DNA of 35,020 nucleotides from Herbiconiux solani NBRC 106740 (GTDB lineage Bacteria; Actinomycetota; Actinomycetes; Actinomycetales; Microbacteriaceae): NCBI RefSeq assembly GCF_001571005.1, contig NZ_BCST01000014.1, positions 1 through 35,020 of the forward strand, given 5' to 3'. The first letter of the stretch is position 1, and each line of letters starts with the position of its first letter. Below the pieces are notes generated by a model. It made no database searches. It was not told where the DNA came from and saw nothing but the letters and a program-made list of their open reading frames with translations. Positions 1 to 35,020 of the stretch are shown here, in pieces. The position numbers were made by a program, and so were the translations under genes.

Positions 1-6
1 CCGGGC

Positions 7-2904
7 GTGCGCCGAGGCGGCAACGCGCCCGCCGCCTCCCGCCCCGCGCGCGCGGGCGACCGCGTGCCCGGCCCGCTCCGCCGCTTCGGCCGCCGCGGCC
101 TCCGGATCGTGGCCCTGGGCCTGATCGGCCTGGTGCTCCTGGCCGCGTCCTTCCTGCAGTCCACCGCATCCGAGCAGTTGAAGAAGACACTCGATGCCAA
201 CTGGCGCGGCGACTACGACATCCTCGTCACCGCCGCCGGGGCCTCGCCCCTGATCGACGGCGAGGAGACGCTGCTGCCCTCCGCTGCGCTGACCGACTCC
301 TCGCTCGGCCACATCCCCGACGACCTCGTCTACCGGGTGGAGGGACTCGAGGGCATCGACGTCGCCGCCCCGATCGGCGAGATCTCGACGACGACGACCG
401 GGGTGTCGAAGGTCACGCTCACCATCCCGCTCGACGGTTCGAGCGGCCCCCGGGCTTACCGCGCCACCACCTCGCTCGCGATCGACGACGGCGTCTCGGC
501 TCCGCGCACGGTCGAGCAGTCGGTCGACTTCGTGGTCGACCAGTCCACCTGGGAGGGCTTCCAGCCGGCGGGCGAGGGCCTCCCCGACAGACCGGTCCGG
601 GTGGTGACCTCCGCGGGCGGGGTCGGCTACGGCCTCGAGACCGACATCCCGAAGAACATCCGCTACGTCTACGGCGGCAGCGAGTCCCCGCAGCAGCCCC
701 CGGCCGGCCAGGGAGTCGCCGCGCTCACGCTCCCGGTGCAGGCCGTGAAGACGGCCCACATCGTGCTCGTCGACCCGAAGGCCGAGAAGGCCCTGCTCGG
801 CGACTCGGGCAGCGTGATGGATCCGCTCATCGACACCAGCGGCCTGATCGGGCGGCTCGGCGACCAGTTCTTCACCGCCGACAACCCGCCCGTCGAGGGT
901 GACGACCTGCTGACCCTGTTCGACAAGGGCGTGGCCACGATGCCCACCCCCGTGCTCACCCGCACGGTCGAGACCCCGTCGTCCGAGCTCACCGTGCAGC
1001 TGGCGCCGCTGGATGCCCCCCAGTCGGTGACGGATGCGGCGCTCCAGGGGATCACGGACGACGGCGACGGCGTGCGCGGGCTCGACCTCTCCCGGGTCTC
1101 GGCCGCTCAGCCGGGACCGGCGACCACGATCTACAGCGGAGCCCCCGGCGACGCGCTGTCCCCGCTCAGCTTCGACACCGTCGACATCCCGTGGCCGGGC
1201 TGGACCATGCCCGAGCTGCCCTCGTACGCGCACTACCCGCTGTTCCGGCTGACGGGTTCGCCCATCCTCTCCTCGGTCACGCCGATGGCCGACTCGGTCG
1301 TGCGGCCGACCGTCGTGCCGCCGTCGGCCGGCGACCCGGATGCGGAGCCCTCGGTCGAGCTCACCGCCTCGGGCATCGAAGACGGCGAGCTGATCTTCGA
1401 CACGCAGACCCCCATCCCGAGTTTCGAGGCCTCCGGTCTCGGCCCGATCGAGACCAACACCTGGCCGGTCGGTTCGTTCTCCCCGGCCGACCTCCACTCC
1501 GCCGGGGCCGGGCTCGGGCAGGTCGGGCTCGGCTACGACGCCGCAGACCCGGTGGCGCTGAACGGCACGCGGGCCGACGGTGCGACGGCCGTTCCGCCGT
1601 CGTGGTCCGGACTCGGGCTCAACACGGCGGGCGCCCTCGCCGTCGCCGACCTCGACAACGCGCTCGCGCTCGCGGTCGACGACCCGGTGTCGTCGATCCG
1701 GGTGCGGGTGGCGGATGTCGAGGGGTACTCCCCCGAGGCGCAGGCGCGCATCCTCGACGTCGCGAACCGCATCCGCGACCTGGGGCTCACGGCGACGGTC
1801 GTGTCGGGGTCGTCGTTCGAGTCGATCCCGGTGACGTTGCGGGGACCGGTGGGAGAGGCGGATGCGGATGCGGATGGGTCGACCGGCTCCGCAACCGCTA
1901 CCGCGACTGCCAGCCCGATCGCCGAGCCGCAGACCGCCCCCGTCGTCTCGCTCGAGTACTCACGCCTCGGGGCCGCGGCGAGCGCCGCTCAGGGGGTGTC
2001 GGCGACGAACCTCGCCCTGCTCGTGATGGCGATGCTCGCGGGGTCGGCGCTCCTGATCACCGTGCAGCTCAGCTCGATCGCCGCCCGCCGCACCGACTCG
2101 GTCGTGCTGAGGCAGATCGGCTGGCCGCGCGCCCGCATCCGCCGCTGGCTGCTCGCCGAGGAGGCGGTGCCGCTCGTCATCCTGCTCGCCGTAGGAGCCG
2201 GCGCCATCCTGCTCTCGGCGGTGAAGGACGTGACCTGGCCGCTCGTCGTGCTGGCCGTGGGGTCGAGCCTGCTCACCTCGGCCGTGCTCATCGGCCAGGG
2301 CGCCAACCCGCCCTCCGCACCGAAGACCGCGAAGGCGTCGACGCGGCGCGCCCGGCTCGCCTCGCCGTCCGCGCTGGGACTGCGTCTGGCGGTCACCTAC
2401 CGCGCCTCGACCGCGACCCTCGCGCTCGCGTTCGCGCTGGTCTTCCTCGCCGCGGCGACGGCCGCGGCCGTGCTCCAGGAGGGGCGCACCTCGGCCGGAC
2501 CCACCCGGCTGGGCGCCTTCGCGACGGCGTCCGCGCTCGTGCCGCAGGGCATCCTGATCGCAGTCACCCTCGCGGCGAGCTGCGTGCTCATCGTCGTGGT
2601 GCGCCGGCTCGGCCTCGCCCGGCGGACCACCCAGACCGAGGCCCTCCGTGCCATGGGCTGGCAGCGCCGCCACCTCGAGCGCTCGGCCGTCGCGGAGGTG
2701 CTCAGTTCGGCGGTACCCGGGTTCGCGCTGGGCGCGGCGTTCGCTGTCGTCGGGACGGTACTGCTCCTGCCCGACACGCTGATCGTCGCCGTGGTCTCGG
2801 GGGTGGTGGTCACGAGCGTCGTCACGGCGGTGGTGATCCGCGCGTCGGCTCCGAAGGGCACGACAGTGCCCGCCATGAAGGGCCGGCGCCGCGGACGGCG
2901 ATGA
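7..2904 (+). CDS. FtsX-like ABC transporter permease with large ectodomain (5' end possibly cut)
   Basis: This is the membrane subunit of an ABC exporter or lipoprotein/peptide-releasing machine of the FtsX/MacB type. There is one hydrophobic segment near residues 35-50, then a soluble, presumably extracytoplasmic region of about 600 residues. From about residue 670 there are two FtsX-like blocks of membrane helices (roughly 670-770 and 800-950), each containing a conserved turn (RQIGWPRARIRRWL and RAMGWQRRHLERS). The ending GRRRGRR is positively charged and so probably cytoplasmic. The GTG at 7 is only the first usable start. The frame is open to base 1, so the gene may begin outside the window. 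No ATPase partner gene lies downstream, so it would have to be upstream. The substrate cannot be inferred. The family call is firm, the start is not. Confidence 0.85.
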   Translation: MRRGGNAPAASRPARAGDRVPGPLRRFGRRGLRIVALGLIGLVLLAASFLQSTASEQLKKTLDANWRGDYDILVTAAGASPLIDGEETLLPSAALTDSSLGHIPDDLVYRVEGLEGIDVAAPIGEISTTTTGVSKVTLTIPLDGSSGPRAYRATTSLAIDDGVSAPRTVEQSVDFVVDQSTWEGFQPAGEGLPDRPVRVVTSAGGVGYGLETDIPKNIRYVYGGSESPQQPPAGQGVAALTLPVQAVKTAHIVLVDPKAEKALLGDSGSVMDPLIDTSGLIGRLGDQFFTADNPPVEGDDLLTLFDKGVATMPTPVLTRTVETPSSELTVQLAPLDAPQSVTDAALQGITDDGDGVRGLDLSRVSAAQPGPATTIYSGAPGDALSPLSFDTVDIPWPGWTMPELPSYAHYPLFRLTGSPILSSVTPMADSVVRPTVVPPSAGDPDAEPSVELTASGIEDGELIFDTQTPIPSFEASGLGPIETNTWPVGSFSPADLHSAGAGLGQVGLGYDAADPVALNGTRADGATAVPPSWSGLGLNTAGALAVADLDNALALAVDDPVSSIRVRVADVEGYSPEAQARILDVANRIRDLGLTATVVSGSSFESIPVTLRGPVGEADADADGSTGSATATATASPIAEPQTAPVVSLEYSRLGAAASAAQGVSATNLALLVMAMLAGSALLITVQLSSIAARRTDSVVLRQIGWPRARIRRWLLAEEAVPLVILLAVGAGAILLSAVKDVTWPLVVLAVGSSLLTSAVLIGQGANPPSAPKTAKASTRRARLASPSALGLRLAVTYRASTATLALAFALVFLAAATAAAVLQEGRTSAGPTRLGAFATASALVPQGILIAVTLAASCVLIVVVRRLGLARRTTQTEALRAMGWQRRHLERSAVAEVLSSAVPGFALGAAFAVVGTVLLLPDTLIVAVVSGVVVTSVVTAVVIRASAPKGTTVPAMKGRRRGRR

Positions 2905-2929
2905 CGCGCCACATGCGTGATCGGCAAGG

Positions 2930-2949
2930 GCCTGACGTGTACATCAGGC
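2930..2949 (+). terminator. Small hairpin after the ABC permease gene
   Basis: GCCTGA (2930-2935) and TCAGGC (2944-2949) form a 6-bp stem with an 8-base loop, 26 bases after the permease stop codon. There is no T-run. It may be a weak factor-assisted terminator or chance. The rest of the 98-base gap holds the promoter of the next operon and an imperfect palindrome GCAAGCGGTTGC at 2961-2972. Confidence 0.3.
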
Positions 2950-2990
2950 GAACAGATCGCGCAAGCGGTTGCAACTCTTGTGGTTAGTCG

Positions 2991-3019
2991 TTGACTTAGG
3001 TCGTGAACACCACTATGTC
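2991..3019 (+). promoter_or_regulatory. Probable sigma-70-type promoter of the glycosyltransferase operon
   Basis: TTGACT (2991-2996) and TATGTC (3014-3019) are separated by exactly 17 bases, close to the consensus for a housekeeping promoter. Transcription would begin near 3026. This would put the GTG at 3003 and the ATG at 3015 upstream of the transcript. It therefore favours the ATG at 3051, which has GGAG four bases before it. This is an inference from sequence only. Confidence 0.55.
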
Positions 3020-3050
3020 CGCCGAGCCCGGGGTCGCTACCCGGAGCCCG

Positions 3051-4277
3051 ATGAGCCCCCGCCCCGCGGCTCAGGGCCAGTCCCGGACCGAGCCGGGCGC
3101 CGACGCACTGAAGTCGACCGCTCCGATCCGCGTCGCTTCCGTTCCCGCGGGCCACGTGTACGTGCGGCACCTGTCGCCGGTGGGCGAGTCGGCGGACCCG
3201 GCCGTCGTGCGGCTGGCGGATCCGGATCCGGACGACCCGCGCCGCTCGGCCGTATCGCGCTGGTGGCCCCCGGTCATGCTCGATGCCGACTGGGTGCACG
3301 CCCACGCGGATGAGTTCGACGTGTTCCACCTGCAGTTCGGCTTCGACGCGCGCACGCCGGACGAGCTCCGCGCGCTGGTGGCCGCTCTCCGCGCCGAGGG
3401 CAAGCCGCTCGTGTACACCGTGCACGACCTCCGCAACCCGCATCACGCCGACCGCCGAGAGCACGACGCCCAGCTGGACGTGCTCGTGCCGGCCGCCGAC
3501 GGGCTGATCACGCTGACCTCCGGGGCGGCCGACGAGATCGCTCGGCGCTGGGGGCGCACCGCTCTGGTGGTGCCGCATCCGCACGTCGTCGACCTCGACA
3601 CGATGGAGCGGATGCGCGCCGTGAGGGAGGAGTCCGCGACCGCGGCGGGCGTCGCGACCGCGGCGGGCGACGCGACCGCCTCGGCTACCGGTGCCGACGC
3701 ATCCGCTCCTCGACCCTTCCGAATCGGCGTGCACGTGAAGAGCCTCCGGGCGAGCATGGACCCGCTGCCCGTCATCGAGACGATCGCGCGCTCGATCGAG
3801 GAGCGACGGCTCGGCACTGCCATCCTGCAGGTCAACGGCCACGCCGACGTGCTGCAGCCCGACGGGGCACGGTACGACGCCGAGCTGGCCGGCTTCCTCC
3901 GCGATGCCGAGCGGCGCGGGGTGCTCGAGCTCCGCATCCACGATTTCTTCACCGACGACGAGCTCTGGGAGTACCTCGCCTCGCTCGACGTCTCGGTACT
4001 GCCCTACCGCTTCGGCACGCACTCGGGCTGGCTCGAGGCCTGCCGCGACCTCGGCACCGCGGTCGTGGCCCCCGACATCGGCTACTACGCCGACCAGGGG
4101 CCGGTGCTGTCGTACCACCGCGACGGGGAGACCCTCGACGCCGAATCCCTCGAACGTGCGGTGATCGCCGCGATGAACAGCCCCCGCGCCGAGGGCGCCG
4201 ACATCGGCGAGTGCCTCCGCCAGCGCGCCTCGGTCGCGGCCGCGCACCTCGACCTCTATCGGGCACTACTGTCATGA
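3051..4277 (+). CDS. Glycosyltransferase (GT-B fold, GT4-like), first gene of glycan operon
   Basis: This is a sugar transferase of the two-Rossmann-domain GT-B type. The N-terminal half carries motifs seen in GT4 acceptors (DVFHLQFGFD, LVYTVHDLRNPHH). The C-terminal half carries the donor-side segment SVLPYRFGTHSGWLEACRDLGTAVVAPDIGYY. The two halves are joined by an Ala/Thr-rich linker encoded by a short tandem repeat (3636-3679). I chose ATG 3051 (408 residues) because GGAG precedes it and a TTGACT/TATGTC promoter lies just upstream. GTG 3003 (424 residues) and ATG 3015 are alternatives. The stop codon overlaps the next start (ATGA at 4274), implying translational coupling. Donor and acceptor are not inferable. 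The classical EX7E motif is not obvious here, so activity could be divergent. Confidence 0.8.
   Translation: MSPRPAAQGQSRTEPGADALKSTAPIRVASVPAGHVYVRHLSPVGESADPAVVRLADPDPDDPRRSAVSRWWPPVMLDADWVHAHADEFDVFHLQFGFDARTPDELRALVAALRAEGKPLVYTVHDLRNPHHADRREHDAQLDVLVPAADGLITLTSGAADEIARRWGRTALVVPHPHVVDLDTMERMRAVREESATAAGVATAAGDATASATGADASAPRPFRIGVHVKSLRASMDPLPVIETIARSIEERRLGTAILQVNGHADVLQPDGARYDAELAGFLRDAERRGVLELRIHDFFTDDELWEYLASLDVSVLPYRFGTHSGWLEACRDLGTAVVAPDIGYYADQGPVLSYHRDGETLDAESLERAVIAAMNSPRAEGADIGECLRQRASVAAAHLDLYRALLS
3636..3679 (+). repeat. 18-bp tandem repeat in glycosyltransferase linker
   Basis: The unit GCGACCGCGGCGGGCGTC (3636-3653) is repeated with one base changed at 3654-3671, and the first 8 bases occur a third time at 3672-3679. 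It stays in frame and encodes ATAAGV/ATAAGD in an Ala-rich interdomain linker. This looks like slippage-type expansion in a tolerant linker. Confidence 0.8.
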
Positions 4278-5347
4278 GGGCACTCCGGATCTGCCTGATC
4301 GCCTCGAGCCGTTTTCCCGTGCGGGAGCCGTTCGCCGGCGGCCTCGAGGCGCACACCCACTCGCTCGCCACGGCGCTCGCGCGGCGCGGGCACGAGGTCA
4401 CGCTGTTCGCTGCCCCCGGCACCGACCCGGCACTGGATGCGCGTGAGCTGACGATCGAGCCCTTCGAGTTCAGCGCCGCGGCCCGCAGCGACGTCGCCGC
4501 CCCGCCCGAGCACTGGATGCAGGAGCACCACGCGTACCTCGGCCTCATGCTCGAGCTCTCGCGCACGGCCGGGGAGCGCTTCGACCTCGTGCACAACAAC
4601 AGCCTCCATCACCTTCCCGTGGCGATGTCCGAGACGCTGCCGGTGCCGCTGCTCACGACGCTGCACACCCCACCGACGCCGTGGCTGGAGTCGGCGATGC
4701 GCCTCACGCCCTCGGCCCGCTTCATCGCGGTGAGCCGCTTCACGGCCGATCAGTGGCAGGCGAGCACGGATGCGGAGGTCATCCTGAACGGGGTCGACAC
4801 CACCCGCTGGCGGCTGGGTCCCGGCGGCGAGGGGGCGATCTGGTCGGGCCGGCTGGTCGCCGAGAAGGGCCCGCATCTGGCGGTGGAGGCGGCGCGGGTC
4901 GCCGGCATGCCCCTCGATCTGGCGGGGCCGATCTACGACCACGACTACTTCGACCGGCTGATCGCGCCCCGGCTCGACGACCGCATCCGGTACCTGGGCC
5001 ACCTCGGCACCAGCGAGTTGGCCGAGCGGGTCGGCCGGGCGTCTGTCGCGGTCGTGACACCGCAATGGGAGGAGCCGTACGGGCTCGTGGCGGCCGAGGC
5101 GATGGCGTGCGGAACCCCCGTCGCGGCGTTCTCGCGCGGCGCACTGCCCGAGATCGTGACGCCGGAGAGCGGGCGGTTGGCGCGGCCCGGCGACCCCGAC
5201 TCGCTCGCCGAGGCGATGCTGGCGGCCTCGCGGCTGCCGCGGGCGGGCGTCCGCCGCCATGCCGAGCTGCACTGCTCGCTCGACGCGATGGTGCGCGGGT
5301 ACGAGGCCCAGTACGAGGCCGCGGTCGAGCCCGCGCGCGCGGCGTGA
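4274..5347 (+). CDS. Glycosyltransferase family 4
   Basis: This is a retaining GT-B sugar transferase of 357 residues. The N-terminal motif LRICLIASSRFPVREPFAGGLE provides the glycine-rich loop. The C-terminal donor site contains the GT4 signature E267-x7-E275 (EPYGLVAAE) followed by AMACGTPVAAFSRGALPEI. The chosen ATG at 4274 lies in the ATGA overlap with the preceding gene. An in-frame start at 4211 would overlap that gene by 67 bases and is less likely. The stop overlaps the next start as GTGA at 5344. The nearest named relatives are nucleotide-sugar glucosyl- or mannosyltransferases, but the sugar cannot be told from sequence. It is probably cytoplasmic and peripheral to the membrane. Confidence 0.9.
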   Translation: MRALRICLIASSRFPVREPFAGGLEAHTHSLATALARRGHEVTLFAAPGTDPALDARELTIEPFEFSAAARSDVAAPPEHWMQEHHAYLGLMLELSRTAGERFDLVHNNSLHHLPVAMSETLPVPLLTTLHTPPTPWLESAMRLTPSARFIAVSRFTADQWQASTDAEVILNGVDTTRWRLGPGGEGAIWSGRLVAEKGPHLAVEAARVAGMPLDLAGPIYDHDYFDRLIAPRLDDRIRYLGHLGTSELAERVGRASVAVVTPQWEEPYGLVAAEAMACGTPVAAFSRGALPEIVTPESGRLARPGDPDSLAEAMLAASRLPRAGVRRHAELHCSLDAMVRGYEAQYEAAVEPARAA

Positions 5348-6465
5348 GCGGGGTCGACGCGACTCCTGTGGGCGAGCGGGCGGTGGTCGGGTACTACGTG
5401 CATCACGTGGGTAGCGGGCATCTCTCGCGCGCCGGCTCCGTCGCGGCGGCGCTGGCAGGGCGGGCCGCGGTGACCGGCCTGTCGTCGGTGGCGCGGCCGG
5501 CGGGGTGGGACGGCGGGTGGGTGACGCTCCCGCTCGACGCGGACGAGCATCCCGTCGGTGGCGCTGCTGCTGTCGATGGTTCTGCTACTGCCTCAGGCGA
5601 TGCGCACGACGTCAGCGCGGGCGGGCGGCTGCACTGGGTGCCGGTGGGGCACGCGGGACTGCGCGAGCGGATGGCCGGCATCTCGGCGTGGATCGCCGCC
5701 GCCCGGCCCTCGGTGATCGTCTCGGACGTGTCGGTCGAGGTGGCTCTGCTCGCCCGGCTGCACGGGGTGCCGGTGGTGACGGTCGCGCTGCCCGGGCGGC
5801 GCGACGACGAGGCGCACCGACTCGGGTTCGCAGTGTCGTCGGCGATCATCTCGGCGTGGCCCGACTCGGCCGAGGGGATGCTCACCGGCCTCGACCCCGA
5901 CGCCCGTGCGAAGCACACCGCGGTCGGAGCGATCGCGCGCTTCCCGTCGGATGAGGCGGGCCCAGCCGTGCCAGAGCCGTCGGCGGACGGGCGGCCGCGG
6001 GTGCTCGTGCTGAGCGGCAGCGGAGGCGGCGGGATGTCGGCCGCGGCGCGCGCTCGGGCCGAGGCCTCGGCACCGGACTGGCAGTGGGACGTGATCGGCG
6101 GCCCGGGCGGGCGGTGGGTCGCGGATCCGTGGCCGTTCATCCGCTCGGCCGACGTCGTCGTCACCCACGCCGGTCAGAACGCCGTGGCGGAGGTGGCGGC
6201 GGCGCGGGTTCCGGCGGTGGTCATCGCGCAGGATCGCCCCCACGACGAGCAGCGGCACACCGCTCGGGCGCTGGAGCGCGGGCCGTGGCCGGTCGTCACG
6301 GCGGACTCGTTCGAGGATGCGGACTGGCCTGCGCTCCTCCGTGCGGCCGCCGAGCTCGACGGCGACGACTGGTCGACCTGGAACGACGGCCGCGGTGCCG
6401 CCCGCGCCGCCGACGTCATCCTGCGCGTCGCCCGGGCCGAGGATGTTCTCGAGGCCGGGCTATGA
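5344..6465 (+). CDS. MurG/GT28-like glycosyltransferase
   Basis: This is a GT-B protein of 373 residues. It opens with GYYVHHVGSGHLSRA, which resembles the GxGGH-type N-terminal loop of MurG and UGT-like enzymes. It ends with a MurG-like donor block (VVTHAGQNAVAEVAAARVPAVVIAQDRPHDEQ), where MurG has a GxxT/S-x-x-E-x-x-x-x-x-x-P arrangement. GTG 5344 is taken as the start because it forms a GTGA overlap with the upstream stop and the protein fold begins immediately after it. The stop codon is again shared with the next gene (ATGA at 6462). It probably transfers a sugar from a nucleotide donor to a lipid or growing glycan. It is not MurG itself, since the surrounding genes are not cell-division genes. 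Confidence 0.82.
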   Translation: MSGVDATPVGERAVVGYYVHHVGSGHLSRAGSVAAALAGRAAVTGLSSVARPAGWDGGWVTLPLDADEHPVGGAAAVDGSATASGDAHDVSAGGRLHWVPVGHAGLRERMAGISAWIAAARPSVIVSDVSVEVALLARLHGVPVVTVALPGRRDDEAHRLGFAVSSAIISAWPDSAEGMLTGLDPDARAKHTAVGAIARFPSDEAGPAVPEPSADGRPRVLVLSGSGGGGMSAAARARAEASAPDWQWDVIGGPGGRWVADPWPFIRSADVVVTHAGQNAVAEVAAARVPAVVIAQDRPHDEQRHTARALERGPWPVVTADSFEDADWPALLRAAAELDGDDWSTWNDGRGAARAADVILRVARAEDVLEAGL

Positions 6466-7337
6466 GCGGCGACTTCGGATCGCGCCGGCCCGTCACCGCG
6501 CTGATCACGGTCGTGCACGGGCGCCACGAGCACCTGCAGCGGCAGCTCGAGGCGGTGGCGCTGTGCGACCCCTGGCCCGACCATCACGTCATCGTCGCCA
6601 TGGACGACCCCGCCATCGCGGGGCTCCTGCCGTCGGGCCCCGACCGCCCTCACCTCGTCACCGCCGACCCGCCCGCTCTCTCCCAGGGTGCGGACGGCGG
6701 CGGGGCACTGCCGCTGGCGCGGGCTCGCAACCTCGGAGCCACCACCGCGCTGGCGCTCGGGGCCGAGGTGCTGGTCTTCCTCGACGTCGACTGCCTCCCC
6801 GCACCGGCGGCGGTCGGCGCATACGCGGCCGCTGCGACGGCCGAGGAGACAAGTGGGCGACTGCTGTGCGGGCCCGTGACGTACCTTCCGCCGGCACCCG
6901 ACGGGGGTTACCGGCTCGACCGGCTGGCCGAATCCGACCGGCCGCATCCGGCCCGGCCCGCACCCGCGCCCGACGAGATCGAGCTCGGCGGCCCGCACGA
7001 GCTGTTCTGGTCGCTCTCGTTCGCCCTGCACGCCGACGTCTGGCGGCGGATCGGCGGCTTCGCCGAGGAGTACGTCGGCTACGGCGGTGAGGACACCGAC
7101 TTCGCCTTCACCGCCCGCAGCCGGGGCGTCGAGCTCGCCTGGGTCGGCTCGGCGCGCGCGTACCACCAGCACCACGCCGTCTCGTCGCCGCCGGTCGAGC
7201 ACGTGGCCGAGATCGTGCGGAACGCCCGGGTCTTCCACGACCGCTGGGGCACCTGGCCCATGCAGGGCTGGCTCGACGCCTTCGAGCAGCGCGGCCTCGT
7301 CACCCGCGACCCCGCCGGCGCCTACCGCGTCTCGTAG
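6462..7337 (+). CDS. Glycosyltransferase family 2 with galactosyltransferase-type C-terminus
   Basis: This is a GT-A type transferase of 291 residues. The metal/nucleotide-sugar motif is the DVD of VFLDVDCLP (D108-V-D110). The C-terminal segment GGFAEEYVGYGGEDTDFAFTARSRG matches the Glyco_transf_7C region, in which the ED pair binds acceptor or catalyses transfer. A conserved histidine run (AYHQHHAVSS) follows. The start is the ATG in the ATGA overlap with the previous gene. It is the last gene of the four-gene operon and the only GT-A member. The hairpin element at 7400-7468 lies 62 bases after its stop and probably marks the transcript end. Confidence 0.88.
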   Translation: MSGDFGSRRPVTALITVVHGRHEHLQRQLEAVALCDPWPDHHVIVAMDDPAIAGLLPSGPDRPHLVTADPPALSQGADGGGALPLARARNLGATTALALGAEVLVFLDVDCLPAPAAVGAYAAAATAEETSGRLLCGPVTYLPPAPDGGYRLDRLAESDRPHPARPAPAPDEIELGGPHELFWSLSFALHADVWRRIGGFAEEYVGYGGEDTDFAFTARSRGVELAWVGSARAYHQHHAVSSPPVEHVAEIVRNARVFHDRWGTWPMQGWLDAFEQRGLVTRDPAGAYRVS

Positions 7338-7399
7338 CTCGACCCCCAATCCGGGCGCGCACCCGTGCCCGCTTCCGAACCCGACACGTCCCGCCCGAA

Positions 7400-7468
7400 T
7401 GTCCTCGACCCGTCAATTGTTGTCGCTACTCACATGGAATAGCGACAACAGGCGACGGGTCGAGGACA
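7400..7468. repeat. Compound hairpin element, copy 1 (shared with 7764-7840)
   Basis: A perfect 15-bp outer inverted repeat pairs 7400-7414 (TGTCCTCGACCCGTC) with 7454-7468. Inside it, separated by a 3x3 internal loop, an 11-bp stem pairs 7418-7428 (TGTTGTCGCTA) with 7440-7450 (TAGCGACAACA). The loop is 11 bases (7429-7439) and ends in GAA. The distance from the inner edge of the outer arm to the loop is 14 bases on each side, exactly as in copy 2. It lies between convergent genes (stops at 7337 and 7483), so it could end transcription from both sides, but there is no T-run. Related by core sequence and geometry to copy 2, so it is a repeated element and not a chance terminator. Confidence 0.92.
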
Positions 7469-7482
7469 GGGTGGGCGCCTGC

Positions 7483-7719
7483 TCAGTCGACGAGAGCGGG
7501 CTCGGAGATGGGATGCGGGGCGCGAGCCGGATCGGCAGAGTGCGCCCGCTCGAGCGCGGCCTGCGCATCCTCGACGGACTCGAACAGGCCGAGCGAACGG
7601 CCGGTGACGACAGTCGCGCGGTAGGCGCGACGGGCCTTGCGGGAGACGATTCCGGCGGGGCGGCCCTCGTCGAGGGCGACCCAGAGGCCGGCTTGCGGAT
7701 GACGCCATTGGATCCTCAT
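7483..7719 (-). CDS. Small protein of unknown function between two hairpin elements
   Basis: This is a 78-residue soluble protein starting MRIQWRHPQAGLWVALDEG. It appears to fold as a short beta-rich N-terminus (LWVALDEGRPAGIVSR, AYRATVVTGRSLGLF) followed by a helix (SVEDAQAALERAH) and a Pro/Ala-rich tail. The ATG at 7719 is preferred over the upstream ATG at 7755 because conserved-looking sequence begins there. No clear Shine-Dalgarno site is present, so the start is tentative. It has no signal peptide, membrane segment or cysteine. The gene is monocistronic, with hairpin copy 1 starting 14 bases past its stop and copy 2 lying 44 bases before its start. I do not recognise a family. A regulatory or nucleic-acid-binding role cannot be asserted. 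Confidence 0.6.
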   Translation of the reverse strand: MRIQWRHPQAGLWVALDEGRPAGIVSRKARRAYRATVVTGRSLGLFESVEDAQAALERAHSADPARAPHPISEPALVD

Positions 7720-7763
7720 GACACCAGGCCTACGCGCGTCCGGCCCCGGAGGCACGGGGTTGA

Positions 7764-7840
7764 CACCACGCCGAGACGTCGCTTGTGGTCGCTAAACAGG
7801 GCGAATAGCGACAGCAAGTGACGTCTCGGCGACAGTGGTG
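7764..7840. repeat. Compound hairpin element, copy 2 (shared with 7400-7468)
   Basis: Bases 7769-7794 pair with 7806-7831 to give a 26-bp stem with one G.A mismatch (7787/7813) and two G.T pairs. The outer 12 bp (CGCCGAGACGTC) and the inner GTCGCTA/TAGCGAC are perfect. The loop is 11 bases (7795-7805) and, like copy 1, ends in GAA. CACCA (7764-7768) can extend the stem with TGGTG (7836-7840) across a 4-base bulge. The 14-11-14 spacing of arms and loop is identical to copy 1. It begins 20 bases past the stop of the leftward PfpI-family gene, so it may also serve as that gene's 3' end. Confidence 0.92.
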
Positions 7841-7860
7841 ACGGCACGAGGGCGGACGCG

Positions 7861-8418
7861 TCAGCGCGACGCGAACGCCGCCACGATCTCCCGGTTGAAG
7901 TCGTCGAGGTCGTCGGGGGTGCGCGACGTGACCAAGGTCCAGCCGCCCTCCGTGTCGACGCAGACCGACTCGTCGACCCACTCGGCGCCGGCGTTCAGGA
8001 TGTCGGTCTGCAGTGACGCGTAGCTCGTCATCCGCTTGTCGACGATCTCGCCTGACTCGACCAGGGCCCACGGGCCGTGGCAGATCGCACCGATCGGCTT
8101 GCCGGCCTCGATGAAGGCCGAGACGAGGTCGATCGCGTCTTCCTGCAGCCGCAGGTTGTCGGCGTTGATCGTGCCACCCGGCACGACGAGGGCGTCGAAG
8201 TCGTCGACCGAGACGTCTCCGACCACCGCGTCGGGCGTGAAGCTCTGACCCGGATCCTTGTCACCGACCAGGCTCTGGATGGGAGCCTGCTCGATCGCGA
8301 CCACGACCGGGTCTCCCCCGGCATCCTGGATCGCTTGTCGGGGGCTCGCCAACTCCGCTTCCTCGACACCGTAGTTCGTGACGAGGATGGCGATCTTGCG
8401 GCCGTCCAGCGTAGGCAT
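7861..8418 (-). CDS. DJ-1/PfpI family protein (type 1 glutamine amidotransferase-like)
   Basis: This is a 185-residue cytoplasmic protein of the PfpI/YhbO branch of the DJ-1 superfamily, members of which are proposed proteases, deglycases or stress chaperones. The nucleophile elbow is AICHGPW with Cys113 and His114. The N-terminus (KIAILVTNYGVEEAEL) provides the acidic residue of the active site, and VVPGGTINADNLR is the usual strand-turn. The length matches the family. The start ATG is preceded by AGAGAGG. It lies 45 bases after the SRPBCC gene and probably shares a transcript with it. Its stop is followed by hairpin copy 2. Confidence 0.92.
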   Translation of the reverse strand: MPTLDGRKIAILVTNYGVEEAELASPRQAIQDAGGDPVVVAIEQAPIQSLVGDKDPGQSFTPDAVVGDVSVDDFDALVVPGGTINADNLRLQEDAIDLVSAFIEAGKPIGAICHGPWALVESGEIVDKRMTSYASLQTDILNAGAEWVDESVCVDTEGGWTLVTSRTPDDLDDFNREIVAAFASR

Positions 8419-8463
8419 GATGTGATTCCTCTCTTCTCGTTCTCGCGGCGTCGGCGGCGAGGC

Positions 8464-8919
8464 TCAGTTCTCGACGTCGCCGCGCCAGGCACCGGTCTCG
8501 GAGCCCTGCTTCTCGATGAACTCCTTGAAGTTCTCGAGGTCTTTCTTCACGGCGTGCTTGCCCGCACCGAGTGCGGCGCCCGCCTTCTCGAGGAGCCCCT
8601 CGGGCTCCCAGTCGATCTGCACCGTGACCCGCGAGGTGTCGTCGGTGAGCTTGTGGAAGGTGACCACACCAGCGTGCTCGGTGTCGCCGCCGACACTGTT
8701 CCACGCCACACGCTCGTCCGGGTGCTGCTCGGTGATCACGGCGTCGAACTCGCGCTCGACCCCGGCGACCTTGACCTTCCAGTGCGTGTGGGTGTCGTCG
8801 CTCTGCGTGATTGACTCGACCTCGTCGAGGAAGTGGGGGAAGCTCTCGAACTGCGTCCACTGGTTGTACGCCGTGTTCACGGGCACTGCCACGTCGACGG
8901 TCTCGATGATCTGAACCAT
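8464..8919 (-). CDS. SRPBCC (START/Bet v1-like) family protein, polyketide cyclase type
   Basis: This is a 151-residue soluble protein with the helix-grip fold expected of the polyketide cyclase/dehydrase group. The N-terminus IIETVDVAVPVNTAYNQW and the motif FESFPHFLDEVESI are typical of a subgroup annotated as 'cyclase/dehydrase', often found beside stress genes in actinobacteria. The fold has a hydrophobic cavity, but its ligand is unknown. The ATG is preceded by AGGAGAACACC, a strong ribosome site. It is the middle gene of a leftward series with DUF6328 upstream and PfpI downstream. Confidence 0.88.
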   Translation of the reverse strand: MVQIIETVDVAVPVNTAYNQWTQFESFPHFLDEVESITQSDDTHTHWKVKVAGVEREFDAVITEQHPDERVAWNSVGGDTEHAGVVTFHKLTDDTSRVTVQIDWEPEGLLEKAGAALGAGKHAVKKDLENFKEFIEKQGSETGAWRGDVEN

Positions 8920-8932
8920 GGTGTTCTCCTAC

Positions 8933-8983
8933 TGCTCGTCGTTTCGTCTTGCTCGTCGCTTCGGGCGACTGCGGTCGGACCGC
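8933..8983 (-). promoter_or_regulatory. Repeats upstream of the SRPBCC gene
   Basis: Two direct copies of TGCTCGTCG (8933-8941 and 8950-8958, 17-bp period) and a perfect 13-bp palindrome GCGGTCGGACCGC (8971-8983) lie in the 84-base gap before the SRPBCC gene. Such an arrangement could be an operator, but no convincing -35/-10 pair was seen. Low confidence. Confidence 0.3.
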
Positions 8984-9003
8984 CTCTGGTTTCAGTCCAC
9001 GCC

Positions 9004-9573
9004 TTATCGCGCGCGCCCACCACCGCTTGACAGCGGGCTTTCAGACGACTCCCGAGAAGAGCCTGAAGGCGATTCGGCCCGACTCCGTGCTGCCCGCACG
9101 AGAGCCGGCCCGACGAGCCAGATGACCAGCACGAGCACGAGCACCGCGGCGCCCGCCCAGAGGCCCGCCTGCGGCGAGATGACGAAGTCGAACACGAAGA
9201 GCACGATGCCGATGAAGAGCAGGGATGCGGCGGCCAGGCACACGATCAGGATCGCGCTCGACGCCTGCACGAGCTCCTTCTTCGCCTTCTGCCGGAAGAG
9301 CAGACGGTGCAGCGTGACCGGTGTGAGGGCGAGCAGCGTCAGCACCGCCGCGAGCACGACGAGGGCCAGGTAGAGCGCGTGGTCGAACGGCCCGAGCTCG
9401 GTGAACCGCTGCTGGAACGGCAGGGTGAGCAGGAAGCCGGCGAGGATCTGCGTGCCCGTCTGCAGCACCCGGAACTCCTGCAGCAGCTCGGACCAGTTGC
9501 GGTCGTAGCGCTCGTTCGGGGACTCGTCGCGGCCGTCGCCGGGGTCGGCGTCCGGAATGGTGTCGTCGGTCAT
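9004..9573 (-). CDS. DUF6328 family integral membrane protein
   Basis: This is a 189-residue membrane protein. The signature of DUF6328 is clear: RYDRNWSELLQEFRVLQTG, then TQILAGFLLTLPFQQRF, then a loop and a second hydrophobic stretch, and RLLFRQKAKKELV. About four transmembrane segments are visible, followed by a Ser/Arg-rich cytoplasmic tail. The N-terminus is acidic and hydrophilic. ATG 9573 is chosen, while ATG 9582 would add three residues. The role is unknown. Its neighbours are stress-type proteins and it is divergent from the NlpC/P60-like gene across 57 bases. Confidence 0.85.
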   Translation of the reverse strand: MTDDTIPDADPGDGRDESPNERYDRNWSELLQEFRVLQTGTQILAGFLLTLPFQQRFTELGPFDHALYLALVVLAAVLTLLALTPVTLHRLLFRQKAKKELVQASSAILIVCLAAASLLFIGIVLFVFDFVISPQAGLWAGAAVLVLVLVIWLVGPALVRAARSRAESPSGSSRESSESPLSSGGGRAR

Positions 9574-9630
9574 GCCCCCCATGAAATCGCGTGAGCGACC
9601 CGCCTGCAATAGTGGACGCGTGATGTGTGG

Positions 9631-10485
9631 ATGACGGAGCCCCTGCGTGCGAGCCTGTGGATAACTGCCGCAGGCGACGGCGCCGAGCCCACGGTCGAGC
9701 CCGCAGTCGAGCCTGCCTACCGGTCCCCCTACCGGCTGCGGTTCCGCACCTCGTCCGAGGCCCGGCAGGCCGGCTTCGGCGACCCGCCCTGGAACTCCCC
9801 CGACGATCAGGCCGTCGTCGCGCCCACCGACTGGTACACCGCAGAGACCGCGCAGCGCTGGGGCTCCTGGGGCCCTCGCGCCCGGGCGTATCCGGCACCC
9901 GCCGAGCGGTACACCGGCCCCCTCGCCCGCGAGCGCCTTCTGGCGGTGGCCGGAGCGCTGATCGGCCTCGACTACCAGCACCACCACGTCCCGGCCTGGG
10001 ACCCGCCGGCGGGCTGGCCCTGGAAAGACGTGCGTTCGGGCCGGCGCGGACCCGGCCTGGACTGCAGCAACTTCGTCTCGTTCGTCTACTCCTACGCGCT
10101 AGGGATCACGCTGCCGACCGCCGTCGGCGAGCAGTCAGAGCTGCACCGCACCGGCCCGCTCCTCGGGCCGCAGCACCACCGGGTGAGCGTCGTGTCGGGC
10201 GACTACGACACCCTCACCGCCCAGCTCCTCCCCGGCGACATCCTCTACCTCCGCTCCGACCGCGGCACGATCTCCCACTGCGTGCTCTGGCTCGGCGGGG
10301 TCGGCGAGACCATCGGGGCCGGCGAGGGCCCGAACACGACCCCCCTCGTGATCGACTGCGCCAGCGATCCCCGCCTCGACGCCCACCGTGTCCCCATCCC
10401 GGCCGGCGTCCGCATCCGCCCCTACCGCCGCACCGGCTGGTACGCGCGGGCCACCTCCCACGCCCACCGCATCATCACGGATTGA
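9631..10485 (+). CDS. NlpC/P60-like cysteine peptidase or amidase domain protein
   Basis: This is a 284-residue protein with a C-terminal papain-like NlpC/P60 module. The catalytic cysteine is in GLDCSNFVSFVYSYALGI (Cys145), and the histidine is in GTISHCVLWLGG (His216). LLPGDILYLRSD just before it is the usual strand. In this family the domain cleaves peptidoglycan stem peptides or related amide bonds. The N-terminal 100 residues (YRLRFRTSSEARQAGFGDPPWNSP) are not a known targeting domain, and no signal peptide is visible, which is unusual for a wall hydrolase. ATG 9631 is chosen, while GTG 9625 is possible. It is convergent with the CDF gene across 24 bases. Confidence 0.78.
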   Translation: MTEPLRASLWITAAGDGAEPTVEPAVEPAYRSPYRLRFRTSSEARQAGFGDPPWNSPDDQAVVAPTDWYTAETAQRWGSWGPRARAYPAPAERYTGPLARERLLAVAGALIGLDYQHHHVPAWDPPAGWPWKDVRSGRRGPGLDCSNFVSFVYSYALGITLPTAVGEQSELHRTGPLLGPQHHRVSVVSGDYDTLTAQLLPGDILYLRSDRGTISHCVLWLGGVGETIGAGEGPNTTPLVIDCASDPRLDAHRVPIPAGVRIRPYRRTGWYARATSHAHRIITD

Positions 10486-10509
10486 CGCGCCAGCACGCCC
10501 GCCACCCGA

Positions 10510-11454
10510 TCAGAGCGACGAACCCGACGAAGCGCCCGAACCCGCCCCGAACTCCAGCGACGGCTCGTCGCTCACCGCCAAGGTCAGCACCGCCCGCCCG
10601 ATCAGGTCGTCCCGCTCCAGATCTCCCTCCAGCCGCCGCAGCTGCCGGGCCACCCCGTCCTCCGGCCCGTCCCCCACGAGGTCGACGGCGGCGACCAGGA
10701 AGAGCGTGCCCGGCCCGCTGAACTCGAGGTAGAGGGCGGTCACCCGCTGGATCTCGGGGTGCGCCAGCAGCATCCGTCCGAGCTGCGCCCGGTACGCCGC
10801 AGTCGGCGCCGCCCCCAGCAGGTAACGCCGGTTGCGGCTGATCAGCAGCAGCGCGACCCCGCCCAGCAGCAGGCCGATCGCGATCGAGCCGAGCGCATCC
10901 CAGACCGGATCGCCCGTCACCTGGTGCAGGCCGATGCCGGCGCCCGCGATCACCAAACCCAGCAGGGCCGCCGTGTCCTCGAAGAACACCGAGCGCAGGG
11001 TCGTGTTCGAGCCGTTGACCACGTAGTCGAAGAAGCCGCGCCCGTAGCGCGCCGCATCCCGCCGCCCCTGCCGCACCGACTGCATCAGCGAGAAGCCCTC
11101 GAGCACGAAGGCCACGGCGAGCACGATGTAGTTGAGCGTGTAGTCCTCGACGGCCTCGGGCGCCGCCAGGCTCTGGATGCCGTGGTAGACCGACACCACC
11201 GCGCCCACGGTGAAGATCCCGAAGGCGGCGAACAGCGAGAAGATGTAGGCGTCGCGGCCGTAGCCGAGCGGATGCACGGGGTCACGCTTCTTCTCCGCGC
11301 GCCGGTCGGCGATCAGCAGGAAGATCTCGTTGCCCGCATCCGCCCAGGAGTGCGCCGCCTCGGCCAGCATCGACGCCGAACCCGTGAGGGCGGCGACGAC
11401 CGATTTCGCGAGGGCGACGAGGATGTTCGCGACGAAGGCGATGACGACGGTCAT
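10510..11454 (-). CDS. Cation diffusion facilitator (CDF) family transporter
   Basis: This is a 314-residue proton-coupled exporter for divalent metals such as Zn, Co, Fe or Mn. The metal-site motif H35-S-W-A-D39 sits in the second transmembrane helix (SMLAEAAHSWADAGNE). GYGRDAYIFSLFAAFGIFTVG and the region around VFFEDTAALLGLVIAG supply the second half-site. There are six predicted membrane helices and a C-terminal cytoplasmic domain (about residues 215-300). The metal cannot be assigned. It resembles the ZNT9-like branch with HxxxD sites. A TATCGT box (complement of 11463-11468) lies 8 bases before the ATG, so the transcript is nearly leaderless. Confidence 0.92.
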   Translation of the reverse strand: MTVVIAFVANILVALAKSVVAALTGSASMLAEAAHSWADAGNEIFLLIADRRAEKKRDPVHPLGYGRDAYIFSLFAAFGIFTVGAVVSVYHGIQSLAAPEAVEDYTLNYIVLAVAFVLEGFSLMQSVRQGRRDAARYGRGFFDYVVNGSNTTLRSVFFEDTAALLGLVIAGAGIGLHQVTGDPVWDALGSIAIGLLLGGVALLLISRNRRYLLGAAPTAAYRAQLGRMLLAHPEIQRVTALYLEFSGPGTLFLVAAVDLVGDGPEDGVARQLRRLEGDLERDDLIGRAVLTLAVSDEPSLEFGAGSGASSGSSL

Positions 11455-11462
11455 GATTCCCG

Positions 11463-11468
11463 ACGATA
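11463..11468 (-). promoter_or_regulatory. -10 box of the CDF transporter gene
   Basis: On the minus strand the hexamer reads TATCGT and lies 8 bases before the ATG. No Shine-Dalgarno sequence is present, which fits a leaderless transcript. The gap of 56 bases is shared with the divergent HAD gene. Confidence 0.4.
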
Positions 11469-11510
11469 CGCCCGGGTGCCGCCGCGGGCGATCGGTGGTT
11501 CAGTGACCCT

Positions 11511-12275
11511 ATGGCTACTTCGACCCTTCGCGCTGTCCTGTTCGACATCGACGGCACCCTCGTCGACTCCAACTACCTGCACGTCGACGCCTGGGTGCGC
11601 GCCTTCGCCGACGTCGGGCATCCGGTCGACGCCTGGCGGGTGCACCGCGCGATCGGGCTCGACTCAAGCAAGCTGCTGGAGGATCTGCTCGGCGACGAGG
11701 CCGAGAAGCTCGGCGACCGGGCGAAGGAGAAGCACACCGAGTACTACGAGCCGCTGATCCCGCGCCTCCGCCGCTTCGACGGCGCTCGGGAGCTGATCCA
11801 GACCCTGCACGACGCCGGCGTCCGGGTGGTGCTCGCGACCTCGGCCCCGCCGGAGGAGTTCGAGGCGCTGCAGAAGTGCCTCGACGCGGACGAGTTCCTG
11901 CACGCGGCGACCACGGCCGACGACGTCGAGACCGCCAAGCCCGATCCCGACATCATCGGCACGGCCCTCGAGCGCGCCGGTGTGGGAGCCGACGAGGCCG
12001 TCATGATCGGCGACACGCGCTGGGACGCGGAGGCGGCCGGTCGCGCCGGTGTGCGGTCGATCGGCGTGCTCTCCGGCGGGATCGGCACCGACGAGCTGCA
12101 GCAGGCGGGGGTGGCGGAGGTCTTCGACGACGTCGCCTCGATCCTCGACGCGGTGCGTGCGAACGGCCCCGCCGTGCTCGCGCCGGCCGAGCTGTCGCCG
12201 GCCGACGCCGACCGTGCCGCGACGCTCGACGGCCTGCGCTCCATCCGCGCGCTCGGTGAGAACCTGCACGGCTGA
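11511..12275 (+). CDS. HAD family hydrolase (phosphatase, PGP-like)
   Basis: This is a 254-residue haloacid-dehalogenase superfamily phosphatase. Motif I is LFDIDGTLVDS (nucleophile Asp12, acid Asp14). Motif II is the Ser/Thr of VVLATSAPP, motif III is the Lys of ETAKPDPDI, and motif IV is MIGDTRWDAEAA. The small cap inserted after motif I identifies it as the phosphoglycolate phosphatase/beta-phosphoglucomutase subfamily. The natural substrate is unknown. The tail after residue 220 (LSPADADRAATLDGLRSIRAL) is extra. The gene is divergent from the CDF exporter. It is followed by 192 bases that hold no gene, only the promoter area of the two-component operon. Confidence 0.9.
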   Translation: MATSTLRAVLFDIDGTLVDSNYLHVDAWVRAFADVGHPVDAWRVHRAIGLDSSKLLEDLLGDEAEKLGDRAKEKHTEYYEPLIPRLRRFDGARELIQTLHDAGVRVVLATSAPPEEFEALQKCLDADEFLHAATTADDVETAKPDPDIIGTALERAGVGADEAVMIGDTRWDAEAAGRAGVRSIGVLSGGIGTDELQQAGVAEVFDDVASILDAVRANGPAVLAPAELSPADADRAATLDGLRSIRALGENLHG

Positions 12276-12467
12276 GCCGGCCCGACGGGCGCGACCGGAC
12301 TCACCGGACCACCGGCGCAGCCAGCGTCGGTGCACCTCCTGTTACCCCTCCCACTTCCCCTCGGCAATCCCCTTGCGTTAGGTTCTGGACCGCCCGCCAT
12401 GGGATGATGTGACCGCTCCCAGCCCCCCTCCAGCAGGATGTCGGCGAGAGAGCAGGGGAGGGGCGGG
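12276..12467. other. Intergenic region before the two-component operon
   Basis: This 192-base gap has no coding potential that I trust. It contains GC-rich short inverted segments just after the HAD stop. Near 12375-12390 there is CTTGCGTTAGGTT, which could be a -10 region (TAGGTT), though without a good -35. Immediately before ATG 12468 is an AGGGGAGGGG ribosome site, which fixes that start. Confidence 0.4.
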
Positions 12468-12881
12468 ATGTCCGGCATCCACTCGGGGTCCACCCGGCGC
12501 ACGGCGCTCGTGGTCGACGATTCGGAGGATCAGGCCGAACTGCTCCAGCACCACCTCGAGCGCCTCGGTTACGAGGTCACCGTCGTCGGAACCGCAGAAG
12601 CGGCGATCACCTCATATCACCGTCTGGCCCCCGCGGTGGCGATCATCGACCTCCTCCTGCCCGGCATCGACGGCTGGCAGCTCATCAGCACGATGAAGCG
12701 CGACGTGCCCGACATCGTGCTGGTGGTCACCTCGGTGCTCGGTCTCGAGGACTACCCCCTGGTCGACGGCGTGCTGCCCAAGCCCTTCACGGCTAGGGAT
12801 GTCGCGCGGGTGTTCGGAGCACTGTTTCCAGAAGACGGCGGGGCGATCGTCGCCCCGGCGGAGAGCGGGGGGTCACGATGA
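12468..12881 (+). CDS. Stand-alone response regulator receiver protein
   Basis: This 137-residue protein consists of a single CheY-like receiver domain. The acidic pocket is VVDDSED, the phosphoacceptor is Asp61 (AIIDLLLPGIDGWQL), the switch Thr/Ser is in VVVTSVLG, and the conserved Lys is in VLPKPFT. There is no output domain. ATG 12468 is chosen over ATG 12438 because an AGGGGAGGGG site lies just before it. Its stop overlaps the next start (ATGA at 12878). It is probably phosphorylated by the kinase two genes downstream, and it may pass phosphate on or act by protein contact, since it has no DNA-binding domain. Confidence 0.9.
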   Translation: MSGIHSGSTRRTALVVDDSEDQAELLQHHLERLGYEVTVVGTAEAAITSYHRLAPAVAIIDLLLPGIDGWQLISTMKRDVPDIVLVVTSVLGLEDYPLVDGVLPKPFTARDVARVFGALFPEDGGAIVAPAESGGSR

Positions 12882-13246
12882 GGGTTCTGATTGCGGATGA
12901 CGACGAGGATCTGCGCGACCTGGTGACCATCGCGGTCGAGAAGGCCGGCCATGAGGTGGTCGCGGCCGTCGGCGACGGCCAGTCCGCCTGGGACGTGCTG
13001 AACGCCGAGGAGATCGACCTGGCGGTGCTCGACATCTCGATGCCCGGCATGACCGGCATCGAGCTGGTCGAACGGATGCGCGCCGACGACGAGCTGCGCG
13101 AGCAGAACGTCCTGATCATCACCGCGAACGCCCAGCCGAGTACGGCCGAGGCCGTGCACGCGGCGGGGGCGAACGGCCTGATCACGAAGCCCTTCCAGGT
13201 GCGTGAGCTGGTCGAGTTCATCCGCGGCATCGCCGAGCGGGTGTGA
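12878..13246 (+). CDS. Second stand-alone response regulator receiver protein
   Basis: This 122-residue protein is also a receiver domain only. It has IADDDED for the acidic pocket, Asp52 as phosphoacceptor (AVLDISMPGMTG), IITAN for the switch and LITKPFQ for the Lys. It overlaps the first receiver by 4 bases and the kinase start by a few bases, so the three genes are translationally coupled. Two receiver-only proteins beside one kinase suggest a branched phosphorelay or a phosphate sink. Which of the two is the real partner is not decidable from sequence. Confidence 0.9.
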   Translation: MRVLIADDDEDLRDLVTIAVEKAGHEVVAAVGDGQSAWDVLNAEEIDLAVLDISMPGMTGIELVERMRADDELREQNVLIITANAQPSTAEAVHAAGANGLITKPFQVRELVEFIRGIAERV

Positions 13247-14985
13247 TGAGCGCCAGCGGCATCGCCGTCCGGCGGAGCACTGGCGCCTTCGGATCCTGGT
13301 CTCCCCTGCTGAAGCAGCTGGCGACCGTGATCGCCTTCCTCCTGGCGAACGCCGTCGTGCTGTCGCCGGTGGTCGTGCAGGCCGATGTCGCGGCCGTCGT
13401 CACCGCCGACCTGCTCGTGCTCGCGGCGACCGGATTCGCCGCGGTGCTGCCCGGCACCCGGCTCCCGGCCGGCTGGGAGCTCGCCATCCCGATCGTGTCC
13501 TTCGTCGCCGTCGCCCTGCTGCGGATCGGGACGGGCGGTCAGGCCTCCCCGTTCGGGGCGCTGCTCGTGCTGCCGCTGGTGTGGATCGCATCCGAGCCGG
13601 GCTTCCGCAACGTCGTGATCGCCGCCGCCGGCGTCATCGTCACCACCTCGCTGCCGTTCGTGCTGGGGGTCTCGGACATCGCCAGCGCCGCGGATGCGGT
13701 CAGGCTCGTCTTCACCCCGGTCATCCTGACGATCGCCGCCGTGCTGATCAACCAGATCGCCCGGGTGGTGAACCGGCGGCTGGCCCAGTTGCAGGAGTCG
13801 AACGCCGAGCGGGACGCGCTCGTCGAGTCGCTCGAGCAGGCGAACCGCGAGGCCGGGAAGCGCGAGCGGCAGACCGTGCGCGCCAACCGCCTGCTCGACG
13901 AGGTCTGGACCGCGATCAAGGGGCACGCGATCATCGGCACCGACGTCACCGGCCTGATCACGGTGTGGAACCCGGGGGCCGAGTCGCTGCTCGGCTACTC
14001 GTCGAAGCAGGCGATCGGCCGGATGCGGATCACCGATCTGCACCGGGGCGAGGAGATCCGCGAGGAGTCGCGCCTGAGCGGTGGCCAGGCGGCGTCCGAG
14101 CGCGTGTCTGCGGAAGCCGTATTCGACGGCCTCGTCGAGACCGCGAGCAACGGACTCCGCGACGTGCGCGACTGGACCTACCGGCGCCGCGACGGCACCG
14201 AGTTCCCCGCGCAGGTGTCGATCGCGCAGCGGCTCGACGAACGGAGCGAGCCCGCCGGGTACATCTTCGTGGCGACCGACGAGACGTCGGCCCGCGAGAT
14301 CGAGCGGCTGAAGGACGAGTTCGCGGGGCTGATCTCGCACGAGCTCCGCACGCCGCTCAGCTCGATCCTCGGGTACGTCGAACTGCTCAGGGACGACGAG
14401 GACGAGCCGCTCTCACGGATGCAGGCCAAGTACCTCGGCGTCGTCGACCGCAACGCCCGCCGTCTGCTCCGGCTCGTCGGCGACCTGCTCTTCACCGCCC
14501 AGGTCGACTCCGGCCGGTTCTCGGTCGAGACCGCGCCGACCTCGCTCCGGGGCGTGCTCCGGGCGTCGCTCGAGACCGCACGACCGCACGCCGAGGCGAC
14601 CGGCGTCATCCTGCGCTCCGAGCTCGGCGACGAGGACGTCACCATCTCGGTCGACGCGACACGGCTCGGGCAGGCCGTGGACAACATCCTGTCGAACGCG
14701 GTCAAGTTCACCCCGCGCGGCGGCACGGTGGGTCTCGAGCTCGATCTCACGGGCGACGAGGTGCGGATCGTCGTGGCCGACACGGGATTCGGGATCGCCG
14801 AGGACGAGCTGCACCGGCTCGCGGAACGCTTCTTCCGCGCGACGACCGCGACCCAGAACGCGGTCCAGGGGGTCGGGCTGGGGCTCACGATCACCAAGGC
14901 GATCGTGACCGCGCACGGCGGCCGGATCGACATCAGCAGCGTGCTGGGCGAGGGCACGTCGATGGCGATCGTCCTCCCGCGCTGA
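13246..14985 (+). CDS. Membrane PAS-domain sensor histidine kinase
   Basis: This is a 579-residue kinase (GTG 13243 would add one residue). There are five or six membrane helices in residues 25-170, a short coiled coil about 175-215 (LAQLQESNAERDALVESLEQANRE), and a PAS domain about 215-345 (GTDVTGLITVWNPGAESLLGY). The HisKA box is LISHELRTPLSSILGY with His365 as phosphoacceptor. The HATPase domain has the N box DNILSNAVKFTPRGG, the G1 box VADTGFGIAED and the G2 box GVGLGLTITKAIV. Only the PAS is cytoplasmic and sensory, while the membrane part is poorly conserved. It is third in the receiver-receiver-kinase operon and ends 10 bases from the convergent next gene. Confidence 0.93.
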   Translation: MSASGIAVRRSTGAFGSWSPLLKQLATVIAFLLANAVVLSPVVVQADVAAVVTADLLVLAATGFAAVLPGTRLPAGWELAIPIVSFVAVALLRIGTGGQASPFGALLVLPLVWIASEPGFRNVVIAAAGVIVTTSLPFVLGVSDIASAADAVRLVFTPVILTIAAVLINQIARVVNRRLAQLQESNAERDALVESLEQANREAGKRERQTVRANRLLDEVWTAIKGHAIIGTDVTGLITVWNPGAESLLGYSSKQAIGRMRITDLHRGEEIREESRLSGGQAASERVSAEAVFDGLVETASNGLRDVRDWTYRRRDGTEFPAQVSIAQRLDERSEPAGYIFVATDETSAREIERLKDEFAGLISHELRTPLSSILGYVELLRDDEDEPLSRMQAKYLGVVDRNARRLLRLVGDLLFTAQVDSGRFSVETAPTSLRGVLRASLETARPHAEATGVILRSELGDEDVTISVDATRLGQAVDNILSNAVKFTPRGGTVGLELDLTGDEVRIVVADTGFGIAEDELHRLAERFFRATTATQNAVQGVGLGLTITKAIVTAHGGRIDISSVLGEGTSMAIVLPR

Positions 14986-14995
14986 GGACGGGTCG

Positions 14996-15376
14996 TCAGA
15001 GGCGGTAGAAGTCGCCGACGAGGGCGAGGATGCACAGGGCCGGCGCGAGCACGAAGAGTGCGAGCCCGGCGCGAATAAGCCAGGTGATCCTGCGGCACGC
15101 CCGCCGTGCATCCTTGCCACCCGGTGCCGCCGCTGCGGCGAAGGTCGCCACCATCAGGCCGCCGAGCAGGGCTCCCGCCCAGAACACGCGCTCCCAGCGG
15201 TCGACGAGCACGCCCGCGAACCAGCCCGAGACGATGATCGCGCCGCAGACGATCGCCATGGTGAGTGCGGCGCCGAGGAAGAGGGTGGCCGCGTGGCGCT
15301 CCAGCTCGGCGCGCCGCTCCCTGTCGTCCTCTCCCCGCGGGTCGGCGCGCCGATCGGGGTCGGCCTGCCGATCCAT
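14996..15376 (-). CDS. Small integral membrane protein of unknown function
   Basis: This is a 126-residue protein. The first 35 residues are highly charged (RQADPDRRADPRGEDDRERR). They are followed by three to four hydrophobic segments (LFLGAALTMAIVCGAIIVSGWF, VFWAGALLGGLMVATFAAAAA, ITWLIRAGLALFVLAPALCIL). ATG 15376 is chosen because it begins 7 bases after the stop of the upstream gene, whereas ATG 15433 would overlap that gene by 50 bases. I recognise no family. It is the last gene of a leftward set of four small genes. Confidence 0.65.
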   Translation of the reverse strand: MDRQADPDRRADPRGEDDRERRAELERHAATLFLGAALTMAIVCGAIIVSGWFAGVLVDRWERVFWAGALLGGLMVATFAAAAAPGGKDARRACRRITWLIRAGLALFVLAPALCILALVGDFYRL

Positions 15377-15383
15377 CGAGGCG

Positions 15384-15659
15384 TCAGTGCTTGGGGCGGC
15401 TGAGGAGGTCGGGGAGCTTTTCGAGCGCGGCATCCGCCGCCTCCTCCGTGACGCCGAGCTTGTCGATCAGGAGGGCGCGTGCGGGTACGGGGTCGCCATC
15501 CTTCAGCGCGGTGTAGGCCGCTTCGGCCTCGCCGGTGAGCTCGGGGCCGGGGCGCTTGGTCACGCCGAGGCGGTCGGCCAGCTGCTGCGCGGTGTCGGCT
15601 TCGAAGGCGTCGCGCACGGCGGCGGGGAGGCGGTAGCCGCCGAGGGGTCCGAGATCCAT
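15384..15659 (-). CDS. Small conserved-looking protein of unknown function
   Basis: This is a 91-residue acidic, helical, soluble protein without cysteine or membrane segment. It contains two similar helix-turn units around DAFEADTAQQLADRLGVTKRP and PARALLIDKLGVTEEAADAALEKLP. The recurring LGVT suggests an internal duplication. The start has AAAGGA upstream. It sits between the PPOX gene and a small membrane protein. I do not recognise a family and infer no function. Confidence 0.65.
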   Translation of the reverse strand: MDLGPLGGYRLPAAVRDAFEADTAQQLADRLGVTKRPGPELTGEAEAAYTALKDGDPVPARALLIDKLGVTEEAADAALEKLPDLLSRPKH

Positions 15660-15690
15660 GGGAGTGTCCTTTCGTTGCGATGGGGTGATG

Positions 15691-16083
15691 TCAGTGGGGC
15701 GTGCTGATGTGCTGCGGCTCGATGACCAGGATGACCCGGGTCTGGTCGCGTCCGCCGTACCAGGGGTAGGGGCCGCCGGTGTACTTCTGGGCCAGCTTCT
15801 CGATGTGGTCGACAGCGCCCTCGGTGGCGACCTCGAGCACCCGCCCGCGCACCTGGTAGAAGAAGCCGGGGTGCTCCGGATCCGAGATGGCGACGGCGAC
15901 CCGCGGGTCGCGCTGGATGTTCCGCACCTTCTGATGCGTCAGCACGCTGTTGATGATCACGTGCTCACCGTCGGTGTCGACCCAGGTCTGGGTGAGCTGG
16001 GGCGATCCGGAGGGCATGGTGGTCGCGAGGTAGCAGAGCGCGGGCCGCTCGAGCAGGGCGACGAGGTCGTCGGGGAGGTTCAT
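15691..16083 (-). CDS. PPOX-class F420-dependent oxidoreductase-like protein
   Basis: This is a 130-residue split-barrel flavin/deazaflavin-binding protein of the pyridoxamine-phosphate-oxidase-like superfamily. Recognisable parts are LCYLATTMPSGSPQLTQTWVDTDGEHVIINSV, the helix HQKVRNIQRDPRVAVAI, and the strand FYQVRGRVLEV. Proteins like this are usually annotated as F420-dependent and reduce, or simply bind, various small molecules. The substrate is unknown. The start overlaps the stop of the upstream small gene by 4 bases (ATGA). Small leftward operon with that gene and two unknown proteins. Confidence 0.9.
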   Translation of the reverse strand: MNLPDDLVALLERPALCYLATTMPSGSPQLTQTWVDTDGEHVIINSVLTHQKVRNIQRDPRVAVAISDPEHPGFFYQVRGRVLEVATEGAVDHIEKLAQKYTGGPYPWYGGRDQTRVILVIEPQHISTPH

Positions 16084-16346
16084 CCCTCGGCGCCGGTCCC
16101 GTTCTGCGTCTCGGTCTCGATCTCACCGGCGACGATGGCGTCGGCGTAGGTGCGCACGTCCGGGCCCGGCTCGTAGTCGATGAAGCGGTCTTTGAGGCGG
16201 CGGTTGAGCTCGGCGTAGACGGCGTCGGACTCCTCGCCGGCGTGGGAGGCCGCGGTCGCGACGACCGCCTCCTGCAGCACGCGGTCGGCGTCGTCGAGGA
16301 TCTTCGCGCGGGCCGGCTCGTTCCAGTGGATGTCGGAAGTCTTCAT
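16080..16346 (-). CDS. Small protein of unknown function upstream of PPOX gene
   Basis: This is an 88-residue acidic, soluble protein, mostly helical (ARAKILDDADRVLQEAVVATAASHAGEESDAVYAEL). It has the motif RFIDYEPGPDVRTYADAIVAGE, typical of short actinobacterial proteins without known function. ATG 16346 is chosen. The region upstream of it in the same frame reads as low-quality sequence. A TAGCGT box (complement of 16354-16359) lies 7 bases before the ATG without a Shine-Dalgarno sequence, which suggests leaderless translation. Its stop overlaps the PPOX gene start, suggesting joint function. Confidence 0.65.
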   Translation of the reverse strand: MKTSDIHWNEPARAKILDDADRVLQEAVVATAASHAGEESDAVYAELNRRLKDRFIDYEPGPDVRTYADAIVAGEIETETQNGTGAEG

Positions 16347-16353
16347 GCGCTTC

Positions 16354-16359
16354 ACGCTA
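16354..16359 (-). promoter_or_regulatory. -10 box of the 16346 operon, leaderless type
   Basis: On the minus strand the hexamer is TAGCGT, followed by GAAGCGC and then the ATG. The same TAGCGTGAAG sequence precedes the DUF5996 gene at 30715. No ribosome site is visible. Confidence 0.45.
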
Positions 16360-16400
16360 TGCCCCTCGCCGAGGGCCGCAAGGGGGTGCAGACTGCGGGA

Positions 16401-16661
16401 ATGGACGACCCGCTCGAACGCACCATCCTCGATCTGTTGGCGAGTCGAGCCCCGACGTCGTCGATCTGCCCCTCGGATGCGGCCAAGGCGGCGGGCGGTG
16501 ACGACTGGCGGCCGCTGATGGAGCCCGTGCGGGAGGCGGCCCGCCGCCTGGTCGCGCGTGGCGAGGTCGACATCACGCAGGGGGGCGAGCCGGTCGACCC
16601 GTCCGACCTGCACGGCCCCATCCGCATCCGCCGCCACCGCCACCGCCCTGCGGATACCTGA
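16401..16661 (+). CDS. DUF3253 domain protein
   Basis: This is an 86-residue protein built of a winged-helix-like fold. The DUF3253 signature is clear: ILDLLASRAPTSSICPSDAAKA, then DDWRPLMEPVREAARRLVARGEVDITQGGEPVDP. It is short and basic at the end (HRHRHRP). The function of the family is not known, though it is predicted to bind nucleic acid by fold only. The ATG at 16401 is the sole good start. It is divergent from the small 88-residue gene. Confidence 0.85.
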   Translation: MDDPLERTILDLLASRAPTSSICPSDAAKAAGGDDWRPLMEPVREAARRLVARGEVDITQGGEPVDPSDLHGPIRIRRHRHRPADT

Positions 16662-16673
16662 CCCGGCGATTCC

Positions 16674-16700
16674 TGACCCGGCGAGCGAGCGCGCGGGTCA
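16674..16700. terminator. Possible bidirectional terminator between DUF3253 and the transporter
   Basis: TGACCCG (16674-16680) and CGGGTCA (16694-16700) can pair over a 13-base loop. The right arm includes the stop codon of the leftward transporter gene. A direct copy of CCTGACCCGGCGA occurs at 16657-16669 and 16672-16684. No T-run is present, so the call is weak. Confidence 0.35.
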
Positions 16701-17894
16701 CGAGGCGGGGGCCGGTACGGATGCGGGCGGGGCGAGGAGGGTGCCACGGACGATCGCGCCGTGGAACGTCCTGGTCGCGACGATGCCCCAGGCGGCCACC
16801 AGCCCGGCGAAGAGCACCACGGCGAGGACGTCCAGTGCGTCCGAGCCGGTATGCAGGGCGAGCGCGGTGACCCCCGTGACGCAGGTGCCCACGGGGAAGG
16901 TGAACGACCACCAGGTCAGGGCGAACGGCATCCCGATCCGGGCGGTGCGCACCGTGATCCCGATCGCCAGGGCACCCCAGAGCAGCGCGAAGCCCAGCAC
17001 CGGGACCCCGTAGACGACGCCGAACAGCTCCAGCGCGTGGGCCCACATCGGGTCGACCACGAGATGGGCGTTCCCGCCCAGCAGGTTCACGGCGGTGATG
17101 GACTGCCCGAGCGGTCCGAGCACGATCCACAGCGTCGGCACCATCGCGGCGGCACCGATGCTGAGGCGCGCCAGCCGCGCCCAGATCAGGGTGATGATGA
17201 TCAGCGATGCGAGCAGGCTCAGTCCGAACATCCCGTAGCAGAACAGCAGCATCGTGAGCCGGGGTTGCCCGGCGGGGACGTACGGGAGGAGCAGTGCTCC
17301 GGTCGCGGCGGACACCATCGGCGGAACGACCGGCATCAACCAGCCCCCGAAAGCACTGTCACCGGCTGCGTTGTGGGCGCTGTCGCCGGCACGGTCGTCG
17401 GCGCCCGCCTGCCGGGTGAAGGTGAGGTACGGGATGGCGACCGCCGACAGCAGGCCGAGCACCGTGCCGAGCGTCCACAGCGTCGCATCGATGGTCACCG
17501 CGGCAGCCTCCCCCACGACGTCCTTGCCGAGCAGGAGCGTGCCCGCGCCGACCGTCAGCAGCGCCATCGGAGGTGCGCCGTAGAAGTGGGCCATCACCGC
17601 GTGCCGGTGATGACTCAGCGCGGTGGCGCGGAACCTCATCCAGTGCAGCACGGTCGCGACCGTGAGCACGATCAGCAGAGCGGATGCCGCGACCCACACG
17701 ACGGTGCCGGCCACGCGCAGCCCCGGGAATTGGAGGGGAAGGGTGGCGGAGGCGTTGGCCACGATCCCCGTGCCCATCACCGAGGCGTACCAGTTGGGCG
17801 TGATGTTCGACACCACGAGCCTGCGGTCCTCCAGCTCGCGGAACCAGCGCCGCCGAGGAGAGCGTTGAAGGGGTGGCAGCGATTCGATGATCAT
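16698..17894 (-). CDS. TDT-family (TehA/SLAC1-type) transporter
   Basis: This is a 398-residue membrane protein with about ten hydrophobic helices. The start of the core is the family hallmark NITPNWYASVMGTGIVANAS, seen in C4-dicarboxylate/malic acid and sulfite exporters. PVLGFALLWGALAIG and FALTWWSFTFPVGTCVTG are also typical, the last being the signature of the SLAC1/Mae1/SSU1 fold. The substrate could be an organic acid, sulfite or an anion and is undetermined. The ATG at 17894 has TAGGAGC directly before it, close for a ribosome site. It is divergent from the LysR gene, which probably controls it. Confidence 0.88.
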   Translation of the reverse strand: MIIESLPPLQRSPRRRWFRELEDRRLVVSNITPNWYASVMGTGIVANASATLPLQFPGLRVAGTVVWVAASALLIVLTVATVLHWMRFRATALSHHRHAVMAHFYGAPPMALLTVGAGTLLLGKDVVGEAAAVTIDATLWTLGTVLGLLSAVAIPYLTFTRQAGADDRAGDSAHNAAGDSAFGGWLMPVVPPMVSAATGALLLPYVPAGQPRLTMLLFCYGMFGLSLLASLIIITLIWARLARLSIGAAAMVPTLWIVLGPLGQSITAVNLLGGNAHLVVDPMWAHALELFGVVYGVPVLGFALLWGALAIGITVRTARIGMPFALTWWSFTFPVGTCVTGVTALALHTGSDALDVLAVVLFAGLVAAWGIVATRTFHGAIVRGTLLAPPASVPAPAS

Positions 17895-17939
17895 GCTCCT
17901 ACGCTTTCGCGACGGCGGCCTCCGCGGAAGAGCGCCCTC

Positions 17940-17969
17940 CTTGTGCCGCCACAAGCTAGCCTTGTGGCG
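17940..17969. promoter_or_regulatory. Operator-like palindromes and -10 box between transporter and LysR genes
   Basis: CGCCACAAG (17947-17955) and CTTGTGGCG (17961-17969) form a perfect 9-bp inverted repeat over 5 bases. It fits the T-N11-A layout of LysR-type sites (ACAAG-N5-CTTGT). CTTGTG (17940-17945) adds a third half-site facing CACAAG (17950-17955). The -10 hexamer TAGCCT (17957-17962) lies in the centre of the repeat, 6 bases before GTG 17969, so a bound regulator would cover its own promoter. The same site could serve the transporter gene, whose start is 46 bases away. Confidence 0.6.
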
Positions 17970-18889
17970 TGACCCGCGCGCCGGCCCTCCCCGATCTGGA
18001 ATCCCTGCAGGCCTTGGTCGCGGTCGCCGAGACGGGCAGCCTCACCGCCGCTCGTACGCGCCTCGGGATCTCCCAGCAGGCGGTGTCGCTGCGGGTGCGC
18101 GGGCTCGAGCAGTCGATCGGGATGCCGCTGCTCGTGCGATCGACGCGCGGCTCGGCACTCACGCCCGCCGGCGAGCTCGCGGTGGAGTGGGCCGTCACCC
18201 TGCTCGCGGCAGCGGAGGCCTTCTCGGCCGCGGTCGGCACCCTCCAGCACGACCGGCAGCGGGAGTTCCGCATCGCCGCGAGCCTGACCGTCGCCGAGCA
18301 CCTGATCCCGCACTGGCTCTCCCTCTGGCACCTCGGGCCGGCCACGCCGGACGTGCAGCTGACCGCGGTCAACAGCGGCGCGGTCATCGACCTCGTCCGG
18401 CGAGGAGAGGCCGATCTGGGATTCATCGAGACCCCGGACCTCCCGGCCGATCTGAGCACCGCCGTCGTCGGCCAGGACCAGCTGATCGTCGTCACCGCAC
18501 CCGCGCATCCGTGGTCGGGGAGGGAGGATGTGACGGCAGCCGAACTGGCGTCCACGAAGCTGCTCTGGCGCGAGGAGGGGAGCGGCACCCGGCGTGCGCT
18601 CGAACGGGCGCTCCGGGATGCCGGGATCGAGTCGGTGGCGCCGCCGGCGGCGGTCATCCCGTCGGCCCTCGGGATACGCACCACCGCCGCGGCGGGCTAC
18701 GCGCCGGCCGTTCTGAGCGCCCTGGCCGTGAGGGACGACGTGCGCGCGGGACGGTTGGCGCGCATCCGCTTCGACGGGCTCGATCTGCGTCGTCCGCTCA
18801 CCGCGATCTGGACCGGGGAGCCGACGATAGACGTGACCCGTCTCCTGCAGATCGTCGCCGATGAGCATTCCGGCGCCGTTCAGCCCTGA
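17969..18889 (+). CDS. LysR family transcriptional regulator
   Basis: This is a 306-residue regulator. The winged helix is in residues 5-65 (LESLQALVAVAETGSLTAARTRLGISQQAVSLRVRGLEQSIG). The effector-binding type-2 periplasmic fold follows (about 90-300), with motifs such as GEADLGFIETPDLP and LLWREEGSGTRRALERAL. GTG 17969 is the first start of the frame and has TAGCCT six bases before it, so the mRNA is probably leaderless. It likely controls the divergent TDT transporter and itself through the palindrome at 17947-17969. The inducer is unknown. Confidence 0.93.
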   Translation: MTRAPALPDLESLQALVAVAETGSLTAARTRLGISQQAVSLRVRGLEQSIGMPLLVRSTRGSALTPAGELAVEWAVTLLAAAEAFSAAVGTLQHDRQREFRIAASLTVAEHLIPHWLSLWHLGPATPDVQLTAVNSGAVIDLVRRGEADLGFIETPDLPADLSTAVVGQDQLIVVTAPAHPWSGREDVTAAELASTKLLWREEGSGTRRALERALRDAGIESVAPPAAVIPSALGIRTTAAAGYAPAVLSALAVRDDVRAGRLARIRFDGLDLRRPLTAIWTGEPTIDVTRLLQIVADEHSGAVQP

Positions 18890-18921
18890 TCTCGCTCGAC
18901 AGGTGTCCCCCAAGTGGTGGC

Positions 18922-18950
18922 CTTACACGGCGGATGGGGGCGGCTAGCCT
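18922..18950 (+). promoter_or_regulatory. Promoter of the lipoprotein gene
   Basis: CTTACA (18922-18927) and TAGCCT (18945-18950) are separated by 17 bases. Transcription from about 18957 would leave a short leader with the ribosome site GGAGGAGG before GTG 18990. This is a consistent sigma-70-type promoter assignment. Confidence 0.55.
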
Positions 18951-18989
18951 GCGAGGACGAGCCCGCGCAGACGACGGAGGAGGTCACTC

Positions 18990-19490
18990 GTGCCGTTCCG
19001 TACCCGCACCCGCATCCTTCGGATGACTGCTGCTGCCGCGGTTCTGGCGGGGCTCGGCCTCGTGCTCACCGGGTGCGGCACCCAGAGCCCCCGGGTCGAC
19101 ACCGAGTTCGAGCGGATGGGCGAGGCGATCGGCGGGTGGCCGTCGGTCGAGTCCGCGAGCGTGAACGGGTCGTACAACGGGCTCCCCACGAGCCGGAACC
19201 TCGAGATCGAGATCAACCTCGAGCAGACCGACGGCGTCGACCTCTCCGAGTACCTGAACCACGCGCTCGAGAATGCGTGGAAGTTCGACGTCTACGAGCC
19301 CGCGCATGTCTGGGTCGACATGTACGACATGTCGGTGGACGTGGCCCCGGGCTACGCGCGGAAGGCCATCGACCTGACCGACGCCGCCGCGCCCCTCGGG
19401 TTCGAGGCCGAGCACGACGGCGAAGTGAGCGTCTCCGCCGACGACATGGCCGAGAAGTACGGCCCCTGGCCCCTCAAGTCCACCGAATAA
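18990..19490 (+). CDS. Secreted lipoprotein of unknown function
   Basis: This is a 166-residue protein with an N-terminal signal of positively charged residues (RTRTRILR), a hydrophobic core, and the lipobox LTGC with Cys29 as the modified residue. It should be anchored to the outer face of the membrane. The mature part (about 137 residues) is acidic and has no recognisable domain. EIEINLEQTDGVDLSEYLNHALENAWKFDVYEPAHVWVDM suggests an alternating beta-alpha protein, as in several actinobacterial lipoproteins. Start GTG 18990 is preceded by GGAGGAGG. It ends in a perfect hairpin shared with the convergent molybdenum-enzyme operon. Confidence 0.8.
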   Translation: MPFRTRTRILRMTAAAAVLAGLGLVLTGCGTQSPRVDTEFERMGEAIGGWPSVESASVNGSYNGLPTSRNLEIEINLEQTDGVDLSEYLNHALENAWKFDVYEPAHVWVDMYDMSVDVAPGYARKAIDLTDAAAPLGFEAEHDGEVSVSADDMAEKYGPWPLKSTE

Positions 19491-19492
19491 GT

Positions 19493-19517
19493 CGGCCGCG
19501 TGCCGATCACGCGGCCG
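19493..19517. terminator. Bidirectional terminator hairpin
   Basis: A perfect 10-bp inverted repeat, CGGCCGCGTG (19493-19502) and CACGCGGCCG (19508-19517), encloses the 5-base loop CCGAT. It sits between two convergent stop codons and overlaps the stop codon and last bases of the 2Fe-2S subunit gene (19507 upward). There is no T-run, as is common for high-GC terminators. Confidence 0.7.
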
Positions 19518-20043
19518 GGATTCCGCCCTGCGGGCTGGAGGCTTGGTCGGCGGCGACGTCCTCGATGGCCGCGATGATGTTGGGGTAGGCGGCACAGCGG
19601 CAGAGGTTGCCGCTCATGAACTCCTGGATCTCGCCCGAGGACGAGGTGCGGCCCTGCCGGATGCAGGCCACCGCCGACATGATCTGGCCCGAGGTGCAGT
19701 AGCCGCACTGGAACGCGTCGTGCTCGATGAAGGCGGCCTGCACGGGGTGCAGTGGGGCGGACGAGTCGGCCGGGGAGTCGCCATCCGCATCCGCATCCTG
19801 CAGGCCCTCGATCGTGCGGATGTCGCGGCCGTCGGCCATCACCGCCAGCGTCAGGCACGCCAGCCGCGGCTCGCCGTCGACGTGGATCGTGCAGGCGCCG
19901 CACTGCCCGTGGTCGCAGCCCTTCTTGGTTCCGGTGAGCTGCAGCTGCTCGCGCAGCGCGTCGAGCACGGTGGTGCGCGGGTCGGGCGCGACCGAGCGGT
20001 CGACGCCGTTGATGCGCAGCACGAACGGGGGTGTCTCAGGCAT
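19507..20043 (-). CDS. Molybdenum hydroxylase 2Fe-2S subunit (xanthine dehydrogenase/aldehyde oxidoreductase type)
   Basis: This is the 178-residue electron-transfer subunit. The first cluster is of plant ferredoxin type, Cys43, Cys48, Cys51 and Cys63 (KGCDHGQCGAC...LAC). The second cluster uses Cys113, Cys116, Cys148 and Cys150 (QCGYC...CRC) in a helical domain. An acidic, low-complexity loop (QDADADGDSPADSSAP) links the two. E. coli PaoA carries a Tat signal, but here no twin-arginine leader is seen, so the enzyme would be cytoplasmic. It is the last gene of the operon and starts 8 bases inside the end of the Mo subunit gene. Confidence 0.93.
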   Translation of the reverse strand: MPETPPFVLRINGVDRSVAPDPRTTVLDALREQLQLTGTKKGCDHGQCGACTIHVDGEPRLACLTLAVMADGRDIRTIEGLQDADADGDSPADSSAPLHPVQAAFIEHDAFQCGYCTSGQIMSAVACIRQGRTSSSGEIQEFMSGNLCRCAAYPNIIAAIEDVAADQASSPQGGIPAA

Positions 20044-22330
20044 CGTCCATCACCTTGTCCGGGGTCATCGGCAGGCTCCGGATGCGCCTGCCCGTCGCAT
20101 TGAAGACGGCGTTCGCGATGGCCGCGGGCACGCCGTTGCAGCCCATCTCGCCGATGCCGTAGGCGCCCAGCGCGCCCAGCCGCTCGTCCGGCACGTCGAC
20201 CGCCTCGATGGTGATCGCGGGCGAGTCGCCGCAGCTCGGCACGTGGTAGTCGGCGAGGTTGCGCACCACGGGCAGGCCCGTCGTGGGGTCGAAGACCGTC
20301 TCCTCCATCAGCGCCATGCCGATTCCGAAGATCATTCCGCCCATGATCTGCGAGCGCGCCGTGGTCGGGTTGATCATGCGCCCGAAGTCGTAGACGCCGG
20401 TCAGCCGCTCGACCCGCACCACCCCGAAGTCGGCGTCGACGCGCACCTCGGCGAAGACGGCGCCGAAGGAATAGAAGGCGTGGTCCTCGCGCTCCGGGCC
20501 GGGCTTGCCCGAACCCTCGGCCGTGATCGAGGGAAGCCCCGCAGCGGCGAGGATCTCGGCGAAGCTCTGCGAGCGCTCCGGATGCTCGAGGTCGTAGAGA
20601 GACCCGTCGCGCGACCCGACCCGCGCCGAGGGCAAGCCCGAGAGCGGTGTGCCCTCGAGCTGCCGGGCGAGCCGCTTCAGCGACTCGATCACGGCGGCAC
20701 CCGCAGCCTCGACGGCGGGGCCGACGCTGGCCGTGGTCACCGAGCCCGCGGTGGGCGGCGCCGAGGGCAGCCGTGAGTCGCCGAGTTCGAAGCGCACCCG
20801 GTCGAGCGGCAGCCCCACGGCGTCGGCCGCGATCAGGCGGAACACCGAGTAGGCGCCGTTTCCGAGCTCGTGCGTGGCGCTACGCCCGACGGCGGTGCCG
20901 TCGGCGAGCAGGGTCACGCTGGCCGAAGCGGCCCGCTGCTCGGCCGGGTGCATGGCCGACGACATCCCGAAGCCCACGAAGGCGTCGCCCGCGCGCCTGG
21001 AGCCGGGCGTGGTGGGGCGGTCGCTCCAGCCGAACAGCTCGGCCCCGCGCTCGTAGCACTCGCGCAGGTGCTTGTTCGAGAAGGGCTGCCCGGTGTCGGG
21101 GTCGGCGGTCGCGTAGTTGGCGAGCCGCAGCTGGACCGGATCGTGGCCGAGCTCGTGGGCCAGTTCATCCATCGCACTCTCGAGCGCGAAGCTGCCGGGC
21201 AGGAAGCCGGGGCCGCGCATCACGCTCGGCGAGGGCAGGTTGAGGCTCGCGAGCTCGGTCGAGTACGCCAGGTGGGGTGTCGCGTACATCATCTTCGTCA
21301 TCCGCGCGCCGAACTCGGTGTACCCGCTCACGGTCGAGGTGTGGGTGCGGGTGTCGTGCGAGACCGATTGCAGGTGACCCTCGGCGTCGGCGCCGAGCCG
21401 CAACGTCTGGCGGGTGCCGGGGCGGTGCCCGCCGGTGGAGTAGACCTGCTGGCGGCGCCACTCGATCTTCACGGGGCGCCCGACCACCCGGGCCGCGAGC
21501 GCGACGAGCAGAGGGTTGTGGAACGACCAGGCCTTCGAGCCGAAGGCCCCGCCGATGAACGTCGAGATGACCACGACGTCGTCGGGGTCGAGCGAGAAGG
21601 AGTGGGCTGCGAAGTCGCGCAGCATCTGCACGCCACGGCAGGTGTCGTGGAGGGTGAGCACCGGACCTTCGCCGTCGCCCTCCGGGTCGCCCTCACCCAT
21701 TCCCGGCCCCGACCACTCGGCGATCGTGCAGAGCAGCTCGATGGGGTTGTGGTGCACGATCGAGGTGTCGTACTCGGCCTCGACGTGCACGGCCGACGAG
21801 TTCCACGCCTCCGCGGCGTCGGCGTCGGCCCGCTGCAGCTTGTCGGTGCCGCCGAACTCCTCGGGGAACCGCCGGTTCGACGAAGCGTCGAGCACGGTCT
21901 CGGGTTCCTCAGAGTCGTACTCGAGGTGCACGAGGGTGGCCGCGTGACGTGCGATCTCGACGGTCTCGGCGACCACCACGGCCACGGGCTGGGCGCCGTA
22001 GTGGATGCGCGGGCTCTGCAACGGCTGCAGCGCCTCGCCGAACCCGCCGTCGCCCGAGAGCGGGAACCCGGCCCCGGTGGCGGGGTAGGGCGCGAGCGTC
22101 GGAGCGTTCTCGTGAGTGACGACGGCCAGCACGCCCGGCACCGCGAGGGCGGCCGTCGAGTCGATCGAGCGGATGGCGCCGCGCGAGATACCGCTCATCA
22201 CGAGGGCGCCGTGGGCGAGGCCGGCGACAGCCCACTCGGCGGTGAAGGTGGCGGTGCCGGTGACTTTCTGCCGGCCGTCGGGCCGCGGCGAGGCGGCGCC
22301 GACCGCCACGAACGGCGGTGCGGCGCTCAC
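20036..22330 (-). CDS. Molybdenum hydroxylase molybdopterin-binding subunit
   Basis: This is the 764-residue catalytic subunit of the xanthine dehydrogenase/aldehyde oxidase family. It has the alpha/beta hammerhead domain in the first 130 residues (ASPRPDGRQKVTGTATFTAEW) and the two Mo-cofactor domains behind it. The active-site glutamate is in GIGEMGCNG (Glu728), and GGAFGSKAW marks the cofactor-binding loop. The substrate is not inferable, but an aldehyde or N-heterocycle is expected. The GTG at 22330 overlaps the stop of the FAD subunit gene (GTGA). Longer upstream sequence in this frame belongs to shadow coding. A dedicated cofactor sulfurase (XdhC/PaoD) is not in the window. Confidence 0.93.
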   Translation of the reverse strand: MSAAPPFVAVGAASPRPDGRQKVTGTATFTAEWAVAGLAHGALVMSGISRGAIRSIDSTAALAVPGVLAVVTHENAPTLAPYPATGAGFPLSGDGGFGEALQPLQSPRIHYGAQPVAVVVAETVEIARHAATLVHLEYDSEEPETVLDASSNRRFPEEFGGTDKLQRADADAAEAWNSSAVHVEAEYDTSIVHHNPIELLCTIAEWSGPGMGEGDPEGDGEGPVLTLHDTCRGVQMLRDFAAHSFSLDPDDVVVISTFIGGAFGSKAWSFHNPLLVALAARVVGRPVKIEWRRQQVYSTGGHRPGTRQTLRLGADAEGHLQSVSHDTRTHTSTVSGYTEFGARMTKMMYATPHLAYSTELASLNLPSPSVMRGPGFLPGSFALESAMDELAHELGHDPVQLRLANYATADPDTGQPFSNKHLRECYERGAELFGWSDRPTTPGSRRAGDAFVGFGMSSAMHPAEQRAASASVTLLADGTAVGRSATHELGNGAYSVFRLIAADAVGLPLDRVRFELGDSRLPSAPPTAGSVTTASVGPAVEAAGAAVIESLKRLARQLEGTPLSGLPSARVGSRDGSLYDLEHPERSQSFAEILAAAGLPSITAEGSGKPGPEREDHAFYSFGAVFAEVRVDADFGVVRVERLTGVYDFGRMINPTTARSQIMGGMIFGIGMALMEETVFDPTTGLPVVRNLADYHVPSCGDSPAITIEAVDVPDERLGALGAYGIGEMGCNGVPAAIANAVFNATGRRIRSLPMTPDKVMDDA

Positions 22331-23466
22331 GACGCCTCCCCCACCAGCTCGTCGCGGGGCCGGGTGGTGCCGGCGAGCCCGCCGACGCTCGCCGAGAGCG
22401 CGGTGCCGGGCGGCCCGGGCAGCGGTTCGAGCCCTGCCGTCTGCGACAGGATGCGGCGCACGATCGAGCGCGAGAACGGCCGCTTGTACGAGTTCATCGA
22501 GAACGCGACGCTGCCGTCCGAGGCGCGGGCCGCCGCCGCCGCGAACAGCTCGGCGCTCGGCAATTCGCCGACCAGTATCTGCTCCACGGCGGGCAGCCGC
22601 CACGGCCGCGCCGCCACACTGCCGAGTGCGACGCGGGCCCGGCTGATCCGGCCGTCGTCGTCGAACTCGAGGGTGGCGGCGCAGGAGACGAGCGCGTAGG
22701 CGAACGAGGCCCGATCGCGCACCTTGAGGTAGTGCGAGCGTCCGGCGAACGGCGGCAGCGCGAGCTCGGTGATCACCTCGCCCGGGCGCAGCGTGAAGTC
22801 GGCTTCAGGATGCCCCTCCGGCAGCCGCAGCAGCTCGTGCACCGGGATGCTGCGCGCCCCCTCCGGGCCCTCGACGTGCACGAGCGCGTCGAACGCCACG
22901 AGCGCCACCGCCAGGTCGGAGGGGTGGGCGGCGATGCAGGTGGTGGGTCCGACCCCCTCGGACGGGTCGTAGCCGTGACCGAAGATCGCGTGCATCCGGT
23001 TGAAGCCGTGCACGGCGGCGCATCCACTGCCCGGCTCGCGCTTGTTGCAGGCCTGGTCGGGGTCACGGAAGTAGGGGCAGCGGGTGCGCTGCAGCAGGTT
23101 GCCGGCCGAGGAGGCCATGCCCCTGATCTGCTGGGTGGCGCCCGAGTGCACCGCCTCGCTCACGGCCGTGTAGCGCTCGACGATCAGTGGATGCTCGGCG
23201 AGCGCCGTGTTCGACACGAGGGCCCCCACGAGCACGCCGGTGTCGAGGCCGCTGTGGGCGCCGCTGTCGTCGGCACCGCTGTCGGCCGGCCGGATCTCGT
23301 CGAGGGCCAGACGTGAGATGTCGACCAGGTGACTGGGGCCGATGCTGCCCTCCTTCAGGAGGTCGACCACGCTGGTTCCGCCCGCGATGAGCGCGGCACC
23401 GGGCTGCGACGACTCGGTAACGGCGTCGCTCACGCTGGTCGCCCTGTGGTAGCTGAGGGGGTGCAT
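22327..23466 (-). CDS. Molybdenum hydroxylase FAD-binding subunit with 4Fe-4S insertion
   Basis: This is the 379-residue flavin subunit. ALIAGGTSVVDLLKEG is the FAD-binding loop, and RGMASSAGNLLQRTRC is the second conserved stretch. Four cysteines, Cys130, Cys140, Cys149 and Cys177 (RCPYFRD, ACNKREPGSGC, PTTC), sit in an insertion of the kind that carries an additional 4Fe-4S cluster in PaoB (YagS). The start ATG 23466 is the first in the frame with a reasonable upstream GGGAACGAG. It heads the operon FAD - Mo - 2Fe-2S, an order different from E. coli paoABC (2Fe-2S - FAD - Mo). Confidence 0.92.
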   Translation of the reverse strand: MHPLSYHRATSVSDAVTESSQPGAALIAGGTSVVDLLKEGSIGPSHLVDISRLALDEIRPADSGADDSGAHSGLDTGVLVGALVSNTALAEHPLIVERYTAVSEAVHSGATQQIRGMASSAGNLLQRTRCPYFRDPDQACNKREPGSGCAAVHGFNRMHAIFGHGYDPSEGVGPTTCIAAHPSDLAVALVAFDALVHVEGPEGARSIPVHELLRLPEGHPEADFTLRPGEVITELALPPFAGRSHYLKVRDRASFAYALVSCAATLEFDDDGRISRARVALGSVAARPWRLPAVEQILVGELPSAELFAAAAARASDGSVAFSMNSYKRPFSRSIVRRILSQTAGLEPLPGPPGTALSASVGGLAGTTRPRDELVGEAS

Positions 23467-23511
23467 CCGCTCGTTCCCGTCTGCCGCGGTTCGCCCTTGC
23501 GGGCCGGTGCA

Positions 23512-23528
23512 GCCGACGCTACGTCGGC
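23512..23528 (-). promoter_or_regulatory. 17-bp palindrome upstream of the molybdenum hydroxylase operon
   Basis: GCCGACG (23512-23518), CTA, CGTCGGC (23522-23528) form a perfect palindrome centred about 54 bases before the ATG at 23466. The position is right for an operator overlapping a promoter. No regulator gene is adjacent. The 138-base gap holds no other feature I can support. Confidence 0.45.
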
Positions 23529-23604
23529 ACCTCCCCCACAGCGCCCGACATCTGTCGAGTCTTTCCGCCTCCAACGCCGCCGGCGGCCCGGGACACGATG
23601 CGGG

Positions 23605-24654
23605 TCAGCGGGTGACGCGGGCGAGGAAGTCGACGGTGGAGGTGAGCGCGGTGTGCGCCGCATCGAGGTCGAAGTGGAACTGGTACTCGTGCGGGAGGGC
23701 CGGCTCCTGGTCGTCCGGGTAGAAGACGTCCGTGACATCCACCCCCAGCCCGCTCAGCTTCTCGGACATCGGCACCGACTGGGTCGAGGTGAGCGGGTCG
23801 CTGTTGCCGCCCGAGATCCAGGTGGCCGGGAAGTCGCCGGTCACGTAGTCGAGCGTCGACATCTGGCTGCCGCCGGGGGTGTCGACCCAGTCGCGCTCGC
23901 CCAGGTACGACCACAGCGCGATCCGGAACCCCCAGCCGCCGACCCCGGGCGCGTTCGGGATGCCGGAGACGTCGTAGATGCCGCAGTCGAGAACGACCCC
24001 GCGCAACTGCTCGAGCCGGAGGGCCGGAGTCAGCCCCACCAGGGCCGCGTAGTCGGGGTTCGTGGTCACGACGGCGAGCTGGCTCGCGAGGTTGGCGCCG
24101 GCGGAGTCGCCGGCCAGCACGATCCGCTCCGGGTCGATGCGGTACTCGGCCGCGTGCTCGACCAGGAACGCGAGGGCGTCGTTCAACTGCGTGACCGCCG
24201 TCGGGTAGGCCACCTCGGGCGAGATCGAGTAGTTGAGCGAGACCGTCGTGTAGCCCTCGGCGGCGATCATCCGCACGTAGGGGCGCACCTCTTTCTTGTC
24301 GCCTGAGATCCAGGCGCCGCCGTGGATCCAGACGACCGTCGGCAGCGGCTCGGTGCCCGTGTCCGGGCTGAAGACGTCGAGGCTGGTCGAAGCACCCGCC
24401 GATTCGGCGGCATCCGGTGCGCTCGTGCCGTACGGGATGTCGAGCGTCTGCGTGATCCCGTCGACCGGGTCGAAGGGCTGCATGGTCGCGAGCGTCGATC
24501 GCGCGCCCTGCCCGAACAGCGCCCGGATGACCAGGGCCGCCGGCCACGGGCTGACCAGGAAGGCCACGACCCCGACCAGCACCACCGTGCCGAGCGCGAG
24601 CGGGATCATCCGCGACGGGCGCCGGTACCAGGGACGACGGGAACGAGTGGCCAC
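23605..24654 (-). CDS. Alpha/beta hydrolase of the HSL/esterase type with N-terminal membrane anchor
   Basis: This is a 349-residue hydrolase. A basic N-terminus (RSRRPWYRRPSR) and one hydrophobic helix (residues 16-45) act as a membrane anchor or uncleaved signal. The oxyanion motif is HGGAW (111-115), the nucleophile is Ser184 (GDSAG), an Asp is likely in SGGNSDPLTS, and a His is likely in LPHEYQFHFD. The shape resembles the carboxylesterase/lipase HSL group acting on short-chain esters. The likely location is outside the membrane. It is a single gene between the molybdenum hydroxylase operon and the MMPL exporter. Confidence 0.88.
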   Translation of the reverse strand: MATRSRRPWYRRPSRMIPLALGTVVLVGVVAFLVSPWPAALVIRALFGQGARSTLATMQPFDPVDGITQTLDIPYGTSAPDAAESAGASTSLDVFSPDTGTEPLPTVVWIHGGAWISGDKKEVRPYVRMIAAEGYTTVSLNYSISPEVAYPTAVTQLNDALAFLVEHAAEYRIDPERIVLAGDSAGANLASQLAVVTTNPDYAALVGLTPALRLEQLRGVVLDCGIYDVSGIPNAPGVGGWGFRIALWSYLGERDWVDTPGGSQMSTLDYVTGDFPATWISGGNSDPLTSTQSVPMSEKLSGLGVDVTDVFYPDDQEPALPHEYQFHFDLDAAHTALTSTVDFLARVTR

Positions 24655-24736
24655 GGGTCGAACATACCGGGGCGCAGGCCGCTCAGCCGGTCAGGGGCCG
24701 ACGCCGCTCCGGCCGGGCCGCCGCTCCGGCAACCGG

Positions 24737-27253
24737 TCACGACGCCAGCGGCACCCCACCGGTCTGCACGCCCGGGTGGTCGCGCTCGAGTGCGGCGCCC
24801 TCCATGTCGACGTTCGGGATGATGCGGTCCAGCCACCGCGGCAGCCACCACGCGGCCCCGCCCAGTAGGTGCATGAGGGCCGGCATCAGCAGCATCCGCA
24901 CCACGAAGGCGTCGAGCAGCACGCCGAACGCGAGGCCGAAACCGATCGAGCGGATGATCGTCGACTCCGAGAAGATAAACCCGCCGAACACGGAAACCAT
25001 GATCAGCGCCGCCGCCGTGACGACCGATCGCCCGGCCCGGAAGCCCTGCGCCACCGCGAGCCGCGCCGGCGACCCGTGCACGAAGGCCTCGCGCATCCCC
25101 GACGCGAGGAACAACTGGTAGTCCATCGCCAGCCCGAACAGGATGCCCACCAGGATCACCGGCAGGAAGCTCAGGATGGGCCCGGTGCTGTGCAGCCCGA
25201 TCAGCGAGGCGCCCCAGCCGAACTGGAACACCGACACGATCAGGCCGTAGGTCGCGAACAGCGACAGCACGAACCCGCCGGTCGCGATCAGCGGCACGAG
25301 CAGCGACCGGAACACCACGATCATGATCAGGAGCGACAGCCCGACCACGACGACGAGGTAGATGGGCAGCACGTCGGCCAGCGCCTCGGAGATGTCGATG
25401 TTCGTCGCGGCCTGCCCGGCGACGCCGAGCGTGATGCCGCCCGCCTGCTCGGGCAGCGCCCGGATGTCCTTCACCAGCGTCTCGGTCGACAGGCTGTTCG
25501 GGCCCTCGGCCGGCAGCACCTGGAAGGCGAGCAGCGTGTTGTCGTCCGAGGCGGCGACCGGCGCGACCGCGACGACGTCGGTGAGGTCGGAGAGGGTCTG
25601 CGCGACCTGCACCTGCGTCTTCAGCAGATCGTCGGCGCTCACTCCGCCGGGAACATCGGCGGTGACCAGGAGCGGTCCGTTCGCTCCGGCGCCGAACTCG
25701 TCCTCGACGACGGTGAAGGCCGCCTGGCTGGTCGACCCCTCCGGCTCGCTCGACCCGTCGGGCAGGCCCAGGCGCATCGACAGCGACGGGATGGCGACGA
25801 CCAGCAGCACCACGATCGACACGAGCGCGGTCACGACCGCCCGCCCGGTCGACATCGGCTTCACGGCGGCGCCGCCCACGTGCTTCCGGCCGATCCGCGA
25901 GCGGGCTCGGCGGCTGAGCAAACGGGTTCCGACCAGGCCGAGGATGGCGGGCGCCAGTGTGACGGCGACGAGCACCGCGACGGCCACGCAGACCGCGCCG
26001 ACGGTGCCCATGAGGCCCAGGAAGGGCACGCCGGTGATGTTGAGCGCGAGGAGGGCGACGATCACCGTCGAGCCGGCGAAGACGACGGCGGTTCCCGAGG
26101 TGCCGGTGGCCAGACCGATCGACTCGCGCACCGGCACCCCGCCGATCAGCTGCTTGCGGTGCCGGTTGACGATGAACAGGGAGTAGTCGATGCCGACCGC
26201 GAGGCCGAGCATCACGCCGAGCACGGGGGTGACCGAGGCCATGTCGACCACGCCGGAGAAGGCGAGCGACGCCGTGACCCCGACACCGACGCCGACGATC
26301 GCGGTCACGATCGGCAGGGAGGCGGCGATCAGGGATCCGAGCATGACGATCAGCACGATGGCGGCGAAGACCAGCCCGACGACCTCGCCGATGCCGAAGA
26401 TCTCCGGAACGCCCTGGGCGATGTCGGTGCCGAAGTCGACCTGCGCGCCGTCGACCGGGGCGTCACGGAAGTGGGCGATCGTGGCCTGCTTGACCTCCTC
26501 CGAGAGCTCGAGCCGCGGGTCGACGAACGAGACGTTGACGATCGCGGTCGAGCCGTCGGCCGAGACGACGCCGATGCCGTCCGTGATACCGAGGAGGGTG
26601 GAGCCGAGGTCGGCCTGCTCGGACTGGGTGTCGAGCTCGGTGCGCGACTGATCGAGCTCGGTCTGCTGCTGCTGGAGGGCGGCCGACTGCGCGTCCAGCT
26701 GCGCCTTCTGGGCGTCGAGCGCGGCCAGTTCGGCTTCGCCGGCTCCGGCGGCGACTGCGGCGGCCCGGGCGTCGGACAGCTGCTGCTGGCCCGTGGCGAG
26801 CTGCGCGGCACCCGCATCGAGCTGCGTCTGGCCGGCCTCGAGCTGGGTGCGGCCGGCAGCGATCTGGGCCTGGCCCGAGGTCAGCTGGGCGGCCTGCTGG
26901 GCCTGCTGCGCCTGGGCGGCGAAGGGATCGACGACCGCGGCGACACCGTCGAGATCCTCGGCGCTGGCGGCGAGCGCCGAGATGTCCTGCTTCTGCTGGT
27001 CGGTGAAGGCCTCGCCGTTCATGGTGCGGTAGACCACCGTTCCGGTGCCGCCGGCGGTGTCGGGGAGCTTCTCGGCGAGCTGGTCGGTGACCGCGCCGGA
27101 GGCCGTGCCGGGGATGTCGAAGCTGTTGCTCAGCGTGCCGCCGAAGCCGAGGAAGGCGCCGACCCCGAGACCGAGGATCACGACCCAGGCGGCGATGACG
27201 GCCCACGCCCGCCGTGCGGCGAACGAACCCAGACGGTACAGCAGTGAAGCCAC
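24737..27253 (-). CDS. MMPL family exporter with heptad-repeat coiled coil
   Basis: This is an 838-residue RND-type exporter of the MMPL family, moving lipids or hydrophobic compounds with proton force. There are about 12 membrane helices, and the proton-relay motif GIDYSLFIVNRHR is present in the first half, with a matching GLAMDYQLFLASGMRE in the second. Between TM1 and TM2 there is a Gln-rich coiled coil (about 113-213). Residues 127-161 form five repeats of the 7-residue unit GxxQLxx. Start GTG 27253 has GGGAGA upstream. The TATGAT box (27277-27282) is its -10. Divergent from a TetR gene, which probably represses it. Confidence 0.92.
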   Translation of the reverse strand: MASLLYRLGSFAARRAWAVIAAWVVILGLGVGAFLGFGGTLSNSFDIPGTASGAVTDQLAEKLPDTAGGTGTVVYRTMNGEAFTDQQKQDISALAASAEDLDGVAAVVDPFAAQAQQAQQAAQLTSGQAQIAAGRTQLEAGQTQLDAGAAQLATGQQQLSDARAAAVAAGAGEAELAALDAQKAQLDAQSAALQQQQTELDQSRTELDTQSEQADLGSTLLGITDGIGVVSADGSTAIVNVSFVDPRLELSEEVKQATIAHFRDAPVDGAQVDFGTDIAQGVPEIFGIGEVVGLVFAAIVLIVMLGSLIAASLPIVTAIVGVGVGVTASLAFSGVVDMASVTPVLGVMLGLAVGIDYSLFIVNRHRKQLIGGVPVRESIGLATGTSGTAVVFAGSTVIVALLALNITGVPFLGLMGTVGAVCVAVAVLVAVTLAPAILGLVGTRLLSRRARSRIGRKHVGGAAVKPMSTGRAVVTALVSIVVLLVVAIPSLSMRLGLPDGSSEPEGSTSQAAFTVVEDEFGAGANGPLLVTADVPGGVSADDLLKTQVQVAQTLSDLTDVVAVAPVAASDDNTLLAFQVLPAEGPNSLSTETLVKDIRALPEQAGGITLGVAGQAATNIDISEALADVLPIYLVVVVGLSLLIMIVVFRSLLVPLIATGGFVLSLFATYGLIVSVFQFGWGASLIGLHSTGPILSFLPVILVGILFGLAMDYQLFLASGMREAFVHGSPARLAVAQGFRAGRSVVTAAALIMVSVFGGFIFSESTIIRSIGFGLAFGVLLDAFVVRMLLMPALMHLLGGAAWWLPRWLDRIIPNVDMEGAALERDHPGVQTGGVPLAS

Positions 27254-27276
27254 GTGATCTCCCTCAGACCCGATTG

Positions 27277-27282
27277 ATCATA
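27277..27282 (-). promoter_or_regulatory. -10 box of the MMPL exporter gene
   Basis: On the minus strand the hexamer reads TATGAT, 23 bases before the GTG at 27253, leaving a 17-base leader with GGGAGA. It is in the 68-base gap shared with the TetR gene, so a TetR dimer there would cover both promoters. No clean operator palindrome was recognised. Confidence 0.5.
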
Positions 27283-27321
27283 CGTGACGTCTCGTCTCGT
27301 TCCTGGCGCTACCCTGAGTGC

Positions 27322-27915
27322 GTGACTGAGCATCGGAGCGGCCCCGTGCGGAGCGCCGCCGCGCGCGAGGCGATCCTCGCCGCCACCGCGCGACAGTTCC
27401 AGCTGCGGGGCTACGACAACCTGACGATCGAGGGCATCGCGAAGGAGGCGGGGGTCGGCAAGCAGACGATCTACCGCTGGTGGCCCTCGCGCGGCGCGCT
27501 GATCGCCGAGTGCCTGACCGACGGCCGGCTGTTCCCGGTCGACTTCGACATCCCCGTGTCCGGCCCGGTTCTCGACGACGTCGAGACCTGGCTCGACCGG
27601 GTGCTCGCCGTGCTGCACTCCCCCGGGGGCAGCGGGCTCCTGCGCTCCCTGGTCGCGGCGGCCGCCGAGGACGACGCGGTCGGCCAGCACCTGTCCGAGG
27701 GCATCGGCGTCGAGCAGTCGCTGCACACCCGGTTGACCCTCGCGGTCCGCGCCGGCGAACTGCCCGCCGACGCCCCGGTCGACCAGCTCGGCTCCGCCAT
27801 CCTCGGCGCGATCATCGTGCAGGCGCTCGGTCGCGAGGAGGCGGATGCGGAGGGGCTGCGCGAGCTGGTGCGGTTCCTACTCCGGCCGGACGGGCAGGCG
27901 GGTTCGAGCGCCTGA
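27322..27915 (+). CDS. TetR family transcriptional regulator
   Basis: This is a 197-residue repressor. The N-terminal helix-turn-helix is AILAATARQFQLRGYDNLTIEGIAKEAGVGKQTIYRWWPSRGALIAECL, with the YRWW recognition-helix variant found in TetR/AcrR exporters' regulators. The C-terminal ligand domain is followed by a short Ser-rich end. GTG 27322 has TACCCT six bases before it and no Shine-Dalgarno site, so it is probably leaderless. It is divergent from the MMPL exporter, the usual arrangement of repressor and efflux pump. Confidence 0.92.
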   Translation: MTEHRSGPVRSAAAREAILAATARQFQLRGYDNLTIEGIAKEAGVGKQTIYRWWPSRGALIAECLTDGRLFPVDFDIPVSGPVLDDVETWLDRVLAVLHSPGGSGLLRSLVAAAAEDDAVGQHLSEGIGVEQSLHTRLTLAVRAGELPADAPVDQLGSAILGAIIVQALGREEADAEGLRELVRFLLRPDGQAGSSA

Positions 27916-28013
27916 CCCATCAAGGGGCGTGCAGTAGAGCGGCACACCTTGTGCAGTGAGGCTGAATGCGAGAGATTGGACGGGCATCCACCGAATCGAA
28001 GGAGATTCCGCCC

Positions 28014-28787
28014 ATGATCGATCTCACCGGAAAACTGGCCGTGGTCACCGGAGGCGCCCAGGGCATCGGAGCCGCCACGAGCGCCCGCCTCGCCGCTTCG
28101 GGTGCCGACGTCGTGATCGCCGATGCGCGGCCCGACGCGGCCGAGGCCACCGCCGCCGAGCTGAACAGCAAAGCGGGTGGAGGCGCAGGCACCGTGCACG
28201 CCCGCCCGGTCGACGTGGCCGACAGCGCCTCGGTGCGCGCGCTCGTCCAGTCGGTCACCGCCGAGTTCGGCCGCCTCGACATCTGGGTGAACAACGCCGG
28301 AGTCGTCGAGGACTCCCCCGCCGTCGACCTCGCCGACGAGGTCTGGCAGCGCACGATCGACATCGACCTGACCGGCACCTTCTACGGCGCCCGCGAGGCC
28401 GGCCGGTTCATGTGCGCGAACGGCGGCGGATCCATCGTCAACATCTCCTCGATCGCCGCCTTCCGCGCGACCCGGCCCGAGCATCACGTGGCCTACGACG
28501 TCTCGAAGGCCGCGGTCGCGCACATGGCGAAGGTGCTCGCCTCCGAGTGGGCCGAGAAGCGGGTGCGGGTCAATGCGGTCGCGCCCGGGTACACGAACAC
28601 CGAGATCCTCAAGGGCGTGGGCAGCGCCGACCCCGCGACCATGGAGCTGTGGCTCTCGCAGGTGCCCGAGCACCGCTTGATCGAGCCGTCCGAGATCGCG
28701 AACGTGATCGCCTTCCTGGTGTCGGATGCGGCGAGCGCCATCACCGGCCAGGTCGTGCACGCCGACGCCGGGTACACCGCGTGGTGA
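28014..28787 (+). CDS. Short-chain dehydrogenase/reductase (SDR family)
   Basis: This is a 257-residue classical SDR. The coenzyme loop is TGGAQGIG (residues 12-19), NNAG is at 93-96, and the catalytic residues are Ser145/146, Tyr161 and Lys165 (YDVSK). IADARP after strand 2 has an Asp, which favours NAD. The C-terminal GQVVHADAGYTAW is usual. The ATG at 28014 is preceded by AAGGAGA, so the in-frame ATG at 27966 is less likely. The substrate is unknown. The upstream 98-base gap holds no clear promoter. A hairpin follows the stop. Confidence 0.92.
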   Translation: MIDLTGKLAVVTGGAQGIGAATSARLAASGADVVIADARPDAAEATAAELNSKAGGGAGTVHARPVDVADSASVRALVQSVTAEFGRLDIWVNNAGVVEDSPAVDLADEVWQRTIDIDLTGTFYGAREAGRFMCANGGGSIVNISSIAAFRATRPEHHVAYDVSKAAVAHMAKVLASEWAEKRVRVNAVAPGYTNTEILKGVGSADPATMELWLSQVPEHRLIEPSEIANVIAFLVSDAASAITGQVVHADAGYTAW

Positions 28788-28790
28788 GCG

Positions 28791-28840
28791 GGCGGTAGCG
28801 AGGCCGCGCGGGCATCGGCCGGGCCTCGCTGGCGTCCGCC
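28791..28840. terminator. Bidirectional terminator between SDR and AraC genes
   Basis: AGCGAGGCC (28797-28805) and GGCCTCGCT (28822-28830) form a perfect 9-bp stem over a 16-base GC-rich loop. GGCGG (28791-28795) and CCGCC (28836-28840) can lengthen it after a mismatched step. It lies between two convergent genes. Confidence 0.6.
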
Positions 28841-28841
28841 C

Positions 28842-29747
28842 TCAGCCCCCGTGCCGGCGGCGCCACTGCGCCGGCGTCATCGCTTCGACCGCCTTGAACA
28901 CCCGGATGAACGTGGTCGGGTCGGGATAGCCGGCCCGCGCCCCGACCTCCCTCACCTGGTCGGTGGTGGTCTCGAGGAGCAACCGCGCCCGGGCGAGACG
29001 GAGCCGGCGGGTCACCGCACCCAGGGTCTCCGGTTCATCCTCGAACGCGGCGTGCAGGGTGCGGACCGAGACGTGCAGCGCGGCCGCCACGGCCGCCGCC
29101 GACGACAGGGCGGGGTGCGTGTACACCCCGTCGAGGTGCCGCCGGGCGGCCTCGGCGAGCGCCGATCGGTCGGCGGCGGTGCCGGCGCGGGTTCGGGGAG
29201 GCGGGGCGGGCTCGACGACCCGGCCGCCGCGTTCCCGCGCCAGCATCCGGATCGCATCGACGATCGCCTGTGAGACCGACCCCGCCGGGCCCTCGTCGGC
29301 GCGCTGGAGCAGCGTCTCGAGCGCGCTGCCCACGGGCGCCGTGCGAGAGACCGGGCGGCTCGCCAGCGCATGGATCGTGCCGCCCGAGAGCCCGAGCCGC
29401 GCGGCCGGGACCTGCACGATCGTGGTGCGGAAGGCAACCGGGTACACGAACTCGAACGGGCGGCTGACGTCGTAGACGACGAGCTCGCCTGCTGCGACGG
29501 TCGTCTCGCGGCCGCGCTGGCGCAGGATCAGCCGGCCCGCGTGCACGAGCTGCACCTGGGCGCTCTCGCGCTGTCGGGCGGGCACCTCGTCGAGCTCGGC
29601 GGCGACGGTCTGGGCGACGGAGTCGATCCGCGACATCGCGAGGTCGTCGAAGGTGTGCCGCGACATCCGCCGGTGCGCCGGCACGTCGCGCAGGGTGCGC
29701 GCGGTCATCTGCACGAGCACGCAGGCCTCGTTCGAGGGCAGCAGCAC
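28842..29747 (-). CDS. AraC family transcriptional regulator (AraC_binding_2 type)
   Basis: This is a protein of about 301 residues. The N-terminal sensor-like domain (residues 40-185) matches the AraC_binding_2 type (RDVPAHRRMSRHTFDDLAMSRIDSVAQTVAAEL and RGRETTVAAGELVVYDVSRPFEF). The C-terminal double helix-turn-helix (about 205-300) ends with VGARAGYPDPTTFIRVFKAVEAMTPAQWRRR, the AraC family signature. GTG 29747 is taken as the start because GGGAG lies 6 bases before it, and ATG 29708 is an alternative. The reading frame stays open much further upstream, but that part is shadow of the hydrolase gene. It probably controls the divergent alpha/beta hydrolase. Confidence 0.85.
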   Translation of the reverse strand: MLLPSNEACVLVQMTARTLRDVPAHRRMSRHTFDDLAMSRIDSVAQTVAAELDEVPARQRESAQVQLVHAGRLILRQRGRETTVAAGELVVYDVSRPFEFVYPVAFRTTIVQVPAARLGLSGGTIHALASRPVSRTAPVGSALETLLQRADEGPAGSVSQAIVDAIRMLARERGGRVVEPAPPPRTRAGTAADRSALAEAARRHLDGVYTHPALSSAAAVAAALHVSVRTLHAAFEDEPETLGAVTRRLRLARARLLLETTTDQVREVGARAGYPDPTTFIRVFKAVEAMTPAQWRRRHGG

Positions 29748-29939
29748 GACCGACTCCCGTCCGGGCCGGAGGGCCCCGGCACCAGGATTCCACAGCGCCC
29801 GTCGTGGCCGTTCGTCAATCGTCGCAAAATCGGCGTTTCCCGCACGATCGGCCGACGGAATCCGGGGGAGGGTCGCGCGGCGACGGTCGTGCGGCGCAGA
29901 GTGGAGGCCTCCCGTCAACCCGACCCCAGGAGCATCCTC
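29748..29939. other. Divergent regulatory region of AraC and hydrolase genes
   Basis: This 192-base gap is relatively AT-rich around 29810-29840 (CAATCGTCGCAAAATCGG). GGATTCC (29785-29791) and its complement GGAATCC (29857-29863) lie 65 bases apart, which could be half-sites for a looping regulator or chance. No convincing -35/-10 pair was seen. Confidence 0.3.
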
Positions 29940-30662
29940 ATGTCGACCACCCCCGCCCCCACCATCGTGCTCGTGCACGGCGCCTTCGCCGACGCCGCCA
30001 GCTGGGCCCCCGTCACCCTCCGCCTGCTCGAAGCCGGGCACACCGTGCTCGTGCCGCCGGTGTTCAACCGCAGCCTGATCGGCGACTCGGCCTACATCCG
30101 CTCGTTCGTCGAGCAGATCGACGGGCCCGTGCTGCTCGCCGGCCACTCCTACGGCGGAGCCGTGATCACCGTCGCCGGTGCCGCCGAGAACGTCGTCGGC
30201 CTGGTCTACGTGGCCGGCTACGCCCTCGACGAGGGTGAGAGCCTCGGCCAGCTGCAGGGCGGGTTCCCCGACTCCGAGCTCGCCGCGAACCTCGTGTACT
30301 CGCCGTACCCGGTCGAAGGGGGCGAGCCCGGCACCGACGTCTCGGTGAAGATCGACGCGTTCCCGCAGGTCTTCGCCGCCGGCGTGCCGGACGACACCGC
30401 GCGCGTGCTCGCCGTCTCGCAGCGCCCGCTGGCCGCGGTCGCGTTCTCCGAGAACGCCCCGGTCGCGGCATGGAAGACCAAGCCGTCCTGGGGCATCGTC
30501 TCCAGCGCCGACCACACGATCAACCCCGACGTCGAGCGCTTCGGCTACAAGCGCGCCGGCGCCCGCACGGTGACCGAGATCGACGCACCGCACCTCGTGA
30601 TGCAGACCCACCCCGCCGAGGTCGCCGCGGTGATCACGGCCGCGATCGCCGACCTGGGCTGA
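29940..30662 (+). CDS. Alpha/beta hydrolase
   Basis: This is a 240-residue soluble hydrolase of the small esterase-like type (similar in layout to the plant methyl esterase/salicylate-binding protein group often found in bacteria). The oxyanion loop is LVHGAF (11-16), the nucleophile is Ser70 in GHSYGG (68-73), and the His is in DAPHLVMQTHP (about residue 225). There is no cap domain large enough to indicate a lipase. The ATG at 29940 is preceded by AGGAG. It faces the AraC gene, which may induce it. The substrate is unknown. Confidence 0.9.
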   Translation: MSTTPAPTIVLVHGAFADAASWAPVTLRLLEAGHTVLVPPVFNRSLIGDSAYIRSFVEQIDGPVLLAGHSYGGAVITVAGAAENVVGLVYVAGYALDEGESLGQLQGGFPDSELAANLVYSPYPVEGGEPGTDVSVKIDAFPQVFAAGVPDDTARVLAVSQRPLAAVAFSENAPVAAWKTKPSWGIVSSADHTINPDVERFGYKRAGARTVTEIDAPHLVMQTHPAEVAAVITAAIADLG

Positions 30663-30714
30663 GCGGCGTCGTCGGCCGGCTGGCCCGCCCCGCGCGGCTC
30701 GGAAGCTCGCGCAC

Positions 30715-30720
30715 TAGCGT
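30715..30720 (+). promoter_or_regulatory. -10 box of the DUF5996 gene, leaderless type
   Basis: TAGCGT (30715-30720) is followed by GAAGAC and then ATG 30727, with no ribosome site. The same TAGCGTGAAG occurs before the gene starting at 16346, supporting a leaderless promoter. Confidence 0.45.
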
Positions 30721-30726
30721 GAAGAC

Positions 30727-31620
30727 ATGAGCGCATCCGGAACGGGCTGGCCGGCCCTGGCCACCGAGGAATGGACCGACACCCGCACGACCCTGCACAT
30801 GTGGGTACAGATCGTCGGCAAGATCAGGATGGCGTTCGCGCCCATGCTGAACCACTGGTGGCAGGTGCCGCTGTACGTGACGGCCCGCGGGCTCTCGACC
30901 GGGCCAGTGCCGTACGAGAACGACCTGTTCGAGATCGAGTTCGACCTCGTGCGGCACCGTCTCGATCTCCGGCGGAGCGACGGGCGCACCGAGGGCTTCG
31001 CGCTCGAACCGATGCCCGTCTCGCTGTTCCACGACCGGGTGATGGATGCACTGGGTGCGCTCGGCGTGACCGTCGCCATCCACGGTGTCCCCAACGAGGT
31101 CGACCCGGCGATCCCCTTCGTCGACGACACCGAGCACTGCTCGTACGACGCCTCCGCGGTGACCCGGTTCTGGCGGCAGCTGATCCAGGCCGAGCGGGTG
31201 CTGACCGTGTTCCGCTCGGAGTTCACGGGCAAGGCGAGCCCCGTGCACTTCTTCTGGGGAGCCATGGATCTCGCGGTCACGCGGTTCTCGGGGCGGCGCG
31301 CCCCCGAGCATCCGGGTGGCGTACCGAACTGCCCGGACCACGTGATGGTCGAGGGCTACTCGCACGAGATCAGCAGCGCGGGGTTCTGGCCGGGCGGCGG
31401 GGCCGAGGGGGCGTTCTACTCGTACGCCTACCCGGCACCTCCCGGGTTCTCGGAGGCCCCGGTGCCGGCCGAAGCGCGGTACGACGAGACGCTCGGCGAG
31501 TTCGTGCTGCCGTACGAGGCGGTTCGGGCGGCGGCGGATCCGGATGCGCTGGTCGCGTCGTTCCTGAACGCGACGTTCGAGGCGGCGCGGGGGCTCGGGG
31601 CGTGGCCTGAGCAGGCGTAG
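30727..31620 (+). CDS. DUF5996 family protein
   Basis: This is a 297-residue soluble protein. The family hallmarks are EEWTDTRTTLHMWVQIVGKIRMAFAPMLNHWWQVPLYVTARGL at the N-terminus, and SPVHFFWGAMDLAVTRFSGR and SHEISSAGFWPGG later on. The domain has no known biochemical activity. The conserved His and Trp residues suggest an enzyme, but that is an inference. It has its own -10 box and does not appear to depend on the upstream hydrolase gene. It ends 3 bases from the convergent gene with no terminator. Confidence 0.85.
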   Translation: MSASGTGWPALATEEWTDTRTTLHMWVQIVGKIRMAFAPMLNHWWQVPLYVTARGLSTGPVPYENDLFEIEFDLVRHRLDLRRSDGRTEGFALEPMPVSLFHDRVMDALGALGVTVAIHGVPNEVDPAIPFVDDTEHCSYDASAVTRFWRQLIQAERVLTVFRSEFTGKASPVHFFWGAMDLAVTRFSGRRAPEHPGGVPNCPDHVMVEGYSHEISSAGFWPGGGAEGAFYSYAYPAPPGFSEAPVPAEARYDETLGEFVLPYEAVRAAADPDALVASFLNATFEAARGLGAWPEQA

Positions 31621-31623
31621 GGG

Positions 31624-32214
31624 TCAGCTGGGGCTGGTAAGTGTCGTGTCGGCGGGGACGTCGAGGTGCACGATCCAGCCGGCCGGGACGCGTTGCTCGG
31701 CGTGCGTCTCGTCGTGATCTGGTGGTCGTTCTGCCCTGGCCACCGCGTACCAGCCGCCCGTCGACGGGATGAACACCCGGGGGTCTGAGGGGTCGGGCGG
31801 TGACATGCGCCTGGGTGGCGTTGGTGCGGCCGGAGTCGCATCCTCAAACGTGATGGTCGTGCGACCGGGGACCTCGTCCACCGGAGTCGACGTGGACTCA
31901 CCCAGCACGTTCGTCCACGGGCCCGCCGGGTCGGGGCGGTGCTTGCGCTGACTCATCGCGCGGATCGCCACGACCCGTCCGGTGATCGGCGCCAGAGGCC
32001 CGACGTCGGTGCCCCCATGATGGGTCTCGGCGAAGTCGACGCCCTCGGCCTCGGCGGGGCCGAAGAACTCCCGGTTGCCGTCGCCGGCCCAGAACACGTC
32101 CCAGGTGACGGTGTCGCCCACCCGGAAGGCGGCGCCGCAGCAGCCCTGCTCCCAGCCGGAGACGGTCACGCCGATGCGGGTCGTGCCGCTGCCGGTGGGG
32201 TCAGCGGCGGTCAT
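31624..32214 (-). CDS. DUF6578-like protein
   Basis: This is a 196-residue soluble protein. The N-terminal domain has VTVSGWEQGCCGAAFRVGDTVTWDVFWA with a Cys-Cys pair, and AETHHGGTDVGPLAPITGRVVAI, both of the DUF6578 pattern. The middle and C-terminus are Pro/Ser/Thr-rich. The family function is unknown. The ATG at 32214 has GAAGGGA upstream and begins 14 bases inside the end of the upstream gene, so the two are co-translated. The naming is from memory of the motif and may be imprecise. Confidence 0.6.
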   Translation of the reverse strand: MTAADPTGSGTTRIGVTVSGWEQGCCGAAFRVGDTVTWDVFWAGDGNREFFGPAEAEGVDFAETHHGGTDVGPLAPITGRVVAIRAMSQRKHRPDPAGPWTNVLGESTSTPVDEVPGRTTITFEDATPAAPTPPRRMSPPDPSDPRVFIPSTGGWYAVARAERPPDHDETHAEQRVPAGWIVHLDVPADTTLTSPS

Positions 32215-32797
32215 AGTCCCTTCGCCCACCGGGGCCGTAGACGACGATGCCGACGATCGGCACGGCGAGCCAGAAGATCCACGACCAGCGGAAGCCGTCG
32301 GGGAGGAAGAAGCCGCAGAGCAGGAAGAGCACCAGCGCGAGGATCGGCGTGATGCTCACGGCGACGACACCGGCCGCGCCGCCGAGAGGGCGACGGCGAC
32401 TGTAGTCGGGGCGGTCGTCGTCCCGGCGGTCGAAGCCCGAGCCGTCGCCCGCGCCGTCGCGATACCCCGAGCCGTCGCGGGCGCCTGCGCCAAGGCCGCC
32501 CGCAGGCGCCGATCCGGGCGCGGCGGTGAACCCGGCCGGGGGCGCGAGGTCGGGGTCGGGCGACGGATCGCTGACCGAGTCGATCACGCTCTCGTTCGCG
32601 GTGTCGGGGAGATCGGTGAACAGGGGCGCGAGGTCGCCGCGGGTCACGGCCGCGCGGGCCGCGGTCGAGCGCTCGAGGTACTCGTCGGCGGTGAGCCGGC
32701 CGTCGGTGTGGGCGCGGGCGAGCGCCGCGACCGCGGACTCCCGGTCGCTGTTGCTCAAGCGCAGGGACGTCTTCGTCGGGTCGCTGTAATCGGTCAT
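32201..32797 (-). CDS. DUF1707 domain protein with C-terminal membrane segments
   Basis: This is a 198-residue protein. The N-terminal DUF1707 domain has LRLSNSDRESAVAALARAHTDGRLTADEYLERSTAARAAVTRGDLAPLFTDLP. A long disordered Gly/Asp/Arg-rich linker follows. Two hydrophobic segments (VVAVSITPILALVLFLLCGFF and WIFWLAVPIVGIVVYG) end the protein, so it is membrane-anchored with the DUF1707 domain in the cytoplasm. It overlaps the DUF6578-like gene downstream. ATG 32797 is used, preceded by TTGGGG. The domain is widespread in actinobacteria and its role unknown. Confidence 0.85.
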   Translation of the reverse strand: MTDYSDPTKTSLRLSNSDRESAVAALARAHTDGRLTADEYLERSTAARAAVTRGDLAPLFTDLPDTANESVIDSVSDPSPDPDLAPPAGFTAAPGSAPAGGLGAGARDGSGYRDGAGDGSGFDRRDDDRPDYSRRRPLGGAAGVVAVSITPILALVLFLLCGFFLPDGFRWSWIFWLAVPIVGIVVYGPGGRRDYDRR

Positions 32798-32904
32798 GCC
32801 CCAACTCTGCCGCACTCCGCCGGTTTCGCGGTAGAACGCAGCACCCGTCCCCCGCTGCTCGTGTCCCTACGGGCCTGGATGGATGCATCCCGACCGTGCT
32901 ACCG

Positions 32905-32930
32905 TGTGGTCAGACCACATGGTCGGACCA
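32905..32930. promoter_or_regulatory. lldR: Two LldR/FadR-type operators before the regulator gene
   Basis: TGTGGTCAGACCACA (32905-32919) is a perfect palindrome, and TGGTCGGACCA (32920-32930) is a second copy of the same core. Both fit the pattern TNGTNNNACNA known for Corynebacterium LldR. The two cores are 13 bp apart. A TACCGT -10 box (32900-32905) touches the first copy, so transcription would begin inside it and be blocked by the bound protein. This indicates autorepression and control of the following gene. Confidence 0.7.
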
Positions 32931-32967
32931 CACGCAGCCATACCGGGGACCGTCGAGGAGGACGAGA

Positions 32968-33732
32968 GTGAGCGCAGCATCCGCGCCCGCCGTCGACACC
33001 GCCCGCGCGTGGGAGACCGTGCTGCAGCGCATCGAGTCCGACCTCATCGCGGGGGCGCTGACCCCGGGCGACCACCTGCCCTCCGAGCGGGCGCTGGCCG
33101 CCGAGCTCGGTGTCGGGCGGTCGAGCGTGCGCGAGGCGCTGCGGGTGCTCGAGGTGCTCGGGCTGATCCGCACCCAGACCGGATCGGGGCCGCAGTCCGG
33201 CGCGATCATCATCTCGCGACCCAGCGGCGGGATGACGGCGCTCGTGCGCCTGCAGGTCGCGGCCCACGGTTTCGCCGTGCGCGACGTGGTGAAGACGCGG
33301 CTCGTGCTCGAGTCGGACGTCGTGACCGAGCTGGCGCGAGCATCCGGTGCGGCCCCCACGCCGGCGCTCGCCCCCGCGCTCGAGATCCTCGACGCGATGG
33401 AGCAGCCGGGCGACGAGCTCACGCGCGACGAGTTCCTCACCCTCGACCAGGCCTTCCACCTCGCCCTCGCGGTGGCCTCGGGCAACGAGGTGATCGCGGC
33501 GATGATGGCGGGCCTCCGCGAATCGATCGAGGCCTACGTGCGCGTGGGCGCATCCGTCCTCCCCTCCTGGGACGACACCTCCACGCGCCTCAAGGCCGAG
33601 CACCGCGCCATCGTCGCCGCGATCGAAGCCGGCGACCCCGAGCTCGCGCGCACGCGCATCCGCGACCACATCGAGACGTACCACGCCGAGACGAACGTCT
33701 CGAGCATCCACCCCCACCGAGAGGACACCTAG
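32968..33732 (+). CDS. lldR: FCD-domain GntR regulator, probable LldR
   Basis: This is a 254-residue regulator. The winged helix (about 10-75) reads [43 protein letters not shown]. The FCD ligand domain (about 90-240) has [20 protein letters not shown] and [30 protein letters not shown], where Asp and His residues would hold a metal. GTG 32968 is preceded by GAGGAGG. It is followed 2 bases after the stop codon by the L-lactate dehydrogenase gene, and its operators match the LldR pattern. This supports a lactate-responsive role. The name is inferred. Confidence 0.85.
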
Positions 33733-33734
33733 AC

Positions 33735-35020
33735 ATGGTCCAGCGCCGCATCCCCAAGATCAAAGACCTCGCACCGCTCATGCACTTCAAGGCGCCCGAG
33801 CTCAACGCGAAGAAGCGCCGGCTCGACTCGGCCCTGACGATCGCCGACCTGCGCGCGATCGCCAAGCGTCGCACGCCGAAGGCCGCCTTCGACTACACCG
33901 AGGGTGCCGCCGAGGGCGAGATCAGCCTGAAGCGCGCGCGTCAGGCGTTCGAGGACATCCAGTTCAACCCGGCGATCCTCCGCGACGTGTCGACCGTGAA
34001 CACCGGATGGGACGTGCTCGGCGCCCCCGTCGCCCTGCCCTTCGGCATCGCGCCCACCGGCTTCACCCGCATGATGCAGACCGAGGGCGAGATCGCGGGA
34101 GCCGGCGCCGCCGGTGCCGCGGGCATCCCGTTCTCGCTGTCGACGATGGGCACGACCGCGATCGAGGACGTGAAGGCGGCGAACCCGACGGGCCGCAACT
34201 GGTTCCAGCTCTACATGTGGAAGGACCGCCCCCGCTCGATGGCACTGGTCGAGCGCGCTGCGGCCGCCGGGTTCGACACGCTGCTGGTCACGGTCGACGT
34301 GCCGGTCGCCGGCGCGCGGCTGCGCGACAAGCGCAACGGCTTCTCGATCCCGCCGCAGTTGACCGCGGGCACCGTGGTCAACGCCATTCCGCGGCCCGAG
34401 TGGTGGATCAACTTCCTCACCACCGAACCCCTCGCCTTCGCCTCGCTCGACCGCTGGTCGGGCACTGTCGGCGAGCTGCTCGACTCGATGTTCGACCCGA
34501 CCGTCACCTTCGAGGATCTCGAGTGGATCAAGGCCCAGTGGCCCGGCAAGATCGTCGTCAAGGGCGTGCAGAGCATGGGCGACGCGCGCCGCCTCGCCGA
34601 GATCGGCGTCGACGGCATCACGCTCTCGAACCACGGTGGGCGCCAGCTCGACCGGGCGCCGATCCCCTTCCACCTGCTTCCGGATGTCGCGCGCGAGTTC
34701 GGCGGCGAGTACGAGGTGCACCTCGACACGGGCATCATGTCCGGTGCCGACATCGTGGCCTCGGTGGCGCTCGGTGCCCGGTTCACGATGGTGGGTCGCG
34801 CCTACCTCTACGGCCTGATGGCCGGGGGCCGCGAGGGAGTCGACCGGATGATCGCAATCCTCGGCGAGCAGATCACCCGCACGATGCGGCTGCTGGGGGT
34901 CAACTCGCTCGAGGAGCTGAACCCCTCGCACGTCACGCAGCTCGAGCGCCTCGCGCCGCGGCTCGTGGCGCCGGCGGCGGTGCAGGCGGCGGCCGCCGCC
35001 CCCGCGAAGCGCGCCCCCGC
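33735..35020 (+). CDS. lldD: L-lactate dehydrogenase (quinone), FMN-dependent alpha-hydroxy acid oxidase (3' end cut)
   Basis: This is an FMN-dependent TIM-barrel enzyme oxidising L-lactate to pyruvate, passing electrons to quinone. The frame has no stop within the window, so 428 codons are visible and the protein continues. Signature segments are [36 protein letters not shown], and [12 protein letters not shown] with the catalytic His300. The 33-residue extension before the barrel and the long insertion before the SNHGG motif ([24 protein letters not shown]) are typical of LldD. It begins 2 bases after the regulator stop, so they form one operon. Gene name is by family and context. Confidence 0.88.

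What the first reader, a model, noticed from the sequence alone, without database searches (positions are those of the whole stretch)
7400..7840. Pair of compound hairpins with identical geometry and co-varying outer arms
The elements at 7400-7468 and 7764-7840 share the inner core TGTCGCTA...TAGCGACA (copy 2 has one mismatch) and an 11-base loop ending in GAA. In each, 14 bases separate the outer arm from the loop on both sides. The outer arms differ in sequence (GACCCGTC versus GAGACGTC) yet each pairs perfectly with its own partner, meaning compensating changes have kept the structure. Chance hairpins would not share geometry this closely. They are in the same orientation, at gene 3' ends, and on either side of a small gene. 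Possible explanations are a REP-like dispersed element, a non-autonomous mobile element, a non-coding RNA module, or specialised terminators without T-runs. I know of no described family with this layout.
Basis: seen in the sequence. Interest (0 to 1): 0.75.

Follow-up and report, generated by a model that had tools for sequence, protein, structure and literature searches.

The report
Lineage-tailored palindromic repeats at gene ends
The two hairpins are copies of a short palindromic repeat that is scattered through this and related actinobacterial genomes, mostly just behind the ends of genes, with each lineage using its own version of the sequence, which hints at an unknown factor that reads or copies it.

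Summary
The two hairpins belong to one repeat family. A search of the host genome with one arm only (up to 3 mismatches) gave 80 half-sites that form 40 palindromes, no solo halves, and 0 for the reversed control. The unit is 57 bp: arm 23, centre 11 (39 of 40), arm 23. Relatives carry the same geometry with their own stem sequence: a covariance model has matches in 56 of 120 genomes of the family, 47 of 297 drawn from the order and 32 of 394 drawn from the class, host included. Of 68 hairpins examined, 57 have a stop codon within 60 nt and 41 lie between convergent genes, against 22 of 219 control gaps. No U-run, target duplication, solo arm or Y1 transposase was found in the host. 'Co-varying outer arms' is only partly right: within the genome both arms follow one consensus, with a small left-right excess, clear at one position. 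Best reading: a REP-like, lineage-specific palindromic repeat copied as a unit and acting as a bidirectional U-less 3'-end hairpin. Copying and position are supported; termination is inferred; the factor that reads or moves it is unknown.

The parts
7406..7462 (.). Element 1, conserved 57-bp palindrome (arm 7406-7428, loop 7429-7439, arm 7440-7462); pairing extends to 7400-7468
7772..7828 (.). Element 2, conserved 57-bp palindrome (arm 7772-7794, loop 7795-7805, arm 7806-7828); pairing extends to 7769-7831 and, past a bulge, to about 7764-7840
6462..7337 (+). Predicted gene whose stop codon lies 62 nt before the extended hairpin 1 (start 7400); glycosyltransferase-like by eye, not tested
7483..7755 (-). 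Small open frame (90 aa) between the two elements, convergent with the gene at 6462-7337; my codon model did not call it, but similar frames are found in 16 of 16 genomes of the genus; no Pfam match
7861..8418 (-). DJ-1/PfpI-family gene; its stop codon lies 32 nt from the 57-bp core of element 2 and 20 nt from its outermost pairing, so element 2 is at its 3' end

Best explanation
Each hairpin is one copy of a dispersed, non-coding palindromic repeat: two 23-nt inverted half-sites around a 10-11-nt centre. Shown here: in the host the arm was found only in whole palindromes, 40 of them; copies are homologous in stem and, more weakly, in loop; the genomes examined have their own stem sequences; most copies examined lie just behind stop codons, above all between convergent genes; at the one gap that could be compared the element is present only in this species. 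Inferred: the palindrome is multiplied as a unit within each genome by an unknown factor that reads the stem sequence (a REP-like life style without the REP transposase), it is tolerated or favoured at gene 3' ends, and when transcribed from either side it forms a hairpin of 23 bp or more that ends or protects the messenger as a U-less ('I-shaped') bidirectional terminator.
For: 40 palindromes, 0 solo arms, control 0; spacing 11 in 39 of 40, 10 in 1. Second genus: in 400 kb of G022 an arm search with up to 4 mismatches gives 17 matches; 14 form 7 palindromes (13 of the 14 have 0-1 mismatch), the 3 unpaired ones all have 4 mismatches, and the reversed control gives 8. Identity between host copies 87.5% in the inner arms, 48% in the loop in the better orientation, against 34% for random loops. 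Hairpin scan of 400 kb of the host without any model: 4 of 4 hairpins scoring 20 or more carry the family foot. Cross-species covariation in 20 of 24 pairs, 145 double-changed cells vs 46.4 in shuffles. Position: 41 convergent, 22 tandem, 3 divergent, 1 inside a gene, 1 undecided of 68; control gaps 22/147/50 of 219, Fisher p 3e-16, median distance to stop codons 28 nt. Gain: 0 of 8 congeners have it at hisD-nrdR. U-less hairpins within 50 bp of stop codons are described as the predominant intrinsic terminators of mycobacteria (PMC12288462, passages).
Against: No transcription data. Ordinary T-tailed terminators exist behind groEL in the host and in several congeners, and PMC5335608 (passages) reports in vitro work in which mycobacterial RNA polymerase did not terminate without a U-tract. 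A pure terminator would not need a conserved stem sequence, and within the genome the arms show only a small excess of mutual matching, with position 13 paired less often than chance. No target duplication, no mobiliser found. Location at 3' ends would also arise if insertion elsewhere is simply harmful. The cross-species covariation is partly ascertained, because those elements were found with a model that rewards pairing. The gain rests on a single gap.
Confidence: 0.5

Rival explanations
1. Protein-read dyad on double-stranded DNA: a sequence-specific dimer binds the 57-bp palindrome and acts as a roadblock or boundary between convergent genes; the DNA never needs to form a hairpin.
For: Stem sequence, not only pairing, is conserved (87.5% vs loop 48%); spacing fixed at about one helical turn in 39 of 40; arms vary largely independently, as two half-sites of one protein would.
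Against: No solo half-sites within 3 mismatches, unusual for a binding motif; present as a whole unit at a place where 8 congeners lack it; position 20 is correlated left-right; no candidate protein was looked for beyond PF01797.
Confidence: 0.2
2. Purely selfish palindromic repeat, tolerated behind stop codons, with no role in transcription.
For: The distances to both stop codons in element-bearing convergent gaps are about what an ordinary host convergent gap (median 74 bp) would give if the element were simply added; present in one species only at hisD-nrdR; two copies 40 bp apart at C13.
Against: Divergent gaps are roomier (median 133 bp) yet hold 3 of 68, and distances to stop codons are short (quartiles 16-28-51), though selection against promoter damage would give part of this.
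Confidence: 0.2
3. True REP/REPIN elements moved by a RAYT-type Y1 transposase.
For: Palindromic, lineage-specific, 3'-end located, homologous copies.
Against: Y1 transposase family PF01797: no match in the host and a match in 1 of 120 family genomes (G004), while 5 of 14 control genomes ring.
Confidence: 0.05
4. MITEs: deletion derivatives of an insertion sequence whose inverted ends are the arms.
For: Inverted repeats, dispersed, non-coding.
Against: No arm outside a complete palindrome, hence none flanking a transposase, within 3 mismatches; no excess of direct repeats at any boundary tried in 38 host and 19 G022 copies.
Confidence: 0.04
5. Two coincidental terminators.
For: Both lie at gene 3' ends.
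Against: 40 copies in the genome with a shared stem.
Confidence: 0.01

Closest known systems
REP/REPIN elements with RAYT transposases (enterobacteria, pseudomonads; features recalled, not from a call)
   Same: Short palindromes, lineage-specific sequence, dozens of copies, behind stop codons
   Different: No Y1 transposase in the host; long stem with a 10-11-nt centre of nearly fixed length; no solo arms
U-less 'I-shaped' intrinsic terminators of mycobacteria (PMC12288462, PMC5335608; passages seen)
   Same: Hairpin without U-run within about 50 bp of the stop codon
   Different: Here the stem sequence is shared by dozens of copies and differs from lineage to lineage; a terminator only needs a stem
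Stem-loop repeat families of Cozzuto et al. 2008 (PMC2267715; abstract and passages seen), e.g. Myt-1 (72 bp, 75 copies, M. tuberculosis), Cod-5 (74 bp, 35 copies, C. diphtheriae)
   Same: Repeated stem-loop sequences of similar size and copy number in actinobacteria
   Different: Their sequences were not visible to me; no cross-genus family is mentioned in the passages I saw
Uptake-sequence pairs forming terminators (Haemophilus; passage in PMC5217627)
   Same: A genome-specific sequence in inverted pairs at gene 3' ends
   Different: The uptake sequence has about 1300 copies and is often not in pairs (the latter recalled); here 0 of 80 half-sites are single
Palindromic motif GAATCCAT(N)23ATGGATTC of Bradyrhizobium japonicum (passage in PMC5217627)
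   Same: 52 copies, almost all within about 50 bp of a gene 3' end, function unknown
   Different: Different sequence, much shorter conserved arms, longer centre

Membership tests
REP/REPIN (RAYT-dependent) | Dispersed palindromes at gene 3' ends | tested here: met
REP/REPIN (RAYT-dependent) | RAYT / Y1 transposase in the genome | tested here: not met
   (PF01797): none in the host, 1 of 120 family genomes
MITE | Target-site duplication | tested here: not met
   no excess of direct repeats (2-9 bp, boundaries 20-45 nt from the loop) in 38 host and 19 G022 copies; boundaries of the unit are not exactly known
MITE | Partner insertion sequence with the same ends in the genome | tested here: not met
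   no arm outside a complete palindrome within 3 mismatches; the assembly is a draft of 18 contigs
Canonical intrinsic terminator | U-tract after the stem | tested here: not met
   longest T-run 3 in 76 tails of 38 host copies (2 at the outer boundary); the host groEL gene has a T-tailed terminator
I-shaped terminator | Hairpin without U-tract close behind the stop codon | tested here: met
   57 of 68 within 60 nt
I-shaped terminator | Stops transcription | not testable with these tools
   needs RNA data
Uptake-sequence pair terminators | Motif also occurs singly | tested here: not met
   0 of 80; only 4-mismatch matches unpaired
Any Rfam 15 family | Match above gathering score | tested here: not met
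   0 in the window; in 7 loci only three microRNA-hairpin matches, all far below gathering
Myt-1 / Cod families of Cozzuto 2008 | Same consensus sequence | not testable with these tools
   sequences not in the passages seen; supplements not available

The most novel reading that the evidence does not exclude
Actinobacteria share an undescribed two-part system: a sequence-reading factor (enzyme or roadblock/termination protein) and its 57-bp palindromic target, which co-evolve so that each lineage has its own dialect; the factor both multiplies the palindrome and uses it to separate convergent transcription units.
Probability: 0.15. Interest if true: 0.85.

Novelty: new variant of a known kind. 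Interest (0 to 1): 0.55.

Why it matters
If right, many high-GC actinobacteria carry a REP-like repeat layer without the REP enzyme, placed where these organisms, poor in U-tailed terminators (so described for mycobacteria, PMC12288462), must end convergent transcripts. It gives countable sites on which to test how such genomes end transcription without U-runs, and a lineage-by-lineage sequence code with which to look for the unknown factor that reads it.

Tried and rejected
Coincidental terminators: rejected by copy number. RAYT: no PF01797 match in the host. Insertion-sequence ends or uptake-like half-sites: rejected, no solo arms. Target duplications: none seen. Insertion into the apex of older hairpins, suggested by G113 where the stem extends by site-specific inverted flanks: not general, since in G022 own flanks pair about as well as swapped flanks. 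Loops free of homology: withdrawn, because loops keep a weak common form TCCGnnnGGTTT. Neighbourhood of the window's small gene: the 15 congener loci scanned come from weak relatives (38-59% identity) that need not be orthologous, and the scanner itself missed element 1 in the host locus, so this was not used. groEL gap: other long hairpins or repeats stand there in G001, G011, G015 and G002, not clean enough to score. First readings of the hisD-nrdR gap failed to find the protein or used wrong strands or frames; one search replaces them. Plasmid searches with three elements: no match. Genus name: not obtained.

Caveats on counts. One search counts 68 hairpins (host 29, G022 19, G113 5, G131 5, G004 4, G061 3, G065 3) that a de novo finder saw in loci fetched for pattern or model hits, 2 of them added by hand (L010, L017). 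It leaves out window element 2 and about ten weaker host copies, and includes second-subfamily hairpins in L010 and L148. Control gaps are the element-free gaps of the same loci. One search uses 38 of the 40 host elements (L013 with a 10-nt centre and the copy at C13:4256 left out). Gene calls are from a home-made codon model. Model searches score a capped number of candidates per genome and use strict filters above 40 genomes. R2 did not list, at E 10, a member seen by eye (C1:80923), so genome counts may be low; on the other hand weak hits far from the genus may be other hairpins. Outside the host's family, of the 18 other-class or other-order loci among the 22 shown, four gave no long hairpin at the place I assumed (L293, L297, L298, L302) and several are short or imperfect. 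In one search's set, two of 28 loci scanned (L233, L230) and L236 likewise showed no long hairpin at the assumed place.

Full report
Observation. The two hairpins are real and as described. The exact core GTCGCTA-N(10-11)-TAGCGAC occurs 19 times in the 3.85-Mb host genome, 0 times for the reversed control, and the flanks of all 19 continue the inverted repeat with a common consensus. A search with one arm only, up to 3 mismatches and no demand for pairing, gives 40 forward and 40 reverse half-sites that combine into 40 palindromes; there is no solo half-site and the reversed control gives none. The centre is 11 nt in 39 and 10 nt in 1. The unit is therefore a 57-bp palindrome.

Copying. Between 38 host copies the inner arms are 87.5% identical, arm positions 24-34 are 61.5% and the loops 48%, the orientation of each pair being chosen on the loop. 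Loops are still related: mean identity 5.31 of 11 against 3.73 for random loops of the same composition, with a weak common form TCCGnnnGGTTT. So the copies most likely descend from one another as units, with the loop free to change in sequence but hardly in length. At the hisD-nrdR gap only the host has the element: of 15 genomes with a hisD match, 9 had nrdR in view (host and 8 congeners) and 6 did not; a hairpin scan of these nine loci found a long hairpin in the gap of the host only, and one elsewhere, upstream of hisD, in G011. The scanner is not perfectly sensitive: it misses window element 1.

Do the arms compensate each other? Within the genome, only a little. Left-right matches total 1042 against a mean of 1021 after random re-pairing of arms; 19 of 1000 shuffles reach that value, 9 of 1000 if only the inner 23 positions are counted. 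Across species the picture differs: in 25 elements from 15 genomes of the genus (3 from the host) 20 of 24 pairs change on both sides, 93.6% of cells pair against 68.2% in shuffles, and double-changed cells number 145 against 46.4. These were found with a model that rewards pairing, so this is partly ascertained; the arm-only search and the model-free hairpin scan are the independent supports.

Lineage dialects. With the host-trained model all 16 genomes of the genus have matches at E 0.1 or better, yet the exact host core TTGTCGCTA-N(9-13)-TAGCGACAA is in 0 of 15 congeners. The genomes looked at use their own stems, for instance CGAGTGGGCrnTTTGGGCCCCAA in G022, TTGAGTGGTCACTTTTTGTAGTTC in G113, CGATCGGTCGCAAACTGTCGCCT in G131. 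The commonest shared part is the foot CGA-nnn-G[T/G]C. A model of the cross-species alignment has matches in 56 of 120 genomes of the family at E 0.001 (47 of 85 genera), in 47 of 297 drawn from the order at E 0.0001 (11 of them host or same family) and in 32 of 394 drawn from the class (8 host or same family, 4 same order, 20 outside the order).

Is the model just a palindrome detector? In 800 kb of two genomes 33 hairpins were found without it. Of 21 that I class as non-family, 20 are not listed by the model even at E 10 and one has 22 bits; the family members listed reach 34-68 bits on their better strand, one family member (C1:80923) is missed, one doubtful hairpin (3259155 of G022) has 30 bits, and two further places (L324:6799, L315:17388) score 39 and 32 bits without having been in my hairpin list. 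So it is selective near the genus; weak hits outside the order remain uncertain, although several there carry a close stem, such as CGACCCGGCACTTGTTGACGC in L301.

Landscape. In 400 kb of the host not chosen for hits only 18 hairpins score 13 or more (0 in a block-shuffled control); all 4 that score 20 or more have the family foot. Two belong to a second host subfamily (CGAGAAGTCA...CGTCCAA), one to a third (CGAGACGTCAAAAAAGGTCCCAA) and one to the window's subfamily; a fifth, weaker one (C1:107115) resembles the type of G004. In 400 kb of G022, a stretch chosen because it was rich in hits, the arm search gives 7 complete elements; 3 unpaired matches have 4 mismatches each, and the reversed control gives 8.

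Position. Of 68 hairpins 41 lie between convergent genes, 22 between genes in tandem, 3 between divergent genes, 1 inside a predicted gene and 1 undecided; neighbouring element-free gaps were 22, 147 and 50 of 219 (Fisher p 3e-16). A stop codon lies within 60 nt in 57 of 68; quartiles of the distance to stop codons are 16, 28 and 51 nt, to start codons 44, 68 and 146. In the window, element 1 lies between the convergent frames at 6462-7337 and 7483-7755, and element 2 directly behind the DJ-1/PfpI gene at 7861-8418. Nine flanking genes tested by Pfam besides the small frame give unrelated functions or no match, such as histidinol dehydrogenase, a cpn60 chaperonin and an FGGY kinase; in this sample there is no common cargo gene.

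What it is not. No T-run of 4 or more in 76 tails of host copies, no excess of direct repeats at the boundaries, no separated arms, no Y1 transposase match in the host and one in 1 of 120 family genomes, no Rfam family above gathering. groEL in the host has an ordinary T-tailed terminator and, about 190 nt behind its stop codon, a family element near the end of the convergent gene, so the family is not the only means of ending transcripts.

Mechanism. Two facts pull in different directions. Position points to a role at transcript ends, and U-less hairpins behind stop codons are described as typical for mycobacteria (PMC12288462, passages), with in vivo support and contrary in vitro evidence summarised in PMC5335608 (passages). 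But a terminator needs only a stem, while here the stem sequence itself is kept within a genome and differs between genomes. That suggests something that reads the sequence: an enzyme that copies the element, or a protein that binds it. I therefore commit to a REP-like palindromic repeat, copied by an unknown factor, with a bidirectional 3'-end hairpin role (0.5), and keep a protein-read dyad (0.2) and a purely selfish repeat (0.2) as the main rivals. Which of the links are shown and which inferred is stated in the best explanation.

Known or new. Stem-loop repeat families and the preference of stem-loops for gene 3' ends are known in general (PMC1590033, passages; PMC2267715, abstract and passages), and a 52-copy palindromic motif at 3' ends is reported for Bradyrhizobium (PMC5217627, passage). 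PMC2267715 lists Myt-1 and Cod-5, of similar size and copy number, which might be branches of this family; their sequences were not visible. Literature searches, judged by titles and starts of abstracts except for the five papers opened, showed no description of this family; subscription papers are not covered. I file it as a new variant of a known kind.

Noticed in passing
L010:2353-2408, L148:3848-3923, L196:923-978, L205:6539-6598: Second host subfamily (CGAGAAGTCA...CGTCCAA) of the same geometry; in L010 about 35 bp and in L148 about 1.8 kb from a main-subfamily copy.
   Followed up: partly
L171, L172, L173, L174, L175 (genome G113): The stem extends past the conserved arm by 4 to 8 bp of site-specific but perfectly inverted flank, different in sequence between copies.
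   Followed up: partly
G000 contigs C1:1-392000 and C2:1-470000: Main-subfamily copies are unevenly spread: none in these two long stretches, four in the 100 kb after each; other subfamilies occur in the first.
   Followed up: no
L268 (G011, groEL gap): Two hairpins whose starts are about 190 bp apart share 20-bp arms (CGCAAACGTCGCGGCATCCG) but have different 15-nt loops; G011 has a third one upstream of hisD (L249:101-177).
   Followed up: no
L037 634-1019, L045 1272-1646, L071 6723-7092: In a Lachnospiraceae MAG the core palindrome occurs in pairs whose starts are 343-359 bp apart with the loop roughly inverted, like the two ends of a small inverted-repeat element; probably unrelated to this family.
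   Followed up: no
L041 3451-3477 and L063 4899-4925: An Acidobacteria MAG has two palindromes with the TGTCGCTA core extended outward by inverted flanks; could be misbinned or convergent.
   Followed up: no
G000:C13:4159-4312: Two complete elements 40 bp apart, both diverged from the consensus, suggesting local duplication.
   Followed up: no
L054 5972-5998 (Microbacterium MAG), L056 7629-7655 (Schumannella soli): Two named Microbacteriaceae carry a long hairpin with the window's inner core but other outer arms.
   Followed up: no
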